Below, one piece after another: positions 1 to 64,000 of a stretch of DNA of 64,000 nt (positions are counted from its first letter, which is position 1; the number at the start of each line of letters is the position of its first letter). The notes under the pieces were generated by a model, which was not told the origin of the DNA, searched no databases, and was given only the letters and a program-made list of their open reading frames with translations. A program made the translations under genes and the position numbers. Source of the DNA: Nguyenibacter vanlangensis (GTDB taxonomy: Bacteria; Pseudomonadota; Alphaproteobacteria; Acetobacterales; Acetobacteraceae); the NCBI RefSeq assembly GCF_038719015.1, contig NZ_CP152276.1, positions 1,746,001-1,810,000 of the forward strand. The letters are read 5' to 3'.

Positions 1-322
1 TGCCGACCTGGGTCGTCACGGCATGGAGGTAATCCGTCGGGTCGAGGCGCATCAGCACCTGCCCCTTTGAGACAGTCTGTCCGGTGTCGACCAGGCGTTC
101 GACGATCTTGCCGGACACGCGAAAGCCGAGATCGCTTTGGACGCGGGCCGCTACGACCCCCGTGTAGACATGCTCGGCAGTCGCTGCGGGTTCGATCCGC
201 ACCGTCTCCACGATACGGTCGGCCGTGCGCGGATCAGGATCGTCTTTGGGCTTGCAGGCCGACAGCCCGAAAACGGTGCAGATGCCGGCCGCTGCAAGAA
301 AGGATAGGCGTGTTCCAGCCAT
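1..322 (-). CDS. RND efflux periplasmic adaptor (membrane fusion lipoprotein), 5' part only
   Basis: The first 107 residues of a membrane fusion protein of the AcrA/MexA type; the gene runs off the left edge. The start ATG lies at 322-320. Residues 1-23 form a lipoprotein signal ending in the lipobox LSAC, so Cys23 would be lipidated. Next comes a beta-barrel/biotinyl-lipoyl entry segment with the family patterns YTGVV, DLGFRVSGKI and VSKGQVLMRLDPTDY. Such adaptors bridge an inner-membrane RND pump to an outer-membrane channel. The gene is read away from the TetR gene, and a GTGAC-N14-GTCAC operator lies 43 bp upstream of its start, so repression by that TetR is likely. The RND pump itself should lie further left. 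Family call is firm; substrate unknown. Confidence 0.88.
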   Translation of the reverse strand, partial: MAGTRLSFLAAAGICTVFGLSACKPKDDPDPRTADRIVETVRIEPAATAEHVYTGVVAARVQSDLGFRVSGKIVERLVDTGQTVSKGQVLMRLDPTDYLHAVTTQVG

Positions 323-364
323 GTTCGGGCTCCCAGCGGGTTTGGAAGCCCAAATTGTACACGA

Positions 365-388
365 GTGACCGTATTGTCAATTGGTCAC
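365..388. promoter_or_regulatory. TetR operator candidate, adaptor-side copy
   Basis: Inverted repeat GTGAC-N14-GTCAC (arms 365-369 and 384-388) between the TetR gene and the adaptor gene. The same arms with the same 14-bp spacing occur at 1077-1100 on the other side of the TetR gene. Matched arms and matched spacing at both promoters flanking a TetR gene make this a probable binding site for that repressor. Confidence 0.75.
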
Positions 389-406
389 ATAAACCTCGTA
401 CCAAAT

Positions 407-1015
407 TCACGGTGCTAGGCTTCTCAAGACGAGACTGGCCAGCGTCGCCGCATCATCGTCCAACGTGTCCATGTGCTGCTCGAGCAGAAGGGGGTGATAG
501 ATCGACTGCAGGACCAGCATGATGGCGTGACAGGTCTCGTCAACGGGCGTCTTGCGCTCGAACTCGCCGCCCTCGCGGCCTTCGCGGATCAGGTGCTCGA
601 CCATGCCGCGCAACGCATCGGCGAAACTCCGGGCAGACGCCCATTCCTCCTCCACCGCCGAATAGACGATGTCGTGCAGTTTACGCTCGTGCGAAAACAG
701 CGTGACCGTATTGCGCGCCAGAGCGAGGAAAACCCTGCGCATTCTGTCGGAAGCCGGCTTGTCGTCGTCGACGATCGCCTGGATATCCGCGCGCATCTTG
801 CCATGCTGGAGCGCGCAGATCGCCTCGCCGATCGCTTTCTTCGACTCGAAGAATTTATAGATATAGGCTTTCGACAGACCGATGGCGTCGGCCAGATCGG
901 CCATCGTGGTCTTCTTGTATCCATAATGCCCGAAATGCTCGATGGCCGCCGTCATGATCTGATCCCGGCGCTCGTGATCGACCGGGCCACGTTGTCCAGT
1001 GTGAGGCGCGCGCAT
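407..1015 (-). CDS. TetR/AcrR-family transcriptional repressor of the flanking efflux genes
   Basis: A 202-residue protein of normal TetR length. Residues 16-65 hold the TetR_N helix-turn-helix, with the pattern RDQIMTAAIEHFGHYGYKKT followed by MADLADAIGLSKAYIYKFF. The C-terminal two thirds is the variable all-helical ligand and dimer domain. It lies between an RND adaptor (same strand, downstream) and an outer-membrane efflux protein (divergent). Palindromes with identical arm spacing flank it on both sides, so it probably represses both units and, through the site at 1077-1100, itself. The inducer cannot be read from the sequence. Confidence 0.9.
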   Translation of the reverse strand: MRAPHTGQRGPVDHERRDQIMTAAIEHFGHYGYKKTTMADLADAIGLSKAYIYKFFESKKAIGEAICALQHGKMRADIQAIVDDDKPASDRMRRVFLALARNTVTLFSHERKLHDIVYSAVEEEWASARSFADALRGMVEHLIREGREGGEFERKTPVDETCHAIMLVLQSIYHPLLLEQHMDTLDDDAATLASLVLRSLAP

Positions 1016-1076
1016 CCTGTTTCCCCTGGCTGAATTTGACCTCTTAGATAAGACACGGGCGGTGAATTGACAACGA

Positions 1077-1100
1077 GTGACGGATATGTATATCAGTCAC
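1077..1100. promoter_or_regulatory. TetR operator candidate, divergent TetR/outer-membrane-channel promoter
   Basis: GTGAC-N14-GTCAC, part of a longer perfect palindrome with 8-bp arms CGAGTGAC (1074-1081) and GTCACTCG (1096-1103). It sits between the TetR start (1015) and the chosen start of the channel gene (1152). A GTG at 1077 could extend the channel gene but would place its first codons inside this operator, one reason for preferring the later start. Confidence 0.78.
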
Positions 1101-1151
1101 TCGACTACAGCAGGGCAACGCGTGTCCGAGGCTTATCGAAGGTCGAACGCC

Positions 1152-2639
1152 ATGAATTCCACACTTCCTGCAACAAGGCGGAACACGGCACCCCCGCGCC
1201 GCCGGGCAACGACCGGATTGCTGAAGCCGGCCATGACACTCTCCCTGGCCATGATGATGTCCGCCTGCGCGGTCGGCCCGGATTACAGGGCGCCGGATGC
1301 ACGTCTCCGTCCTTTCCACAGCGCAGCAGCCATCGACGCCCGGCACGTCACGGCGGCACCGTCGCTCGACACGTGGTGGGAGGGATTTCACGACCCCGAA
1401 CTGGTGCGCATCGAACAGCGTGTGCTGACCCAGAACCTGGACCTCGCGGCCGCCATAGCCCGCGTCCGCCAGGCGCGGGGCGCCGCGGAAGCAGCTACCG
1501 CACGCCTGTTGCCGACGCTGGATTTCGCCCCGCAGGCCTCCGCGAACCGGTTGTCCCAGGAGGGGCTGATCGGCCATGTCGTACGGACCGTCCCCGGTTT
1601 CCACCGTGACTATCGCACCTATGACGTCAGCGGCGTGGCAAGCTGGGAAATCGATCTGTTCGGCGGCCTCAGGCGCGGGCAGGAAGCCGCACGGGACGAG
1701 GAAGAGGCCGCGCAGGTGGAACGTGTGGGTGAGCGTATCACCGTGGCGGCCGACGCCGCCGACGCTTATTTCCAGATCCGGGGAGACCAAGCACGGCTCG
1801 CCGTCGCGGAAAGGCAGATTACCGTGGACACCCATCTGCTGGATCTGGTCCGCCAGCGACGCACACAGGGCATTTCGAACGAGCGGGAACTCGCCCAGGC
1901 GGAGGCTTTGCTGCAATCCGCGCGCCAGACCGTGCCGTTGATCCGCATCGCCCTCGAAGCTCAGACTAATCGTCTTGACGTGCTGATGGGCGCTCAGCCC
2001 GGCACCTACGCCGCCGAGTTGGGAACGCCGTCCGACATTCCAGCCATTCCGGCCATCGGCGCCAGCGACAAGCCCACGGACATGCTGCGTCGCCGACCGG
2101 ACATTCTGGCTGCGGAGCGCCGTCTGGCGGCATCGAACGCACGGATCGGCGAGGCGCTGGGCGATTACTATCCCAAATTGTCACTCACCGGAATTCTGGG
2201 CTTTCAAAGTCTCAGTCCCAACAGGCTTTTCACAGCACCCGGTTTCCAGGCGACGGGGTCCGGAGCAATTCGCTGGCGGATCTTCGATTTCGGCAAGATC
2301 GACGCCGAGGTGCAGCAGGCCCGTGGCGCCAATGCCGAGGCCCTGGCGCGTTACCGGCTGACGGTCCTGCATGCGGCCGAAGATGTAGAAAATGCTTTCA
2401 CGACCCTGGTACAGACGGAGCAGCGCACAGGCGACTTGCAGACTGAAGTCGCCTCGCTGACGCGCGCGCGCGATCTGTCCCAGCAATCTTTCCAGGCGGG
2501 CGTCATTCCTTTGACGGACGTGCTCGACGCAGATCGGCAGCTTCTGGACTCGCAGGACCAACTTGCCCTAAACCGGGCAAACGCGGCACGCGCAGCCGTA
2601 AGTTCATTCAGAGCGTTGGGCGGAGGCTGGCCCACCTGA
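1152..2639 (+). CDS. Outer-membrane efflux lipoprotein, NodT family
   Basis: A 495-residue TolC-type channel of the NodT family. A basic N-terminus and hydrophobic stretch end in the lipobox MSACAVGPDY, the usual NodT acylation site. Two OEP repeats follow, with family patterns near the start (DTWWEGFHDPEL), middle (ASWEIDLFGGLRRGQEAA) and end (RRPDILAAERRLAASNARIG). It would trimerise in the outer membrane as the exit duct for the RND pump whose adaptor lies at the left edge. I chose ATG 1152 because GAAGG (1138-1142) is a good ribosome binding site and because the upstream GTG lies inside the operator. Probably repressed by the adjacent TetR. Confidence 0.9.
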   Translation: MNSTLPATRRNTAPPRRRATTGLLKPAMTLSLAMMMSACAVGPDYRAPDARLRPFHSAAAIDARHVTAAPSLDTWWEGFHDPELVRIEQRVLTQNLDLAAAIARVRQARGAAEAATARLLPTLDFAPQASANRLSQEGLIGHVVRTVPGFHRDYRTYDVSGVASWEIDLFGGLRRGQEAARDEEEAAQVERVGERITVAADAADAYFQIRGDQARLAVAERQITVDTHLLDLVRQRRTQGISNERELAQAEALLQSARQTVPLIRIALEAQTNRLDVLMGAQPGTYAAELGTPSDIPAIPAIGASDKPTDMLRRRPDILAAERRLAASNARIGEALGDYYPKLSLTGILGFQSLSPNRLFTAPGFQATGSGAIRWRIFDFGKIDAEVQQARGANAEALARYRLTVLHAAEDVENAFTTLVQTEQRTGDLQTEVASLTRARDLSQQSFQAGVIPLTDVLDADRQLLDSQDQLALNRANAARAAVSSFRALGGGWPT

Positions 2640-2724
2640 CGGAGTTGATCCGGCAGACGTGGCAGAAGATAGACTCTTTGCTCTTTTGCATGATGATCGT
2701 CCTGCTTGCACACGCGCTCGCGTC

Positions 2725-2920
2725 ATGCGAAGCGCAGATCTTGAATATTTCAAGCTTGCCGTGGAGGCCGGCAGTCTGGCAAGGGCAGCCATGATTCGTG
2801 GCATGAGACTTTCTACCTTCGCCCGTGCCATCGACAGGCTCGAAGATGAGTTGGCGTCACCTCGCGGAGCGAAACCACACCGGCATTCGTTTGACGGCAG
2901 CCGGGAACGTGACAATTTAG
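2725..2920 (+). pseudogene. Broken LysR-family regulator (N-terminal HTH remnant)
   Basis: From ATG 2725 the frame encodes a LysR-type winged-helix N-terminus (ADLEYFKLAVEAGSLARAA, then TFARAIDRLEDEL). Near 2852 the homology jumps to the +1-shifted frame, which reads ERNHTGIRLTAAGN, the next conserved LysR segment, and soon stops at 2918-2920. The effector domain is missing. Indels plus truncation make this a dead gene. It sits just beyond the efflux channel gene, at the edge of a zone of gene fragments and insertion sequences. Confidence 0.75.
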
Positions 2921-3038
2921 AGAGTTTCTTTTTTTCTTGATGGTCTCAATGAGGTCAAAACCTTGGGCAGGACACTTGGGGCGGACCGCCGGGGAGTTGT
3001 TCGGATCGACAGCCTGCCACCTCCAGCCGACGGGAGGT

Positions 3039-3269
3039 TCAAGCTTGCATTATCCGTTTAGAAAAGAAAATATTCTCTTCCCAGACATTGTTCGTGTCCG
3101 CGATTAAGACGAAGTCCATCAACCCCCGTTCGGCAACCTGCGCGATATGCGTCAGGTTTTCGGTGCTGACGCTGGCCTGGGGATGTGCTTCGCGGGATGG
3201 CACCAGGCGCCGATATGGCGCCCCGACGGTTTGAAGAACAACCCCTTCTTCATTTTTTCGTGCATTCAT
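3039..3269 (-). pseudogene. N-terminal fragment of an LLM-class (NtaA/SnaA-type) flavin monooxygenase
   Basis: A 76-codon frame whose first 60 residues match the start of NtaA/SnaA/DszA-type luciferase-like monooxygenases: GAPYRRL, AHPQASVS, then HIAQVAERGLMDFVLIADT, the first beta strand and helix of the barrel. Real family members are about 430-460 residues. After residue 60 the similarity ends and an unrelated AT-rich tail closes the frame. The rest of the gene is absent. It is probably a remnant left by deletion, divergent from the LysR remnant beside it. Confidence 0.6.
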
Positions 3270-3685
3270 GGACCCGATTCACCCTTCGGAAAACAGGACG
3301 ATATTTGAAAACGGACAGCAGATAGTGTGATACGCCATGTTTTACACAACCCTGTTTCGCAAAGGCGTCCCGTTTTCCATATGGGTTATATTGTCGAGCA
3401 GGATGCTACGACGTTGCGCGCATAGAACTGGCTATCACCCGCATGAAATTCGACCGCCCGTGGTCCTCATGAGGGGACCACTTCAGGGCTATGGAGGCCC
3501 GGCCAGCGATCCCGCCAAAGCGCCGGGACGCCGCCGTTTCCTGCCCGCAAATGAGCTTATCGCAACCGCCATCTGGTGGAAAATCTTGGGGTTCGCCTGA
3601 AGGAATGGTGTGCCGTCACAACCCGATATGAAAAGACCGCCGCCTCATTTAGCCGCAGATTGGATCAAGGTCTAACGGGCCCTAA
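3270..3685. other. Intergenic stretch without a supported gene
   Basis: About 415 bp between the flavoenzyme fragment and the IS5-type element. One 87-codon open frame (3337-3600, plus strand) has no recognisable domain and low-complexity composition, so I do not call it. The last three bases (TAA, 3683-3685) are the target duplication of the IS5-type element. Confidence 0.5.
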
Positions 3686-4617
3686 GTGTCCGTCCAAGAT
3701 CATCTTGAATTATTGGAATCATTTGTGATTCCATGTCGGCAGCCCCGATTTGGAGAGGCCGCCCGATGTGGACGATTGAAAATCGCGTCCGGTATGACCG
3801 CAGTAAACTCCGCTATCCCAGCGACCTGACTGACGAGGAATGGTCGCTGATCGAGACGATGATCCCCCACGCCAAGCGGGGCGGCAACAAGCGGACCGTG
3901 AACGTGCGCGAGGTCATGAACGGTCTGATGTATATTCTGAGCACCGGGTGCCAGTGGCGCGCGATCCCGAAAGATCTGCCGCCACGCAGCACGGTGAACT
4001 ATTATTTCTGCCGTTGGCAATATGAGGGTACGCTCGAGCGGTTGCACCATGCCCTTTACGTGCTCTGCCGCGAACAGGTGCATCGCGACGCCAGCCCCAC
4101 AGCAGCCATTATTGACAGCCAGAGCGTCAAAAGTGCCGAAAAAGGGGGGGCGGATCGACCCGTCCGGCTTCGACAGTGGCAAGAAGATCAAGGGCAAGAA
4201 GCGGCATATCCTCGTCGATACACAGGGACTTCTGATGGCCGCCATCGTGCATGCGGCTGATATCCAGGACCGCGACGGCGGCGTCATGCTGATGGCAACA
4301 TTGTTCGGACTGTATCCATTCCTTCTGAAACTCTACGCCGACGCTGGCTATCAGGGGCCGAAGTTCCAGCAAGGACTGGCCCAGGCCTGTCGCACTGTGA
4401 ACGTCGAGATCGTGCGACGATGCGATGTCCGAAAGTTCGTGGTGCTGCCCAAGCGCTGGATTGTGGAACGCACCATCGCCTGGTTGAACCGCTGCCGACG
4501 CCTGAGCAAGGATTGGGAGAGCCTCAACCAGAACACACTCGCTTTCCTTCAATGGGCATCAGTCCGGATGATGCTCAGAAGACTCTGTAATCATAAAGCA
4601 TGATCTTGGACGGACTC
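3686..4617 (+). mobile_element. IS5-family insertion sequence (IS427/IS1031-like), complete
   Basis: A 932-bp element. Its ends are 18-bp inverted repeats with one mismatch: left 3686-3703, right 4600-4617, sharing the core GTCCGTCCAAGATCAT. It is flanked by a TAA direct repeat (3683-3685 and 4618-4620), in keeping with the short TNA duplications of the IS427/IS1031 branch of IS5. It carries one transposase gene split over two frames. Its right target duplication abuts the duplication of the following IS1595-type element. Confidence 0.9.
3766..4603 (+). CDS. IS5-type DDE transposase in two overlapping frames
   Basis: The first frame begins at ATG 3766 with the IS5 start pattern (YPSDLTDEEWSLIETMIP) and carries the first catalytic Asp in IIDSQSVKSAEKGG. 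The second frame resumes the family sequence (RIDPSGFDSGKKIKGKKRHI) and carries the second Asp (LYADAGYQG) and the Glu region (WIVERTIAWLNRCRRLSKDW). The switch falls in an A/G homopolymer run at 4139-4150 ending in seven Gs. It needs a +1 (or -2) slip, which suggests the frameshifting or transcript slippage seen in this IS group, although a decay mutation would look the same. The full product would be about 279 residues. Confidence 0.85.
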
Positions 4618-4627
4618 TAAATATTTT

Positions 4628-5657
4628 CCTGATTACGCACTATTTTCAGCCAGGGATTTATGGTACAAAGCGAGAACATTTGTTGTTTTCGAGAGGCTTG
4701 ATCGATGGCTCGCAACAAGGTCCAGTTTCAGAAAGGGCTAAGCGAAGCCCAATTTGACGAACTTTACGGAAGCGAAGAGAAGTGCCGAGCGGTGATCTTT
4801 GGCTGGCGTTGGCCATCTGGTTTTGAATGCCCGGCCTGCGGCGGGCGTGAGCACAGCGTCATTCAGAGCCGTGGGCAGTATCAATGCAGCGCCTGTCGGA
4901 AGCAGACGTCGCTGATCGCCGGAACGATCTTCGCGGCAACCAAGGTGCCGTTACGGACCTGGTTTCGTGCCCTGTACCATCTGACCCAGAGCAAAGGCGG
5001 CATCTCCAGCATCGAACTGGGGCGCAGGCTCGGCGTGACGCAGACCACGGCCTGGAAGATCAAGCATAAACTCGCGCAGGTAATGATGGAGCGCGAGGCC
5101 GGCAAGCGACTGAAGGGACGGATCGAACTGGACGACGCCTATCTCGGCGGAGAACGCGGCGGCGGCAAGCGCGGGCGAGGATCAGCGGGCAAGACGCCGA
5201 TCGTGGCCGCTGTTGAAACCACACCGCAAGGCAAGCCAATCCGCCTGAAACTCCGCCGGGTGGCCGGGTTCAGTAGGGCCGAGATCGCAAAGATGGCAAA
5301 AAACAGCTTCGACCCCGCCAGCAGCGTGGTCAGTGACGGTCTACGCTGTTTCGCCGCCGTCACCGAAGCAGGGTGCGTCCATCATCCCATCCTGACCGGT
5401 TCGGGACCAAAGGCAGGCCGCAACCCTGCTTTCAAATGGGTCAATACCGCTCTCGCCAACATCAAGAATGCCATGACCGGTACTTACCGTGCTATCCGTG
5501 ACAAGCATGCGCCGCGCTATCTCGCCGAGTTCGTTTATCGCTTCAATCGCCGCTTCGACCTCGCCTCCATGATCCCTCGCCTCGGATACGCCGCCGTCAG
5601 AACCCCGCCCATGCCCTATCGCCTGCTCAAATTGGCTGAAATTAGTGCGTAATCAGG
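4628..5657 (+). mobile_element. IS1595-family insertion sequence, complete, with 8-bp target duplication
   Basis: A 1030-bp element with 24-bp terminal inverted repeats differing at one position (left 4628-4651, right 5634-5657), beginning CCTGATTACGCACTA. It is bounded by a perfect 8-bp direct repeat AATATTTT (4620-4627 and 5658-5665), the duplication length typical of IS1595. Intact ends, target duplication and transposase suggest it is recent and possibly active. It inserted one base inside the right target repeat of the neighbouring IS5-type element. Confidence 0.93.
4705..5652 (+). CDS. IS1595-family transposase
   Basis: A 315-residue, apparently intact transposase. The N-terminus carries a zinc-ribbon of two CxxC pairs (CPACGGREH and CSACRKQ), typical of IS1595. 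The ISXO2-like DDE domain follows, with the first Asp in RIELDDAYLGGERGGGKRG, the second near SSVVSDGLRCF, and the HHPILTGSGPKAG and FKWVNTALANIKNA segments. The C-terminus (YLAEFVYRFNRRFDL) is also family-typical. The stop codon overlaps the right inverted repeat, as expected in a compact IS. Confidence 0.93.
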   Translation: MARNKVQFQKGLSEAQFDELYGSEEKCRAVIFGWRWPSGFECPACGGREHSVIQSRGQYQCSACRKQTSLIAGTIFAATKVPLRTWFRALYHLTQSKGGISSIELGRRLGVTQTTAWKIKHKLAQVMMEREAGKRLKGRIELDDAYLGGERGGGKRGRGSAGKTPIVAAVETTPQGKPIRLKLRRVAGFSRAEIAKMAKNSFDPASSVVSDGLRCFAAVTEAGCVHHPILTGSGPKAGRNPAFKWVNTALANIKNAMTGTYRAIRDKHAPRYLAEFVYRFNRRFDLASMIPRLGYAAVRTPPMPYRLLKLAEISA

Positions 5658-5665
5658 AATATTTT

Positions 5666-6006
5666 TCATCTCATCCATATCGGTGGTTTTGAAAGCATGC
5701 TCCACGACCCGAACACCAGCACTCATGTCGCGAGCGTTTCCGGCAGTCATGACGCGTGCCGCCTGGAAAGCCCTTGGCGGTGTAATTCATTTGGCGTGCC
5801 CTCAGGGACAGCCTCGTGACGAAGACAGCACAATCGGTCAAAGCACCATCACATTAAACAATCCATGTGGCAGAGACTCTTTTACATTTTTGTTTTTAGA
5901 AGCTGTCGCTTCATCAACGGCGCAGTGGCGACGGGTGGGTTTTTCTCTGCTTATGCCATTGCGTATGGCGCTATGTCAGAATGACAATAATTATAGAAGG
6001 GACAGC
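5666..6006. other. Leader region upstream of the YcaC-type hydrolase; no gene supported
   Basis: About 340 bp between the IS1595-type element and the hydrolase start. The hydrolase frame is open upstream to 5683, but that part has no homology signal. A good ribosome binding site (AAGGGA, 5997-6002) precedes ATG 6007. The AT-rich run just before it (TAATTATAG) could be a -10 region. Confidence 0.45.
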
Positions 6007-6666
6007 ATGAACACCATCGCGACACATGATGGGCCGGCGATTGGCGGCACTCCTCTTCTTGACGCCAGCGATTGCGCGCTGGTTCTGGTCGACGAGCAGG
6101 CAGGCCTTGCCTTTGCCACCGGATCGGCCGATCGCCAAGTCCTGCGCAGCAACGCAATCGCGCTTGCCCGTACCGCGACAACCTTCGGTGTGCCGGTGGT
6201 CGTCAGCACCTCCGCATCGAAGGTTTATAGCGGCCCGCTGATGCCGCCGCTCCGCGCCGTCCTGCCCGACGTAACACCGATCGAACGACGCAGCATGAAT
6301 CTGTGGGAGGACGGAGCAGCGAAGGCCGCGGTGATCGCAACAGGTCGCAAGATACTGGTGGTTGCCGGACTATTGACGGAGGCCTGCGTCAGCTTCCCCG
6401 TGCTATCAGCCCTTGCCGAAGGCTACAAAGTCCATGTCGTTGCCGATGTCTGCGGTGGCCTCACCGCGGCGAGCCATGACGCTGCCCTTCGGCGAATGGA
6501 GCAGGCCGGGGCGGTGATGACGTCTTGGCTTCAACTGCTGCTGGAGTTCCAGCGTGACTGGACACGCCATGAAACCTATGAAGCCGCGCGATCAATCGTT
6601 GTCGATCATGGCGGGGGCTATGGCATCGGTCTGGACTATGCCCGTGACATGATCAAGCCCGCATAA
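6007..6666 (+). CDS. Isochorismatase-like (YcaC-type) cysteine hydrolase
   Basis: A 219-residue cysteine-hydrolase-fold protein. The family triad is visible: Asp in ALVLVDEQAG, a Lys in the SASKVYSGP segment, and the nucleophile Cys in VVAGLLTEACVSFPVLSA. The C-terminal part (WLQLLLEFQRDWTRHETYEA, then GGGYGIGLDYARDM) is the extension typical of YcaC-type members. These are cytoplasmic hydrolases, mostly of unknown substrate. The start was chosen by its ribosome binding site, not by the longer open frame. A paralogue with the same layout lies at 20376-21029. It is followed after 4 bp by a micro-ORF and then a drug-exporter gene, probably one transcript. Confidence 0.88.
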   Translation: MNTIATHDGPAIGGTPLLDASDCALVLVDEQAGLAFATGSADRQVLRSNAIALARTATTFGVPVVVSTSASKVYSGPLMPPLRAVLPDVTPIERRSMNLWEDGAAKAAVIATGRKILVVAGLLTEACVSFPVLSALAEGYKVHVVADVCGGLTAASHDAALRRMEQAGAVMTSWLQLLLEFQRDWTRHETYEAARSIVVDHGGGYGIGLDYARDMIKPA

Positions 6667-6670
6667 TTCG

Positions 6671-6805
6671 ATGGTAGGCGATCTCCGCGACATCGAGCAC
6701 CGTTTTCCTGTCCGTTGGGATCGCGGCAGCCTGTTGCTCGCTTCCCTGCCCTCCACCTGCCATGCCTTTCTTGACGAACTCACCGCCGACGGGTGGAGCG
6801 CATGA
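6671..6805 (+). CDS. 44-residue micro-ORF translationally coupled to the MFS exporter
   Basis: A short frame starting ATG 6671, four bases after the hydrolase stop. It ends in TGA at 6803-6805, which overlaps the ATG of the exporter as ATGA. The product is 44 residues with no signal peptide or membrane segment: a charged start (DLRDIEHRFPVRWDRG), then a mildly hydrophobic middle and a short acidic end (DELTADGWSA). I do not recognise a family. The exact fit between two genes with stop-start overlap suggests real translation, perhaps as a coupling leader, but a decayed gene end is possible. Confidence 0.45.
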   Translation: MVGDLRDIEHRFPVRWDRGSLLLASLPSTCHAFLDELTADGWSA

Positions 6806-8325
6806 CCTCGCGCGCGCAGTCCGCTGATGCCAGCCCCCTCACGAAAGGTGCGCTTCCTTCCTCGCCCACAGAAAACAAGCGCTTCGTCACGGTCTTCCTG
6901 AGCGTGGCACCCGCGATGTTCCTTGGTTCGCTCGACCAGACGATCGTTGCGACTGCATTGCCGGCGATCGCCACATCGCTGCATGGCTTCACGCAGATCG
7001 CCTGGATTGTCACCGCCTATCTGCTGGCAGCGACGGTCGCGGCACCGATCTATGGGCGGATCGGCGACGCAGTGGGGCGCAAGCCTGCGCTGCTGGGGGC
7101 GTTGGCACTGTTCGTGGCGGGTTCGCTCGGCTGTGGGTTGGCGCCTGACCTCACCACGCTGGAGGTCGCCCGCGCCATACAGGGGCTGGGCGGCGGCGGT
7201 CTAATGACCCTGTCGCAGTCGCTGATTGGCGAGGCCGTGAATCCGAAGGATCGCGGCCGCTTTCAGGGCTGGTTCGGCGCGGTATTCGCGCTCGCCAGCA
7301 CGTTAGGGCCCATCGCTGGAGGCCTCTTGTCCGAACATGTCGGGTGGCGCTGGATTTTCTGGATCAACATACCTCTCGGCCTCGGGGCGGCAGTCGCCGC
7401 CTGGCCGTTAGCGGCTGAGAAGGGTCAAGGGCCTTTCACGCTCGACGTGCCCGGTACGTCGGTGTTCGTCGGCGCGACGCTCGCCTTGCTGCTGGTACTG
7501 ACGCAAGGACCAGGCTGGGGCTGGACTTCGACGACAGTGCTCGCTCTGGGCGGTGCTGGAATCCTCGGCTTCGCTCTGCTGCTACCGATCGAGCGTCGGG
7601 TTGCCGCGCCATTGATTTCGCCGGCGCTATTGCAGAACGCGATCGTCTGGCGGGTGACTTTATGCACCACACTGTTTGCCGCGGTGCTCTTCGCGGCGGT
7701 GATCCAGGTACCGCTATTGCTGGAACTGGTGCTGGGCCTGAGCCCAAGCATATCCGGTCTCTTGCTGATCCCGCTGACGCTTGCGCAGGTGGTCATCTCG
7801 ACCTGGACGGGCCTGCGCATCTCGAACACCGGCCTGCCCCGCGGGCCACTGGTCTGCGGGCTGGGACTCGCCGCCGCTGGATTCGCGCTGCTTGCCGCGG
7901 CTATCGACGAGGGCGCCTGGATGATCGCCGGTGCCTCGACCCTGTTCGGGCTTGGTCTTGGAACCACGATGCCAGCGGCCCAGACGATGGTGCAATGGGC
8001 CGGCGGCAAGGCGCATCTGGGCACCGCGACCGCGACATTGTCCTTCGCGCGTTCGATCGGAGGGGTGATGGGCACGGCGGCGACTTCGGCGATCCTGCTC
8101 CTGGCGATGGAGTGGCAGGCACCGGGGGCCGTGGCGCAGGTCCAGGCAGCGCTCGATGTGCCCACCAGCGGCATCGCGGCTGCGGCATTTCCATTAAATG
8201 CGATCCGTGAAGCCTTTCGCTGGGTGTTCGGGGCGATGGCGATGATCGCGCTCGCCGCCGCGTTGCTCGCCATCAGCATCCGGGCGATCAACCTCGGCGA
8301 CCCCGAGCCCGCGGAAGAAGCATGA
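6802..8325 (+). CDS. MFS multidrug exporter, DHA2 (14-TM) family
   Basis: A 507-residue drug:H+ antiporter with about 14 transmembrane helices. TM1 carries the DHA2 pattern FLGSLDQTIVATALPAI. Motif A reads GRIGDAVGRKP in the loop after TM2. Antiporter motif C reads GPIAGGLLSEHVGWRWIFW. Such proteins export hydrophobic or cationic compounds across the inner membrane using the proton gradient. No adaptor or channel gene is adjacent, so it may work alone. ATG 6802 overlaps the micro-ORF stop, and its own stop overlaps the next start as ATGA, giving a coupled three-gene unit. Confidence 0.92.
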   Translation: MTSRAQSADASPLTKGALPSSPTENKRFVTVFLSVAPAMFLGSLDQTIVATALPAIATSLHGFTQIAWIVTAYLLAATVAAPIYGRIGDAVGRKPALLGALALFVAGSLGCGLAPDLTTLEVARAIQGLGGGGLMTLSQSLIGEAVNPKDRGRFQGWFGAVFALASTLGPIAGGLLSEHVGWRWIFWINIPLGLGAAVAAWPLAAEKGQGPFTLDVPGTSVFVGATLALLLVLTQGPGWGWTSTTVLALGGAGILGFALLLPIERRVAAPLISPALLQNAIVWRVTLCTTLFAAVLFAAVIQVPLLLELVLGLSPSISGLLLIPLTLAQVVISTWTGLRISNTGLPRGPLVCGLGLAAAGFALLAAAIDEGAWMIAGASTLFGLGLGTTMPAAQTMVQWAGGKAHLGTATATLSFARSIGGVMGTAATSAILLLAMEWQAPGAVAQVQAALDVPTSGIAAAAFPLNAIREAFRWVFGAMAMIALAAALLAISIRAINLGDPEPAEEA

Positions 8326-8753
8326 AGGAAACGGTCATGGCACATCTGCCACCCCCTCCCGTCGTGACACAGGAGGTCCGTATCGTCGATGCGCAAGGGC
8401 ATACGCGCATCCTGCTGTCGGCCAAGGACGACACACCGACCATCTTACTGATCGGCAGCGATGGTGCGCCACGCGCGATGGTCGCGCTGGATGCAGCCGG
8501 CCGACCGGCGGTGACGCTCAGCAACCCTGACCCCACGTGGCCGAGCGCTGCACTGGCAATCGACGACAAAGGCGCGCATGTGAAGTTCGACCGACCGGGC
8601 GGCGCGTCGAGTTACCTGTTTCTCAATAATGCCGGCGGGTCGGGCATGGTATTGATCGACGCGGCCGGCAAACGCCGCATCGGCATGACCGTGACGCCGG
8701 ACGGCAAAACGAAGGTCGAGCGCCTCGGCGACGATGAAAAGCCACTACCCTGA
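8322..8753 (+). CDS. Hypothetical protein built of short beta-type repeats
   Basis: A 143-residue protein with no signal peptide or membrane helix and no family I can name. It consists of repeated units on a D-x-x-G-x-x-R hydrophobic theme: VDAQGHTRILLS, GSDGAPRAMVALD, DAAGRPAVTLS, DDKGAHVKFD, DAAGKRRIGMTV. This suggests a beta-strand repeat fold. The ATG overlaps the exporter stop (ATGA), so it is made from the same transcript and probably coupled to the exporter. A scaffold or accessory role for the exporter is only a guess from position. Confidence 0.7.
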   Translation: MKETVMAHLPPPPVVTQEVRIVDAQGHTRILLSAKDDTPTILLIGSDGAPRAMVALDAAGRPAVTLSNPDPTWPSAALAIDDKGAHVKFDRPGGASSYLFLNNAGGSGMVLIDAAGKRRIGMTVTPDGKTKVERLGDDEKPLP

Positions 8754-8824
8754 GCGCACGGCCTGCGCTCTCGTTCCAGCCGCCAATCCGCTTCGTCGTC
8801 GGGCAAGACGGCTTCAGGCAGCGA

Positions 8825-11086
8825 TCAAATGACTCCGATCGCCGCCTTGACGCGCGCAGGGCTGAGCGGCATCTCGCGCAGGCGAACTCCGACGGCGTCG
8901 GCGAGCGCATTTGCCAAAGCGGCCGACGTGGGACCTTGTGCGCATTCCGCGGTCCCGAGAAAGGGCATGCCGACGCTGTCGATCACATGAACCTCGACCG
9001 AATGCGGCGCGTCGGCGAAGCGCAGGATGGGGTACATGCTCCAATCAAAGCTCGTCCGCCGGTTGGCATCGAACGTTACGGACTCATGGGTTGTCCAACT
9101 CAGTGACTGGATAATGCCGCCTTCGACCTGGTTGCGGATGCCGTCCGTATTGACCGGTTGACCGCTATCCACGGCAGCAACGGCACGCAATACCGCGATG
9201 CGGCCAGTCTCGCGCTCGACTTCGATGTCGAGCATGACGGCACAATACGCACCCAGATTCTTGTAGCGGGCAAATCCCATGCCGCGGCCTCGCCGGCCAT
9301 CGCCCCGGACTCCGTTCACCCAGCCGAACCGCTCGGCCGCCGTCTGCATGACCGCACGCGCGCGCTCGTCCTTCATGTGCGCCAACCGCAGAACCAGGGG
9401 ATCGACGCCACTGGCTTTCGCCAATTCGTCAAACATGGATTCGATCGAGAAAACATTGAGATGCGCGCCAAGCGAGCGGAGTGCCGAGACGCGGATCGGC
9501 ATATCCTTCAGGAAATGATAGAGGACATGCATGTTGGGCAGCGTGTAGAGCGGGTTCGCATTGCGATCTCCGTCGCCCTCGGGCATCGGTATAGGTTTGC
9601 CCTCCGGCGCGGGGAACGGCGGCACCACCTCGCCGCCGACCAGCACGCCGCCGGCGCCGACCGGCCGGTTGTTATGGGGATTGCTCCAGACATCATAGTT
9701 CCAGGCGACAATACGGTTTTGAGCATCGAGCGACGCCTCGACCTCGGTCACCATGGCTGGCCCCAGCGGCTCCCAACCGAACTCCTGCTCGCGCATCCAT
9801 TGCAACCGAATTGGCCGCCCAGGCACGGCCTTTGCGATCATGGCGGCTTCCGCAGCAACGTCATCGGCGCCATTCTGGCCGTAACACCCGGCCCCTTCGA
9901 CATGGATCGCATGCACGTTCGCAGGCGGCAGATCAAGAAGCTCGGCCGCGACGCGACGAACGTCGTATGTGCCCTGGCTGTGCGTCCATATGGTCATCCT
10001 GCCGTCCCGGAACATCGCGACCGCACAAGACGGACCGATGGATCCGTGGCTAAGCCACGGTCGCGTATAGCGTGCCCTGACGGTGCGAGCGGAAGGCTCG
10101 GTCACATCGTGGGTGTCGAGAACGACAATCTCTTCGGGCGGCAAGCTCCTGAGCGTCGTGACGACGTCGCCCTGAGGGATCGGCGGCGCCATCCGGACGA
10201 AGCCCGTCTCCTGAAGCCGTCGCAGCGCCGTGATCGCGGTCCATTCGCGGTCGGCGACCACGGCGACGAACGACCCGACCTGCACGATTTTGACCACGCC
10301 GGCGAGGCCCTCGACGGCCGCGACATTCAGTGGATCGAGGCGCGTGCCGACACTCGGGCCGCGCACGACACGTGCATGCAACATTCCCGGCACGCGCATA
10401 TCCTGCACATACGCGGCCCCGCCCGTCAGTTTTGCCGGGATGTCGACACGCGCCAGTGCCGTGCCCATCGTACGAAACAGCTTCGGATCGCGCAGGGGCA
10501 CATTGGGAAGCGCTTCGACATGCAGCGAGAGCGAGGCTGCAAGCTCGCCATAGCGCGCCGTGCGGCCGGTTGCACTATGCAGTCGACCGTCACCGCTTGT
10601 GCCGATGGTGTCCGGCGCCACGTCCCAGGCACGCGCGGCCTCCTGAATCAACAGCATGCGGACATTCGCGGCGGCATTGCGAAGCGCGCTGCCGCTATCC
10701 TGCATCGAGTGACTCCCGGCCGTCAGGCCTTCATCGGGCGTTCTCTCCGTGTCGACGGTCACCAGTTCGATCTGCCCAGGCGCCACATCCAGTTCCTCGG
10801 CGGCGACCTGCAGCAATGCGGTCCGGATGCCTTGTCCCAGTTCGGCTTTGCCGGTGAAGGCGGTGATATGTCCGTCCGCATCGATGCGGATCCATGCGTC
10901 CAGCCATGGCGTGGATTTCAGGCTTCCCGGCAGGTTCGGCGCGACGATGCGGGGGCCGGCACCCCCTTCCCCCCCACCAGCGAGTTGCGCGAACGCACGC
11001 GGCGTTATCGCGAAGGAGACGACAAGTGCGCCACCACCGAGGAAAGAGCGGCGCGACAGGGGCGGAGCAGCATTCAAAATGCTCAT
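8825..11086 (-). CDS. Exported molybdopterin-binding subunit of an IorB/Ald-type molybdenum hydroxylase
   Basis: A 753-residue large subunit of the xanthine oxidase superfamily, isoquinoline 1-oxidoreductase beta/acetic-acid-bacterial aldehyde dehydrogenase branch. The N-terminus is a Tat signal (SRRSFLGGG, residues 11-19, with AFA before the cleavage site), so the folded cofactor-loaded enzyme would reach the periplasm. Cofactor regions visible include GKAELGQGIRTALLQVAAEE, EGAGCYGQNGADD and the C-terminal FLGTAECAQGP. The start at 11086 gives the Tat signal; the longer open frame runs back into the preceding gene. It overlaps the 2Fe-2S subunit by 4 bp. Electrons should pass through that subunit to the triheme cytochrome encoded upstream. 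Substrate unknown: aldehyde or N-heterocycle. Confidence 0.88.
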   Translation of the reverse strand: MSILNAAPPLSRRSFLGGGALVVSFAITPRAFAQLAGGGEGGAGPRIVAPNLPGSLKSTPWLDAWIRIDADGHITAFTGKAELGQGIRTALLQVAAEELDVAPGQIELVTVDTERTPDEGLTAGSHSMQDSGSALRNAAANVRMLLIQEAARAWDVAPDTIGTSGDGRLHSATGRTARYGELAASLSLHVEALPNVPLRDPKLFRTMGTALARVDIPAKLTGGAAYVQDMRVPGMLHARVVRGPSVGTRLDPLNVAAVEGLAGVVKIVQVGSFVAVVADREWTAITALRRLQETGFVRMAPPIPQGDVVTTLRSLPPEEIVVLDTHDVTEPSARTVRARYTRPWLSHGSIGPSCAVAMFRDGRMTIWTHSQGTYDVRRVAAELLDLPPANVHAIHVEGAGCYGQNGADDVAAEAAMIAKAVPGRPIRLQWMREQEFGWEPLGPAMVTEVEASLDAQNRIVAWNYDVWSNPHNNRPVGAGGVLVGGEVVPPFPAPEGKPIPMPEGDGDRNANPLYTLPNMHVLYHFLKDMPIRVSALRSLGAHLNVFSIESMFDELAKASGVDPLVLRLAHMKDERARAVMQTAAERFGWVNGVRGDGRRGRGMGFARYKNLGAYCAVMLDIEVERETGRIAVLRAVAAVDSGQPVNTDGIRNQVEGGIIQSLSWTTHESVTFDANRRTSFDWSMYPILRFADAPHSVEVHVIDSVGMPFLGTAECAQGPTSAALANALADAVGVRLREMPLSPARVKAAIGVI

Positions 11087-11577
11087 TCCAATGGCCCCCG
11101 ACGCGTGGCCGTGGCAGCTTCCGCGCTGTCCGCCGCGCGTCTGACCGCGCGCAGGATGCGCATATGGGTGCCGCAGCGGCATAAATTGGTCTGCATATGC
11201 GCGCGGATCTGCGCATCGGTCGGCGAAGGCGTGCGATCGAGCAATGCCTGGGCGCGCATGATCATTCCGGCGATGCAATACCCGCACTGTGCGGCCTGTT
11301 CAGCCTCGAAGGCCCGCTGCACTGGACCGGGATTGTCGATCGATCCCAACCCTTCGACCGTCCGGACCCGCCTTCCGTCCAACGCGGCAATGGGCATCAG
11401 GCATGAAAATACGGCCCTGCCGTCGACCTGCACAGTGCAGGCGCCGCACTGTCCCAGGCCGCATCCATATTTCGCGCCATTCAGCTGCAGATCGTCGCGA
11501 AGCACATACAACAACGGCGTAGATGGATCGACATCGAGAGCGTGGTCGACGCCATTGATATTCACTGTCAGGATCAT
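11083..11577 (-). CDS. 2Fe-2S subunit of the molybdenum hydroxylase (IorA/AldG-like)
   Basis: A 164-residue protein with both iron-sulfur clusters of this family. The plant-ferredoxin-type cluster uses Cys39, Cys44, Cys47 and Cys59 (GCGLGQCGAC). The C-terminal cluster uses Cys98, Cys101, Cys133 and Cys135 (QCGYC and LCRCG). It relays electrons from the molybdenum centre of the next-encoded subunit. There is no signal peptide; in related enzymes the small subunit travels with the Tat-tagged large subunit. The start overlaps the cytochrome stop and the stop overlaps the large-subunit start, both as ATGA, suggesting balanced coupled translation. Confidence 0.93.
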   Translation of the reverse strand: MILTVNINGVDHALDVDPSTPLLYVLRDDLQLNGAKYGCGLGQCGACTVQVDGRAVFSCLMPIAALDGRRVRTVEGLGSIDNPGPVQRAFEAEQAAQCGYCIAGMIMRAQALLDRTPSPTDAQIRAHMQTNLCRCGTHMRILRAVRRAADSAEAATATRRGPLE

Positions 11578-12863
11578 TGCTCCGCCCCCGCTCCGCGCGC
11601 CGCCATGACGGCCGCTTCAAGTTGGGTCCATGGTGTGCGCGTGCTATATCTGGCGCGCAGATAAGCCGCGATTTCCACGATCTGACCGTCGTTCAGATCG
11701 CTCGAGAAGGCCGGCATATAGGGGCCGCGCGTGTCCGAGAGAGGGTGTATCCCCTGAAGAATCGCCTGCAGCATATTGCGTGGATCGTCTTCCTGGATTG
11801 CGCTGACCAACGACAGGGACGGGCGGCCTTGCGATACCATGGGGGCTCCCTCCCCGTGACAACCGCCGCATGCGCCGGCAAACAACGCGGCGCCGGACGG
11901 ATGCGCGTCTTCTGCCTTCCTTTTCATATCCACGGGCCCAGCCCCCCCGTCATCGTCGTGGCCATGCCGCATCAATGACGCGACATAGACAGCAATGGCT
12001 CTGACATCGGCATCGGGAGCGGAGGAGAGATCGTAACTGACCGGTCCCATCGGACCTGCGGCGGCGCTGTGTCCGGCATCGATGCCAGTACGGAGATATG
12101 TGTAGAGGGATTGAACGGTCCAGCGATGCGGAGATCGGTTTGAAGGATCGAGCGCCGGGGCGTTCCACCCTTCCGCGACGCCGCCTGCGAAGGCGCGGTG
12201 CCGTTCCTCTCCGCCGGCCAGGTTGCGGGGCGTATGGCATCCCCCGCAATGGCCGAGCCCTTCAACGAGATAGGCGCCTCGATTCCATTCGGCACTTTCG
12301 CCCCGTTTGGCGACGAATGGACCCCGATGCAGAAAAAGCAGATTCCATCCCGCAAGAAGCGGACGAAAACCGAGCGGAAAAACCAGCTCGTTGTGAGGAG
12401 CCGGTGCCCGTATCGCCCTTCGCGTCATCAGGAATGCATAGAGCGCCATGAGGTCGTCATCAGTCACATGCGTGAAATGTTCATAAGGCAGCGCCGGATA
12501 AAGGTGGCTGCCGTCGCGCGATATGCCCTCGCGCATTGCCCGCCGAAACGCCGCGAACGACCATGAGCCGATGCCGGTTGCCTGGTCCGGTGTTATGTTC
12601 GTCGCGTAAAGCGTCCCGAACGGCGTGGCCAGCGGTCTGCCGCCCACATAGGGCACACCGCGTTCGGCCGTGTGGCACACGACGCAGTCTCCGATCATCG
12701 CGAGCGTGGCGCCGCGCTCTATCAGAGGCACGGGAAAAGCGCGCGGATCGGGTGGGACCGCCGTCGCGATCGGCGGCTTATAGACCAGCCCGATTGCCAC
12801 GTCCGACATGACCACCCCAATGCCCAACGCCACGATCAAGCCGGCTTTCAAGGTTACGGGCAT
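11574..12863 (-). CDS. Triheme membrane-anchored cytochrome c, electron acceptor subunit
   Basis: A 429-residue c-type cytochrome with three CxxCH heme sites: 60-64 (CVVCH), 206-210 (CGGCH) and 332-336 (CGGCH). An uncleaved or cleaved N-terminal hydrophobic segment (residues 6-26) directs it to the periplasm. Number and spacing of hemes match the cytochrome subunits of acetic-acid-bacterial alcohol and aldehyde dehydrogenases, which pass electrons to ubiquinone. It is the first gene of the coupled cytochrome - 2Fe-2S - molybdenum trio, so the enzyme probably oxidises its substrate in the periplasm and feeds the respiratory chain. Distal Met ligands were not assigned. Confidence 0.92.
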   Translation of the reverse strand: MPVTLKAGLIVALGIGVVMSDVAIGLVYKPPIATAVPPDPRAFPVPLIERGATLAMIGDCVVCHTAERGVPYVGGRPLATPFGTLYATNITPDQATGIGSWSFAAFRRAMREGISRDGSHLYPALPYEHFTHVTDDDLMALYAFLMTRRAIRAPAPHNELVFPLGFRPLLAGWNLLFLHRGPFVAKRGESAEWNRGAYLVEGLGHCGGCHTPRNLAGGEERHRAFAGGVAEGWNAPALDPSNRSPHRWTVQSLYTYLRTGIDAGHSAAAGPMGPVSYDLSSAPDADVRAIAVYVASLMRHGHDDDGGAGPVDMKRKAEDAHPSGAALFAGACGGCHGEGAPMVSQGRPSLSLVSAIQEDDPRNMLQAILQGIHPLSDTRGPYMPAFSSDLNDGQIVEIAAYLRARYSTRTPWTQLEAAVMAARGAGAEQ

Positions 12864-12936
12864 GCTCTGTTCGCCGCTTTCTTTGCCATGGAGTGCGCCG
12901 GTAAGCCGGATTGACCGTCATGGACCATATCGGTGG

Positions 12937-14058
12937 TCACACTGCCGCCTTGGCGCCGTCGTCATGCGGAAGAAACGGGTAATCGGTATAGCCGACCGCC
13001 GAACCGCCGTACAATCCGACATGACGGAGGTCATTATAAGGGCCACCCTGACGCATCCGCTCCGGCAAATCGGGGTTCGCGATGAAAAGACGGCCGAACG
13101 CGACGGCATCCGTACTTCCCTCTGCAACCAACGCCGCCGCGTGTTCCGGGGAGAGTCCCGCATTGACGATGAGGGGCCCTGTGTAGCGGGGCTTGAAAAG
13201 AGCCAGGAGCCGCGCGAGATCGGGAGCGCCGGTCCATGCATTCGTGTCGGCAAGATGCACATACGCAAGGCCGGCGCCATTCAGCCACGTTGCCAGGGAC
13301 GCATAGGTCTCGTCGGGGTCCGGGTCGGCGACATTATTGTAATCTGCATAGGGTGACAGCCGAATGCCGACGCGTGTCAGGGGAACGACCTGCCCGACGG
13401 CTGCCAGGATTTCACGCAGAAACCTCGCTCGGCCAGTTGCGTCACCACCATATGCGTCGGTTCGCCGATTGGTGCCGGGAGACAGGAACTGATGGGGCAA
13501 ATACCCATTCCCCGCGTGAATTTCGACACCATCGAAGCCGGCGTCGCGCGCATTCGCCGCAGCGATGCGATACTCGTCGATAGCGTGCGTGATGTCGGCA
13601 TGCGTCATCGCGCGAGAATGCGTCGCGTTGATCCGAACATACGCACCGTTTTGCAGAAGCCCCCAAACCTGCAACTCGCCGAGATCATGGTTGACCCCCG
13701 ATGGGGAAAGCGGCTCCCGCCCAGCCAGAATTCCACGAGCCCCCGCCCTGCCGGCATGCCAAAGCTGGGCAACCATGCAGCCGCCCCCGGCTTTGGCGCT
13801 CGATACAATCGCCTGCCAGGCGGCACTCTGTTCTGGCGTCCATAATCCCGGCGCGCGCTCGAATGCCGCCGAGAGTGGCCCGACGTTGATGGCCTCGGTA
13901 ATTATGAGACCCGCTCCCGCACGTTGCCGGTAATATTCGGCGGCGGAAGCGTTCGGAATACCATCGTCCGCCGCCCGGGCTCGGGTCATGGGTGCCATGA
14001 CAATGCGGTTGCTGAGATGAAGATCCCCAAGGCGAACGGGGGAGAAAAGCTCTGACAT
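12937..14058 (-). CDS. Old-yellow-enzyme family flavin reductase (alkene reductase)
   Basis: A 373-residue NADH:flavin oxidoreductase of the NemA/OYE type, a soluble FMN beta-barrel. The substrate-binding pair His181 and Asn184 and the proton-donor Tyr186 are all present (IHAGNGYLPHQF), as are the N-terminal NRIVMAPMTRARA and C-terminal VAFGRLFIANPDLP phosphate-binding segments. Such enzymes reduce activated C=C bonds or nitro groups of electrophiles. The gene ends 73 bp before the cytochrome/molybdenum hydroxylase trio and follows a decayed hydrolase and a DoxX gene on the same strand, so it may be co-transcribed. Confidence 0.92.
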   Translation of the reverse strand: MSELFSPVRLGDLHLSNRIVMAPMTRARAADDGIPNASAAEYYRQRAGAGLIITEAINVGPLSAAFERAPGLWTPEQSAAWQAIVSSAKAGGGCMVAQLWHAGRAGARGILAGREPLSPSGVNHDLGELQVWGLLQNGAYVRINATHSRAMTHADITHAIDEYRIAAANARDAGFDGVEIHAGNGYLPHQFLSPGTNRRTDAYGGDATGRARFLREILAAVGQVVPLTRVGIRLSPYADYNNVADPDPDETYASLATWLNGAGLAYVHLADTNAWTGAPDLARLLALFKPRYTGPLIVNAGLSPEHAAALVAEGSTDAVAFGRLFIANPDLPERMRQGGPYNDLRHVGLYGGSAVGYTDYPFLPHDDGAKAAV

Positions 14059-14067
14059 GACGGTTCC

Positions 14068-14413
14068 TTATGCTTGCAAAAAGGTCAGAAGGTCGGCGTT
14101 AAGCTGATCCTTGTACGTCAACACGAACACGTGCGGTGCGTCGAATACCCTCGAACACGGCCTTCTCGGGACCGACCGGATGGTCCGACGTCTTCATAAA
14201 ATGGCGTCACAGCCCCAAGCAGGAGCAGGCTCGATCGATCAAAACCACGCCGGTCGAACGCGATGCCCCAAAGCCCCGTTCGGCCAGGAACAGCATCTGG
14301 GCGTCCCACATATCCGCGCTCAGCGGCCACCCGTGGCTGAAGAGGACGGGCTGACCCGTGCCCCAGTTCTTGTAATAAAGCCCGGTCCCGCCGCAGGTCG
14401 TGAGGGTCGCCAT
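14068..14413 (-). pseudogene. Collapsed alpha/beta hydrolase (non-heme chloroperoxidase type)
   Basis: The first about 50 residues are a clear chloroperoxidase-type start ([20 protein letters not shown], then [14 protein letters not shown]). The frame then leaves the family. The next pieces appear in other frames: SDHPVGPEKAVFEG and, last, FDAPHVFVLTYKDQLNADLL, the normal C-terminus. The GxSxG nucleophile and most of the core are missing. Intact members are about 275 residues; this locus has room for about 115. An internal deletion plus frameshifts explain the pattern. It lies between the OYE gene and a DoxX gene. Confidence 0.8.
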
Positions 14414-14461
14414 GATGTCGGTTCCTGTTCTGGATCCGTGTTGTGGTTGCGCGTATCGTGC

Positions 14462-14893
14462 TCAGGCGATAGCAAGACCCGAGTCACGATGCGGCAGTCG
14501 CAGCACAAAGCGGCCGGGTCCAGCGGCGACGAGAGCGAGCAGCCCCCCGGCAATGCTGATATTCTTGTAGAAATGGATCGTCATATCGTAGCGAAGCGCG
14601 CCGTCCATGGTCCAGAAATGATGTCCGATAAAGGCCGTCATGACCGCATAGATGGCGAGGATGCCGGCGAGCGGTGTCACCAGAAAGCCGGTGACGAGAG
14701 CCGCGCCGATGCCCAGTTCCATCACGATCGCGACAATTGCGGCGACCGCCGGAAGCGGGGCGTGCGTCTGGGCCATGTAGACAACCGTGCCGGAATAATC
14801 GACCAGCTTGCCCCAGCCCATGACAAGGAACAGCATGGCCAGCGCAAGGCGGGCGATCAGCAGGAGCGTGTCGCGCGAAAATAGCTTGATCAT
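14462..14893 (-). CDS. DoxX-family membrane protein (first copy)
   Basis: A 143-residue inner-membrane protein with four hydrophobic helices. DoxX signatures are visible: LFLVMGWGKLVDY in the first helix region, IVMELGIGAALVTGF in the third, and MTAFIGHHFWTMDG in the loop. DoxX proteins are small quinone- or redox-linked membrane proteins of uncertain biochemical role, often induced with detoxification genes. ATG 14893 was chosen because AGAAGG lies about 11 bases upstream; the open frame runs 8 codons further. A second DoxX gene lies at 17707-18150. Confidence 0.85.
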   Translation of the reverse strand: MIKLFSRDTLLLIARLALAMLFLVMGWGKLVDYSGTVVYMAQTHAPLPAVAAIVAIVMELGIGAALVTGFLVTPLAGILAIYAVMTAFIGHHFWTMDGALRYDMTIHFYKNISIAGGLLALVAAGPGRFVLRLPHRDSGLAIA

Positions 14894-15312
14894 ATTATAG
14901 CATCCTTCTGCTTTCATTGTAGCCTTCCGTGCTTCTTCCCGATCTGGCCATCACCTTCGCGAAATGGCCGACCTTCCGGTCCACGATCTCTGGCGGTACG
15001 CCCCACATTGCGGCGGCTCCAGCAGTCGGTGGTCCCGCATCGGCAACGGAGCTCGGAGACCGGCGCTTTCGCTGTTCTGGTTGTCCGGCTACGGAGCACC
15101 GGCAGTCGTCGTCAATGCGGATAGCGCAGGCTTTGCAGGTATCGATATTCCTCTGGGCTGCGATGAGTGCCCCGTGCTGGCAGGGGTGATTCGGAACATT
15201 TCGTATAAGTAAGATGTTTACGCGACCGGCCGCGCGGTTTCTGCCTATACCGTGGTATATGGATGATCCCGTGGCGAAGAATCCGCGCTTCAATCGAGCA
15301 CGATCGCCGGAC
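14894..15312. other. Intergenic region between porin and DoxX genes
   Basis: About 420 bp without a supported gene. Several frames stay open on both strands because of GC content, but none shows a domain. One plus-strand frame has a zinc-ribbon-like scrap (FRCSGC near 15070) too short to call. The segment may hold the promoter for the DoxX/OYE/dehydrogenase transcript and the end of the porin transcript. Confidence 0.4.
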
Positions 15313-16836
15313 CTACCACCCGAAACGCAATTCAGTACCGAGATAGCGGCTGTCATGGCCACCGGCCTGTCGGATCGTATCACCAGCCGCGTAGTCGACG
15401 GCCTCGATCGCACCGGCAAGATTGGCTGTAAACGTATAGTCCAACCGAACCTGCCCGTATAAACCACTCCACAGATGCCCTCGCCCACGCGTGTTTGGAA
15501 CGGGGATATTCGGCACCGTGTAGATCGCATCGGCTGTCGTCATGCGCCATTGCAGGCCGACGGCGGCCATGACCGCCAGCCGTGGTGCTGGACGTACCAA
15601 CACGATAGGTTTGACGTGGAAAATATTCACATAGGTGTTGTAGCTGCCAAGGTTGAAGTAATATTCATTCGGAAACAGCGGATTGAATGTCCCAACCGTA
15701 CGGTCCCCGGCCTTCGTATCTCCGGACGCACCATCGATCTGCATGCCGAACCATGGTTTCCAGTGAAGCGTGTCGATCGTATACCCGGTCCGGCTTCCGA
15801 AGGCCCATGCACGTACCCTCTTGCCGCCCATCGTTCCAAACTGCCCCATTGCCTCCAGGTCCCAATCGAACGCGTGCCAATGGCCGGCGCTGCGGACATC
15901 GAAGACATGCCGGTTTTCGCGTCCCGACGCATCCAGGTCGTGGACGCCATCCTGCTGAAGCAACGCGTAATAGGCAGAAATGGAATTCGTACCGCCCACA
16001 TGACGTTCGACGCGCAAAGTGCTGAATCGTTGATGCGGGGTGGAATAATCGTCGAAATACCGGACGTCCCTGTATTGCGTGGGTTGGCTGACAAAGCCGA
16101 GAATACGCCAGGGCTTTAGCTCCCAGTCAGCCCAGACGGCGTCATAGGCCTGCCGCACGTTCGGTCCATCCCGGACGGAAACGAATCGCTGGAGATCGAA
16201 CGCGAACTCCTGCCGTCCCACCCGGGCCTTGAAGGTACCGCCTGCAACCTTGCCAGTATATTCGAGAAACAGAAGGCGCAGATCGATCTGGTTCTGATCG
16301 ACGGGAGTCAGCATTGTCTTGCCGACGGCCCGTGCGTCCTCGAACTGGACAAAGCCGCGCCAGTGCCTGTCCAGGTGCAAGTCGGCGTGAATCTGCACGC
16401 GATCCAGTAAATATGTGTCGGACTTCGCGGGCCCCGTGCCGAACGCGGGCGCGTCGTTGGTCTCGAGCCGCTCTCGGACCGTCAGGCCCAGGGACAGATA
16501 GGGGAACGGATCGGATCGGGAGAACGGAATGTATTTCAAGCCGTCGAGCGGCGCGGTACGCAATGCGGGATCGGCCAGCGCCGACCAGTCCTCGGTCCAT
16601 CGTGTCAGGCCGAGGGGGGACGGACGCGTCGGGACGGGCGTGGTGGCCACGGCGGGCGGGGCGGCGTCCGAAGATGCGGCGTCGCGTGTGATAATACCCG
16701 TCGTCTGCATTTCCGGATCGTCCGCCCACGCGGCAACGGACCATGGCAACGCCGTCAGTGCCAACACGCAAAGGCGAGGCAAAGCGTGCCTTTGGAAACA
16801 GTGAAAATGGATCGTCACGTCAGGGCTGAGTGGCAT
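15313..16836 (-). CDS. Outer-membrane porin, alginate-export (AlgE-like) family
   Basis: About 507 residues with an N-terminal signal peptide (RLCVLALTALPWSVAAWADD). A beta-barrel of the Alginate_exp type follows: many alternating aromatic strands, patterns such as DRVQIHADLHLDRHWRGFVQ and RVGRQEFAFDLQRFVSVRDG, and a terminal strand ending in Trp (LGTELRFGW). Such porins pass small hydrophobic or charged solutes rather than alginate in most bacteria. ATG 16836 overlaps the end of the VOC gene by 17 bp; a GTG at 16818, just after that stop, is an equally possible start. It is the last gene of the YcaC-XapX-amidohydrolase-DoxX-VOC operon, suggesting uptake of that pathway's substrate. Confidence 0.82.
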   Translation of the reverse strand: MPLSPDVTIHFHCFQRHALPRLCVLALTALPWSVAAWADDPEMQTTGIITRDAASSDAAPPAVATTPVPTRPSPLGLTRWTEDWSALADPALRTAPLDGLKYIPFSRSDPFPYLSLGLTVRERLETNDAPAFGTGPAKSDTYLLDRVQIHADLHLDRHWRGFVQFEDARAVGKTMLTPVDQNQIDLRLLFLEYTGKVAGGTFKARVGRQEFAFDLQRFVSVRDGPNVRQAYDAVWADWELKPWRILGFVSQPTQYRDVRYFDDYSTPHQRFSTLRVERHVGGTNSISAYYALLQQDGVHDLDASGRENRHVFDVRSAGHWHAFDWDLEAMGQFGTMGGKRVRAWAFGSRTGYTIDTLHWKPWFGMQIDGASGDTKAGDRTVGTFNPLFPNEYYFNLGSYNTYVNIFHVKPIVLVRPAPRLAVMAAVGLQWRMTTADAIYTVPNIPVPNTRGRGHLWSGLYGQVRLDYTFTANLAGAIEAVDYAAGDTIRQAGGHDSRYLGTELRFGW

Positions 16837-17710
16837 GAATTTCGGCGATGTAGCCGCCCGGGAACAATACGAGTGCTGAACTGCGATCGGCCGATGTAAA
16901 AGGCTGTACGAGGATTTCCGCGCCGTTCGCTCGCGCCTTGTCGAGCGTACCACCAAGGTCGGCGACTTCGTAGCCAGTGGTCTCCCGACCGTAAGGATAG
17001 GGCAGATGTCCGTCCGTTACTAGGACGAGGATGCGCCCGAATTTTGACTGCAGGCGAATGCGCCGAAAGGTGCCACCGGGACGTCCGATTTCGACACCGG
17101 GCGCCGCGCGATCGTCCGATGTAACGGTCCCGTGGGAGAACCGGGTGAAGCTCCGCACGAAAGCGTCTGCACGATCGGGGGATATATAGACGCGATTTTC
17201 GGGAGTCGTCTTCAGTTCCGGATAATGAGGCGCAGCCGTGTGCCAGTAGAGTTGCATGGTGACATCGCCCGGCCAGCGTACGAGCGCGTCCCGACCGATC
17301 GGATCGGGGAATGTCTCCACATAGACCTCGGCACCATCCGCACGCGCCGCCTTCACTGCTTCATCGAGGTCCGTGACGAAATAGCCATCCCTCTCGGAGC
17401 CGAATGGAAAAGGCACCGGCGTACGGAAGCCGAATACCGAAAGCGTGCCGACCGGCGTCAGCAGCAGCTGCGAACTTGTCGTGCTGGGCGTCGGCGTGAC
17501 CGTGACCACGACCTGCTTGGTGCTGGACCCGCCGAATGTCCCCAGGAAGCTGCTGACGAACCGATCGACATCCGACGCCGCGACATACACATGGGTGGTG
17601 TCGTATTGCGGACCGACGGCCAGGTCGGGCTGGGACACGCGGGCCTGCGCCACGCTGGCCAGGGCGAAACCGGTCGCCAGGGTAACGCCCAGGAAGAGAC
17701 GACGCATCAT
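16820..17710 (-). CDS. Exported tandem VOC (glyoxalase/bleomycin-resistance fold) protein
   Basis: A 296-residue protein with a signal peptide (RRLFLGVTLATGFALASVAQA) and two vicinal-oxygen-chelate modules, roughly residues 40-160 and 170-290. Each ends in a VOC-like pattern: GYFVTDLDEAVKAARADGAE with FPDPIGRDALVRWPG, and GYEVADLGGTLDKARANGAE with DRSSALVLFPGG. VOC proteins bind metals and act as lyases, isomerases or dioxygenases, or sequester drugs; most are cytoplasmic, so the signal peptide is unusual. The start at 17710 overlaps the DoxX stop (ATGA). Reaction unknown; metal ligands not assigned. Confidence 0.78.
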   Translation of the reverse strand: MMRRLFLGVTLATGFALASVAQARVSQPDLAVGPQYDTTHVYVAASDVDRFVSSFLGTFGGSSTKQVVVTVTPTPSTTSSQLLLTPVGTLSVFGFRTPVPFPFGSERDGYFVTDLDEAVKAARADGAEVYVETFPDPIGRDALVRWPGDVTMQLYWHTAAPHYPELKTTPENRVYISPDRADAFVRSFTRFSHGTVTSDDRAAPGVEIGRPGGTFRRIRLQSKFGRILVLVTDGHLPYPYGRETTGYEVADLGGTLDKARANGAEILVQPFTSADRSSALVLFPGGYIAEIHATQP

Positions 17711-18150
17711 TGAATTTTCCATGGCAAGAATGGACGGGAGAAGCCGGAGCTTGATCGGAGCGCAATCAGGAGAAAGCCTCCGATCAAGCCCCAATGTTCG
17801 AAGAAGGCATTGGCGGAGAGCGTACGGACTGCCTCGTCCGGCAGACGCCAGAACGCGTTCGCCAGCATATTCGCGACGACGGTGAACCCTGCGAGCAGGA
17901 GCGCGCCGCACCATCGCCAACAGCCGGACAGGATCAACGCAGAGCCGAGAAGCTCGACGATGATGGTGGCGATCGTGGCCAGGAGCGGAAAGGGCACACC
18001 AAGGTGCCGCGTCTCGACGACGGCACCCGGGAAATCAAGAATCTTGTCGACACCCCCCAGGATATATGCCGAACAGAGCGCTAGGTATCCGAACCATGCC
18101 AAGGCGAGGCACAGTTTCCGGTGTTCGTCATGTGATGAAGCTGACATCAT
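17707..18150 (-). CDS. DoxX-family membrane protein (second copy)
   Basis: A 147-residue four-helix membrane protein. Typical DoxX features are AYILGGVDKILDFPG in the first helix region, TIIVELLGSALILSGCW in the third, and NAFWRLPDEAVRT in the loop, with FFEHWGLIGGFLLIA closing. The ATG at 18150 follows the amidohydrolase stop by 2 bp, and the stop overlaps the VOC start. It is therefore embedded in a five- or six-gene coupled operon. Likely inner-membrane redox accessory; exact function unknown. Confidence 0.85.
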   Translation of the reverse strand: MMSASSHDEHRKLCLALAWFGYLALCSAYILGGVDKILDFPGAVVETRHLGVPFPLLATIATIIVELLGSALILSGCWRWCGALLLAGFTVVANMLANAFWRLPDEAVRTLSANAFFEHWGLIGGFLLIALRSSSGFSRPFLPWKIQ

Positions 18151-18152
18151 CT

Positions 18153-20021
18153 CTAGAACGCCCAGCAAGAGCAGCCGAGCGCGCCCCAGAAGGACTTATC
18201 GTTACCCACCGGACCCTGGCTGTTCCAGGCGCGGGCGTGGTCGTGGGCGTGAATCCCGCAGGCGCTGTCGCAGCACCGCGTCAGACTAGCGACTGACCCG
18301 GCATCCGCGTCCGTAGCCTGGAAGCGGGACTGATACCCTCCGAACGTGCGTACGGGCGACCAGTCGGGCATGGCCGGCGGCAGCGGCGGGGCCAGGGACG
18401 AAAACACGTCGCTGCCATGAACAACCCTGCCGCCGACCATCGTCATCACCGAGGAAAGATCCTGGATCTCATCGCCCGGCACGTCGAAATAGTCCCGGTC
18501 AAGAACGACGAGATCCGCGAGTTGTCCAGGCGCGATCCGGCCTTTCTTGCCCTCCTCGTTGGAGAACCACGTCGTGTTCTCGGTCCACAGGCGCAGGGCG
18601 GTCTCGCGATCGAGCGTCTTGTGAGTCGGAGTGAGTTGCAGGCCGCCGAGGGTCTTGCCCGTTACCAGCCAATAGAGTGAGACCCAGGGGTTGTACGACG
18701 CTACACGGGTCGCGTCGGTGCCGCCGGAGGTCTTGACGCCCATTTCGAGCATCCTGGCGACCGGGGGCGTCGCTTCCGCTGCCTTGTTTCCGTAGCGTTC
18801 GACGAAATACTCGCCCTGAAACGCCATGCGATGCTGAATCGCGACCCCGCCGCCGAGGGCAGCGATTCTCTCCAGCGACCGCTCGCTCACCGTTTCTGCG
18901 TGGTCGAAGAACCAATGTAGGCCGGAGAAGGGAATTTCAGCGTTGACCTTTTCGAAAACGTCCAGCGCCCGGACGATCGTCTCATCATATGTCGCATGCA
19001 TGCGCCAGGGCCAGCGGTTCTGGGCGAGAATGCGGACCACGCCTTCCAGGTCGTCTTCCATCTCCGCCGGCATATCCGGCCTGGCCACGCGGAAATCCTC
19101 GAAATCGGCGGCGGAAAAGACGAGCATTTCGCCGGCGCCGTTGAGACGAAAATAATCTGTACCCTGCTGATATGTCGCCGAACTGGTCCAGCGCAGGAAA
19201 TCCTCCTTTTCCTCTTTCGGCTTCTGGGTAAACAGATTGTAGGCAATACGCACCGTAAGCTGGTCGTCGGCCGCGAGCTTCTCGATGACCTCGTAATCAT
19301 CCGGGTAATTCTGGAAGCCGCCGCCCGCGTCGATCGCGCCGGTTACGCCAAGCCGGTTGAGGTCCCGCATCAGGTGCCGGGTGGAATTGAGCTGGTAATC
19401 GAAGGGAAGCTTCGGCCCCTTGGCCAATGTCGCATACAGGATGCCGGCATTGGGTTTGGCCAGCAGCAGGCCGGTCGGCGTCCCCGACGAGTCACGCTGG
19501 ATCTCCCCTCCGGGGGGATCTTGGGTATCGCGCGTGTAGCCGACAACCCGCAGGGCGGCCGCGTTCAGCAGGGCACGGTCATAGAGGTGCAGAATGAAGA
19601 CCGGGGTGTCCGGCGCGACCGCGTTGATCTCATCGAGCGTTGGAAGACGCTTTTCCACGAATTGATGTTCAGTGAAGCCTCCGACGACACGCACCCATTG
19701 CGGTGGCGGCGTGATGGCGACCTGGCGCTTAAGCATGCTCATGGCGTCGGCCAGAGATCTTACCCCGTCCCAGCGCAATTCCATATTGAAATTGAGACCG
19801 GCCCGGATGATGTGCAGATGATTGTCGATCAAACCGGGGATCAGGCGGCGGCCACCAAGATCGAGCATTCGGGTACTCGGGCCGGCGCTCGGCATGATAT
19901 CGCGCTCGGCACCGACGGCGCTGAATCGACCCTCGGTAATGGCGATCGCCTCCGGGGCAGGATTGCCCCTGTCGAGGGTGGTAATCTTGCCGTTATACAA
20001 GATCAAGTCGGGTGCGGTCAT
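18153..20021 (-). CDS. YtcJ-like metal-dependent amidohydrolase
   Basis: A 622-residue amidohydrolase of the YtcJ/exoenzyme-regulatory branch. The N-terminal sandwich strand reads LILYNGKITTLDRGN. The first metal motif is PGLIDNHLHIIRAGLN (HxH). The barrel carries a His in HATYDE, a His in WFFDHAETVSERS and an Asp in KTSGGTDATRVASYN. The C-terminus is Cys/His-rich (CCDSACGIHAHDHARAW and WGALGCSCW), a tail found in a subset of this family. No signal peptide. These enzymes hydrolyse amide or ester bonds with one or two metals; substrates are seldom known. The stop lies 2 bp from the DoxX start. Confidence 0.9.
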   Translation of the reverse strand: MTAPDLILYNGKITTLDRGNPAPEAIAITEGRFSAVGAERDIMPSAGPSTRMLDLGGRRLIPGLIDNHLHIIRAGLNFNMELRWDGVRSLADAMSMLKRQVAITPPPQWVRVVGGFTEHQFVEKRLPTLDEINAVAPDTPVFILHLYDRALLNAAALRVVGYTRDTQDPPGGEIQRDSSGTPTGLLLAKPNAGILYATLAKGPKLPFDYQLNSTRHLMRDLNRLGVTGAIDAGGGFQNYPDDYEVIEKLAADDQLTVRIAYNLFTQKPKEEKEDFLRWTSSATYQQGTDYFRLNGAGEMLVFSAADFEDFRVARPDMPAEMEDDLEGVVRILAQNRWPWRMHATYDETIVRALDVFEKVNAEIPFSGLHWFFDHAETVSERSLERIAALGGGVAIQHRMAFQGEYFVERYGNKAAEATPPVARMLEMGVKTSGGTDATRVASYNPWVSLYWLVTGKTLGGLQLTPTHKTLDRETALRLWTENTTWFSNEEGKKGRIAPGQLADLVVLDRDYFDVPGDEIQDLSSVMTMVGGRVVHGSDVFSSLAPPLPPAMPDWSPVRTFGGYQSRFQATDADAGSVASLTRCCDSACGIHAHDHARAWNSQGPVGNDKSFWGALGCSCWAF

Positions 20022-20052
20022 GACGGTCTCTGCCTAATGTAAGCCGCGAGGC

Positions 20053-20337
20053 TCAGATGGTCGTCCGGTCGCGATCTGCCTCCGGGCGAGGCTTGGCACC
20101 GAACTGCAGGGAGCCTGGCTGCATCGATACGGTATCGGGGGCCGATACGCGCGATGCGGCCGCGACGTTCTGGCCCAGCCAGAAATGCTTCGTGACCGGC
20201 ACGATCTGTTCCCCAATGAGGATGCCCAGAAGCCCGACCAGCGCCACGATCGGTGGCGCTGGCGAGCGGACATTCACGAGGCCGTAGAGAAGCCCCACGA
20301 TCGTGCCGGCAAGCAAGGATACGAGATAGGGTTTCAC
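20053..20337 (-). CDS. XapX domain (DUF1427) membrane protein
   Basis: A 94-residue protein. Residues 1-50 are two short hydrophobic helices with the XapX pattern LVSLLAGTIVGLLYGLVNVR, then PPIVALVGLLGILIGEQIV. XapX proteins are tiny membrane proteins of unknown role, often found beside amidohydrolases and isochorismatase-like enzymes. The C-terminal 40 residues are polar. It lies between the YcaC-type gene and the amidohydrolase on the same strand with short gaps (38 and 31 bp). Confidence 0.85.
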   Translation of the reverse strand: MKPYLVSLLAGTIVGLLYGLVNVRSPAPPIVALVGLLGILIGEQIVPVTKHFWLGQNVAAASRVSAPDTVSMQPGSLQFGAKPRPEADRDRTTI

Positions 20338-20375
20338 GCGGGATCTCCCGACCTGGAACCAATAACGCGACGCGC

Positions 20376-21029
20376 TCAGCCTTCGTGCGCGCCGAACATC
20401 GTCTTGGCGTAAGTCACGCCAAGGCCATAGGCGCCGCCGTACTTCTTGGCCACACCAGTCGTCGCCTCGTATGTGTCCGTCCGGGCCCAGTCGCGTTGCA
20501 GTTCGAGCAGATATTGCAGCGAGGTCATGGGACGGCCGCCGGCCTGCACAATGCGTTCGATCGCACGTTCATGCGCCTCTGTCGAAACGTCACCACACGC
20601 GTCGGCGATTACATACACCTCGAACCCCTGGTCAATCGCCGAGAGGGCGGGACCGACGATGCACACGGATGTCCAGAGACCGGCCAGGACGATGCGCGTC
20701 TTTCCAATGCGGTTGACGTCGGCGATGACTGCGGCGTCCTCCCACGTATTCATCGATGTACGGTCGAACAGCGCCTGGCCGGGAAAGGCCGAAGTAATTT
20801 CTTCAAATATCGGTCCCGAAAAGGATTTGGCCGCCACCGTGGTCAGGATGGTCGACACATGGAACTCGGCCGCCGCCGCGGACACCAGCGCGGCATTATT
20901 ACGCAGCGTGATGGCATCGATCGATTTGGTCGCGAACGACATCTGAGACTGGAAATCGATCATGATCAGGAGATGATCGACGGGGGTTAAAAGCAGTTTT
21001 CCGGGGGTAGGCGTCGCCTGGATAGACAT
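20376..21029 (-). CDS. Isochorismatase-like (YcaC-type) cysteine hydrolase, first gene of the operon
   Basis: A 217-residue paralogue of the hydrolase at 6007-6666. The triad is visible: Asp in LIMIDFQSQMSF, Lys in TVAAKSFSGP, and Cys in LAGLWTSVCIVGPALSA. The C-terminal YLLELQRDWARTDTYEA and KKYGGAYGLGVTYAKTM are typical of this branch. It heads a minus-strand series (hydrolase, XapX, amidohydrolase, DoxX, VOC, porin). Its promoter must lie in the 430-bp gap shared with the divergent histidine kinase, so control by that kinase's response regulators is plausible. Confidence 0.9.
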   Translation of the reverse strand: MSIQATPTPGKLLLTPVDHLLIMIDFQSQMSFATKSIDAITLRNNAALVSAAAAEFHVSTILTTVAAKSFSGPIFEEITSAFPGQALFDRTSMNTWEDAAVIADVNRIGKTRIVLAGLWTSVCIVGPALSAIDQGFEVYVIADACGDVSTEAHERAIERIVQAGGRPMTSLQYLLELQRDWARTDTYEATTGVAKKYGGAYGLGVTYAKTMFGAHEG

Positions 21030-21456
21030 GGATTCATCCTTCTGAAGAGATATGAGCGAGAAGCAAGAAGGCTTGGCAACATTGATCCAATCAAAGACGA
21101 CTTTGCGAACAGCAAGAACTCGCTGCTTCTTCCGTTGTTTTTGATTCAGTGCCTAGCCCTGCTTCATCATTGATATCACACACAGCAATAAAACAACCGA
21201 ATGGACGACATTCCGAATAATCGTGATTTTCTCGTGTTATTTCGAGAACATGCCCTATTCGTTCGAGGATACTGCATCCCCACCGGATCAATGACAATAT
21301 TATGCTCTTGGTCTAAAAAACTATACCAAAGGATATATTGCATACGCCGACCTGTGGTACCGGCGTAACGGCGAATGGCCGGATATGGCACTTTTCGACA
21401 AAAATCCAGAATATCCGACAAGACGCTGCCTGTAGCGGTGTGGTGTTCAACATAAT
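21030..21456. other. Divergent promoter region between the hydrolase operon and the histidine kinase
   Basis: About 430 bp of relatively AT-rich DNA. Open frames of 68 and 101 codons on the minus strand show no family signal. The region must hold the promoters of both transcripts. I could not single out a convincing operator or sigma site by eye. Confidence 0.45.
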
Positions 21457-23169
21457 ATGAACAGATCAATTGGGCACTCATGGATGTCCATTCGCGACGC
21501 CGTCATTCTGGGAGGATTCAGCCTCTCGATAATCGGAAATGTGTTCGCCGTAACCGTGCGGATCCTGAGGGGGCGACGAAAGCAGCGGGAAGACGCGATA
21601 CGGCCGACATATGAGACATCGGCATTTGACCACGCGCCAGTCGCATTGGTGGTTCGCGAGCGGCACGGTACGGTCAGAGCCTGGAACCGGGCGGCGGAAA
21701 GACTTTACGGATGGCCTCGCGACAAGATCATCGGAATGAATGCCTGTTCCACATTGGAGACGACATTCAGTATGGACCTGGCCGATGTCGTGGCCACGCT
21801 CGAGTCGGACGGTCGTTGGGCCGGGCATGTGGAACAAAAGGACATGTCCGGACATAGCATTACGGCGCTGGTGCAATGGGAATCGGTGCGCGGGTCCGGT
21901 GGTCGCCCGGATCTGGTCGTCGAAGCCAATATCGATCTGACGGGCGATACGGCGGCCATCTTCGGACGCTTGAGCGAGGAACGCTATCGCACGATCTTCG
22001 ATACGCTGGCGGTCGGTATCTGGGAACACGATTTCCGGGCGGTGAAGCATGAGCTCAATCGGCTCCATGCCGAAGGCATCGTCGACATTCGGAAATACAT
22101 TAAAGAAAATAAAGACTTCGTGGCGCGCATGCGCCGGACGGTGACGATATCGAATCCCAACGACGCGGCCCTGAAACTGTTCAATATCGCAAGTCGAACG
22201 GATTTCTTCAAAAACCTCAGTGATTTTCTTATAGAAGACGACAGTACATTCGAACATTGCATCTTGGCGATTGATGGAGACGAGACAAAATTCGTCTGTG
22301 AATCGGATTTCCGATTAGCCACCGGCGAGAACGTAACGGCAATTGTCGCGTTGAGCTTCCCGTCCGGAGCCGGATACGACCGGGTGACAGGATGTATTCT
22401 CGACATCAGGGAACAGCGGAAAATGGAGGCAATGATCGCGGCGACGCGCGCCGAACTGGAACAGGCCCTGCGTGTCGCTAGCCTGGGCGAGCTTTCCGCG
22501 ACGATCGCCCATGAGGTCAACCAGCCGCTTGCCGCGGTGGTCAATTTCGCGCAGGCAGCTCAATGCTGGATCTGTGCGCCGGTACCGAATCTGTTAGAGG
22601 CCGGGGCGGCGCTGACGGACGTCATCGAAGCTGCTCAAAATGCGGCTGCCGTTGTTCGGCGTGTGCATACGTTGTTGGGTAAAGCGAAACCCGAACATGC
22701 CCCAATCCCAGTAGATCAAGTGATCAGCACGGCTGTCCTGCTCGCGCAGGGCGATGCCGAAGCACACGGGATTACCATCGTTCAGGAATTGCAGGTGCCG
22801 GGAAGCCTCGTTCTGGGGGACCGAATTCTTCTGCAACAGGTCATTGTCAATCTGTTGGGTAACGCAATACAGGCGATCGATGCCTTCGACCCGGCATTCA
22901 GGCGGATTACACTTACAATGTCGGCAAATCACGAGCGAGTCGTGCTGACAATGAGCGACACCGGTGGGGGTTTTTCGCCCGACGGTTTCGAAAAAGCATT
23001 TCAGACGTTCTATACGACCCGGGCTCAGGGCATGGGATTGGGCCTGTCAATTTGTCGATCAATTATAGAAGCACATAACGGTACAATCGAAATAGCCAAC
23101 GACGATAAATCCGACGGTGCGGTGATTACAATCGCTCTCCCCAGAGCGTTCGCCACCGGGATCATCTGA
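21457..23169 (+). CDS. PAS-domain sensor histidine kinase
   Basis: A 570-residue membrane sensor. Residues 12-35 form one transmembrane helix. A PAS domain follows at about 53-165 (FDHAPVALVVRERHGTVRAW, AERLYGWPRDKIIG), then a second PAS-like module at about 175-320. HisKA holds the phosphoacceptor His352 (ELSATIAHEVNQPLAAVV), as in FixL/DctB-type kinases. The ATPase domain has the N box (QQVIVNLLGNAIQAID), G1 (MSDTGGGFSP) and G2 (TTRAQGMGLGLSICRSIIE). There is no heme-ligand signature I could assign. It has no fused receiver; the single-domain receiver and the FixJ-like regulator downstream on the other strand are likely partners. Confidence 0.9.
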   Translation: MNRSIGHSWMSIRDAVILGGFSLSIIGNVFAVTVRILRGRRKQREDAIRPTYETSAFDHAPVALVVRERHGTVRAWNRAAERLYGWPRDKIIGMNACSTLETTFSMDLADVVATLESDGRWAGHVEQKDMSGHSITALVQWESVRGSGGRPDLVVEANIDLTGDTAAIFGRLSEERYRTIFDTLAVGIWEHDFRAVKHELNRLHAEGIVDIRKYIKENKDFVARMRRTVTISNPNDAALKLFNIASRTDFFKNLSDFLIEDDSTFEHCILAIDGDETKFVCESDFRLATGENVTAIVALSFPSGAGYDRVTGCILDIREQRKMEAMIAATRAELEQALRVASLGELSATIAHEVNQPLAAVVNFAQAAQCWICAPVPNLLEAGAALTDVIEAAQNAAAVVRRVHTLLGKAKPEHAPIPVDQVISTAVLLAQGDAEAHGITIVQELQVPGSLVLGDRILLQQVIVNLLGNAIQAIDAFDPAFRRITLTMSANHERVVLTMSDTGGGFSPDGFEKAFQTFYTTRAQGMGLGLSICRSIIEAHNGTIEIANDDKSDGAVITIALPRAFATGII

Positions 23170-23191
23170 AGGAGGAATAGGCGAACGGCGA

Positions 23192-23240
23192 CCTGCATGC
23201 TTTCATTGCCATCAACGCGGTGACGCAACCGCGATGCAGG
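23192..23240. terminator. Possible hairpin between convergent kinase and receiver genes
   Basis: Nested inverted repeats: CCTGCAT (23192-23198) with ATGCAGG (23234-23240), enclosing CGCGGT (23216-23221) with ACCGCG (23228-23233). The loop is interrupted by a 17-nt bulge and there is no clear T-run, so a bidirectional terminator is only possible. Confidence 0.3.
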
Positions 23241-23261
23241 CGCTTTCTTCACGAAAAGCGA

Positions 23262-23636
23262 TCAGGTGCCTTTTTTGATGGATAGCGTCGAAAGAATATC
23301 CAGCAAGATGCGGGGACTTAGTGGCTTCTCGACAAAGCATGCCGCACCGGCTGCCGCGGCCTGTTTCATGAGGTTGGGCCGGGGAAACGCGGTAATGAGA
23401 ATGATCGGAGGGCAGTTCGGCCTGCTTCTTAGCATGCGGACCAGTTGCAGCCCGTTGACGTCGGGCATTTGTACGTCGGAGATGATACAGCTAAGCGACT
23501 CGAAGTCAGTGCTGAGACACTCGCGAGCAGACGCGAATGCGCAGGTGGAGAAACCCAGGGACGTGACAAGACTGCCCAGGGCAACGCGGGCGCGCTCGTC
23601 GTCGTCCACGATCGCAATCATTGGGGCATGTGCCAA
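23262..23636 (-). CDS. Single-domain response regulator (CheY-like receiver)
   Basis: A 124-residue receiver domain and nothing else. The acidic pocket Asp11-Asp13 (IVDDDE), phosphoacceptor Asp54 (CIISDVQMPDVNG), Thr82 (LITAFP) and Lys104 (VEKPLSP) are all present, so it should be phosphorylatable. Its sequence is closest in style to FixJ-type receivers, but the LuxR output domain is absent. It lies convergent to the PAS kinase and upstream of nothing else, suggesting a phosphate sink or a shuttle to another output. The next regulator (23723-24382) has the missing output domain. Confidence 0.9.
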   Translation of the reverse strand: MAHAPMIAIVDDDERARVALGSLVTSLGFSTCAFASARECLSTDFESLSCIISDVQMPDVNGLQLVRMLRSRPNCPPIILITAFPRPNLMKQAAAAGAACFVEKPLSPRILLDILSTLSIKKGT

Positions 23637-23722
23637 TCCACATCCTTACGAGCTGCTATGAGAGCTCGCCGTAACCGGGTTCCGGGTCCTTGAGCATGCG
23701 CCCTCTTTCGATTTTCCGATAC

Positions 23723-24382
23723 TCATACGCGCGTATGGTCTGGTCCCGCGCTGGTCTCGATCGTCTGGATGATCCGAATCAGCTCCGCGAAGCTCCTGGC
23801 TTTCATCTTACGCATCAGGTTGGCGCGATAGAGTTTCACCGTGATTTCACTCAAACCGAGGTCACTTGCAATCTGCTTGTTCAGACGCCCTGCCCCGACA
23901 CCTTTGAGTACCTCGCGCTCTCTCGGCGACAGGGCTTCCAGCCGAGCGTGGAGGTCCCTGAGCCGCGTTACGGACTCCCGTCGGCGGCGGTCGGCCGCCA
24001 AGGCTTCCGTAACGGCGTCCAACAGCTCCTGATTTCGGAATGGTTTCTCCAGAAAGTCGACCGCACCGCCCTTCATGGCGCGAACGGACATCGGGATATC
24101 TCCATGGGCCGTGATGAAGACCACGGGGACACACTCGCCGCGTTGCTCAAGAGCCGCCTTCAGGTCGAAGCCGTTGAGATTCGGAAGTCGGATATCGCAT
24201 ATCAGACAGCGCTCGGCCGCGGGCAGGCTCTGGTCGAGCAGATCGGATGCAGAACCATATTCTATCGACTGAAGACCGGCCGAACGCAGGAGACTCCGGA
24301 GCGATTTACGCACCCTGGTATCATCTTCGACAATGATGACAACCGGGGTTTCGGACATTGTGGATGGTGCGGGCACGTGCAT
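23723..24382 (-). CDS. FixJ-family response regulator with LuxR-type DNA-binding domain
   Basis: A 219-residue two-domain regulator. The receiver carries acidic residues in IIVEDDTRV, phosphoacceptor Asp63 (CDIRLPNLNG), a Thr in FITAHGD and a Lys in FLEKPFR. The GerE/LuxR helix-turn-helix occupies about residues 150-207 (LEALSPREREVLKGVGAGRL, then NKQIASDLGLSEITVKLYRA). The start at 24382 is preceded by AGGAGAG; the open frame extends 13 codons further. It probably acts on sigma-70 promoters when phosphorylated by the nearby PAS kinase. Likely targets are the divergent hydrolase operon or the kinase itself, by position only. Confidence 0.9.
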   Translation of the reverse strand: MHVPAPSTMSETPVVIIVEDDTRVRKSLRSLLRSAGLQSIEYGSASDLLDQSLPAAERCLICDIRLPNLNGFDLKAALEQRGECVPVVFITAHGDIPMSVRAMKGGAVDFLEKPFRNQELLDAVTEALAADRRRRESVTRLRDLHARLEALSPREREVLKGVGAGRLNKQIASDLGLSEITVKLYRANLMRKMKARSFAELIRIIQTIETSAGPDHTRV

Positions 24383-24502
24383 CGGAAAGCTCTCCTGGAC
24401 ACAGCCGAGCATTATCGGCATTTGAAACGGATTTATGACTCAGCCGCGGACCATTCAGCAACAACTCCGAGCGGTCGCCTGGGCATCCATGCCCAGGAGG
24501 CG

Positions 24503-25471
24503 TCAGGCCCGATGCCGCCATCGCCAGGCGCCTGGCGAGATACCCTTCTTCCGTGAGAAGACACGTGTCAGATGACTTTGATCGGCAAACCCGGTGGCGA
24601 CCGCGATGTGGCTGATCGGCTCTTCGCTTGACAATAAAAGGGCTTCGGCACGCGATATTCTTTGATCGAGGAGCCACTGATGCGCGCTAGTACCGGTACT
24701 GACCTTGAACGCGCGCGCAAAATGTGCACGCGTGAGCCCACAATGGCTAGCCACCTCGGAAAGGCTGATATTGTCCGCAATATTCTCTGTCATGTAAGCT
24801 TCTGCCTTCGCCAGTTGCTGTGTAGAGAGACCTCCTTTGTTCCACCGTAGTGTCGGGGCATGGTCCCCGTAATGCTCCACGAGATGGTTGCAGAGCGCCA
24901 GGGTCACATGATCGAGAAACAGGGTATTGACTTCCTGCGGCCGAGCAAGTGCCAGAAGCAGTATGCGTGACAGATGCACGATAGCAGGATCGATGATTCC
25001 AGGCGTAAAGGTGATGGTGCTGACCCGCTTCGTGCCGGCTTCATCGGCGATCTCATCGAGGGATTGCCGGGGAATGTAGAATGTCAGGGCCTCATGCGGT
25101 GCGGTGACAAGCGCTGAAAACGCATCGATCAAGTTGACGATCCTGATCGAATCCTTCCTGTAGCCCTGTCGATACAGGGGCCGATTCCCGCTCCAGAGTT
25201 CATGGTATTCAAGATCCGTCAGGTACATCGCCAGAACGAAGGTATCCTCGACTGGTATTTGCGCGCTCATCCCAAGCTGTTCCACACCAATACTCAGACG
25301 GCTGATTGCGATCTGAGTGGTTTTCAGCGACCGCGTGATGAGTTTCTGTTGGGCGGGCAGCCCAAAGGAGCGCGCTATGGCGTCGCCATATTGCCTCTTG
25401 TTCCTTTCGACGCCAGCGTACATTTTTTCCTCGATCGTCATTGCAGAGTCCATCCGGACCAGGGAAGTCAT
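24503..25471 (-). CDS. AraC-family transcriptional regulator
   Basis: A 322-residue regulator. The N-terminal about 210 residues are an unassigned ligand domain. The C-terminal double helix-turn-helix is intact (ISLSEVASHCGLTRAHFARA, then ISHIAVATGFADQSHLTRVF and GISPGAWRW). It resembles the AraC protein at 38481-39419 across both domains, so the two are probably paralogues. It is divergent from a Na+/H+ antiporter gene; the shared 257-bp gap contains the palindrome TATAC-GTTA-GTATA. Confidence 0.88.
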   Translation of the reverse strand: MTSLVRMDSAMTIEEKMYAGVERNKRQYGDAIARSFGLPAQQKLITRSLKTTQIAISRLSIGVEQLGMSAQIPVEDTFVLAMYLTDLEYHELWSGNRPLYRQGYRKDSIRIVNLIDAFSALVTAPHEALTFYIPRQSLDEIADEAGTKRVSTITFTPGIIDPAIVHLSRILLLALARPQEVNTLFLDHVTLALCNHLVEHYGDHAPTLRWNKGGLSTQQLAKAEAYMTENIADNISLSEVASHCGLTRAHFARAFKVSTGTSAHQWLLDQRISRAEALLLSSEEPISHIAVATGFADQSHLTRVFSRKKGISPGAWRWRHRA

Positions 25472-25574
25472 GTCATGCTGTCAACGGATGCGATGTGAAG
25501 CGACAAGAGCCGAAGAATCTCGTCCAATGGAACGAAATCATGGTTTTTCTGCATAAATCAGGCCACTTACATTC

Positions 25575-25588
25575 TATACGTTAGTATA
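25575..25588. promoter_or_regulatory. Palindromic operator-like site TATAC-N4-GTATA
   Basis: A 14-bp inverted repeat, TATACGTTAGTATA, in the AraC/antiporter divergent gap. The same sequence with one change (TATATGTTAGTATA) occurs at 27476-27489 inside the 72-bp promoter repeat upstream of the metallo-hydrolase gene, and a weaker version at 30377-30390. It may bind the LysR protein encoded at 29464-30351 or another shared regulator. Confidence 0.5.
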
Positions 25589-25728
25589 TATGTTGGCTGA
25601 TCGGTTTTTGCGATAAAATAAAGTGAAATGCTGGGTTTCCGGCTCGTTGGGCGACGCGCATCCGGCCGGTAGCACTGAAGCCTCTTACTCATTCCAGCAC
25701 GTGGATTCAGGGAGTCCGACACACTCAT

Positions 25729-27324
25729 ATGCCGGCCGTCTTCCAATATGAAAGCCTCCTGGGTCTGGTCGCGGCAGCGGTGCTGCTCGAATTCGTCGCC
25801 TGGCGGCTACGATTGCCACCCGCCGCCGCTTTGATCTCGGGCGGGATTGCCCTGGCGCTGATCCCTGGCACGCCGGATCTGAGCATCGATCCCGGTCTTG
25901 TGCTGATCGTCTTCTTGCCACCGTTGCTGATGAGCGGCGCCTATTTCACAGTCTGGCGCGAATTCCGCGCCAATCTGTCCAGCATTCTCATGCTGGCGGT
26001 TGGTGCCGTGGGTTTTACCACGCTACTGGTCGGTCTGGCCACCAAATGGATGGTGCCCGGACTGCCATGGGCGGTCTGTTTCACGCTGGGGGCGATCGTC
26101 TCGCCGCCGGACGCGGTGGCGGCAGATGCCGTGCTGGAACGCGTCAGCCTGCCAAGCCGGATCACAGCCCTGCTGCGCGGAGAGAGCCTCTTGAATGACG
26201 CGGCGGGCCTGGTTCTGTTCCGCTTTGCACTTACAGCCGCATTGACCGGAGCATTCAGCCTGGCGGACGCGATCAGCACGTTCTGCGTGCTGTCGATCGG
26301 CGGGGTCGTGGTCGGCTACATAATCGGCCAGGGAGGATTGTTCCTGATTCGCCGGTTACGCGACAGCGAACTGGCCATTGTCGCCACGTTCCTCCTGGCC
26401 GCGATCGCCTATATCGGCGGCGAGAGCCTGCATGTCTCCGGGGTGATCTCGACAGTCACGGCCGGGCTTCTGGTCGGCTGGCACCAGCACACCGACTTCA
26501 GCGCCGCGACCCGAGTGAGGGCCCAAGCCTTCTGGAAAATCACCGTATTCCTGATGGAAGCGGTTCTGTTCATCATGATCGGCCTGTCGCTGAAAGGCGT
26601 GCTGGCGCGGATCCACACGGTCGATGACGGGCTTCATACCCTGCTTCTTCCGGCCGCAATCGTCGTCGCAACCGTCATTATAGCGCGCTTTGCTTGGCTG
26701 CTGGGCTCTCATGTCCTGCTGCGTACGATACAAATGTTTGGTTTTTTTCGCGCACGCCGCTCCTCGGTCGCTACGGCGGCGCTTATGAGCTGGGCAGGAA
26801 TGCGTGGGGTCGTAACTTTGGTGGCCGCATTGTCGCTACCGGATTCGCTGCCAGGCCGTGATATGATTCTTGTATCGGCGTTTGCCGTGATTCTTGTCAC
26901 CGTACTGGTGCAGGGCAGCACTCTCGGACGGGCGATACGCTGCCTGCGACTGAACGGAGCGGAAGACCTGCTGGTCCGGCAGGAGAGCGAGGACATGGCC
27001 TGGATACGCATGAGCGACGCGCAGCAGGCCGCGGTCATCGCGATGTCGCAGCAACCTGACGGCACGCAATCACATCCTCGTCTCGTCGAGCAATATACCC
27101 ATCGGACGCAAATGGCGATCGCGCTCGCCAAGGATCGGAAGCTGCATCGCCACAAGGAAATCGCGCATTTTCAAGTCATCCTGGCCGCGATCGAGGCCGG
27201 CCGTATGGCGCTGATCACCTTGCACCGGTCGGGTGACATCCACGACAAGACGCTGAGAAAAATGGAAGAGGAACTCGACATGCAGCAAATCGCCGCCGAG
27301 ATCCGCATTTCCGAAACCGGATGA
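25729..27324 (+). CDS. Na+/H+ antiporter, CPA1 (NhaP/YjcE-like) family
   Basis: A 531-residue inner-membrane exchanger with about 12 hydrophobic helices. CPA1 motifs are clear: the paired-Asp region SPPDAVAADAVLERV, then LLRGESLLNDAAGLVLFRFA, and the later WAGMRGVVTLVAALSLPD. The C-terminal about 110 residues are a cytoplasmic tail rich in His and Arg with a helical character (HRTQMAIALAKDRKLHRHKE). It exchanges Na+ or K+ for protons in pH and salt homeostasis. It appears monocistronic, with an AraC regulator divergent upstream. Confidence 0.93.
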   Translation: MPAVFQYESLLGLVAAAVLLEFVAWRLRLPPAAALISGGIALALIPGTPDLSIDPGLVLIVFLPPLLMSGAYFTVWREFRANLSSILMLAVGAVGFTTLLVGLATKWMVPGLPWAVCFTLGAIVSPPDAVAADAVLERVSLPSRITALLRGESLLNDAAGLVLFRFALTAALTGAFSLADAISTFCVLSIGGVVVGYIIGQGGLFLIRRLRDSELAIVATFLLAAIAYIGGESLHVSGVISTVTAGLLVGWHQHTDFSAATRVRAQAFWKITVFLMEAVLFIMIGLSLKGVLARIHTVDDGLHTLLLPAAIVVATVIIARFAWLLGSHVLLRTIQMFGFFRARRSSVATAALMSWAGMRGVVTLVAALSLPDSLPGRDMILVSAFAVILVTVLVQGSTLGRAIRCLRLNGAEDLLVRQESEDMAWIRMSDAQQAAVIAMSQQPDGTQSHPRLVEQYTHRTQMAIALAKDRKLHRHKEIAHFQVILAAIEAGRMALITLHRSGDIHDKTLRKMEEELDMQQIAAEIRISETG

Positions 27325-27448
27325 TTCGCATGGACACGACGATAATGGGAGATATCCTGTCGTCCGTGTATGCGATCGGCCGTGTGGCACGGTGCATGAG
27401 ACGGGCAGCCGGGGCAGCTTCGCCCAGCGGCTAAGTCTTTCTGGCCAT

Positions 27449-27520
27449 ATTATATCTAAAATCGTTATGACGGCATATATGTTAGTATAACTGCATCACG
27501 ATCCGATATTCGTCTAGATG
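27449..27520 (+). repeat. 72-bp promoter repeat, copy A (upstream of the metallo-hydrolase gene)
   Basis: An ungapped 72-bp match, 58 identical positions by my count, to 30350-30421. Conserved blocks are ATTATATCT, AATCGTTATG, GTATAACT, CATCAC and the end TTC[G/A]TCTAGATG. This copy lies just upstream of the metallo-beta-lactamase-fold gene. Copy B lies between the LysR gene and the MFS gene it diverges from. A shared LysR binding region is the simplest reading. Confidence 0.8.
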
Positions 27521-27586
27521 ATGGTCCCGCCAACAGATGCAGGCGCGCCACCGCGCCCTGCTCTCAACTCGATATGCCAGGATCAC

Positions 27587-28504
27587 ATGAGTATCGATAA
27601 CACCACCTCCGATAAGCCTGCTTCCTCCCCCCGCCTGCAGGTTCCTGGGCTATTCAAATGGATGGTGGGAGACATGGAGGTCACAGCCGTCAGCGACGGA
27701 CATGCGACGTTTCCGTTGTCCATCGTCCCGGATGCCGATCCGCAGGAGGCCGAACGCCTGGCCCAGGCGGCGTTTCTGCCACCCGGCGACCTGCCTATGG
27801 CGATCAACACCTATGTGATTCGGCAGGGCACGAGGACGGTGCTCGTCGATACCGGAGCGGGCGGAGGCCTTGGTCCGCAGGCTGGCAAGCAGCGTGATAA
27901 TCTTCGCGCGGCCGGCATCGATCCGGCGTCCGTCGACGTGCTGTTTCTGACGCATCTGCATCCGGACCATATTCTCGGGATGACGACGCAGGACGGCACG
28001 GCGGCCTTCCCGAACGCCGAACTGGTCCTGCATCAGCGGGAACTGGCTTATTGGTCGGACGACGCCAACATGGCGCAGGGGACAGAGTTCGAGCGCTTCC
28101 TGTTTCAGTCGGCCCGACAGGCGGTCGCGGCTTATGCGGGGCGCACGACTCTGCTGGAGCGGGACGAACAGGCCGTGAGTCCGGGCGTGATCGCGCAGGA
28201 ACTCCCCGGCCATACACCCGGTCACACGGGGCTGCTGGTCGCGTCCGGCGATGGCCAGCTTCTGATCTGGGGGGACATCATCCACCTGCCGCATCTCCAG
28301 TTCGTGCATCCGGAATGGGGCGTTGGTTTCGATGTGGACCCCGCCCAGACCATGGCGACGCGCAGGCGAATGCTCGACAGGGTCGCGACGGACCGGATGA
28401 TGGTCGCGGGCATGCATCTGGGCTTCCCCGGATTCGGCTATGTCGGTCGCGCGCGGGATGGCGCCTATGCGTTCGTGCCCTCCCCATGGCGTCATGCCTT
28501 CTGA
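27587..28504 (+). CDS. Metallo-beta-lactamase-fold hydrolase
   Basis: A 305-residue MBL-fold protein. The metal motif HxHxDH is at 123-128 (LTHLHPDHILG), the next His is in ELPGHTPGHTG, an Asp is in IWGDIIHLPH, and a late His is in VAGMHLGFPG. Members are zinc hydrolases such as lactonases and quorum-quenching or xenobiotic esterases; the N-terminal GDMEVTAVSDG is usual in that branch. The start 27587 has AGGA six bases upstream; the longer frame runs into promoter repeat A. It heads the unit leading to the flavin reductase. Confidence 0.9.
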   Translation: MSIDNTTSDKPASSPRLQVPGLFKWMVGDMEVTAVSDGHATFPLSIVPDADPQEAERLAQAAFLPPGDLPMAINTYVIRQGTRTVLVDTGAGGGLGPQAGKQRDNLRAAGIDPASVDVLFLTHLHPDHILGMTTQDGTAAFPNAELVLHQRELAYWSDDANMAQGTEFERFLFQSARQAVAAYAGRTTLLERDEQAVSPGVIAQELPGHTPGHTGLLVASGDGQLLIWGDIIHLPHLQFVHPEWGVGFDVDPAQTMATRRRMLDRVATDRMMVAGMHLGFPGFGYVGRARDGAYAFVPSPWRHAF

Positions 28505-28637
28505 CGTATCCCCGTCGACAGGCTGCACTCCGCCGCGTACAAACCGTGTTCGACACCATGCCATGTCCGGCACCGGGGCGGGAGGATGCGCGAAGACGCG
28601 TCGTGACGCACCATCCAACCAGCAAGAGATCCCGTCC

Positions 28638-28730
28638 ATGAAGCTCGCCCGCCATGACGTCCCCGGAGCCGAAAGACTGGCCATCGTAGACGATGGCGGT
28701 CGGCAGCGCATTCTTGTCTGGGACGAATGA
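28638..28730 (+). pseudogene. N-terminal stump resembling a fumarylacetoacetate-hydrolase-family gene
   Basis: A 30-codon frame beginning MKLARHDVPGAERLAIVDD, which looks like the first beta hairpin of FAH-family hydrolases (MKL-R-G-PG-E-P--ID), then stopping at 28728. FAH proteins are about 280 residues, so only the start remains. It sits between the metallo-hydrolase and flavin reductase genes. The match is short; it could instead be a real micro-ORF. Confidence 0.4.
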
Positions 28731-28753
28731 CGCAGCAGGAAGGAGACCGTCGC

Positions 28754-29416
28754 ATGGCGGAAGACGCGTTTTATTCCTATGAACCCGCTGCCGGGCATGG
28801 CTTGGCGCATGACCCGTTCAACGCCATCGTCGGCCCCCGGCCGATCGGCTGGATTTCATCGGTGGACGGCGGCGGCCGCCTCAACCTGGCGCCCTACAGC
28901 TTCTTCAACGCGTTCAATTATCATCCGCCCATCATCGGGTTTTCCAGCATCGGCTGGAAGGACACCGTGGCCAATATCGCCGAGACCCGCGAATTTGTCT
29001 GGAACCTGACGACACGCGACCTGGTGCGCCAGATGAACGTCACCTCGGCTGCCGTCGCGAAGGGACAGAGCGAGTTCGACCTGGCGCGGCTCGCGCGGCT
29101 ACCGGGCCGAACGGTCCGAGTGGACAGGATCGCCCAGAGCCCCGTTCATTTCGAATGCCGGCTGACGCAGATCGTCCAGCTCCAGGGGGCGGACGGGCAG
29201 GCGGTGGAAAGCTGGCTTGTCCTGGGGGAAGTCGTCGCGGTGCATATCCGCCGCGACCTGCTGCATGACGGGATATACGATACCGCAGGTGCCGTGCCGG
29301 TGCTGCGCGCGGGACGGCAAGGGGATTACCTGGCCGTCGAACGCGACGCCATGTTCGAATTGCTTCGCCCGCGCGCGGACGACGATGTGGAGGCCCTGCT
29401 TCGCGAAAGCCGGTGA
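28754..29416 (+). CDS. Flavin reductase-like domain (FMN-binding split-barrel) protein
   Basis: A 220-residue protein of the flavin_Reduct family. Characteristic segments are FNAIVGPRPIGWISSVDGGG, RLNLAPYSFFNAFNYHPPII and ESWLVLGEVVAVHI. Members bind FMN and either supply reduced flavin to monooxygenases or have unknown oxidoreductase roles. The start at 28754 follows a strong GGAAGGAG; an upstream ATG at 28727 overlaps the stump's stop. Same strand as the metallo-hydrolase. In this cluster it could work with the FAD monooxygenase at 31713, although that type normally reduces its own flavin with NAD(P)H. Confidence 0.9.
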   Translation: MAEDAFYSYEPAAGHGLAHDPFNAIVGPRPIGWISSVDGGGRLNLAPYSFFNAFNYHPPIIGFSSIGWKDTVANIAETREFVWNLTTRDLVRQMNVTSAAVAKGQSEFDLARLARLPGRTVRVDRIAQSPVHFECRLTQIVQLQGADGQAVESWLVLGEVVAVHIRRDLLHDGIYDTAGAVPVLRAGRQGDYLAVERDAMFELLRPRADDDVEALLRESR

Positions 29417-29463
29417 GGCGCAGGCCGGCGCGGCCTAGCGATCGGTGCGGACTGCAGCGGCCG

Positions 29464-30351
29464 CTATGCCAGCCTTTGGACCTCCTGCAATCGGGCCGCA
29501 AGAGCCCCGACAAAGGCGCGGACCTTGGGCGGGACCAGGCGTCGGGTCGGATAAACCGCCCAGATCGATAATGGCTCGGGCGCCCCATCGGCGAGTTCGA
29601 TCGGGACCAGAAGACCCTGGCGCATCTCATCCTGCACGTACCATGTCGAAAGATTGGCGATGCCGAGGCCGCCGAGGCACGCCTGCTGCAAGGCCTCCAC
29701 CGAACTGGCGGTGAAGCGGCCCGCCGCCTTTACCCGCCTGCTCCCCGAACGTGAGAAATCCCAGTGCGATGTGCCTGTAATAAGCAGGCATTGATGGTGC
29801 GCGAGGTCGGCGACCGTCCGCGGCATTCCCTGTTCCGCGAGATAGCAGGGGGCGGCAAAGAGGCCGCGCGGGCTCTCGCCGACACGTTGGGCGATCAGGC
29901 CGTTCTCCTGGAGCACCGCGATCCGCACCGCGACGTCGATTCCCTGCGCGACGATATCGACGATGCTGTCGCTGAGCAGAAGATCGACCCGCAGATCCGG
30001 ATGCGCGCGCATCAGGTCCACGATGAGCGGCCCCAGGATCTTGCGCCCGAAGGGAAAAGAGGCGGTGACCCGCAGCACGCCCGAAATACCGTCCCCGACG
30101 GGCCTGATGCTCGCGCGGGCGATAGCGGCGTCTTCCAGCAGTATCTGGGCATGGGGCAGGAACGCTTCGCCTTCCGGCGTCAGAGCGATCGAGCGCGTGG
30201 TGCGATGCATGAGACGGACGCCAAGGTCGTCCTCCAGCGCGGCAAGCCGGCGCGTGGCAACCATCGGCGAGAGGCCAAGCCGACGGGCAGCGGCGGCGAG
30301 GCTGCCCATGCGTACGGCCTCGACGAGCACGGCAAGCCTTTCCAACTCCAT
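29464..30351 (-). CDS. LysR-family regulator of the xenobiotic-type cluster
   Basis: A 295-residue LysR protein. The N-terminal winged helix reads LERLAVLVEAVRMGSLAAAA, RLGLSPMVATRRLAALEDDL and HRTTRSIALTPEG. The effector-binding fold follows, with the CrgA-type patterns LRVTASFPFGRKILGPL and DIVAQGIDVAVRI. It is divergent from an MFS exporter. Its start codon lies inside copy B of a 72-bp promoter repeat, and copy A lies at the metallo-hydrolase promoter, so it probably controls both units and itself. Confidence 0.92.
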   Translation of the reverse strand: MELERLAVLVEAVRMGSLAAAARRLGLSPMVATRRLAALEDDLGVRLMHRTTRSIALTPEGEAFLPHAQILLEDAAIARASIRPVGDGISGVLRVTASFPFGRKILGPLIVDLMRAHPDLRVDLLLSDSIVDIVAQGIDVAVRIAVLQENGLIAQRVGESPRGLFAAPCYLAEQGMPRTVADLAHHQCLLITGTSHWDFSRSGSRRVKAAGRFTASSVEALQQACLGGLGIANLSTWYVQDEMRQGLLVPIELADGAPEPLSIWAVYPTRRLVPPKVRAFVGALAARLQEVQRLA

Positions 30352-30421
30352 TATATCTCCAATCGTTATGCCGATATATATCTTCGTATAACTACATCAC
30401 ACATGGATATTCATCTAGATG
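30350..30421 (+). repeat. 72-bp promoter repeat, copy B (LysR/MFS divergent promoter)
   Basis: Second copy of the repeat described at 27449-27520. It begins at the LysR start codon and ends 78 bp before the MFS start. Conserved AT-rich blocks could include both -10 regions and the LysR contact site. Confidence 0.8.
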
Positions 30422-30498
30422 TCGGGCTCTGGAACTGATGCCCGTGGCGCTCTCGACCTGTCCCTTGCACCACGGCCTGACTCATCGGGAGATCCGTC

Positions 30499-31710
30499 AT
30501 GTCGACATATGCGCCAACCGCCTCGCATCCACCTGCGACCGCGACACCCGGCACCAGAACACTCAGTCTGGGGACGACGCTTGCGATGTCGGTAGCAGCG
30601 GGCGTCGCCGTCGCGAACATCTATTACAACCAGCCGATGCTCGGCGTGATCGAACACGCGTTTCCCGGCGACATGGCGGGTCTGATCCCGACGGCCACGC
30701 AGTTCGGCTATGCGGTCGGCCTGTTCCTGCTTGTGCCGCTGGGCGACCTGATAGAGCGCAGGCGGTTGATTATCGTCCAGTTCGCCATCGTCGCGATGGC
30801 CCTGGCGGTGGCGGGGCTGGCGCCGAGTGCCGGGCTGCTGGTTCTGGCGTCGCTGCTGCTGGGCTTTTCGGCCACCGTCGCCCAGCAGATCGTGCCGTTC
30901 GCGGCGCATCTTTCGGCGCCCGAACGGCGCGGGGCCACCGTCGGCACCGTCATGTCGGGGGTGCTGGGCGGAATCCTGCTCAGCCGGACGCTGGCCGGCT
31001 TCGTCGCGACCCATTATGGCTGGCGCGCCATGTTCTGGCTGGGCGTGCCAATGGCGCTCGCGGCCGGGGCCCTGATGGCAGCCGGCCTGCCCCGCAGCCA
31101 TCCTCCGCAGCCGGGCCTCCGCTATGGCGCCCTGATGCGGTCGCTCGTCCATATCTGGCGCGAATTCGGCGCGTTGCGACTGGCGGCCGTCACCCAGGCG
31201 CTGCTGTTCGCCGCCTTCACGATCTTCTGGACGATCCTGGCCTACCGGTTGCAGGAACCGCGCTTCGGCCTGGGGGCGGACGTCGCCGGCCTCTTCGGTA
31301 TTGTGGGCGCGGTCGGCATCTTCGCCGCACCCGTGGCGGGACGTGTGGCGGATCGCTACGGCCCGCACCGGGTCATCGCGCTGGGCGCCGTGCTGACCTT
31401 GGCGTCATGGGTGGTGTTCGGGCTATGGACCTCGATCGCCGGCTTGGTAGCGGGCGTCATCCTGCTCGATTTCGCTGTGCAGAGCGCGCTGGTCTCGAAC
31501 CAGCATGTGATCTACGCCCTGCGGCCGGAGGCCCGCGCGCGGCTCAATACCATCTTCATGGGGGCCATGTTCCTGGGCGGGGCCGCAGGCTCGGCCGTGG
31601 CGACCACGGCATGGACCATGGCGGGATGGACCGCGGTCTCCCTGCTGGGCGGCGGGCTGGCGGCGATCGCCGTGATCCTCCAGCTTGCTGGCCTGAGACG
31701 CGAGGACTGA
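30499..31710 (+). CDS. MFS transporter, DHA1 (12-TM, YnfM/arabinose-efflux-like)
   Basis: A 403-residue 12-helix exporter. TM1 carries [17 protein letters not shown], a pattern typical of the YnfM/multidrug branch. Motif A reads [12 protein letters not shown]5 carries [16 protein letters not shown] with GWRAMFWLG following. It would move a small compound across the inner membrane. It is divergent from the LysR regulator and followed 2 bp later by the FAD monooxygenase gene, so the two form one transcript. Confidence 0.92.
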
Positions 31711-31712
31711 TC

Positions 31713-32810
31713 ATGCGCGTAGCGATCGTCGGAGGCTCCCTTGGGGGCCTTTTCGCAGCCGTGCTGCTGCGCCAGGCCGGGCACGCGGTGAGGATCTACG
31801 AGCGTTCCCACTCTGGGCTGGAAGGGCGCGGCGCCGGTCTCGTGGTCCAGGAGCAGCTTTCCTCCCTCCTGCGCCGCATCGGCCTCTCGCACGCCATGCA
31901 GGTCGGCGTCATGGCGAACGAGCGCATCTTTCTCGACCGCGCGGGCATGATCGTCGCGCGCCGGACGATGCCGCAGATGCAGATCTCCTGGGACTATCTT
32001 TACCGCGGCGTGCGCGCCCGTCTTGAAGACGGCGACTATGCGGTCGGGCGACCGGTCGTCGCGGTCGGGCAGGCGGCGGATATGGCGTGGCTGGAGTTCA
32101 GCGACGGCAGCCGGGTCTCCGCCGATCTGGTGATCGGTGCCGACGGGATCGGGTCAATCGTCCGGCCCGCCGTAATCGAGGCGGATACCCCGCGCTATGC
32201 GGGCTATGTCGCCTGGCGCGGATTGATCCCGGAGACCACCCTGCCCCAAGCGGCGGCGGCAACATTGCTCGACCGCTTCGCCTTCTACACCATCCCTCGG
32301 TCACAGGCGCTGGGCTATCTCGTGCCCGGCCCCGACGGAGAGACCGATCCTGGTCACCGGCGCTATAACTGGGTCTGGTATCGGCGGGCCGAGGACCTCG
32401 CGTCGGTGCTGACCGACAGGGATGGCCGGATCCATCCCTATTCGTTGTCGCGGGGGCGTATCAGCGACGCTGCCCGCGCGGCGCTCGTCGCGGCCGGGCG
32501 GCAGCAACTCCCGCCGCAGTTTCTGGGGGCCATGCTGGCGGAACCGGCGCCCTTCATTCAGGCGATCTTCGATTTCGAGACCCCGAGAATGGTGCGAGAC
32601 CGCCTGCTGCTGCTGGGGGATGCCGCGTTCGTCGTCCGGCCCCATACCGCGATGGGGGTGGCAAAGGCCGCCGGAGACGCCCTTGCGTTGGTCGACGCCC
32701 TGGCCGGCGCACCGTTGGATCAGGCCTTGATCAGATATGAACGCGAGCGCCTCGAAGCCGGCCGTGCGATCGCCGCATACGGCCGAAGACTGGGCGCATC
32801 GATGGGCTGA
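31713..32810 (+). CDS. FAD-dependent aromatic-ring-type monooxygenase
   Basis: A 365-residue flavoprotein of the PHBH-fold group A monooxygenases, close in style to 2,6-dihydroxypyridine 3-monooxygenases. The dinucleotide-binding motif is VAIVGGSLGGLFAAVLLRQA. The middle DG motif is ADLVIGADGIGSIVR. The GD motif is LLLLGDAAFVVRPHTAMGVA. It would hydroxylate an aromatic or heteroaromatic substrate with NAD(P)H and O2 in the cytoplasm. It is co-transcribed with the MFS exporter, ends at a strong hairpin and faces the pirin gene. A role in degrading or detoxifying a heteroaromatic compound is inference. Confidence 0.9.
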   Translation: MRVAIVGGSLGGLFAAVLLRQAGHAVRIYERSHSGLEGRGAGLVVQEQLSSLLRRIGLSHAMQVGVMANERIFLDRAGMIVARRTMPQMQISWDYLYRGVRARLEDGDYAVGRPVVAVGQAADMAWLEFSDGSRVSADLVIGADGIGSIVRPAVIEADTPRYAGYVAWRGLIPETTLPQAAAATLLDRFAFYTIPRSQALGYLVPGPDGETDPGHRRYNWVWYRRAEDLASVLTDRDGRIHPYSLSRGRISDAARAALVAAGRQQLPPQFLGAMLAEPAPFIQAIFDFETPRMVRDRLLLLGDAAFVVRPHTAMGVAKAAGDALALVDALAGAPLDQALIRYERERLEAGRAIAAYGRRLGASMG

Positions 32811-32837
32811 CGGACAATCGACAGACCACCGCCCAAT

Positions 32838-32863
32838 GCCCCCGTGTTTTTTAGCACGGGGGC
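32838..32863. terminator. Bidirectional hairpin terminator between monooxygenase and pirin genes
   Basis: A perfect 9-bp stem GCCCCCGTG (32838-32846) and CACGGGGGC (32855-32863) with the loop TTTTTTAG. It sits between convergent genes ending at 32810 and 32891. There is no T-run after the stem on either strand; the T-run is in the loop, so termination strength is uncertain. Confidence 0.6.
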
Positions 32864-32890
32864 TCGCGGGCGATGGTCCAGTCGCACGGA

Positions 32891-33589
32891 TCAGGCGGCA
32901 TCCACCAGGACGATCTCGGAATCTTCCAGCGCCTTGACCCGCAAGGTTGCCGTTTCCGAAATCGCGGCGCCGTCACGGGTGTTGACCCGCACACCGTCGA
33001 TCTCCACAGCCCCGGTCGAGGGCACCAGATAGGCCTGGCGTTCGGTGCCGAGCGCATATTCCGCGATCTGCCCGGCCTTCAGCGTCGCGCCCAGGACGCG
33101 GGCATCGGCGCGGATCGGCAATGCATCGGCATCGCTCTCATACCCCGACGCCAGGGTGACGAAATGACCGGCCCGGTTCTCCTTGGGGAACGGACGGGCA
33201 CCCCAGCTTGGCGCCTTGCCTTGTGCGGTGGGGATGATCCAGATCTGGAAGATCTGGGTCTCGCCGGATTCCAGGTTGTATTCGCTGTGTGTGATGCCGG
33301 TGCCAGCGGACATCACCTGCACATCGCCGGCCTCGGTGCGGCCCTTGTTGCCCAGATTATCCTGGTGGGTGATCGCCCCCTTGCGGACATAGGTGATGAT
33401 TTCCATGTCGCGGTGCGGATGGGCGGGGAAGCCCGTGCCCGGCGCGATGGTGTCATCGTTCCACACTCGCAGGTCTCCCCAATGCACGCGCTCCGGATCG
33501 TGATATCCCGCGAAAGAGAAATGATGTTTCGCCTTCAGCCAGCCATGATCGGCTCCGCCCAGGCTTGCGAATGATCTGACGTCTATCAT
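32891..33589 (-). CDS. Pirin-family protein (quercetinase-like cupin)
   Basis: A 232-residue bicupin of the YhhW/pirin type. Metal ligands are visible: FPAHPHRDMEIITYV (two His), SAGTGITHSEYN (His) and the Glu just after it. These match quercetin 2,3-dioxygenase-like pirins that bind Fe or other metals. Start 33589 follows GGGAGGT; the longer frame has no support. It is cytoplasmic and monocistronic, convergent with the monooxygenase. Pirins are often induced by aromatic or electrophile stress; here it may deal with ring-hydroxylated products, by context only. Confidence 0.92.
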   Translation of the reverse strand: MIDVRSFASLGGADHGWLKAKHHFSFAGYHDPERVHWGDLRVWNDDTIAPGTGFPAHPHRDMEIITYVRKGAITHQDNLGNKGRTEAGDVQVMSAGTGITHSEYNLESGETQIFQIWIIPTAQGKAPSWGARPFPKENRAGHFVTLASGYESDADALPIRADARVLGATLKAGQIAEYALGTERQAYLVPSTGAVEIDGVRVNTRDGAAISETATLRVKALEDSEIVLVDAA

Positions 33590-34267
33590 CTGATACCTCC
33601 CGGCCCGTATTGGCCTGCTACAGGGGAAGAGATACGCCGTCGTCATCCGCATTTAAATGGAAATGAAAGAAATTCATTGGTTCCAATAATTACATTAAGC
33701 CAGGCACACGCAGCGATGACCCTTACGCATTAAAATGGCGACCATACTGTCTGCGGATACGGTGTGCGTATGGGCCGCGTCTGCGTCAAACGTTCAAACA
33801 ACCATCAAAATCGACAAGAATGGGTCCGAAAACGCGTGGTAGAGATGCGCTGCGGCGCCCAACACCCATGACCTTACGGGAAAAGCTCCATCTTCATGTT
33901 GCTCGATTGTCGATCTGACTGGCGGCTATGGCCGCGCGGGCCGGTCGTCATGCTTCCATGGCACGCGCGGCTTCCGATTGTATACGAATCCTATGCCGCT
34001 CCGACTATCCAGGTGCCGGTTTCGTCAGTCATCTGGGAGAAACAAGTCTCCTGGATGGAGAGGCGAGAACGGAAGGAGTTTCTGGAGATCCTCCGTTGGC
34101 GCGCGGGCATCGAGCAGCTGGTCCTCATCCTCGGGTCCCCAAGGTAATGGCGCACGGCAAGGACGGTCGTCCTTTCGTGAATCCATCACGCGCAATCGTC
34201 CGGAAGGCTGGGCCGTCGTCGGGCACCTGTCTCTGCCGTTCCAACGCCCTTCCAGGAGCCCGTCGCC
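33590..34267. other. Gene-poor stretch between pirin and the EmrB-type exporter
   Basis: About 680 bp. Open frames exist on the plus strand (33896-34147 and 33978-34376) but overlap each other, lack ribosome binding sites and show no domain. The segment at 33650-33740 is AT-rich and probably holds the pirin promoter. The exporter promoter must lie in the right half. No insertion sequence remnant recognised. Confidence 0.45.
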
Positions 34268-35842
34268 ATGGTCCAGTCCGCCGCCCCTAGCAGCCCTACA
34301 TCCCATCAGGAACGCATGCTGCTGCTCGGGCTGGGTCTGGCGACGGGCATGGAGTTCTATGTCGCCGATAGCATGAACCTCGTTCTGGTGGACCTGACGG
34401 GAACGCTGGGCGTCTCGCTGGACCAGGCGAGCTGGATCCTGACCACCTACAGTCTGGCGCTGTTCCTGGGCGTGCCAGTATCTGGTTGGATGGCGGGTCA
34501 TTTCGGCCCCAAGCGCTATCTGATCGGCAGCGTAGCACTCTTCGCCATGGCCTCTGTCGGCTGCATGATTTCGCCGGGACTGGAGACGTTGCTGATCTGC
34601 CGGGTGGTGCAGGGGTTCGCGGCCAGCGCGCTGATCACCTGGTGGCGCAGCACGATCTATATCGTCCTGCCCAGGCCGCATCGCAGCGGCAACATGATGC
34701 GGGCATCGATCCTGTTGTCCCTGTCCAGCGCTACCGGGCTGATCGTCAGCGGGTTGATCGCCGAATATTTGAATTGGCGCTTGATCTTCGTCCCCGCTCT
34801 GCTGTTTGCGCTCGGCGCGATCTGGCTGCTGGCGCGCTATTATCCGCCCTGCCCGCCCTTCACGTCCGAGCGACTCAGAACCAGCGACTGGCAGGGCATG
34901 ATTCTGCTGATGGTCGCCGTTGCGTCCTTGCAGATCCTGTTAAGCCGTGGGGAAATCGACGACTGGTTCGCATCGTCGCATATCCGGACGTTGGCATTGC
35001 TGGGCGTCGGTGCGCTGGTTCTGTTCCTGCTATGGCAGTTGCACCCCAGGAACAGGAACCCGCTCCTCCTGTTGACGGTGCTGCGGGACCGGCTGGTCTT
35101 GTCTGCGGCGGCGCTGGGTATTTTCACCGGCATGATCTTGTCCGGCAGCCTGTTCGTGCTGCCCGAATTCCTGCGCGGTGCGGCCTCCCAGACCCTCAGC
35201 GCGTCACAGGCGGGCCGGCTGATGGCTGCATATGCCGTGGCGGCAGCGGTCGTGCGCTCGGTGAGCGGCCAGCTTCTCAGCCGGACCGGCCAGCGTAAGG
35301 CGCTGGCGATCGCCATGATACTGCTGTCGGTCTCCATGCTGCTTCTGAACCGGCTGATGACGGCCGATACGCCCGCCGCCTATTACATGCCTGCCCTGAT
35401 TTTGTATGGCGCCTGTCAGGCGATCTTCCTGCCCAGCGTCGGCAGCGGCACGATGTCGCGTGTCAGCGACGAGAAATTTCTCGATGGTGTTACGCTCTAT
35501 ATGACATTCCGGCAGTTCGGTGCGTCGCTGGGCGTGGCGCTGCTGACGATCCTGCTGGAGCGGCGAGAGACGCTGCATTCCTCACGCCTGTATGAAGCCC
35601 TGCGCGCCGGCCAGGGAACGACGGAGCAGTGGATGCGCGTGGGCGCGCAGACGCTGGCCGGCCGTGACGGCTTTACCCCGCACCGGGCGCAGGAGGGCGC
35701 GCTGGATCTGCTGGCGCATGCCGGCTGGCAGCAGGTGGAAACGCTCAGCTACGCCGACGCCTTCACGTTCATGGCGGTCATCGCCGTCATCACGCTGTTC
35801 GTCATTCCGCTGATGCCGCCGACGCCGGTGGTCAAAAAATAG
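34268..35842 (+). CDS. EmrB-type MFS exporter, DHA2 (14-TM)
   Basis: A 524-residue inner-membrane exporter with about 14 helices. TM1-2 read ATGMEFYVADSMNLVLVDLT and SLDQASWILTTYSLALFLGV. Motif A is reduced to SGWMAGHFGPKRYL. The motif C region is LSSATGLIVSGLIAEYLNWR. The next genes encode an EmrA/HlyD adaptor and a NodT channel on the same strand, so this is the pump of a tripartite exporter spanning both membranes. The substrate is probably hydrophobic or acidic. Confidence 0.92.
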   Translation: MVQSAAPSSPTSHQERMLLLGLGLATGMEFYVADSMNLVLVDLTGTLGVSLDQASWILTTYSLALFLGVPVSGWMAGHFGPKRYLIGSVALFAMASVGCMISPGLETLLICRVVQGFAASALITWWRSTIYIVLPRPHRSGNMMRASILLSLSSATGLIVSGLIAEYLNWRLIFVPALLFALGAIWLLARYYPPCPPFTSERLRTSDWQGMILLMVAVASLQILLSRGEIDDWFASSHIRTLALLGVGALVLFLLWQLHPRNRNPLLLLTVLRDRLVLSAAALGIFTGMILSGSLFVLPEFLRGAASQTLSASQAGRLMAAYAVAAAVVRSVSGQLLSRTGQRKALAIAMILLSVSMLLLNRLMTADTPAAYYMPALILYGACQAIFLPSVGSGTMSRVSDEKFLDGVTLYMTFRQFGASLGVALLTILLERRETLHSSRLYEALRAGQGTTEQWMRVGAQTLAGRDGFTPHRAQEGALDLLAHAGWQQVETLSYADAFTFMAVIAVITLFVIPLMPPTPVVKK

Positions 35843-35884
35843 CGTGGCCGCGCCCATGCGCTTTACATCTCCTTGAGGAAATCG

Positions 35885-36982
35885 ATGAACGCCCAGGTTG
35901 CCGCTCCCGCGACGCAAGCTCCCAGCCCCCAGCCCGCCACACGCCCGAAAATGCTCGTCCTCGCGGCTGTGATCGGTGTTCTGGTGCTTGCCGGCGCGAT
36001 CTACGTCTTCGTGCCAAGCTATTTCGAGGAAGAAACGGACGACGCCTATGTCGAGGCGCATATCCAGTCGGTCATTCCCAAGGTGCCCGCCTATGCGGCG
36101 CATCTCTATATCGATGACAACAGCCGGGTACATGCGGGCGACCTGTTGCTGCAACTCGATCCCCGCGATTATGAGACGCAGGTCGCCGTATCGCAGGCCG
36201 ATGTCGCGGCCGCCGAGGGACGTCTGAAAGAAGCGCGTGACGAGGGCGAGGTGGCCACGACCGCCGTCCACCAGCGCCAGGCCGACCTGGAAGTCGCGCA
36301 GGCCCACGAATCCCTCGCCGACATCACGCTGAAGCGCCTGCGCAGCGTGACCGACGTGCGCGCCGTCTCTACCCAGCGCGTCGATGACGCCACCGCGCAA
36401 CGACAGGCGACGCAGGCCGAGGTGCTGGCGGATCAGGTCGCGATCCAGGCCGCGCAGGCGCAGCTTGTGCTGGCGCGGAGCCACATCGTGACGGCGCAGG
36501 CGACTGTGCTGCAGGCGAAGACCCACCTCGCACAGGCGCAGTTGAACCTGTCCTATACGAGGATTTATGCCGACCGCGATGCAACTGTGGCCAACAAGCT
36601 CGTCGAGCCCGGCAATTTCGTGCAACCTGGGCAGCTTCTGTTCGTCCTGGTCCCGGACGCGCCCTATGTGGTGGCAAATTATCGCGAAACCCAGGTCACA
36701 CGCATGCGTCCTGGCCAGAAAGTCCTGGTGCGGGTCGATGCGTTTCCCAAACGGTATCTCCACGGCCATGTCGATAGCCTACAGCCGGGTACCGGCTCAC
36801 GCTTCGCACTGTTGCCGCCGCAGAATGCCACTGGCAATTTCATCAAGGTAGTACAGCGCGTTCCGGTGAAGATCGTCTTCGATGAACAACCCGAAATCCT
36901 GCGCCGGATTTCTCCCGGCATGTCGGTGGAGACCGAAGTGTTTTTCGGGCAGCACCCACATTGGCTCGGCCTGTTCGAATAA
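35885..36982 (+). CDS. EmrA/HlyD-type membrane fusion protein
   Basis: A 365-residue adaptor. One N-terminal transmembrane helix (LVLAAVIGVLVLAGAIYVFV) is followed by the EmrA patterns EETDDAYVEAHIQSVIPKVP and YIDDNSRVHAGDLLLQLDPR. A long helical hairpin (about residues 95-215) precedes the second lipoyl half LNLSYTRIYADRDATVANKL and the beta-barrel GQKVLVRVDAFP. It links the inner-membrane pump to the outer-membrane channel. The ATG at 35885 has GAGGA upstream; an in-frame TTG at 35873 is less likely. Gap to the pump is 42 bp, and to the channel 9 bp. Confidence 0.93.
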   Translation: MNAQVAAPATQAPSPQPATRPKMLVLAAVIGVLVLAGAIYVFVPSYFEEETDDAYVEAHIQSVIPKVPAYAAHLYIDDNSRVHAGDLLLQLDPRDYETQVAVSQADVAAAEGRLKEARDEGEVATTAVHQRQADLEVAQAHESLADITLKRLRSVTDVRAVSTQRVDDATAQRQATQAEVLADQVAIQAAQAQLVLARSHIVTAQATVLQAKTHLAQAQLNLSYTRIYADRDATVANKLVEPGNFVQPGQLLFVLVPDAPYVVANYRETQVTRMRPGQKVLVRVDAFPKRYLHGHVDSLQPGTGSRFALLPPQNATGNFIKVVQRVPVKIVFDEQPEILRRISPGMSVETEVFFGQHPHWLGLFE

Positions 36983-36991
36983 GAGGGCACG

Positions 36992-38443
36992 ATGAACGCG
37001 CTGTCGTCTGGCTCAATCTCTCGCGCCCTTCTGTCCGCCTGCCTGCTGGTCGTTACCGGTGCCTGCACGGTGGGCCCCGATTATCACCCCCCACGGTCGT
37101 CATTGCCCACCCGCTTCGCCGAAAGCACGGAGAGCCGCGCCCGCCCGCTGCCCGACGATGGTGCTGCCTGGTGGACCAGCTTCCACGATCCGGTGCTGAA
37201 TCGTCTGATCGACGCGGCCCTGCAGTCCGCGCCCACGATCGCGCAAGCCAATGCCCGCGTGCGCGAGGCCCGTGCCATGGTGGGTATTTCCGGCACCGCG
37301 CTACTGCCAAATGCGAGTGCGGATGCCGCGTTCAAACGCAATCTGGGCAGCCAGAACCTGCCGGTCGGCGTGCCGCCGGGCGGCCTGGGGCGCGGCGTTC
37401 ACAGCAATCTGTTCCAGGCCGGGTTCGATGCGTCGTGGGAAATCGACGTGTTCGGCGGCATACGGCGCGGCATCGAATCCAGCGACGCGGGCTATGAAGC
37501 CGCGATCGAGGATCGGCGCGACGCGATCCTGACCCTGGCCGCCGAAATCGCCCGCACCTACATGGACCTGCGCGGAATGCAGGAACAGCTGGATGTCGCG
37601 CGGCGTAACCTGGTGATCCAGCAGGACGCGCTGGCGATCACCACGGTCCAGCTCAAGGCGGGATTGGCGCCGGTACTCGATCCCCTGCGCGCGAACGCGG
37701 AGGTCGAAGGCACGCAGGCCGATATTCCAGTCTTGCAGGCGGACATTCGCGGCGCGATCTACCGGATCGGCGCGTTGGTGGGCCGCACGCCGGAAGACCT
37801 TCTGACCCAGCTTGAACAGCCACGGCCGTTACCGGCGCTGGACCCGGATCCGCCGCTTGGCCTGCCGTCGGACCTGTTGCTGCGGCGCCCGGATGTAAGT
37901 GCTGCGGAACGGCGAATTCAGCAGGAAAATGCGAAGATCGGCGTGGCGACGGCGGATTATTATCCGCATTTCTCGCTGACCGGCGTCACCGGAATCGAAA
38001 GCCTGGACGCGTCGAAATTCCTGACCGGCGCAAGCCTGTATTATCAGGTCGGTCCCTCCATGAACTGGCTGATCTTCGACGCGGGTCGCACCAGGTTCCG
38101 GATCCAGGCCGAGCAGGCTAGGACGGATCGGGCCCAGGCGACTTACCAGCAGGATGTGCTGAACGCGCTGCGTGACGTCGAGGCGGCGATGGTGACCTAC
38201 GCCAAGGCCCAGATCCGCTATCGCCATCTTAAGCAGGAGCGGGAGCAGGAAGCGCGGGCACTCTCGGTCGCACGCCGCCTCTATGCCAGCGGAAACGAGA
38301 ATTTCCTGACCGTACTGGATGCGCAAAGGACGCTCTATCTCGTCGAGGATCAACTCGCCAAGAGCGATCGCGACTGTGCGACGGACCTGGTCGCCCTATT
38401 CAAGGCCCTTGGCGGCGGGTGGCAGGGTACGGACCGTGGCTGA
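36992..38443 (+). CDS. Outer-membrane efflux lipoprotein, NodT family (second in window)
   Basis: A 483-residue channel. The lipobox is VVTGACTVGPDY. OEP repeats are typical: AWWTSFHDPVLNRLIDAAL, ASWEIDVFGGIRRGIES, RRPDVSAAERRIQQENAKIG and NWLIFDAGRTRFRIQAEQAR. It completes the EmrB-EmrA-NodT set in one transcript and is a paralogue of the NodT protein at 1152-2639. Convergent AraC gene follows after 37 bp. Confidence 0.93.
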   Translation: MNALSSGSISRALLSACLLVVTGACTVGPDYHPPRSSLPTRFAESTESRARPLPDDGAAWWTSFHDPVLNRLIDAALQSAPTIAQANARVREARAMVGISGTALLPNASADAAFKRNLGSQNLPVGVPPGGLGRGVHSNLFQAGFDASWEIDVFGGIRRGIESSDAGYEAAIEDRRDAILTLAAEIARTYMDLRGMQEQLDVARRNLVIQQDALAITTVQLKAGLAPVLDPLRANAEVEGTQADIPVLQADIRGAIYRIGALVGRTPEDLLTQLEQPRPLPALDPDPPLGLPSDLLLRRPDVSAAERRIQQENAKIGVATADYYPHFSLTGVTGIESLDASKFLTGASLYYQVGPSMNWLIFDAGRTRFRIQAEQARTDRAQATYQQDVLNALRDVEAAMVTYAKAQIRYRHLKQEREQEARALSVARRLYASGNENFLTVLDAQRTLYLVEDQLAKSDRDCATDLVALFKALGGGWQGTDRG

Positions 38444-38480
38444 AAACCGCGCGATACGGTGACGCCCGTCCAGGCACGGC

Positions 38481-39419
38481 TCATGTTCTTTTCTGTCGGC
38501 GCCATGAAGCGGGACTGATGCCGACATGTTTGGAAAAGACGCGCGTCAGATGGCTTTGATCGGCAAAGCCGCAATCCAGGGCGATATGACTGATCGGCAT
38601 CGTGCTCCGATGCAGCATGTCCTGTGCCTGCTTGACACGTGCGGCCAGCAGCCAACGGTGAGGCGGCAGCCCGGTACTCTCTCTGAACGCGCGCGTGAAA
38701 TGGCTGACCGACAGGCCGCAACTGGCGGCGAGTTCCTGAAGCGTCGGCGGGTCCTTGATGTCCTGTCGCAGCCATTCCTGAATGCGTCGCGCCTGGCGTG
38801 GAGGCAGGGCGCCGTTATCGGGCTGGCATGGGCGTTGTAGACGACCGTACGAATGACCGATGTGCAGACAGATCGCCGCGAAGATATGTTCGAGAAAATA
38901 CGCGTTCGCTTCCTCGGGGCGGGCCAGCGCAGCATCCAGGATCTGTGCCATATGGTACATGATCGGATCCACGCAGTTGACGTCCGACAGACTGTCGATT
39001 TGGTCGATCCGCGGGACGCAGAGTTCATCCGCCAGGGCGGACAGGGCCGCGATCGGAACAAAGATCATCGTGGAATTCAGGCTGTGGCCGCGCAGATCGG
39101 CATAGCAGCACGCCCGAAAATCCAAAATGCCCAGCGACCCTGCGTCAGTTGGCGGCCGCCGGCCATGTCTTTCATCGATGAAGAAGTCGAATGGCTTTCT
39201 GGGCGCGCCACTGACATTGATCACAAACATCTCCTGAATCACGTTGGGCGTGGTCCAGCCAATGTCCGCTCGCTCCGAAACGTAGCGCGCTGCCAGGGGT
39301 TGCGGCGCACCGTCCCGCATGATCGCAAGATGCTGATACGTATCAACCTTGTCTTCGACACACAGCCAAGGCTTGTCAAAATCGATCGACTTCAATGCAC
39401 TTCGGTTGCAGATCAACAT
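38481..39419 (-). CDS. AraC-family transcriptional regulator
   Basis: A 312-residue regulator with an N-terminal ligand domain (AraC_binding_2-like; LGILDFRACCYADLRGHSLN, then a FVPIAAL segment) and an intact C-terminal double helix-turn-helix (LQELAASCGLSVSHFTRAFR, ISHIALDCGFADQSHLTRVF, GISPASWRR). Its DNA-binding end matches the AraC protein at 24503-25471 closely, suggesting paralogy. Convergent with the tripartite exporter, so it could regulate it, but its targets are not evident. Confidence 0.88.
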   Translation of the reverse strand: MLICNRSALKSIDFDKPWLCVEDKVDTYQHLAIMRDGAPQPLAARYVSERADIGWTTPNVIQEMFVINVSGAPRKPFDFFIDERHGRRPPTDAGSLGILDFRACCYADLRGHSLNSTMIFVPIAALSALADELCVPRIDQIDSLSDVNCVDPIMYHMAQILDAALARPEEANAYFLEHIFAAICLHIGHSYGRLQRPCQPDNGALPPRQARRIQEWLRQDIKDPPTLQELAASCGLSVSHFTRAFRESTGLPPHRWLLAARVKQAQDMLHRSTMPISHIALDCGFADQSHLTRVFSKHVGISPASWRRQKRT

Positions 39420-40024
39420 CGATCATTCTCCGCTCGAACGTCCATCACCACGCGCTGTGTGATACCGGAACAATTCTTATTCGCAGTTGAAGCACACAAT
39501 GCACCCTGGGAATATGAAAGATTGCAGATCCTGAACTCCTAGCAATGGATAAGGAGATCACGCACCCGAGCATCAAACGAGGCTTTTGTTTTGCACCATC
39601 ATGCACCCGTTAAATAAAAAACTTTATAAATATAGATATTCCATATTTTAATTGTCGCTTTTGTGCAGAATGTCGTATAGTTTCATTTGTTGCAGAGCCG
39701 GGCCAATACCCCGCATATCAAAGGTCACAATCCTGGCCACTGCATGTTACCGTAGCTATGCAAGGCAGTCTCATCGCTGTTGTGGCTCCGGAATTGGAAA
39801 CCTACCAAGGTACCATTATAAGCATCATCCCGATACGAGGCAACATAGCCATAATATGCAGTTCACCTCGATGGCTTATCCAGGCGACAAATTTACGTCA
39901 GACGTGGTGCCTACAAAACTGCTGCATGCCAAGAATGACAGCAAGACATTGGGCGGGAATTCATCGGATGTGTAGCATTGATGGCGCAGAGTTGCGAGTC
40001 CCGTATGATTTTCGTCAAGGGGAC
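39420..40024. other. AT-rich stretch without a supported gene
   Basis: About 600 bp, noticeably AT-rich at 39590-39670. Two overlapping plus-strand open frames (39652-39975 and the upstream part of the esterase frame from 39758) have unusual Cys and Ile composition and no domain. The low GC relative to neighbours hints at foreign or degraded DNA. Promoters for the AraC gene and the esterase-like gene may lie here. Confidence 0.4.
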
Positions 40025-40621
40025 ATGGCCGATGCGCCAGTCCTCCTGCCATTGCCCGATGCAAATGGTCATATCCACACCATGATGCAATTCTGCCGGC
40101 GTATCTGTCCAGGCGCCCCCATCCTGGCTCCTCGATTGGACCGACTACACGCAGGGGGGGAGCCGAGACCGGATGCGACCACCGACGTCTGGGCGGATCA
40201 CATCGCAGCGCTGATCGTCCGCGCCGTATCGGACCACGGCCTTGCCCTGGTTCCTATCGTCTCCGTCGGACATCGCGATAGTGCCGATCTTGGCATGTGT
40301 CTTACATTGCGGCACGGAGCCTTGTTGGCGGCAAGCATCATGCTTTCGCCTTCGACCCACCCAGCACCAGCCGGACACCACGTGTGCGACGGACTTCATG
40401 TCCTGCTGGCGCTGCCCGCCACAGAGCAGGAACACGGAAAGGTAGGGTGGCAGATTCGCAATGCCATGCTGAAAGCTGGAGCGGACGTCATTTGCGAGAC
40501 CATTCCGCGACGTCGTATCCTCGGACCGTTTGAGACCGCCGTCGCCAGAGTCTTCATTGCCGCACTCTTTGGCGACAATCGCTCAAAACATGATCCTAAT
40601 CGTCAATCCATGTCCTTATAG
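40025..40621 (+). CDS. Divergent phospholipase/carboxylesterase-like protein lacking the usual nucleophile Ser
   Basis: A 198-residue protein whose layout matches the small carboxylesterase/phospholipase family: LLPLPDANG at the oxyanion region, then HTMMQFCRRICPGAPILAPR, and a C-terminal GADVICETIPRRR in place of the usual acid and His segments. Where the family has G-[YF]-S-N-G-A-N, this protein has GHRDSAD, so the nucleophile Ser is an Arg, and the final catalytic His is not evident. It is either a non-catalytic descendant or a decaying gene. The start at 40025 is my choice from homology; the frame is open further upstream. Confidence 0.5.
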   Translation: MADAPVLLPLPDANGHIHTMMQFCRRICPGAPILAPRLDRLHAGGEPRPDATTDVWADHIAALIVRAVSDHGLALVPIVSVGHRDSADLGMCLTLRHGALLAASIMLSPSTHPAPAGHHVCDGLHVLLALPATEQEHGKVGWQIRNAMLKAGADVICETIPRRRILGPFETAVARVFIAALFGDNRSKHDPNRQSMSL

Positions 40622-40778
40622 ACGTCCTGCGAGGACGGTGACGCCGCGTTCACGGCCGCATGGCTATCTACCGCACTCGCTCCTCTTGCAGTTCCCCAAC
40701 CGCCGAGATGACAGAGGTGGCCCCGGAAAATCGGACAGGATGATAGGCTATCCCGGACCTGGATAGGGACAGGGACTG

Positions 40779-41072
40779 ATGGGCAAGGTTACGAGGAAAC
40801 GGTATTCGGGCGAGTTCAAGTCGCGGGTGGCTCTTGAGGCGATCCGTGGCGAGCAGACGCTGGGGGAACTGGCGTCGAAGCACGGTGTGCATCAGACGAT
40901 GATCGCCCAGTGGAAGCGCCAGGCGATCGAGGGCATGGCCGCGACCTTTTCGGGCAAGGCCGTTGCGGAGCCTGCGACGAGTGCAGCCGAGGTCGAAAAG
41001 CTTCATGCGAAGATCGGCCAGCTTTTGGTGGAACGGGATTTTTGCGGGATGCCTCTGTTCGCTTGGGCGTGA
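40779..41072 (+). CDS. IS3-family transposase orfA (helix-turn-helix), probably frameshifted at its end
   Basis: A 97-residue HTH_Tnp_1 protein: RYSGEFKSRVALEAIRGEQT, LGELASKHGVHQTMIAQWKR, then a leucine-zipper-like AEVEKLHAKIGQLLVERDF. After ERDF the frame turns to an unrelated tail. In the +2 frame the sequence continues as LRDASVRLGVTRGGK and stops in an ATGA overlap with orfB, as in intact relatives. A one-base loss in the T-run at 41039-41043 explains this. Whether it stops transposition is unclear. Confidence 0.82.
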   Translation: MGKVTRKRYSGEFKSRVALEAIRGEQTLGELASKHGVHQTMIAQWKRQAIEGMAATFSGKAVAEPATSAAEVEKLHAKIGQLLVERDFCGMPLFAWA

Positions 41073-41085
41073 CCAGAGGCGGGAA

Positions 41086-41964
41086 ATGATCGACCCGCAG
41101 CTTCCTCGCCTGTCGGTCGTCCGGCAATGTGCCCTTCTGAGGCTCAATCGATCGGGCGTGTATTATCAGTCTGCGCCAGAAAGCGCGTTCAACCTGATGC
41201 TGATGCGGCTGATCGACGAGCAGTTCATGGAAACGCCGTATTATGGCACCCGGCAGATGGCGCGGCACGTTCGTCGTTTGGGCCATGAGGTGGGTCGCAA
41301 GCGGATCGGACGGCTGATGGCCCGGATGGGGCTGGTTGCGATCTACCAGAAACCGCGCACGACGGTGCCCCACCCGGAGCATCGCACGTATCCCTATCTC
41401 CTACGGGACCTGACGATCGACCGACCCAATCAGGTCTGGTGTTCGGATATCACCTACATTCCGATGCGCCGGGGTTTTCTGTATCTGACGGCGATCATGG
41501 ACTGGACGACGCGCAAGGTTCTGGCCTGGCGCCTGTCCAATACCATGGATGCGGACTTCTGCGTTGAGGCCCTGAAGGAGGCGTTGGCCCGCTACGGAAA
41601 GCCGGAGATTTTCAACACGGATCAGGGCAGCCAATTCACCACGCCGCGCTTCACTGAAGTGCTGCAGGAGCGGCAGATCCGCATCAGCATGGACGGGCGC
41701 GGCCGCTGGATGGACAACGTCTTCATCGAACGGCTCTGGCGGTCATTGAAATATGAATGCGTGTATCTCCACGCTTTCGAGACCGGCTCGGAACTCCGGG
41801 CCGGCCTGGCGAAATGGATTGGTCATTATAATGCCCAGCGCCCACACTCGGCGCTCACTGGATGCACGCCCGATGAGGCGTATCATGGATCCGCTCCGAC
41901 ACCGTTGCCGGGGTTAACCCCGGCAACGGTGTCGGTCAGCAACAGCGAGAAATTGGCAGCATAG
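41086..41964 (+). CDS. IS3-family transposase orfB (integrase catalytic domain)
   Basis: About 292 residues from ATG 41086. The rve-type DDE core is complete: the first Asp in PNQVWCSDITYIPMRRGFLY, the second in IFNTDQGSQFTTPRF, and the Glu in WMDNVFIERLWRSLKYECVY. An N-terminal helix-turn-helix (YYGTRQMARHVRRLGHEVGR) precedes it. In IS3 elements it is normally made as an orfAB fusion by -1 frameshifting, and it can also start on its own. The end (HYNAQRPHSALTGCTPDEAY) is family-typical. Confidence 0.9.
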   Translation: MIDPQLPRLSVVRQCALLRLNRSGVYYQSAPESAFNLMLMRLIDEQFMETPYYGTRQMARHVRRLGHEVGRKRIGRLMARMGLVAIYQKPRTTVPHPEHRTYPYLLRDLTIDRPNQVWCSDITYIPMRRGFLYLTAIMDWTTRKVLAWRLSNTMDADFCVEALKEALARYGKPEIFNTDQGSQFTTPRFTEVLQERQIRISMDGRGRWMDNVFIERLWRSLKYECVYLHAFETGSELRAGLAKWIGHYNAQRPHSALTGCTPDEAYHGSAPTPLPGLTPATVSVSNSEKLAA

Positions 41965-42225
41965 CAACAACGGGCAATAGCTTATTTTACCTCACAATCT
42001 GTCCGAACGAATGGGGCCACCTCTGACATCTGTGGCGGCAGCCTGGAGAACCGACTGCGTTTCCCGCTGTCAGGGTAAGCGAGCAACCACCCACACGAGA
42101 CGCAGCCGAAACCGCGCACCGCTGGTTGACCCTGCCCCGAACGTGCCCTCAGTTTTGAGTTAGGGTCTGTGGGTTGTTAAAGTGCTCCCCGATCTTAGGC
42201 CAGGGCGAGCTGGAAATTCTCGGGG

Positions 42226-43041
42226 TTAGGGCTCGACCGGCAAGCACGCCGGCAAGCTATTGAGCAGCGATATCGGCGGTTTATTGCCGATGGCACTGTG
42301 TGGGCGGACCTCGTTGTAGTCCTGACGCCAAGCCTCCATTTTTGCCCGGGCGTCGTCAAGGCTCATGAACCAGTGCGTGTTCAGGCACTCAGCCCGGAAT
42401 TTCCCGTTGAAGGACTCGATAAAGCTGTTGTCGGTCGGTTTGCCGGGGCGGGAGAAGTCGAGCACGACCCCCTTCTGATACGCCCAGAGATCCAGATCCC
42501 GGCTGACGAACTCCGTGCCCTGGTCGACCCGGATGCTTTTTGGGTAACCCATCTGCGCACAGATCCGCTCCAGCGTCTGGACGACATCCTCGCCACGATA
42601 GCTGAACCGTGGATCGGTCGCCGGCGAGAAGCGGGAGAAAGTGTCGATCGCCGTCAGGATCCTGATCTTGCGGCCCGTCGCTAGCTGGTCGTGCACGAAA
42701 TCCATGGCCCAGGTGTCGTTATTATGGGCGGCCGGACGGCGATCCTCGCGCACCTTCGCCTTGACCCGGCGCCTGGGCACCTTGTTGCGTAACTGCAAGC
42801 CCAACTCCTTGTAAAGCCGATAGATCCGCTTCGGATTGACCGCCCAGCCATCGCGTTTCAACAGGACATGAACGCGCCGATAGCCATAGCGAACGCGCGT
42901 TTCACAGATCTCGCGGATCTTCTGTGTCAGTTCGGCCTGCGTGCCACGCTTCGACTTGTAGACATAGAGCGAGCGGTCGATCCGCAGCACCGCGCAGGCG
43001 CGTCGTGTCGAGACTTTCCAGTCGCCCTGCAGCATGTCCAC
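42226..43041 (-). CDS. IS407-group transposase orfB
   Basis: The integrase-core part of the transposase, 271 residues from the first ATG. The in vivo product is most likely an orfAB fusion, because the frame continues upstream into orfA through the slippery AAAAAAG at 43071-43077 (-1 frameshift). Catalytic residues are present: Asp in NDTWAMDFVHDQLATGRKIR, Asp in SIRVDQGTEFVSRDLD, and Glu in NSFIESFNGKFRAECLN. The N-terminal part YGYRRVHVLLKRDGWAVNPK is the usual helix-turn-helix region. Confidence 0.9.
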   Translation of the reverse strand: MDMLQGDWKVSTRRACAVLRIDRSLYVYKSKRGTQAELTQKIREICETRVRYGYRRVHVLLKRDGWAVNPKRIYRLYKELGLQLRNKVPRRRVKAKVREDRRPAAHNNDTWAMDFVHDQLATGRKIRILTAIDTFSRFSPATDPRFSYRGEDVVQTLERICAQMGYPKSIRVDQGTEFVSRDLDLWAYQKGVVLDFSRPGKPTDNSFIESFNGKFRAECLNTHWFMSLDDARAKMEAWRQDYNEVRPHSAIGNKPPISLLNSLPACLPVEP

Positions 43042-43064
43042 GAGTTCGCGTTTGCGCGCAGGCC

Positions 43065-43331
43065 TTAAAGCTTTTTTGACAGCACGTCCTGCAGCATCGC
43101 CTTATCAAGCGACAGGTCCGCCACGATCCGCTTCAGCTTGGCGTTTTCCTCTTCAAGCACCCGCAGCCGCTTCATCTCGGACGGCATCAGACCCGCATAT
43201 TTCTTCCGCCAATTGTAGAACGTCGCATCCGAAATACCCGCCTTGCGGCAGACCTCGGCGACCGACGCTCCCCCTTCGGCCTGCTTCAGAACAAACGCGA
43301 TCTGCGCCTCGGTGAACTTCGATGCCTTCAT
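43065..43331 (-). CDS. IS407-group transposase orfA
   Basis: An 88-residue HTH_Tnp_1 protein: KFTEAQIAFVLKQAEGGASV, AEVCRKAGISDATFYNWRKK, then the coiled-coil zipper LRVLEEENAKLKRIVADLSL. It ends DVLSKKL, with the stop just after the A6G slippery heptamer at 43071-43077 where ribosomes can move into orfB. It binds the terminal repeats as part of the fusion transposase. Confidence 0.92.
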   Translation of the reverse strand: MKASKFTEAQIAFVLKQAEGGASVAEVCRKAGISDATFYNWRKKYAGLMPSEMKRLRVLEEENAKLKRIVADLSLDKAMLQDVLSKKL

Positions 43332-43469
43332 GGAACTCTCCTCATCCCGAGCACGGGATCATAAGTGGAAAATTCCAACTCGAACTGGTCCAATTTTCGG
43401 GGAGCACGTCACTGAATACCTTTTCGCGTGTTTCCTATGTGTTTCCTGCGTGGGGATTTTGGGCAACAA

Positions 43470-43495
43470 AAAAGCCACCCTTATGGGTGGCTTTT
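43470..43495. terminator. Strong rho-independent terminator
   Basis: A perfect 11-bp stem AAAAGCCACCC (43470-43480) and GGGTGGCTTTT (43485-43495) with TTAT loop. A-rich and T-rich flanks make it functional on both strands. It lies 28 bp downstream of the tRNA-fMet 3' stub in that stub's direction, as a native tRNA terminator would. Confidence 0.85.
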
Positions 43496-43522
43496 CCTGT
43501 GTCTTTTCAGACGGTTAGTTTA

Positions 43523-43536
43523 TGGTTGCGGGGGCA
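43523..43536 (-). pseudogene. 3'-end stub of an initiator tRNA (tRNA-fMet), possible attachment-site scar
   Basis: On the minus strand these 14 bases read TGCCCCCGCAACCA, which to my knowledge is exactly how alphaproteobacterial initiator tRNA genes end, acceptor stem plus CCA. The bases that should precede it (T arm) are absent. A strong terminator follows, as after a real tRNA. Integrases often target tRNA 3' ends and leave such stubs at one junction. A 14-base match is short, so this remains a hypothesis. Confidence 0.5.
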
Positions 43537-43678
43537 CGGTCTGGCCGATACCAACATTCGTTGGAGATTGCGATCTGATACCTACTCCAGTTTAATTATC
43601 GACGAACGGATCGCTTGCCTGAATGTCAGCCATAATATTCTTTCCAAATATTTCGACCATTTGTTCTGACCGACCCGC

Positions 43679-44491
43679 CTAAAACCCCTTTCCCACCATA
43701 CGACCGACAGGGGCAAGGTGAGAGCCTGCGATCAATCGCAGGGACCCATCGAATGCCGATTGATGCCGCAAGGCGCCATATCGTGCATCCCAAACACCGT
43801 CCTCTAGATCACACGTCAGGCGTGCAACGAACGCCGCTTCGGCATCCGGTGCGACGAAACTCCACGCCGAATTGGCCCGGCGCGCACCAGGATCGAGCAG
43901 CATCTCCGGCCGGCCATAATACGCTTCGCTAAATCCATCCGTGCAATCGAACGGGATCGGCACGGAGATGATCTGTGTATTCGGCCCTAGCCCGGCCGCG
44001 AGCATGTCTATATTCGGGTAACGTCGGGCTTCGACCGCGATCATGTCCGGTGCATACGCCGCCAGCCAGGACCGATGCAGCACGGCCGGGTCGCAGGTCA
44101 GGATCATCGCCGGTCCACACGTGACACGCCGCATTTCCGCGAGCCCGGCGCGCAGATCCCGCCATTGATGCACGGTGAAGGTCGCTATGCTGGCGTCGAA
44201 CGTGCCATCGGCAAAGGGCAGCGCCTCGGCCACAGCGTCGATTGCGACTGGCAGGTCGGCCGGCCGCTGTGCGCGCATGGCGGCGGACGGTTCCACCGCC
44301 GTCACGGATCGATCCCGCGGCTCGTAAGAGCCGGCGCCCGCACCGATATTCAGGACGGTCCGCGCATCGCCCAATGCCCGTTCGATATAGGCCGCGATAC
44401 GCGGGTCCGGCTGGCGATAGGCCGTATAGTGCGTCCCGATGACACCGTAATTCGCATCCCCCGCGCTGCCGTCTTCATGCCGACCCGACAT
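43679..44491 (-). CDS. SAM-dependent methyltransferase (class I)
   Basis: A 270-residue Methyltransf_11-type enzyme. Motif I is VLNIGAGAGSYEP, motif II acid is VTAVEPSAAMRAQ, then EALPFADGTFDASIATFTVH and a post-motif LAEMRRVTCGPAMILTCDP. The cytoplasmic enzyme transfers a methyl group from S-adenosylmethionine to an unknown small molecule. Start 44491 follows a purine-rich GGGAGGG region; the frame is open 5 codons further. It is divergent from a LysR regulator across 109 bp, the usual layout for a LysR target. Confidence 0.9.
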   Translation of the reverse strand: MSGRHEDGSAGDANYGVIGTHYTAYRQPDPRIAAYIERALGDARTVLNIGAGAGSYEPRDRSVTAVEPSAAMRAQRPADLPVAIDAVAEALPFADGTFDASIATFTVHQWRDLRAGLAEMRRVTCGPAMILTCDPAVLHRSWLAAYAPDMIAVEARRYPNIDMLAAGLGPNTQIISVPIPFDCTDGFSEAYYGRPEMLLDPGARRANSAWSFVAPDAEAAFVARLTCDLEDGVWDARYGALRHQSAFDGSLRLIAGSHLAPVGRMVGKGF

Positions 44492-44600
44492 CCTTTTCCC
44501 TCCCACACTATCTGATGCACAGGATGTGACTTACATTTGTGAGCAAGGATCGATTAGATGGAAAGTGTTCACAGGATCTGTCAACTTTTCTCACAGGACG

Positions 44601-45506
44601 ATGCGCAAACTTCCTCCTCTCTCCGCCCTTCGGGTCTTCGAGGTCGCCGCCCGCACACGCAGCTATGTCGAAGCCGGCGCGGAACTCGGCCTGACGCACG
44701 GCGCGGTCAGCCGACAGGTCGCGGCGCTGGAAACGTGGCTCGGTCAGCGCCTGTTCGTGCGGGTCGGTCGGCGGATGGTGGCCACGCAGGCGGCCCGGGC
44801 GTTCGCTACCGAGATCAGCCGGTCGTTCGACCGTGTCATGACGGCCGCCGAGGCGTGCGGTCGTCCATCGGGCCGCCGGGTGTTGCGCGTCAGTGCGCCA
44901 ACGACCTTCGCCATGCGTCGGTTGATCCCCCGCCTCGATCACTTCCACGCTGCATGGCCCGATATCGAGATCAGCGTCACGACCGTCACCACATTGCATG
45001 AAGAACTCCGAGCCGGCTTCGATGTCGCCATCCGGCGCGGCTCCGGTGCTTTGGGCGAGGAAGCGTGGCCGCAGCATCATGCCGTTCCGATCCTGGCCGA
45101 ATATGACACGCTGATCGCAAGTCCTGCGTTCCTCGCGGAGCACGCCATCCGCGTGCCCCACGATATTCTGGACAAACCGCTGATTGCCACGGAAACGCGC
45201 CCACGCGACTGGGCGGACTGGCTGAGCGCCGCCGGTCTGCCACATCCGGTCGGCCGGCGGCGCGTGTTTGATCATTTCTTCATCTCGCTTCAGTCCGTCA
45301 CGGACGGCCTTGGCCTGGGTATGGGCGCGTTTCCGCTGATCGCGCGTGAGGTGGCATTGGGGCGGCTGGCGACGCCATTTCCCGATATCAGGGTGCCGAG
45401 ACGCGGCTATGTGGCGCTCGTACCTTTCGATGCTGACAAATCCCCCGCCCTAACGGGTTTCGTCGACTGGCTTGTCGCGGAGGGGGGCGCGCCATACGGT
45501 ACGTGA
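44601..45506 (+). CDS. LysR-family regulator (GcvA-like)
   Basis: A 301-residue LysR protein of the GcvA type. The HTH reads RKLPPLSALRVFEVAARTRS, then AGAELGLTHGAVSRQVAALE with FVRVGRRMVATQAARAF. The effector domain follows (RVLRVSAPTTFAMRRLIPRL, DVAIRRG, DGLGLGMGAFPLI). Start 44601 was chosen at MRKLPPLSAL; the track-length frame begins 25 codons earlier with no homology. It probably controls the divergent methyltransferase and perhaps the convergent EamA transporter. Confidence 0.9.
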   Translation: MRKLPPLSALRVFEVAARTRSYVEAGAELGLTHGAVSRQVAALETWLGQRLFVRVGRRMVATQAARAFATEISRSFDRVMTAAEACGRPSGRRVLRVSAPTTFAMRRLIPRLDHFHAAWPDIEISVTTVTTLHEELRAGFDVAIRRGSGALGEEAWPQHHAVPILAEYDTLIASPAFLAEHAIRVPHDILDKPLIATETRPRDWADWLSAAGLPHPVGRRRVFDHFFISLQSVTDGLGLGMGAFPLIAREVALGRLATPFPDIRVPRRGYVALVPFDADKSPALTGFVDWLVAEGGAPYGT

Positions 45507-45508
45507 TG

Positions 45509-46345
45509 TCAGGCCAAACGGAGAACCACGGCGCCCGCGACAATGCATCCCGTTGCAATCACGCGGCGAGGACTAACGCGCTCGCCAAGGAACAGGATGG
45601 CGATCAGCGTCCCGAAAGCGATCGAGCATTCCCGTGCGGCCGACACGACGGCAATCGGCACGCGCGTTATGGCCCACAGCGCGATACCGTAGGACAGTGC
45701 GCTGCCCGCGCCGCCGAACACACCGCGCCAGAAACTTTGAGCCAGGCGCTTCGCGAAAAGACGGCCTCGGTTTGCAACATTCCAGCCTAGTAGCGCCACA
45801 CCAGTCAGCAGGAAGACCCAGAGCGCATAGCCGGCGGGCGCATGGGACAGGCGGACGCCCGCCCCGTCGGTAGCAGAATAAAAGGCGATCGCCAGGGCGT
45901 TGGCCAAGGCGTAAGCTAGCCCCCTGCCACTCCAACCGTGATGGCGCGCAAGGACAAGGCTCCCAACGCCGAAACTGATGATGGCCATCCCCACCCATGC
46001 GAAGGGCGGTACCGGATCGTGCAGCCAGACGATCGCTACCAGAGCGGTCAAGAGGGGCGCTGCTCCCCGCATCAAGGGATAGACCTGCGTCATGTCCGCT
46101 TCGTGATAGGCACGCGCGGTCAGCATGTAGGAGACGATATGAATGACCATCGACACCACGAGGAACGGCCAGCTTGCCACCTGGGGCTGGACCAGGAACG
46201 GCAACACACAGGCCGCCACCAACGCCGCACCGCCTGAGACGGCGATCGTGGTAATGATGCGGTCGCCCGCACCACGGATCAGGGCGTTCCATGTCGCGTG
46301 CAGTGCCGCACCGCACATCAGCAGAAAGAACACGTAAGACGGCAT
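45509..46345 (-). CDS. EamA/DMT-family transporter
   Basis: A 278-residue membrane protein with about 10 helices and two EamA halves. Patterns include ALHATWNALIRGAGDRIITT, EADMTQVYPLMRGAAPLLTA, and, in the second half, RECSIAFGTLIAILFLGERV. DMT proteins export metabolites or amino acids. It is convergent with the LysR gene, the stops being only 2 bp apart. Start 46345 is the ATG nearest the first helix; another ATG lies 9 codons upstream. Confidence 0.88.
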   Translation of the reverse strand: MPSYVFFLLMCGAALHATWNALIRGAGDRIITTIAVSGGAALVAACVLPFLVQPQVASWPFLVVSMVIHIVSYMLTARAYHEADMTQVYPLMRGAAPLLTALVAIVWLHDPVPPFAWVGMAIISFGVGSLVLARHHGWSGRGLAYALANALAIAFYSATDGAGVRLSHAPAGYALWVFLLTGVALLGWNVANRGRLFAKRLAQSFWRGVFGGAGSALSYGIALWAITRVPIAVVSAARECSIAFGTLIAILFLGERVSPRRVIATGCIVAGAVVLRLA

Positions 46346-46567
46346 CGAAGTTGATCTATCCTTTCGATGCATGGTCTTAGGGCACCGCGCGGCACTCACC
46401 CTCAACCCTACGAAAAAAGACGCGCATTGCCGCCTGAGCTGCGCTAGGCAAATATCATGCCATAAGGAGGGTGAGACTCCACCACATCATTTTCTTACCG
46501 CGCACCCCCTGCAAAGTGCCATTCAGATGCCAGCAGACGTCGCTTACCCCCTAACCCGCCGCCCCAT

Positions 46568-47002
46568 TTATGTCCCCGTATCCGCGTCCCTCCGCCCTAC
46601 GACATCTCTTACCCGCTCATTGAGAAACCGGTGTCCCTTCGCCAGCCGCCGGACCAGCACCTTGTTGAATTGGGCATACATATCTGCCGCCCGGTCCCTG
46701 GCGGCTTCGTTCTCGTTCGCCGGGATGGGAAGCTGGCGCATCATCCAGGCATGGGTATAGAGCGCGAACGCCTCGCCCAGCACGGCAACGGCCTCGTCCA
46801 CATCGTCGATCCGCCGCCCGAGCCGGTCCAGACGCTTCGACAGTGCCGCATCCCGGCGTCCATCGTCCTCGCCGGACACGAGCGACAGCACCGCCGCCTC
46901 GATCACCGCCGATTTCGACACCTTCCGGCGCTCGGCCAGCGCCTCGACCTGCTTCAGCAGGCCCGGCTCGAAATACACGTTCATCCGCTGCCGTCTGGTC
47001 AT
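46568..47002 (-). CDS. Ribbon-helix-helix (CopG-type) mobilisation accessory protein
   Basis: A 144-residue protein. Residues 1-45 look like a CopG/RHH DNA-binding domain (RQRMNVYFEPGLLKQVEALA, then ERRKVSKSAVIEAAVLSLVS). The remainder is helical. It lies 164 bp downstream of the relaxase on the same strand; in many mobile elements such small RHH proteins bind oriT and help the relaxase or act as its repressor. AGGAG precedes the start by 8 bases. Role by context only. Confidence 0.78.
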   Translation of the reverse strand: MTRRQRMNVYFEPGLLKQVEALAERRKVSKSAVIEAAVLSLVSGEDDGRRDAALSKRLDRLGRRIDDVDEAVAVLGEAFALYTHAWMMRQLPIPANENEAARDRAADMYAQFNKVLVRRLAKGHRFLNERVRDVVGRRDADTGT

Positions 47003-47166
47003 CGCCGTGCTCCTCGTTTTTGGAGGTCCGATGACAGAGTGCGCTGAAATTTTCGCGGCGCAAGTCCCTGATTGGTCAGCATAGTACAGGGGCGTAGCCT
47101 GGCGTAGAATTGGCGGTTCCTGTCGGTTTTTGTCTGCATTCCGCAACGACTCGTGATGGTTTCCCG

Positions 47167-49278
47167 CTACAAGCCAAGTCCCCTGCCCCGACCCAGTTCC
47201 CAGGAGATGCCGCCATGCTCGTCCATGGAGATCGCCATCTCCTTCTGGCGCTGTCTGCCGATCTCCGGTCGCCAGGGCACCAGCGAGAATTCATGGCCGC
47301 TCTCCAGCACCGCGAAGCGCCCGCTGGCCAGATCGATCGGACCTTTCATCGTGCCCTGGATGGTCTCGAAGCGATCGAGGGGGCGCCACAGCTTCTCCCG
47401 CTTTTCGGCCATGGCCTGCCCGACCCGTTCCACCTCCCGCCCTTCCAGCGTCACCAGCAGGTTCTTCCGATAGCGCACCATGCCCTCCGGGGTCAGGCTG
47501 GCGTCCCCACGGTCGATCAGGGCCTTTTGCCGTCTGGCCAGGGCATCACCGACCTCGCCCCCGAACCCGGCCTCCACCCGATCGCCGTCGCGACCGGCCC
47601 CGGCCACCAGACGCCGGTCGAGCCAGGTCGCGCCATCGGAGCCGATCTGCGCCTCCAGATCGAAGGCGGACAGCAGCCGCACCGTCGCCTTCGGGGCACG
47701 CGCGGCATCATAGGCGAGAACCTTCTGCTGGAAATCTTCCGGAATGCGCCAGCGGTCGGCCTCCAGCCGCTCCACGATCCCCGCCCGGCGTAACGCCTCC
47801 AGACGGCGGACATAGCCTTTGATCAGGTCTTCCGGCGTGCCTTTGAGGCTCCAGCGGTCGAGCTGCATCTGCTCCAGATGGGCGGAAGGGCGATAGATCC
47901 CGTTCTCGGTATGCGCGAGGATCGCCCGATCGGACGGGCGCGGCTTGTCGGGGACCGGAGCGGCGGCGATCTCCACGATCGCGCCAGCGGGGATGTCCTC
48001 CATCTGGGCCGGATCGAAGCCGCGCAGGTGATGCACCCGCCCGTCGAGGCCATCGACCACCAGCGACAGGTTTTCCCCGAGTTCATCGGTCAGGTGCCGG
48101 TCCACCAACCTCCCCGCCACCGGCCGCTCCGGGGCCTCGCTATGGAAGCGGAAATGCCCAGGATCGCGTGTCGGCGCTGTTCCGTTGTCGCGCGCCTTCA
48201 GGGCACGGTGCATCTGCTTCGTGATGTCGTCGCGCTCGCCCAAATTCCCCAGACGCTCTTCCAGCCGCTCCTCGAGCGTCCACCGCCCCGGCGCTGTCTG
48301 GTTCGCCAGCCCCATGCGTTCCAGCTTCGCGAGGCGCGACAGGCGCAGCCGCCGATCAACCAGATCGGAGGCTGGCGTCTCGATACCGGGGCGCATGTCG
48401 AGGCTTCCATCCCGCGCCTGCGCCAGCAGGGCACGGTCGATGCGGGTGAAGCGGTCACGGTCGATCTCGCTCTCCAGCTTCTGCCGCTGCTCGATCTCGG
48501 ACACGGGGCCGAGTTCCAGCGTCACGAACTCGGAGGCGCGTTCGCGGAGGCCGTGGGTGATGTAGCTGCCATCGATGACAAGGTCTTTGCCCTGGTCGTC
48601 GCGGCCATTGACCACGACATGGACATGGGGATGGGCGGTGTTGAAATGGTTCACCGCCACCCAGTCCAGCCGTGTGCCGAGATCGGCTTCCATCTGCGTC
48701 ATCAGGTCGCGCGTGAAGTCCGTGAGGTCATCCATCCGTTCGGCGTCTTCCGGTGAGACGATGAACCTGAACTGATGCCGGTCGTCCGCGCCGCGTTCGA
48801 GGAAGGCTTTCGCATCGGTGTGGTCGGTTTCCGGGCCATACAGGACGCCACGCTCGCCGTCGCGGGACGTGCCATCGCGCTGGATGTAGCGCAGGTGGGC
48901 GGCGGCCCCGCCTCCCTTTCCGGCCTGACGCGCGACACGCGCCTTCACGGTCACACGCCGGGCACCAGACACCTGATGCCGCCAACCCACGATCCCGCGT
49001 GCCCTGACGAAGGACGCACCCCGCCCGCGACCGACGCCACGGTAGGACGCGGAACGCGACGCGCTCCTCGCGCAAGAGGACGCGCCAGAGCCGGAAGATG
49101 AGCGGCGGCCATTGCCGCCGCTCGACCCGCTGCCTCCCCTCTTAGCGGGGGACGGGGATTGCCTGCGGACCTGCGTACGAACCGCAGCCAGGAAGTCGGC
49201 GCGACCGCGCGCGGCCCCGCCCTTCGAGCGGATGCGTCCAACTCTGGGACGGAACGCGGTGTCGTCATCCTGCGCCAT
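47167..49278 (-). CDS. VirD2-type relaxase with DUF3363
   Basis: A 703-residue relaxase. Residues about 105-235 form the nickase core, including a Tyr in HLRYIQRDG, VSPEDAERMDDLTDFTRDLM, and the metal triad His216-His218-His220 (NTAHPHVHVVVNG). The remaining two thirds is DUF3363. The first 100 residues are unusually rich in Ser, Gly and Arg, a flexible basic leader. It nicks oriT and stays bound to the 5' end for conjugative transfer. A candidate oriT lies 160-200 bp upstream of its start. No coupling protein or mating-pair genes are visible nearby. Confidence 0.9.
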   Translation of the reverse strand: MAQDDDTAFRPRVGRIRSKGGAARGRADFLAAVRTQVRRQSPSPAKRGGSGSSGGNGRRSSSGSGASSCARSASRSASYRGVGRGRGASFVRARGIVGWRHQVSGARRVTVKARVARQAGKGGGAAAHLRYIQRDGTSRDGERGVLYGPETDHTDAKAFLERGADDRHQFRFIVSPEDAERMDDLTDFTRDLMTQMEADLGTRLDWVAVNHFNTAHPHVHVVVNGRDDQGKDLVIDGSYITHGLRERASEFVTLELGPVSEIEQRQKLESEIDRDRFTRIDRALLAQARDGSLDMRPGIETPASDLVDRRLRLSRLAKLERMGLANQTAPGRWTLEERLEERLGNLGERDDITKQMHRALKARDNGTAPTRDPGHFRFHSEAPERPVAGRLVDRHLTDELGENLSLVVDGLDGRVHHLRGFDPAQMEDIPAGAIVEIAAAPVPDKPRPSDRAILAHTENGIYRPSAHLEQMQLDRWSLKGTPEDLIKGYVRRLEALRRAGIVERLEADRWRIPEDFQQKVLAYDAARAPKATVRLLSAFDLEAQIGSDGATWLDRRLVAGAGRDGDRVEAGFGGEVGDALARRQKALIDRGDASLTPEGMVRYRKNLLVTLEGREVERVGQAMAEKREKLWRPLDRFETIQGTMKGPIDLASGRFAVLESGHEFSLVPWRPEIGRQRQKEMAISMDEHGGISWELGRGRGLGL

Positions 49279-49436
49279 GGCCAGACCTCGCGAAAATCGA
49301 GCTTTTCCGGGGACAGTGCCGTCAGAAAGGGCGGGAAACCCTCACTCCTGAAAAATGAAGTCTCAGACGATAGAAATCCATAGCTCCACTTAAACTTTCC
49401 CTAACCCCATGTGCAGACAGAGAAAACCGCAGGTCA

Positions 49437-49475
49437 GGACCGGCAGGAGTGCCGGTCCCTTTAATCTTGCCCTCA
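49437..49475. other. Candidate origin of transfer (oriT)
   Basis: A perfect 9-bp inverted repeat GGACCGGCA (49437-49445) and TGCCGGTCC (49450-49458) followed after about 5 bases by AATCTTGCCC (49463-49472). The latter resembles the MOBP/VirD2 nick consensus YATCYTG|Y, placing a nick after G49469. An inverted repeat just before the nick, close to the relaxase gene, is the classical oriT layout. The hairpin plus TTTAAT could instead be a simple terminator. Confidence 0.45.
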
Positions 49476-50006
49476 CGTTTTTTCCTCTTTCCGGCCTATA
49501 AACAGGATGTTTCCGTATTTCCTGCCCGTTCTGGAACTAGTGCTAGCCATTAGCAAAAACTACCACAGACTGCCTCCCGACACCACGCAAACGGGATGAC
49601 GCAACGCTGCTTCGCACCCGGCGTTCGACATGCCCAAGAGCCGTCGGCCCCATGCACCGGACACGATCAAAATCGACATTCGCACACGACATCGGACCGT
49701 CAAACTGGCGACGTTCTCGGCGACGATGACCAATCGGTCAGCCTGCGTTCGTCGTGCGTCTGGGCTGCCTGTTTCTCGCATGCGGAGGCTGTTCAGACTG
49801 CGGGAAAGTTCGTGTCACTCAACGCCGGAATCGTTCGTCGGAACGTGTCCCGAACACGTCCGAGAGCGATCCAGGATACACGCAGCGGCGCGAAGCGCCG
49901 CGTTGTCCCGGCACAAAACGGACGCAATAGGAGGGTGGGAAGGCGGGCCGGAAAGAGAAGGAAAAGGCACGGGCAAACGTCGGTAGGTTAGACGCGGACG
50001 GCGCCC
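49476..50006. other. Non-coding or undecided stretch upstream of the relaxase
   Basis: About 530 bp. Two overlapping plus-strand frames (49596-49991 and 49630-49986) of 118-131 codons are rich in Arg, Ser and His. I recognise no domain in either, and they disagree in frame. A second, poorer nick-like sequence TATTTCCTGCCCG occurs at 49516-49528. Confidence 0.4.
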
Positions 50007-50483
50007 TCACTGCAACGCGCGACGACGCAGCCATGCCCGATGCCGCGCTTTGGTGTAGGCAACGGGCTGTTGCCGCGCCTCCATGCGGTGATGCACGTGC
50101 CGCCAGTAATCAGGACTGACCTCGGTCGGGTCGATGTCCAACGCCTCCACCGCGTCGATCGCTTCCAGCACACGCTGGACGCGCGACCATGAACTCTGGA
50201 GCAGCAACACCTCGCCACCCGGCTGCACGCAGGGGACGGTCTGGTAGTCTTCGCTGGAGCCGACCGTGCGCACGATGTCGATGTGTGATTCAACCGTCCC
50301 GTAATCGTTGGCGGCCCAGCGGACGAAGGCGAATACGCTGCCGGAGCCAAAGCTGAGCAGGCGTCGCTGACGGTCGAGGATCGTGTCCGTGACCGGGCGG
50401 CCGAAGCGCAGCCAGCGTTCCAACCGCTTCTCGATCCAGGTCAGTTCGATCGTCGTGATCAGGCCGGACGGATCGTCGGTCAT
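50007..50483 (-). CDS. DUF2840 protein of conjugative elements
   Basis: A 158-residue protein matching DUF2840: TTIELTWIEKRLERWLRFGR, GSVFAFVRWAANDYGTVESH, PCVQPGGEVLLLQ, VERVLEAIDAVEAL-type segment and YWRHVHHRMEARQQPVAYTK. DUF2840 proteins are of unknown function and are found beside relaxase, ParA and signal-peptidase genes in alphaproteobacterial integrative elements. The start at 50483 has GAGGAA upstream; the frame is open another 59 codons with no homology. A member of the mobility module by context. Confidence 0.82.
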   Translation of the reverse strand: MTDDPSGLITTIELTWIEKRLERWLRFGRPVTDTILDRQRRLLSFGSGSVFAFVRWAANDYGTVESHIDIVRTVGSSEDYQTVPCVQPGGEVLLLQSSWSRVQRVLEAIDAVEALDIDPTEVSPDYWRHVHHRMEARQQPVAYTKARHRAWLRRRALQ

Positions 50484-50761
50484 TACGTCTGTTTCCTCTT
50501 CACGACTGCTCTCCGCCAGCACGGCCGTTGCCGGTAGGATGACGGCATCAGACTTCACTTTCACGCGCCAGCCTGCTGGCGCGTTCCGCTCGCGGCGCGG
50601 AGTGCTGCATCGTCTCGCTGTGAACGGAAACAGCAATAATGGTCGTCGCAATGGCGTCATAACAGACAGGAAGCCTACTCGATCCGACGAAAGCTTTCCC
50701 GCGCCCTCGGCTATCGCGTAGAGTGCGTTTCGGCGAAAAGCAATGACGGATCACGATAACG

Positions 50762-52513
50762 ATGCCACAGCGGAAAGACGATGCGTCAACGGACCTGGCC
50801 GGGCGTCAGGGCGACATCGACGAAGTGCTGGCCTCAGCAACGCGCTGCCTCGCGCCTGGAAAGATCGACGCGCTGATCCGGCACTGGCTTCGCGACGAGC
50901 TACCGGCTGACGACCTGTCGGCGGACGTCATGTTGACACGTATGGCACTCGGGCTCGCCATCGGCACGACACTGGCCGTCTTCACGCCCTCTCCCAGTGG
51001 CCAGACGGCGTTTGATCGTCTGGCCCGTCAACGCCGTGTCGCTCCCCCGCTTGTGCCAGTGCTGGACTGCTTGCGACGGACCCGGTTTCGTGTGGTCGTC
51101 GCCGAGTCCCTGCGGGGTGACGGTCTCGCCGACGTCCGGGACGTGGCGTCAGGCGATCGCCTGCGCGTCGCGGATGATGGCTTCCGGTCGGAGGTAATGG
51201 GTGTCCGGCTTGCGGTCTGGGTCGTTCCGGGCGATGACGACCGGCATGTGTTCGTCGGTCCCGTCGTGCCGCTGGACGACCCTGCCTTTGCCGTCGTCGA
51301 AGCCTTCCTGCGGACCGGACATCGCGGACTTGTCAATCCGCTGCGCTGTGCCGACGCTGTGTATCAGCATGTTGTGCATCACGGTCCGATGCGCCTCCCC
51401 GCATGGGACGACAACGATCTCGATCCATTCGATGACGATGATCCGCTCGCGCTGCTGGCGCGCAAATGGGCGCGGACGCCGGCCCCCCGTTCATCCGACG
51501 ATATCCAGTTGGTGCGGGCGCAGAGCGACATCGAGACCGTTGTCTGTGTGCTGATCGCCATCGGCAGCGCCCGTGCGACGCGACAGGACGCGCTGGCGGC
51601 CGCTTGGACGGAAATCGGGCAGGTGCAGAGCGAGACGATCGACCGTCGCGCCGCGATTTCGCCGTCGGCGGCCGGACTGGACGACCTCGAGCATCTGATC
51701 GGGCGGCTGATCGCGACGAAAGAGGTTCCCTCCTCCGTCAGGGAGATCCTTCGCGAGATCCGGCAAGCGGTCGCAGGGAGACGAAAAAAGACCGCATCCG
51801 ATCGCCGGGACGATCTTGACGACGTGATCGCCCGCATCCAGGCGCTTCGCGTCCGAACCGTGGAACGGGGCTGCACCGAACAGGAGGTTCTGGCCGCCGC
51901 CGAGAAGGCGGCGGAGTTGCTGGATCGCCACGGTCTCAGCCTGAGCGATCTGGATATCCGCAATCAGACATGCGAGGCGATCATCGTCGAGACATCCCGC
52001 AAACGGGCGGGGGCACTGGACGATTGTGTGCCGACCATCGCCGCTATCTTCGATACGCGTGTCTGGGGGGAGACCGGTGAACAGGGCCTGTTACGTCATG
52101 TCTTCTTCGGCCTTCCCGCCGATGTGCAGGCCGCCCGCTATCTCTATGAACTCGTGGAACGGACCTTCGAGACAGAGGGCGCGGGATTCAGGACAAGCAC
52201 CGCCTATCTGGACACGGCCGCCAAGCTGCGCCGGACGGCCACGAACTCCTTTCAACATGGTCTGGCGCACGGGATCATCGACAAGCTCAGAACGCTTCGG
52301 GAGACGCGTGAAAGCGTATTGCGGGCGTCCTCCGGCCGCGATCTGGTGACGGTCAAGGCCGACGTCGTGGACGAGGAAATGGCCGCGCTCGGCCTTCGCC
52401 TTTATACCCGGACGCGCTCGGGTCGCCGCCGCATGCTGCGCGACGTTTATGACCAAGGGCGCCAGACCGGGCTGGATTTCGACTACCGGCCCGGCATCGG
52501 ACAACAGGGCTAG
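50762..52513 (+). CDS. DUF2786/DUF7168 protein, mobile-element associated
   Basis: A 583-residue soluble protein. Residues about 355-400 hold a DUF2786-like helical motif (DVIARIQALRVRTVERGCTE, then AAEKAAELLDRHGLSLSDLD). The C-terminal about 150 residues match the linked DUF7168 region (LRHVFFGLPADVQAARYLYE, LRRTATNSFQHGLAHGI). The N-terminal 350 residues carry no domain I recognise. Such proteins occur in phages and conjugative elements; function unknown. The gene is divergent from the DUF2840 gene, with 278 bp between starts. Confidence 0.75.
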   Translation: MPQRKDDASTDLAGRQGDIDEVLASATRCLAPGKIDALIRHWLRDELPADDLSADVMLTRMALGLAIGTTLAVFTPSPSGQTAFDRLARQRRVAPPLVPVLDCLRRTRFRVVVAESLRGDGLADVRDVASGDRLRVADDGFRSEVMGVRLAVWVVPGDDDRHVFVGPVVPLDDPAFAVVEAFLRTGHRGLVNPLRCADAVYQHVVHHGPMRLPAWDDNDLDPFDDDDPLALLARKWARTPAPRSSDDIQLVRAQSDIETVVCVLIAIGSARATRQDALAAAWTEIGQVQSETIDRRAAISPSAAGLDDLEHLIGRLIATKEVPSSVREILREIRQAVAGRRKKTASDRRDDLDDVIARIQALRVRTVERGCTEQEVLAAAEKAAELLDRHGLSLSDLDIRNQTCEAIIVETSRKRAGALDDCVPTIAAIFDTRVWGETGEQGLLRHVFFGLPADVQAARYLYELVERTFETEGAGFRTSTAYLDTAAKLRRTATNSFQHGLAHGIIDKLRTLRETRESVLRASSGRDLVTVKADVVDEEMAALGLRLYTRTRSGRRRMLRDVYDQGRQTGLDFDYRPGIGQQG

Positions 52514-52572
52514 ATCAGCGGTAGGTCTGTTCGCTGCCCGGGCCCTTTGCATATCGTCGGCGTTGCCGTGGC

Positions 52573-52809
52573 TCAGGTGTTGGTGATCTCACCGGTGTCA
52601 GGATCGATGATCCCGGCGGCCTGGTTTTGCTCCACCCCGGCGGCGCAGCGGCGGCGGGCGGATTGCCTGAGCCGGTAGCTGTCGCCATTCATGGTCAAGA
52701 TGCTGACGTGATGCGTGAGCCGGTCAAGCAGCGCACCGGTCAGGCGTTCGGATCCCAGAAGCTGGGTCCAGTCCTCGAACGGCAAGTTGGAGGTCATGAC
52801 CGTCGAGCC
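52573..52809 (-). pseudogene. C-terminal remnant of IS21-family helper ATPase IstB
   Basis: The frame carries the last about 78 residues of an IstB protein: GSTVMTSNLPFEDWTQLLGS, ERLTGALLDRLTHHVSILTM, NGDSYRLRQS. Upstream of residue GST (near 52809) the homology stops abruptly. Walker A and B and the IstA transposase are absent. This is the stump of an IS21 element cut by deletion or by another insertion, at the junction between the mobile-element remnant and the TonB receptor region. Confidence 0.85.
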
Positions 52810-53025
52810 GGAGCAACAGTCCTGCAGGCTCTCGACGACAGCCCGATGGTGACGCTCCATACCCTCGCGCACATGACCCGTTGCCCAAATAGCTGCTGGA
52901 GGAGCGGGCTCGTCAGCACCAACACCACCGCCGCCGACGGCAACGCGTCGCTGATGACGCTGGACGCCTCCTGACGCCAGCCACGCCCCCCGCCCGCCCC
53001 GGGGATCTGAGGCGGGGATGCGCGG

Positions 53026-55446
53026 TCAGAACTCCGCACGCACGGTTCCAAAAAACTGGCGCGGAGCGCCGATCAGCATTGACTGGTAATCGCCGCTGAT
53101 AGGATTGCCCTGCTCACCCACAGTCGCGATGTAGCTCTTGTTCAGCAGGTTGTAGACATTGAATTCCAACGTGACGTGCTGAAGGATGCCATAGCCGCCG
53201 AACCGGTAGCGCGCACCGAGATTCATGATGAAATTCGACGGTACCCACGTATCGTTCATGTAGCTGAGGTAACGGCGCGACATATAGGTCGCGTCCAGAT
53301 TGGCGCTGACATGACCGTAGCGATAGACGAGCGACGATTTCCACATGAAGGACGGATAGTTCGGAACCTGCTTGCCCTTGATCCGTTCGAGCCCGTTCGA
53401 ATCCGTGAAGTTATTGTCGAAAGTCGAGCGATTCCAGCTGACGCTGTTGTACCACGACAACCCTTGCAGAAACCGATGATTGACGAACGGATGCAGTGTC
53501 AGGCTGGCCTCGGCACCGTCGGTGGTAACGCCGCCCACATTGTTGAGCGCGCCAACCAACTGGATGATCGGCCCAGAACTGACAACCTGCTGCCGGTTCT
53601 GGAAATTGACGCGGTAGCCGGTCAACAAGGCCGACAGATACCGGTCGTCATGACGATAGCCGACTTCATAAACATTGGATTCTTCCGGCTTCAGCTTCAT
53701 CGATTGCTGGAAAACCGTTTGATCACCGACCGACCAGGCAGATGCCGAAGCCCCCCCGCTCAGCCCGAACTGACTGAACGAACGCATGTTGCGGGCGAAA
53801 TCGAAGAACAGTTCGTCATTATGGGTAAAGCGCCAGTTCGCGCTCACCTGGGGCAGGAACGGACTGTATGCCGTCTTGGTCCCCGAAGGCAGCGTGTCGT
53901 ATCCGGTATAGGACGGATCGTTGGCGGTGATCCCGTCATGGGTGGTGACGAGCATCGACTTGAATCCCGCATTCACATGCAGGTTCGACGTAACATCGTA
54001 CGTATCCTGGAAATAAGTCTGGAACGTATTGGTGTTAAACACATACCCATAGGCATGATCGAAGGAATCACGGGGGTTGAGCCATGTGGTCGGGTCGGGC
54101 GGCAGTCCCTGTCCCAGCAGCGGCTCCTGGTACAGACGCAGATCGTTTCTGAACTGGTTGTTCTCGTACCAGATGCCCGCACTCAGGTGATTATGGGCGA
54201 TATGGTATTTTGCCGACGTCAGGAAACCGAAGCGCTGCACGTCCAGAGAATACCCCTGAAGCTGAAGCGGCGCACCGTTCGGTGACGAACCATAGGGCGA
54301 CGTAAACGTACTCAGCCCCGGATCGTAATCGCCATAGACCGAGGCCTGGACGCTCAACCGACTGGTGATATCCGACTTGAAGGTCAGGTAGCCAAAATAA
54401 TCCCGTCGCATTCCCGATGATTCGTAATAGCTGACGTCCAGCGGGTCATTGGTCAGGTTTTCGCCATGGGTAAATGTGCCCTTCGCCGCGAGGTAGGCCG
54501 CCTTGTAATTCGGATAGTAATTATCCACCCGCGTTCCCAGCGTATGGATATAGTTCAGCGACAGGTCCTGGTTATCCACTTCCTGGCGATTGGCCCAGTC
54601 GAAATAAGCTGTCAGCGAACTGCGAGTGCCGATCGGCTGGACGAGCTTGAAATTGACCTGCTGATATTTGTTCGCCCCATAACCTTTCCATTTGTCGATC
54701 GTGGAATCGGCGAACGAGGCGGAAAATTTTGTGCCGGTCGCGTTGAGAACACCGCTGTCCACACGGGCGAAGGTTCGAAACGCCGCATTGCTGCCGAATG
54801 TCTGCTCGACGAGCCCGCCCGCCTTGTCCGCCGGATCGAGTGTATGAAAGCTGATCGCAGCACCCAGATCGCTGGTCGACGCCACGTCGACGGCACCGGC
54901 CCCCTGCGAGATCGAGGCGTCATGCAGGTTTTCGGTCAGGACGGCCCGCGTCGAACTCAACCCATTATAGGTGTTATAGCCTTGTTCGCCGAGCGGTATG
55001 CCGTCGAGCGTGAAACCCAGCTGGTTTTCACTGAACCCGCGGGAATAGATCCGGGCCGACCATTCATAGGCCCCCATCGGGTCGGCTGAGGTAAAGACGA
55101 CGCCCGGCAAGTGGCCAAGGACCTTCAACGGACTGGTGCCCGGCACATAATTGGCGATCATCGTGCGCGTCGCCGCCTGAAGCTGACGGGTGGAGCCGCG
55201 CCCGTTGGCGACGACGTTGAGCGTCTCGGGCACCATCGCAGCCGCCGCAGCACGACCCGCCGGGGCCGAAGAGGCTGTCGCACCAGAGGCTGCCGACGGC
55301 CGCACGGCTTTCTGCGCGGAGGCCGGCTGGGCCGCAGGGGGGGAAAGCTGTGTCTGGGCCTGGGCAGACGCCATCAAGGCCATTCCCGATGCCGAAAGCA
55401 TGAGAAGCCGGGCTAGACGTGAGGCCTGCAAATGGAATGAGGACAT
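53026..55446 (-). CDS. TonB-dependent outer-membrane receptor
   Basis: An 806-residue receptor. The signal peptide (ARLLMLSASGMALMASAQAQ) is followed by an Ala/Pro-rich linker. The plug (about 110-220) carries VLGHLPGVVFTSADPMGAYE, SRGFSENQLGFTLDGIPLGE and ASISQGAGAVDVASTSDLGA. A 22-strand barrel ends in the usual Phe (FFGTVRAEF). It imports a ligand across the outer membrane with TonB energy. Start 55446 gives the signal peptide and has GAAGG upstream; the frame is open 28 codons further. No siderophore genes are nearby; its 3' neighbours are catabolic, so it may take up their substrate. Confidence 0.93.
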   Translation of the reverse strand: MSSFHLQASRLARLLMLSASGMALMASAQAQTQLSPPAAQPASAQKAVRPSAASGATASSAPAGRAAAAAMVPETLNVVANGRGSTRQLQAATRTMIANYVPGTSPLKVLGHLPGVVFTSADPMGAYEWSARIYSRGFSENQLGFTLDGIPLGEQGYNTYNGLSSTRAVLTENLHDASISQGAGAVDVASTSDLGAAISFHTLDPADKAGGLVEQTFGSNAAFRTFARVDSGVLNATGTKFSASFADSTIDKWKGYGANKYQQVNFKLVQPIGTRSSLTAYFDWANRQEVDNQDLSLNYIHTLGTRVDNYYPNYKAAYLAAKGTFTHGENLTNDPLDVSYYESSGMRRDYFGYLTFKSDITSRLSVQASVYGDYDPGLSTFTSPYGSSPNGAPLQLQGYSLDVQRFGFLTSAKYHIAHNHLSAGIWYENNQFRNDLRLYQEPLLGQGLPPDPTTWLNPRDSFDHAYGYVFNTNTFQTYFQDTYDVTSNLHVNAGFKSMLVTTHDGITANDPSYTGYDTLPSGTKTAYSPFLPQVSANWRFTHNDELFFDFARNMRSFSQFGLSGGASASAWSVGDQTVFQQSMKLKPEESNVYEVGYRHDDRYLSALLTGYRVNFQNRQQVVSSGPIIQLVGALNNVGGVTTDGAEASLTLHPFVNHRFLQGLSWYNSVSWNRSTFDNNFTDSNGLERIKGKQVPNYPSFMWKSSLVYRYGHVSANLDATYMSRRYLSYMNDTWVPSNFIMNLGARYRFGGYGILQHVTLEFNVYNLLNKSYIATVGEQGNPISGDYQSMLIGAPRQFFGTVRAEF

Positions 55447-55584
55447 GGGGCACCAACCTTCAACGGACAATGCTATCTTATGTATATTGTCATACCTATA
55501 ATACTTTAACGTCCAACACCCTTGCGTCAACGTACCAATCCGATTCCGGAATATAAATTTTGGTCCTGGATCGAAAAAAAGAAA

Positions 55585-56532
55585 TTACGCTTCGTTTCCG
55601 GCTCCATATCGTTCCTCAAGGGCATCCGTCGTCAGCAGGGAGCGCTCCAGCGCCTGCATCGCGGGGAACCCCATCAGCGACCAGATATCGTCTATCCCGA
55701 CCAGCAGATCCGGCCGCTCGACCGTCTCTCCCGTGTCGACGGACTGCTTCATGGCGGCCAGTGCCGAGCGCATGCCCATGATCGCGGCCGCAGGCAACAT
55801 ACGCGGCAGGCTGATCCGGCGTACCCCCAGTTCCTTCAGGCGTCGCGGCGAAATCAGCGGCGTCGTGGGCCGCGCACGAATGCCGAAACCCATATTGATC
55901 GACACCGGCACCCCGGCCGTCTCGACGATGCGCGCGATCACGTCCTCCGATCCCACGGCATCGGGAAAGATCATGTCCGCTCCGGCCGCGACATAAGCCC
56001 GCACACGTTCGAGCGTGGCATCCAGCCCCTCGACGGCCAGAGCATCGGTGCGGGCGATGACGACAAAATCGTCATCGCGCCGGGCCATGCAGGCAGCCTC
56101 GATCTTCTTGACCATCTCCGCCTTGCCGACCAACGCCTTGCCGGGCATGTGGCCGCACCGCTTGGGGCTGGCCTGATCCTCGATATTCATCCCCGCCAGG
56201 CCGGCATCCTCGAACATACGTGTCGTGTACCAGGCATTCATCGGATTGCCGTAGCCGTTATCGGCATCAGCCGTCACCGGGATTGACACCGCCCGCGCAA
56301 TGGCGCGGCATTGCGCCACATTTTCTGCCAGCCCCATCAGGCCCACATCCTCGATGCCCAGCACGGCGTTCGCAATCGCGGCCCCACTGGTCGCGGCGCA
56401 GCAAAACCCCGCCGCCTCGGTCAACCGCACGCTGTAGCCATCATAGACTCCGGGCGCGACGAGAAACGTACCGGAAGAGATCAGCTCCCGCAGGCGCGCG
56501 GCGGCGGAGGGAAGAGCCGTGGAACGGGTCAT
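55585..56532 (-). CDS. Isocitrate lyase/PEP-mutase family lyase
   Basis: A 315-residue protein of the ICL/PEPM superfamily. Metal-binding VTADADNGYG (86-95), catalytic loop KRCGH (124-128, with PKRCGHMPGK) and early APGVYDGYSVRLTEAAGF are intact. The KRCGH loop with Cys is shared by lyases that cleave C-C bonds (methylisocitrate, dimethylmalate, oxaloacetate-type), not phosphonate mutases. It would release a keto acid from a 2-hydroxy diacid. It is divergent from an aconitase-family gene across 117 bp, and the pair suggests successive hydration and cleavage. The start 56532 has AAGGACT upstream; the frame is open 21 codons further. Confidence 0.9.
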   Translation of the reverse strand: MTRSTALPSAAARLRELISSGTFLVAPGVYDGYSVRLTEAAGFCCAATSGAAIANAVLGIEDVGLMGLAENVAQCRAIARAVSIPVTADADNGYGNPMNAWYTTRMFEDAGLAGMNIEDQASPKRCGHMPGKALVGKAEMVKKIEAACMARRDDDFVVIARTDALAVEGLDATLERVRAYVAAGADMIFPDAVGSEDVIARIVETAGVPVSINMGFGIRARPTTPLISPRRLKELGVRRISLPRMLPAAAIMGMRSALAAMKQSVDTGETVERPDLLVGIDDIWSLMGFPAMQALERSLLTTDALEERYGAGNEA

Positions 56533-56586
56533 CGGAGTCCTTCTTGTCGAATGTTCGGACTCGAAATAAGTCACCCCCCAACAAAC

Positions 56587-56649
56587 TGTCAACACTTATG
56601 CCGGACAGAACGCTTGATCTTGAGCCGTATCTTAAAATAGTGTCGACAC
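56587..56649. promoter_or_regulatory. GntR-type operator candidates in the lyase/aconitase divergent promoter
   Basis: The perfect palindrome GTGTCGACAC (56640-56649) abuts the aconitase start codon, and a related TGTCAACA lies at 56587-56594. Both fit the loose GntR/FCD half-site theme yGT-nn-ACr. The FCD-type GntR encoded at 60693 is the natural candidate. Confidence 0.45.
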
Positions 56650-59307
56650 ATGCAGCGATCATATTGGACAGACACCTCGCCCCGCCAGATCGATCTGGCA
56701 GTGGTCACCGCCCGAATGGGCACCAGCCTCGGCACGCTTCCATTCTGTGTGCGAATCCTGCTGGAAAATGTCGCGCGCCAGGCCCTGCAGGCCAATGGCG
56801 ACCATCTGTCGGATCCGACCCTGGCCGATCTCGCTGCGGTCATCCGCCGCACCCCCGCCGATCGCGGCCATGGGGTGGCGCTCGCCGTCTCCCGCGTGAT
56901 CCTGCCCGATTCCAGTGGCGTTCCCGTCCTGCAGAATCTCGCCGGCATGCGCGACGTCGTCGCGGCCCGCAGCGGAGATGCCCGGGCAGTATCGCCCTGC
57001 GTCCCGCTCGATCTGATCGTCGATCATTCCCTGCAGGTCGATGTCTCCGGCACCCCCGATGCCCTGATCCGGAACCTCGCCTGCGAATACGAGCGCAATA
57101 CCGAACGATACGCCTTTCTCAAATGGGCCCAGCAGGCCATGCCGGGGCTGACGCTGCATCCGCCGGGCAGCGGCATCATCCATCAGATCAATCTGGAACG
57201 CCTGGCCCGCGTCATGGTCGAAACCCCGGTGCCAGACGGCATGATCGTCCATCCCGAATTCGTCCTGGGCGGCGATTCCCATACCCCGATGGTCAACGCA
57301 CTGGGCGTTCTGGGCTGGGGCGTCGGCGGACTGGATATCGAGGCCGCCCTGCTCGGCCAGCCCTATGTCGTGCCGGTGCCCGAAATCGTGGGCGCGTTGC
57401 TCGACGGCATCCCGCCCCCCGGCGTGATGACGACCGACCTCGCATTCCTAGTGACTGAGACGCTGCGCCGAGCCAACGTCACCGGTGCCTTCGTCGAGTT
57501 CTTCGGCCCCGCCATACGCCACCTGCGGCTGGAAGAACGCGCCACCCTCGCCAACATGGCACCCGAATACGGCGCAACCTGCGGCTTCTTCGCCGTCGAC
57601 GAGGAAACCTGCCGCTACATGGCTGCAACACGCGGCGCAGCAGCGGATCTGGAAACATGGACCCGGCGCGGCGGCCTCTTCCGACCTCTGGCGCTCCCCT
57701 CTCCCGATCCCATCTATGATCGGGTCATCCGGATCGACCTGTCGACACTGGGCCTGTCCGTCGCAGGTCCACGCCGCCCGGAACAGCGCCTGCCCCTCGC
57801 GGAGGCCGCACGCTCCTTCCGCACGCTGCAGAACGAGGAAGACGGCACCCTTCGCCAGGTGGACGGCATCGCCGACGGCGCAGTCGCCATCGCGGCCATC
57901 GCCTCCTGCACCAATACCGCCAATCCCTCTGTCATGCTGGCGGCCGGTCTGGTCGCCGCCAAAGCCGTCGCACGCGGCATGCGCGTGCCCCCGTGGGTCA
58001 AGACATCCATGACCCCCGGTTCGCCGTCGGTGAAAACATTGCTGGAACGCACCGGCCTGCTCGCTTCGTTGGAGGCACTGGGCTTCGCGATTGCCGGCTA
58101 CGGCTGCACCACCTGCGGTGGCAAATCGGGGCCATTGCTGCCGGTGATGGAACAGGCGATCGAACGGCATGGCGTGCGGGCCGTCGCCGTGCTGTCGGGC
58201 AACCGGAACTTCGAGGGCCGCATCCACCGCCTGCTGCCGGCAAACTACCTGGCCTCGCCTCCCCTGGTGGTCCTCTTCGCCCTGGCGGGACGCGTGGATC
58301 TCGATCTGCAATCGGACCCTGTCGGCCACGATTCCACCGGCGCGGCCGTCCATCTGCGCGACCTCTGGCCCACGTCAGAAGAATTGTCCGCGGCCCTCGG
58401 CGACAATGCGGGCCGAGGCGGCCCAGGTGAAGCGCCCGAGGAAAGCCGACACCTCTGGCGCACTCTCGCGGCACCCGGTGGCGATACCTATCCCTGGCAG
58501 CCAGACTCCGCCTATCTCTGCCGCCCCCGCCTCGGCGCCCAGAATGGCGCAGACTGGTCGCTGGACGATATCGACGGCGCAAGAGTGCTGGCGGCATTCG
58601 GCGATTCCCTGACAACCGATCACATCTCGCCCAGTGGCGAAATTCCGCCAGACAGTCCGGCCGGACTCTACCTCTCCGGCCTGGGCATCGCACGTCCGGC
58701 GTTCAACACCTACGTCGCCCGCCGCGGCAACCCGGAGGTGATGACACGCGCGACCTTCGCCAATATTCGTATCCGCAATGCGCTGGCCGGCGACGGCAGG
58801 GGGTGGGAAACACCCGGCCCCGACGGCACGCGCCAGACCATCCATGACGCTGCCATGGCATGGCGCGCCCGCGACGTGCCCCTGATCGTGCTGGGCGGCC
58901 ATCGCTACGGCACCGGCAGCAGCCGCGACTGGGCGGCCCGCGGCACGGCCATGCTGGGCGTACGAATCGTGATCGCCCGCGATTTCGAGCGGATTCACCG
59001 CGCCAATCTGGTCGGGATGGGCGTCCTTCCCCTGCTGTTCGCGGACGGCGAAAGCTGGCCGGAACTCGGGCTGACCGGCCTCGAGACCTTCTCCTTTCAC
59101 GGGTTGCGGGCCGGCATCGCCGATGGCGCCCCAATCACCGTCGAAGCCGCAGGAGACACCGGCATCCGCCGTTTCGTCACCCATGCGGCATTGCTGACGA
59201 ACAGCGAACGCGCCCTCCTGCGGCAGGGCGGCATACACGAGGCCCTGCTGGCGGCGGTTGCCCCGGACCTGCGGCCGCAACACGGAGCAGATGACAATGA
59301 AGGCTGA
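56650..59307 (+). CDS. Aconitase-family hydratase (AcnA architecture), divergent
   Basis: An 885-residue single-chain aconitase-type enzyme. The 4Fe-4S ligands are Cys420 (IASCTNTANPS), Cys486 and Cys489 (GYGCTTCGGKSGP). Active-site segments LGGDSHTPMVNALGVLGWGV, SGNRNFEGRIH and RYGTGSSRDWAARG are present. Family proteins usually read CTTCIGNSG; here it is CTTCGGKSG. I think it is a paralogue devoted to a catabolic diacid rather than the housekeeping enzyme. No Shine-Dalgarno precedes ATG 56650, so the message may be leaderless. The start of the next gene overlaps its end. Confidence 0.9.
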   Translation: MQRSYWTDTSPRQIDLAVVTARMGTSLGTLPFCVRILLENVARQALQANGDHLSDPTLADLAAVIRRTPADRGHGVALAVSRVILPDSSGVPVLQNLAGMRDVVAARSGDARAVSPCVPLDLIVDHSLQVDVSGTPDALIRNLACEYERNTERYAFLKWAQQAMPGLTLHPPGSGIIHQINLERLARVMVETPVPDGMIVHPEFVLGGDSHTPMVNALGVLGWGVGGLDIEAALLGQPYVVPVPEIVGALLDGIPPPGVMTTDLAFLVTETLRRANVTGAFVEFFGPAIRHLRLEERATLANMAPEYGATCGFFAVDEETCRYMAATRGAAADLETWTRRGGLFRPLALPSPDPIYDRVIRIDLSTLGLSVAGPRRPEQRLPLAEAARSFRTLQNEEDGTLRQVDGIADGAVAIAAIASCTNTANPSVMLAAGLVAAKAVARGMRVPPWVKTSMTPGSPSVKTLLERTGLLASLEALGFAIAGYGCTTCGGKSGPLLPVMEQAIERHGVRAVAVLSGNRNFEGRIHRLLPANYLASPPLVVLFALAGRVDLDLQSDPVGHDSTGAAVHLRDLWPTSEELSAALGDNAGRGGPGEAPEESRHLWRTLAAPGGDTYPWQPDSAYLCRPRLGAQNGADWSLDDIDGARVLAAFGDSLTTDHISPSGEIPPDSPAGLYLSGLGIARPAFNTYVARRGNPEVMTRATFANIRIRNALAGDGRGWETPGPDGTRQTIHDAAMAWRARDVPLIVLGGHRYGTGSSRDWAARGTAMLGVRIVIARDFERIHRANLVGMGVLPLLFADGESWPELGLTGLETFSFHGLRAGIADGAPITVEAAGDTGIRRFVTHAALLTNSERALLRQGGIHEALLAAVAPDLRPQHGADDNEG

Positions 59308-60670
59308 CCTCTTGCTCAAGGACGGGCAGATCGTCTGGCCCGGCCTCGGAACGGGCCGGGGCTCCGTCGCCGTCCGCGACGGAAAGATCGCCGCCATCCT
59401 CGCCCCGGGCGAAGACATTCCCGCCCATCGTGTGATTCCCTGTCACGGTACCTGGATCATGCCGGGGCTGATCGACCCGCACACCCATTTCGGTTTTGGA
59501 GCGGGCGACGACGATTTCCGCACGGAATCCCGCTCGGCGGCGCTGGGTGGCGTCACGTCCTATCTCAGTTTCCACCGCTCCGCCGACCTCGCGGATTCCA
59601 CCCCCCGCTGGATCGCCGCCGGCGAACGGCTTTCCTGTCTCGATTTCGGCTGCCATTTCGGCCTGACCAGCCTGCGCCACGTCGCCCAGTTGCCCGAGGT
59701 CATGGAGCGTTTCGGCGTCAATTCAGCGAAACTCTACCTGATGTACAAAGGCGCTTCCGGTGCCGCGAAGGGCTTCACCGAAATCGACGACGGGCTACTG
59801 TTCGCGGCAATGCGCCAACTGGCATCCCTGTCCGGCTCGGTGCTGGGTGTGCATTGCGAGAATGTCGAAGTCATTCCCGGCCTGCGTACTCCGCTGCGCG
59901 AAGCCGGCCGCGACGATCTGGCGGCCTGGGACGAACAGAGCCCCGATTTCCTCGAAGCCGAGAACGTGTTCCGCGTCGGCTATTTCAGCGAAAAGACACG
60001 CTGCCGGGTCAACATCGTACACCTGTCGGCCGGCGAGGGGCTCGATATCGTCCAGATGCTGCGCGCTCGCAGCCATCCCGCCCCGATAGAGGTCGAGACC
60101 TGCGCCCACTACCTGTCCCTGTCGACCGACAGCACCGCCGGCCTGCTGGGCAAGGTCAATCCCCCGCTGCGCGGCCGGCGCGATGTCGACGCCTTGTGGA
60201 ACGGCATTGCAAAAGGGCAGATTCTCACCGTCGGTTCCGATCACGTCCCACGCAAGCGCGCGACCAAGGGCCCCGACATATGGCAGGCATCGGCGGGGTT
60301 TCCCGGCATCGCGACCCTGCTGCCGGTGCTGATCACCGAAGGATGGCACCAGCGCGGCATCCCGCCCGAACGCCTGGCGGCCGTCACATCGGCAAACGTC
60401 GCGGCTCTGTATCGCATTCCCGGCAAAGGCTCCATGCGGGTCGGCGACGACGCCGACCTGGTGGTCGTCGATCCCGATTGCGAAAGGGTGGTGCAGGCGG
60501 CGACGCTGGAATCGCACTCCGACTATTCGCCGTACGAGGGGATGACATTGCGTGGCTGGCCGTCCCTGACAGTTGCCGGAGGCCGCGTCATGATGGAAAA
60601 CGGCACCCTGACGGACGAAGCGGAGACACGTCGCGGCCGCTATCTCCACCGTACGTCCGGCGCGGGGTGA
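59291..60670 (+). CDS. Dihydropyrimidinase/allantoinase-like cyclic amidohydrolase
   Basis: A 459-residue amidohydrolase with a full binuclear metal set: His64 and His66 (DPHTHFGFG), the carbamylated Lys153 (LYLMYKGASG), His188 (LGVHCENVE), His244 (NIVHLSAGEG) and Asp317 (VGSDHVPRKR). It resembles hydantoinases, dihydroorotases and allantoinases that open cyclic amides or imides. ATG 59291 overlaps the aconitase end by 17 bp; ATG 59297 is an alternative. In this cluster it could open a cyclic amide to the acyclic diacid used by the next enzymes. Substrate not known. Confidence 0.9.
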   Translation: MTMKADLLLKDGQIVWPGLGTGRGSVAVRDGKIAAILAPGEDIPAHRVIPCHGTWIMPGLIDPHTHFGFGAGDDDFRTESRSAALGGVTSYLSFHRSADLADSTPRWIAAGERLSCLDFGCHFGLTSLRHVAQLPEVMERFGVNSAKLYLMYKGASGAAKGFTEIDDGLLFAAMRQLASLSGSVLGVHCENVEVIPGLRTPLREAGRDDLAAWDEQSPDFLEAENVFRVGYFSEKTRCRVNIVHLSAGEGLDIVQMLRARSHPAPIEVETCAHYLSLSTDSTAGLLGKVNPPLRGRRDVDALWNGIAKGQILTVGSDHVPRKRATKGPDIWQASAGFPGIATLLPVLITEGWHQRGIPPERLAAVTSANVAALYRIPGKGSMRVGDDADLVVVDPDCERVVQAATLESHSDYSPYEGMTLRGWPSLTVAGGRVMMENGTLTDEAETRRGRYLHRTSGAG

Positions 60671-60692
60671 CAACAGGATCAAGGAGAATGTC

Positions 60693-61430
60693 ATGGACGG
60701 TCAGGAGGAAGACGACAGCGCCCGCTCGCTGGGCGAAGCGCTGTTTCGTGACATCCTGGCCCTGATCCATTCGGGCGGGATCGCCCCCGGCGCCACGCTG
60801 GGCGAAGCGACCCTGGCCCGTCAGTTCGGCGTCAGCCGCGGCCCGGTGCGCGAGGCGATACGCCGCCTGCAGGGCATCGGCCTGGTCACCCGCGAGCCTT
60901 TCGCCCGCGCACGCGTGGCATTGCTGGACAGGGCAGCGGTAGACGACCTGTTCGACATGCGCGTCGCACTGGAAGGCCGCGCCTGCGCCCTGGCCGCCAC
61001 CCGCATGGACGAGTCCGCGATCACCTGCCTGCTGGCCGCGCTCGAGCAGGCGCGTCGCCGCGACCTGGGCGATCCCGACATCCCCCCCGACGATTTCGAC
61101 TTTCACCTCCAGTTGATCGAGCATGCGAGCAGCCCGCGCATCTCGGCGGTCTTGGGCGGCGATCTCTATCCGCTGCTCCGGCTCTATCGCCGCTGGTCCG
61201 GCGCCCGGCCGGAACGCAAGAGCGTCGCATACCAGGAACATTGGCAGATCCTGCGCGCAATCCGCTCGCGCGACGCTGACCTGGCCCGCTCGCTGATGGA
61301 ACAGCATATCGAAAAGGCGCGCGCCAACCTCATGACCGCGCTGGACGCATCGCCCACCATCCGACCAGCGCCAGCAGTGCAATCACCAGCGGCACCAGCC
61401 GCTCCGATCCTTCCAGCAGACCAAGCGTAA
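60693..61430 (+). CDS. GntR-family regulator, FCD (FadR-like) subgroup
   Basis: A 245-residue regulator. The N-terminal winged helix reads LGEATLARQFGVSRGPVREA, then IRRLQGIGLVTREPFARARV. The FCD helical domain carries the expected metal-ligand-like residues (DDFDFHLQLIEHASSPRI, EHWQILRAIRSRDADLARSL). FCD proteins answer to diacids and related metabolites. The last about 33 residues are a Pro/Ala-rich tail coded within the antisense end of the permease gene (61330-61430), suggesting an acquired tail. Likely target is the lyase/aconitase divergent promoter. Confidence 0.92.
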   Translation: MDGQEEDDSARSLGEALFRDILALIHSGGIAPGATLGEATLARQFGVSRGPVREAIRRLQGIGLVTREPFARARVALLDRAAVDDLFDMRVALEGRACALAATRMDESAITCLLAALEQARRRDLGDPDIPPDDFDFHLQLIEHASSPRISAVLGGDLYPLLRLYRRWSGARPERKSVAYQEHWQILRAIRSRDADLARSLMEQHIEKARANLMTALDASPTIRPAPAVQSPAAPAAPILPADQA

Positions 61431-62715
61431 CCCCGATCACCGCCAGGGTCGCGAGCGTGCCGGTCGCCGCGCAGAACCGCATCTCGCTACCTCCCCCGGG
61501 TAGCCGCCCCATCACGAATCCGCCGATGCAGGTCGCACACCAGGCGATCAGCAGGTTCAGGCTGGCAAATGTGCCGATCCAGATGAACCACCCCATATAG
61601 GATTCCTGTCCCGGTACCGGCCCCGTCGCAATGCGGATCGCGGCCACCAGCGCCGCCGTTCCGCCCAGCAAGACCAGATTGGGCAGCACCGGCACCCCGC
61701 GCCCGTTGCTGGTGCGGGCAAAGGCGGCGGGCAGCACCCCGTCACGCGCCAGACACAGCAACCCGCGCGCGATGGCGATGCTGCCGGCCGTAATCATCGC
61801 CAGTACGTCGGCAAGGGTCATCGTCATCAGAATGCCCTCGATCGCCGGCCCGCCGTAGCGTGGGTCCGCCGCCAGGGCCAGCAGCGGCATCTCCTGTCCG
61901 CCCAGGCGCCCCGCGTCGGCACCGAACCCGGCCAGGGCCGCAAAGGCCGTCAGCAGGTAGAAGGCCGCATTGACCCAGATCGTCAGGATCATGGCGCACG
62001 GAATGGCCCGCGTCGGGTTGCGGCATTCCTCGGCCAGACTCGCCGCCCCCTCGAAACCGCCATACATGAAAAAGGCGAAGCTCAGCCCCATCATGACACC
62101 GGCCAGCCCGTGCCCCTGCGCCGCCGGCAGCAGACCCGCCTGCGCCACCGCCGGAAGATGCGGCGACTGCACCAGAACCCAGGCGGAGAACAGCCCGACG
62201 GCACCGATCGACACGACGCTGATGGCAAGCTGCAGATGCACCGCCATCGTGATGCCGCGGGAAACCGACAGCGCCACCAGTGCCAGTCCACCCAGCGCCC
62301 CCAGCCACCATGGCAGCACATGGCCGGTCAGATGGTCGGCCATCGTGGCCGCCAGCCCGCCGAAAGTCAGCGTACCGTTGACGAAGGCCGCAATCGCACA
62401 GGCATAGAACAGCAGCCCGAACACGGTGCCCGCCCGACGCCCGAGAGAAAGCTTGAGGTAATCGTACAACGATCCCGGCGTGCGGACCTGCCGCGCGAAA
62501 CCCGCAAAGACACGGGCAACGGCCATCAGCAGAAACGCGGCGATCAGAATGCACAGCGGCACCGCCCCGCCCGCGCCGAAGCCCGAAGCCCCCACCGTCA
62601 CCAGCGGCACGAAGACGATCGCCGAATAGATCGGCCCGACGCCCGAGGCGGCCTGGGCCACCACGTCGGCCAGGCCGAGTTCGCCGCGCAGACGGCCGGA
62701 AGGCGCGGCGGTCAT
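61330..62715 (-). CDS. APC-superfamily amino acid/amide permease
   Basis: A 461-residue permease with about 12 helices. Typical segments are GLADVVAQAASGVGPIYSAI in TM1, YDYLKLSLGRRAGTVFGLLF, and SFAFFMYGGFEGAASLAEEC in TM6. It would import an amino acid, polyamine or cyclic amide using the proton gradient. The start overlaps the stop of the UTRA-type GntR gene (ATGA), so these two are co-translated. Its 3' end overlaps the FCD-type GntR gene in antisense by 101 bp. Confidence 0.9.
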   Translation of the reverse strand: MTAAPSGRLRGELGLADVVAQAASGVGPIYSAIVFVPLVTVGASGFGAGGAVPLCILIAAFLLMAVARVFAGFARQVRTPGSLYDYLKLSLGRRAGTVFGLLFYACAIAAFVNGTLTFGGLAATMADHLTGHVLPWWLGALGGLALVALSVSRGITMAVHLQLAISVVSIGAVGLFSAWVLVQSPHLPAVAQAGLLPAAQGHGLAGVMMGLSFAFFMYGGFEGAASLAEECRNPTRAIPCAMILTIWVNAAFYLLTAFAALAGFGADAGRLGGQEMPLLALAADPRYGGPAIEGILMTMTLADVLAMITAGSIAIARGLLCLARDGVLPAAFARTSNGRGVPVLPNLVLLGGTAALVAAIRIATGPVPGQESYMGWFIWIGTFASLNLLIAWCATCIGGFVMGRLPGGGSEMRFCAATGTLATLAVIGVTLGLLEGSERLVPLVIALLALVGWWAMRPARS

Positions 62716-63554
62716 TCCGTTCCCGCTGCGGGCGGGGCCAGATCGCGCACGCTCAGATGCAGGGCATGCTCGCCATGCCGCAGGCTTTCCGCCGAATAGG
62801 AAAGGAAATATTCGTACCGGTCCGGGCGGTACATCACCATCAGCCGCTCCACGACGCGCCCGGCGGCATCCCGCGCGATTCGCAGCATGGACAGCAGCGG
62901 CGTGCCGATATCCACTCCCAGCGCCTCGGCCGCCGTCGCATCGGCCGCACAGGCGTTGAGGTGCTCGTCGAAATCGTGCAGTTCCACGCCCGCGGCTTCC
63001 AGCGCGGCGGAAACCGGCAGCGTCCCCAATTGCCGGCGCGGCAGGAAACGGGCGAACTCCGCAGGCAGCAGACAGACGGAATGCGATATCGCGGAGCGCG
63101 TGTCCGAGCGCACGCGTTCGATCCGCAGCAACGGCGCATCGACCGGCACGCCCAGCTGTTCAGCCATGACCGGCGACGCATCGACGGTTTCATAACCGAC
63201 GATCCGCACCTGGGTCTTGAAGGCCAGCGAGACCTGATTACGCCGTACCGCAGTCGACTGCATGGCCGCCCGGATCGGGGCCGCGAGCGGAAAGGTCCCG
63301 CGCCCACGCAGGCGACGGATCAGCCCCTCGCTTTCCAGCCGCTTCATCGCCGTGCGCAGCGTAATGCGCGACACGCCGAAGACCTCGGACAGCTCCGCCT
63401 CCGTCGGCATGGGCTCATCCGGCTGGAAACTGCCCTCCATGAGCTTGCGATACAGCACGACGTAGACACGATGATGCAGGGGAATCAGCGATTGTTGCGA
63501 CAGGGGCTCGATATCGCGCAGGGCGGTCTGGACAGTCGGTTTCTTGGCAGCCAT
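62712..63554 (-). CDS. GntR-family regulator, HutC/UTRA subgroup
   Basis: A 280-residue regulator. The winged helix is LHHRVYVVLYRKLMEGSFQP, TEAELSEVFGVSRITLRTAM and KRLESEGLIRRLRGRGTFP. The UTRA ligand domain follows (LGVPVDAPLLRIERVRSD, ISHSVCLLPAEFARFLP, RYEYFLSYSAESLRHGEH). The start 63554 was chosen by domain; the frame is open 63 codons further. It is coupled by ATGA to the permease, and probably controls it and the racemase-type gene in response to the pathway substrate. Confidence 0.93.
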   Translation of the reverse strand: MAAKKPTVQTALRDIEPLSQQSLIPLHHRVYVVLYRKLMEGSFQPDEPMPTEAELSEVFGVSRITLRTAMKRLESEGLIRRLRGRGTFPLAAPIRAAMQSTAVRRNQVSLAFKTQVRIVGYETVDASPVMAEQLGVPVDAPLLRIERVRSDTRSAISHSVCLLPAEFARFLPRRQLGTLPVSAALEAAGVELHDFDEHLNACAADATAAEALGVDIGTPLLSMLRIARDAAGRVVERLMVMYRPDRYEYFLSYSAESLRHGEHALHLSVRDLAPPAAGTE

Positions 63555-63667
63555 GAAAATTCTGGGAACTCGCGTCGGTTTGCCCCGCAATGAAGCACGG
63601 AACGACACGCGTGATCCATCCATCCTCCACGCCCACCGCCCCTCCGGGGGCACGATTGCGGCCGCGG

Positions 63668-64000
63668 TCACGCCACCTCCGGCAGAACGGCCTCCAGCAC
63701 CGGCGCGGACACGCGCACGCCGGCCGCCCGGCGCAGCCACCACGCGCAGGCGATGTTCGACGACAGGATCGGCACGAACCCCGCCTGCCGCGCCGCCAGA
63801 ATCGCCGGCAACGTCAGCAGGCCGGTCCCGCTGATGGCCACCGCCTGCGCATCGCCCGAAATGCCATCCAGCCCCCGCTGAACGTCCGCCGTACCCATCT
63901 CGTAGGCACGGAATGTGTCCGACAGGCTCACCACCTGCACCACGTCATGGCCGGCCGCCTCCCAATAGGCCACGGCCTGCGCCGTCAACGCCTTCTGGTA
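63668..64000 (-). CDS. Asp/Glu racemase/maleate isomerase-type enzyme, C-terminal part
   Basis: The C-terminal 110 residues of an Asp/Glu racemase superfamily enzyme, of the maleate cis-trans isomerase/arylmalonate decarboxylase branch; the 5' part lies beyond the right edge. Visible are YWEAAGHDVVQVVSLSDTFR and AVAISGTGLLTLPAILAARQ followed by ILSSNIACAWWLRRAAG. Where relatives have a catalytic Cys (S-C-[GT]-[GN]-L) this protein has SGTGL, so the second Cys is Gly. It could act as isomerase or decarboxylase using the N-terminal Cys alone, or be altered. Same strand as the permease and GntR pair, which lie downstream of it. Confidence 0.82.
   Translation of the reverse strand, partial: YQKALTAQAVAYWEAAGHDVVQVVSLSDTFRAYEMGTADVQRGLDGISGDAQAVAISGTGLLTLPAILAARQAGFVPILSSNIACAWWLRRAAGVRVSAPVLEAVLPEVA

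Follow-up and report, generated by a model that had tools for sequence, protein, structure and literature searches.

What compound is broken down by a gene cluster that brings together a cyclic amidohydrolase, an aconitase-like hydratase and a lyase of the isocitrate lyase (ICL) type? The cluster lies at the right end of a 64,000-nucleotide stretch of the Nguyenibacter vanlangensis genome, referred to here as the window. The initial annotation of this locus had proposed an aerobic pathway that begins with the hydrolysis of a cyclic amide or a related ring such as an imide and continues through the hydratase and the lyase, with nicotinate fermentation as the analogy. Our follow-up supports that interpretation in part. 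All genes that it named are present (Table 1). Taken together they resemble an apparently unreported route for dismantling a nitrogen ring compound, most likely the haem building block porphobilinogen (PBG) or something close to it, with two look-alikes of central-metabolism enzymes at its end that seem adapted to a bulkier and more acidic substrate.

Table 1. Genes of the cluster within the window
Feature	Position	Strand	Remarks
TonB-dependent receptor	53026-55446	-	Lineage-specific neighbour, candidate for uptake; in 3/80 loci
Lyase, PEP mutase/isocitrate lyase family	55585-56532	-	PEP_mutase Pfam, KRCGH; C-C cleavage as proposed final step
AcnA-type single-chain aconitase-like hydratase, pocket altered	56650-59307	+	Residue 86 Gln to Pro and residue 492 Asn to Lys in 72/72
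Cyclic amidohydrolase, dihydropyrimidinase/hydantoinase family	59297-60670	+	Proposed imide or lactam hydrolase
GntR regulator, FCD type	60693-61430	+	Core companion: 69/80 loci at at least 40% identity
APC-type permease	61330-62715	-	3/80 loci; lineage-specific candidate for uptake
GntR regulator, UTRA type	62712-63554	-	Accompanies the monooxygenase/aldehyde dehydrogenase module
AMDase/maleate-isomerase-fold protein without catalytic Cys, C-terminal part	63668-64000	-	Gene cut by the window edge

A conserved core and a two-module cluster

The whole AMDase-like gene (L005:3669-4424, minus strand) corresponds to window positions 63668 to 64423, the part beyond 64000 lying outside. Reading further to the right, as the initial annotation had advised, revealed that the cluster continues with genes for a flavin monooxygenase, an aldehyde dehydrogenase, a second, isochorismatase-type amidase and a glutamate-1-semialdehyde (GSA)-type aminotransferase. 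The core recurs widely. Of 80 loci, 69 have all three of lyase, aconitase-like hydratase and amidase no further than 10 kb from the cyclic amidohydrolase gene, and among the 63 loci with at least 9 kb on each side the number is 60. This grouping far exceeds chance and supports the proposed succession of ring opening, hydration and cleavage. The single-chain hydratase is found in 75/80 loci (at least 45% identity); the core was not found on the G373 contig.

Gene content across loci reveals a cluster built of two modules. The monooxygenase and AMDase-like genes are both absent in 58/80 loci, some of which end early, and the UTRA-GntR family comprises 13 loci as an ORF family, or 16/80 at an E value of 1e-8 or better, 10 of these at 40% identity or more. 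The permease and the TonB receptor, which the initial annotation had listed together with the enzymes, are indeed both present, but since they occur in just three loci, all of them Gluconacetobacter, they stand outside the conserved pathway. TctC-type carboxylate-transporter genes are present in 37 of the 80 loci. The flavoprotein of module a resembles flavocytochrome c and tricarballylate dehydrogenase, with scores under both cut-offs. Seven loci encode an uncharacterised module b protein of about 180-200 residues; its predicted model has a mean pLDDT of 72.6, and the one copy tested had no Pfam match. The cluster is acquired horizontally.

Altered pockets in the lyase and the hydratase

The lyase with a KRCGH loop and the AcnA-type single chain described in the initial annotation are both confirmed. 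The lyase scores 177 bits against Pfam PEP_mutase and 226 bits against TIGR02317 (PrpB), below the curated cut-off of 354.4. We compared 72 lyases, namely the window copy and 71 from 83 loci that passed 50% identity and 85% length. The KRCGH catalytic loop is conserved in 72/72 and is joined by a second loop, NMGFGIRARPTTP in the window copy, with two extra Arg. This loop (NMGFG.R.RPTTP) is likewise present in 72/72, and its NMGFGIRxRPTTP form replaces the NITEFG-type substrate loop of solved PrpB. The divergent lyases of L095 and L091, which fall outside the count of 72 because of the selection thresholds, lack the two-Arg loop; L095 also stands alone in having a hydratase of the LeuC/LeuD type.

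The hydratase satisfies the AcnA subfamily profile NF006757 (984.6 bits; 686 needed) but reaches neither the equivalog cut-off of TIGR01341 (AcnA; 890.4 bits against 945) nor that of TIGR02333 (AcnD 2-methylisocitrate dehydratase; 628.7 against 1419.85). It keeps the aconitase arginine sites (LSGNRNFEGR, RR at 691-692 and GSSRD). Its pocket is otherwise changed in all 72 hydratases compared (the window copy and 71 from 80 loci, at 45.5% identity and 85% length). Residue 86, which we match to the active-site Gln Q86 of IRP1, is Pro in 72/72 and Gln in 20/20 AcnA controls, all from one bacterial family. Residue 492, three residues beyond the last cluster Cys, has changed from Asn to Lys in 72/72, against the same 20/20 controls, and human IRP1 has Gln and Asn at the two altered places. 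In addition, the Ile beside the cluster Cys is replaced by Gly, Ser or Ala. The arginine sites and new Lys of the hydratase, together with the two additional Arg of the lyase, make it probable that the substrate exceeds citrate in acidity and is not a dimethylmalate; judged from these residues, both pockets would fit an aconitate-like skeleton bearing an extra acidic side chain.

Ring-processing enzymes

The amidohydrolase had been credited with a full set of metal ligands, and H61, H63, K150, H185, H241 and D314 (numbering of window:59300-60667), presumably the ligands of a binuclear metal site with a carbamylated Lys, are invariant in 22/22 aligned sequences. Its closest solved relative is L-hydantoinase, and it scores 254.6 bits against TIGR02033 (D-hydantoinase/dihydropyrimidinase), short of the 393.25 cut-off. 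The closest solved relative of the amidase is N-carbamoylsarcosine amidohydrolase; a putative isochorismatase (3ot4/3uao), which we assume to be maleamate amidase, also matched. The isochorismatase homologues H4 and H9 (about 48-50%) occur in other contexts that give no hint of a substrate. The nearest relatives of both hydrolases would also suit a ureide, which counts against the PBG reading set out below. For the monooxygenase the closest solved relatives are PnpA and HspB, and for the aminotransferase GSA aminomutases.

Maleate isomerase uses two catalytic Cys and arylmalonate decarboxylase one. The edge gene, annotated as a maleate-isomerase-type enzyme, does belong to that fold family (Pfam Amdase, 41.4 bits with 25.9 needed), but Cys is absent from both aligned catalytic stretches in 24/24 sequences (the window copy and 23 from 83 loci, aligned to 2xec/2xed), making maleate isomerase activity unlikely. 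Together with the Lys and Arg gains, this loss leaves the nicotinate analogy standing in outline only, without its dimethylmaleate chemistry.

hemC at the cluster

Several lineages have a gene for hydroxymethylbilane synthase (hemC) at the cluster. Of 26 genomes searched, 10 carry it there, three of which (L041, L072 and L107) were picked with its presence already known. It is absent from the cluster in the other 16, the N. vanlangensis genome among them, which counts against the PBG reading. In L150, hemC forms an uninterrupted same-strand run with the genes for the AMDase-like protein and the monooxygenase, and in 6/6 Bosea-group regions hemC adjoins the aminotransferase gene. Four Bosea-group genomes have lost their ancestral hemC by deletion, and no hemC other than the cluster copy was found in them; that copy could in principle be the native gene relocated. 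In the metagenome-assembled genome G548, the hemC near the cluster may be the housekeeping copy. The full-length cluster copies in our alignment keep the Lys-Asp motif and the cofactor Cys, which we take to be the catalytic features of HemC. Cluster copies occupy three separate places in the HemC tree, with at least three label changes, which may equal one gain and two losses, the Azospirillum row being a long branch. There are at least four changes when L141 (a second Bosea-type copy, away from the cluster) is included, three without it, and still three when the doubtful G548 copy is also removed.

Proposed pathway

We propose, with chances that we judge to be evenly balanced, that the cluster is a catabolic island for a pyrrole N-heterocycle and that the window holds its left half. 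The most likely substrate would be PBG, or else a near relative among the pyrroles that derive from tetrapyrroles. In favour of this reading are the conserved core, the altered pockets of hydratase and lyase, the placement of hemC at the cluster and the GSA aminomutase kinship of the aminotransferase; the 58/80 loci that lack both the monooxygenase and the AMDase-like gene count against it. From the enzyme families and pockets we infer a substrate, an order of steps and products. The aminotransferase would convert the aminomethyl group of PBG into an aldehyde, and the aldehyde dehydrogenase would yield a pyrrole-2-carboxylate. The flavin monooxygenase and its Cys-less AMDase-like partner might then oxidise and decarboxylate the pyrrole, giving a succinimide or maleimide that bears CH2COOH and CH2CH2COOH; three two-electron ring oxidations would be needed, which can be matched only loosely to enzymes. 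The cyclic amidohydrolase would open the imide ring and the isochorismatase-type amidase free ammonia, with desaturation in some relatives potentially provided by the TcuA-like flavoprotein. Finally, the aconitase-like enzyme would hydrate carboxyethyl-cis-aconitate, and the resulting 2-(carboxyethyl)isocitrate could be cleaved to succinate and 2-oxoglutarate by the relative of methylisocitrate lyase. The extra hydroxymethylbilane synthase of some clusters might keep haem synthesis going during the breakdown of PBG. The complete proposal is more tentative and falls somewhat short of an even chance: a first bacterial pathway for eating PBG, or this pyrrole when set free by tetrapyrrole breakdown, running through imide, carboxyethyl-aconitate and carboxyethyl-isocitrate, with a recruited hemC that shields haem synthesis and has replaced the native gene in some Bosea. 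Since 32/32 searched genomes of TctC-type loci have one full-length hemC, the PBG reading leaves the entry substrate of those loci unexplained. A search by title (subscription journals mostly lay outside it) found neither a bacterial PBG catabolic pathway nor the present cluster.

Alternative substrates

Another cyclic imide or a pyridine-type ring (e.g., a citrazinate-like compound, or a glutarimide as in fungal nicotinate use) is an unlikely candidate. The amidohydrolase would open the imide, the amidase would yield a substituted aconitate, and hydratase and lyase would finish. HspB, the relative of our monooxygenase, is a hydroxypyridine enzyme. The enzyme logic matches the fungal HxnM and HxnN steps, although HxnM, in the available part of the published account, is kin to HP0310 and PuuE, not to the present amidohydrolase family (PMC9304392). 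This substrate would also explain neither the GSA-type aminotransferase nor why several lineages have hemC at the cluster. Among the citrazinic acid and aconitamide papers listed, most concerned carbon dots and other chemistry, and no title named a microbial pathway.

A hydantoin or dihydropyrimidine is quite improbable. Such a ring would be opened to an N-carbamoyl acid and decarbamoylated by the isochorismatase-type enzyme, as the solved relatives of both hydrolases would suggest, but decarbamoylation gives an amine with no natural lead to an aconitase-type hydratase and a C-C lyase, and hemC is again unaccounted for. Also improbable, and decidedly so, is a PBG-like antimetabolite, with the extra hemC as a resistant target copy and not as insurance during PBG consumption. 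The recurrence of hemC at the cluster, its retained catalytic motifs and its apparent ability to replace the native Bosea copy would all agree with this, but the core is widespread without hemC; we know of no such natural product. A polyamine-citrate siderophore, considered for the TonB receptor, Pot-type ABC and decarboxylase-like genes in L042, L044 and L049, was dropped because the monooxygenase and hemC stay unexplained. The methylcitrate cycle, or a plain TCA/glyoxylate duplication, has next to no likelihood and was rejected: lyase and hydratase resemble the PrpB and AcnA families, but a search of the genome found one citrate synthase and the cluster lyase as sole member of its family, equivalog cut-offs are missed, the lyase loop and pocket residues are changed, and ring-opening hydrolases are linked to the cluster.

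In many proteobacteria, genes now labelled aconitase, isocitrate lyase, dihydroorotase or isochorismatase would share one catabolic route, a description of which was found nowhere in the literature searched. If the substrate is PBG, the route would lead from tetrapyrrole precursors back into central metabolism, and the cluster would show clearly how a catabolic island can first supply an essential gene of haem synthesis and then replace the native one. Two of its enzyme activities would be new; to our knowledge, neither has been described before.

Comparison with known systems

The 2-methylcitrate cycle (AcnD and PrpB) obtains succinate and a 2-oxo acid by cleaving an alkyl-isocitrate, and shares with our cluster the pairing of an aconitase-family hydratase with a PEP-mutase-family lyase; the cluster differs in having no second citrate synthase, in its extra basic residues and in being fed by ring hydrolases. 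Nicotinate fermentation in Eubacterium barkeri proceeds by ring amide hydrolysis, a two-subunit dimethylmaleate hydratase and an ICL-family lyase. That order is shared, but the hydratase here is a single AcnA-type chain (with a LeuC/LeuD-type pair in L095), the implied substrate is more acidic, and a flavin monooxygenase, a second amidase, an aminotransferase and hemC occur instead. The aerobic lower pathways of nicotinate and nicotine (NicC/HspB, NicF and NicE) likewise unite a flavin monooxygenase, an isochorismatase-type amidase and a maleate-isomerase-fold protein, whereas our isomerase-fold protein lacks both Cys and is accompanied by a cyclic amidohydrolase, a hydratase and a lyase. Pyrrole-2-carboxylate degradation, a flavin monooxygenase route, resembles the cluster in the flavin oxidation of a pyrrole acid and in its end at the level of 2-oxoglutarate, but its ring is unsubstituted and it has no aconitase/lyase pair. 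In Aspergillus nidulans, the nicotinate pathway employs the HxnM imidase and the HxnN amidase and ends at 2-hydroxyglutarate; the available part of that account places its hydrolase in another family and names no aconitase/lyase pair, yet the two systems share monooxygenase steps, imide opening and then amide hydrolysis (PMC9304392).

Results

Genomic setting and extent of the cluster

The window (G000:C1:1746001-1810000), part of a genome assembled as one 4.75 Mb contig, contains every gene named in the initial annotation, and its best named protein matches come from Gluconacetobacter. Its edge falls mid-gene, and reading rightward, as that annotation had proposed, recovered the rest of the cluster in L005, the adjoining stretch: a monooxygenase, an aldehyde dehydrogenase, an amidase and an aminotransferase.

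Cluster genes in L005, the stretch continuing right of the window
Feature	Position	Strand	Basis
AMDase/maleate-isomerase-fold gene (cut by the window edge)	L005:3669-4424	-	family match
flavin monooxygenase	L005:4414-5625	-	family match
aldehyde dehydrogenase	L005:5689-7278	+	family match
isochorismatase-family amidase	L005:7315-8037	+	family match
class III aminotransferase	L005:8037-9326	+	family match

A relaxase lies left of the cluster; beyond the aminotransferase on the right are a transposase piece, a fragmentary relaxase (DUF3363) and a resolvase, with a TrbI gene at greater distance. With such genes to its left and right, the cluster appears to lie in a conjugative-type island. Together, window 47167-49278 and L005:9480-18201 hold a relaxase (DUF3363), DUF2840, transposase pieces, a second relaxase fragment, the resolvase and TrbI. 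We compared the hydratase across 150 genomes sampled from the same bacterial family, own genome included. No match in the other 149 exceeds 765 bits, vs 1996 for the window's own (at most 50% identity among the matches listed), and the comparison fits acquisition of the cluster from outside the family.

Conservation of the core and its modules

With an alignment of 22 amidohydrolases as the query, reference genomes were scanned once, and of 88 relatives 80 loci were kept. The co-occurrence in other genomes on which the initial annotation had staked its pathway was borne out: at per-locus identities of at least 50% (lyase), 45% (hydratase) and 60% (amidase), all three are present in 69 of the 80 loci. 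Of the 63 loci whose sequence extends 9 kb or more to either side of the amidohydrolase, 60 have the full core (exceptions: L090, L091 and L095). Conservation is strongest for the amidase, with 71-84% identity outside Gluconacetobacter.

Two accessory modules accompany this core. Module a comprises a flavoprotein (23 loci) that is similar to flavocytochrome c and to tricarballylate dehydrogenase, an SDR enzyme (38) and the carboxylate-transporter genes TctC (37) and TctA (21), often with a CobW-type gene (31). Module b pairs the monooxygenase with the AMDase-like gene in 20/80 loci, 18 of which also have the aldehyde dehydrogenase; it frequently occurs with a UTRA-type GntR, an ABC transporter and the aminotransferase, the last in 9 loci and in 6 Bosea-group regions just beyond the fetched edge. 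The window's two GntR genes pair with these units, the FCD-type with the core and the UTRA-type with module b, while the TonB receptor and APC permease are found in Gluconacetobacter only (3/80 loci). A family of ~180-200-residue proteins (L109:11338-11931, with relatives in L039, L045, L066, L072, L088 and L102) travels with the monooxygenase module; the one copy tested had no Pfam match. Upstream of the lyase, L042, L044 and L049 have a gene for a methyltransferase-domain protein and diaminopimelate-decarboxylase-like genes (families tested for L049 only). MmgE/PrpD and CapA-family genes, together with another AcnA-like gene, adjoin the Shinella cluster (L109:4094-9568).

hemC at the cluster

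In a Shinella plasmid cluster, an annotated hemC adjoins the aminotransferase. We searched 26 genomes for hemC: 23 whose loci carry module b genes or a known hemC, two from a class scan, and our own. It lies at the cluster in ten, three of them (L041, L072, L107) known beforehand: the Bosea group (G533, G534, G535, G536, G537, G549), Shinella (G544), Azospirillum (G539), a Burkholderiales MAG (G548) and G373. Seven of the ten were fetched again from named contigs, and in each the contig is as long as the one bearing the cluster. No cluster hemC was found in the other 16, own genome among them. In G373, hemC accompanies the monooxygenase gene and the AMDase-like one, on a 25 kb contig where no core was found; in Azospirillum it accompanies the core, with no orthologous monooxygenase module seen in the 30 kb read. 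In L150, the hemC, AMDase-like and monooxygenase genes are consecutive on the same strand. Each of 32 genomes with loci lacking module b (L096 left out) has one full-length hemC, outside the fetched locus, plus an extra weak fragment in G561.

The cluster HemC copies retain the Lys-Asp and Cys motifs. Since they occupy three separate places in the HemC tree (Bosea/G373, Azospirillum, Shinella; at least three label changes), the tree suggests that hemC was recruited repeatedly, with gain and loss as the alternative. The ancestral hemC lies at L152:8323-9207; the sequences bordering most of it (L152:8404 and 9246) are joined in four of six Bosea-group genomes, with 22-27 bases and no N between them. 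Alignment of L154-L157 with L152:8404-9246 shows the hemC of the hemCD locus mostly deleted, only about its last 27 codons still aligning. As no second hemC was found in these four genomes, the cluster copy being the sole one found, this copy appears able to provide the cell's sole hydroxymethylbilane synthase. G537, too, apparently has no hemC at the ancestral locus. A second cluster-type copy in that genome (L151:8300-9259, G537:C7), with MocR-type regulator, amidase and ABC transporter genes as neighbours by eye, perhaps marks another hemC-linked catabolic cluster.

Discussion

We propose that the cluster degrades a pyrrole, likely porphobilinogen. This substrate of hydroxymethylbilane synthase is a pyrrole bearing aminomethyl, acetate and propionate groups. 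The aminotransferase is closest to GSA aminomutase and the monooxygenase to PnpA and HspB; beyond such family relations, we infer the steps. The aminotransferase would remove the amine of porphobilinogen, the aldehyde dehydrogenase would oxidize the resulting carbon, and the monooxygenase could oxidize the pyrrole ring to an imide. The amidohydrolase would then open the imide ring, and the amidase would hydrolyze the half-amide to a carboxyethyl-substituted cis-aconitate. The hydratase would hydrate this product and the lyase would cleave a C-C bond, as in the methylcitrate cycle, yielding succinate and 2-oxoglutarate. In genomes with module a only, a TcuA-like desaturase would be compatible with a succinate-level precursor. 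The porphobilinogen route would explain why the hydrolases are paired, and would also explain the aconitate skeleton, the additional basic residues and hemC. A literature search covering few subscription journals returned no title on the cluster or on bacterial porphobilinogen use; the enzyme families are already known, and the pathway and two proposed activities appear unreported within the limits of that search.

The methylcitrate cycle itself is rejected as an explanation: the own-genome search found one citrate synthase and no second, the lyase has no second match there, and lyase and hydratase miss the PrpB and AcnD score cut-offs by a wide margin. Nor is the AMDase-like protein a normal maleate isomerase, as the initial annotation had supposed, or a normal arylmalonate decarboxylase, because both family Cys are missing in 24/24 sequences.

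Residue roles in the hydratase and lyase are taken from what is established for aconitase and PrpB. Set against 20 AcnA proteins, the hydratase retains its iron-sulphur ligands, the motifs DH, HQ and DSH, and three arginine sites (LSGNRNFEGR, RR at 691-692, GSSRD). Three changes occur in 72/72 sequences: Pro at the position of IRP1 Gln Q86, Lys for Asn at the third residue after the last cluster Cys, and Gly, Ser or Ala for the Ile adjoining that Cys. In the lyase, 72/72 sequences have NMGFG.R.RPTTP, the loop with two extra Arg; the counterpart is NITEFG-TP or NLTEFG-TP in solved PrpB, and NMVEHGATP in 2,3-dimethylmalate lyase. From the residues of both enzymes we infer a substrate that would retain the aconitate carboxylates and carry one extra acidic group. 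L095 offers a natural contrast: beside its amidohydrolase, a LeuC/LeuD-type two-subunit hydratase and a divergent lyase without the two-Arg loop (L095:7335-9972) replace the usual pair.
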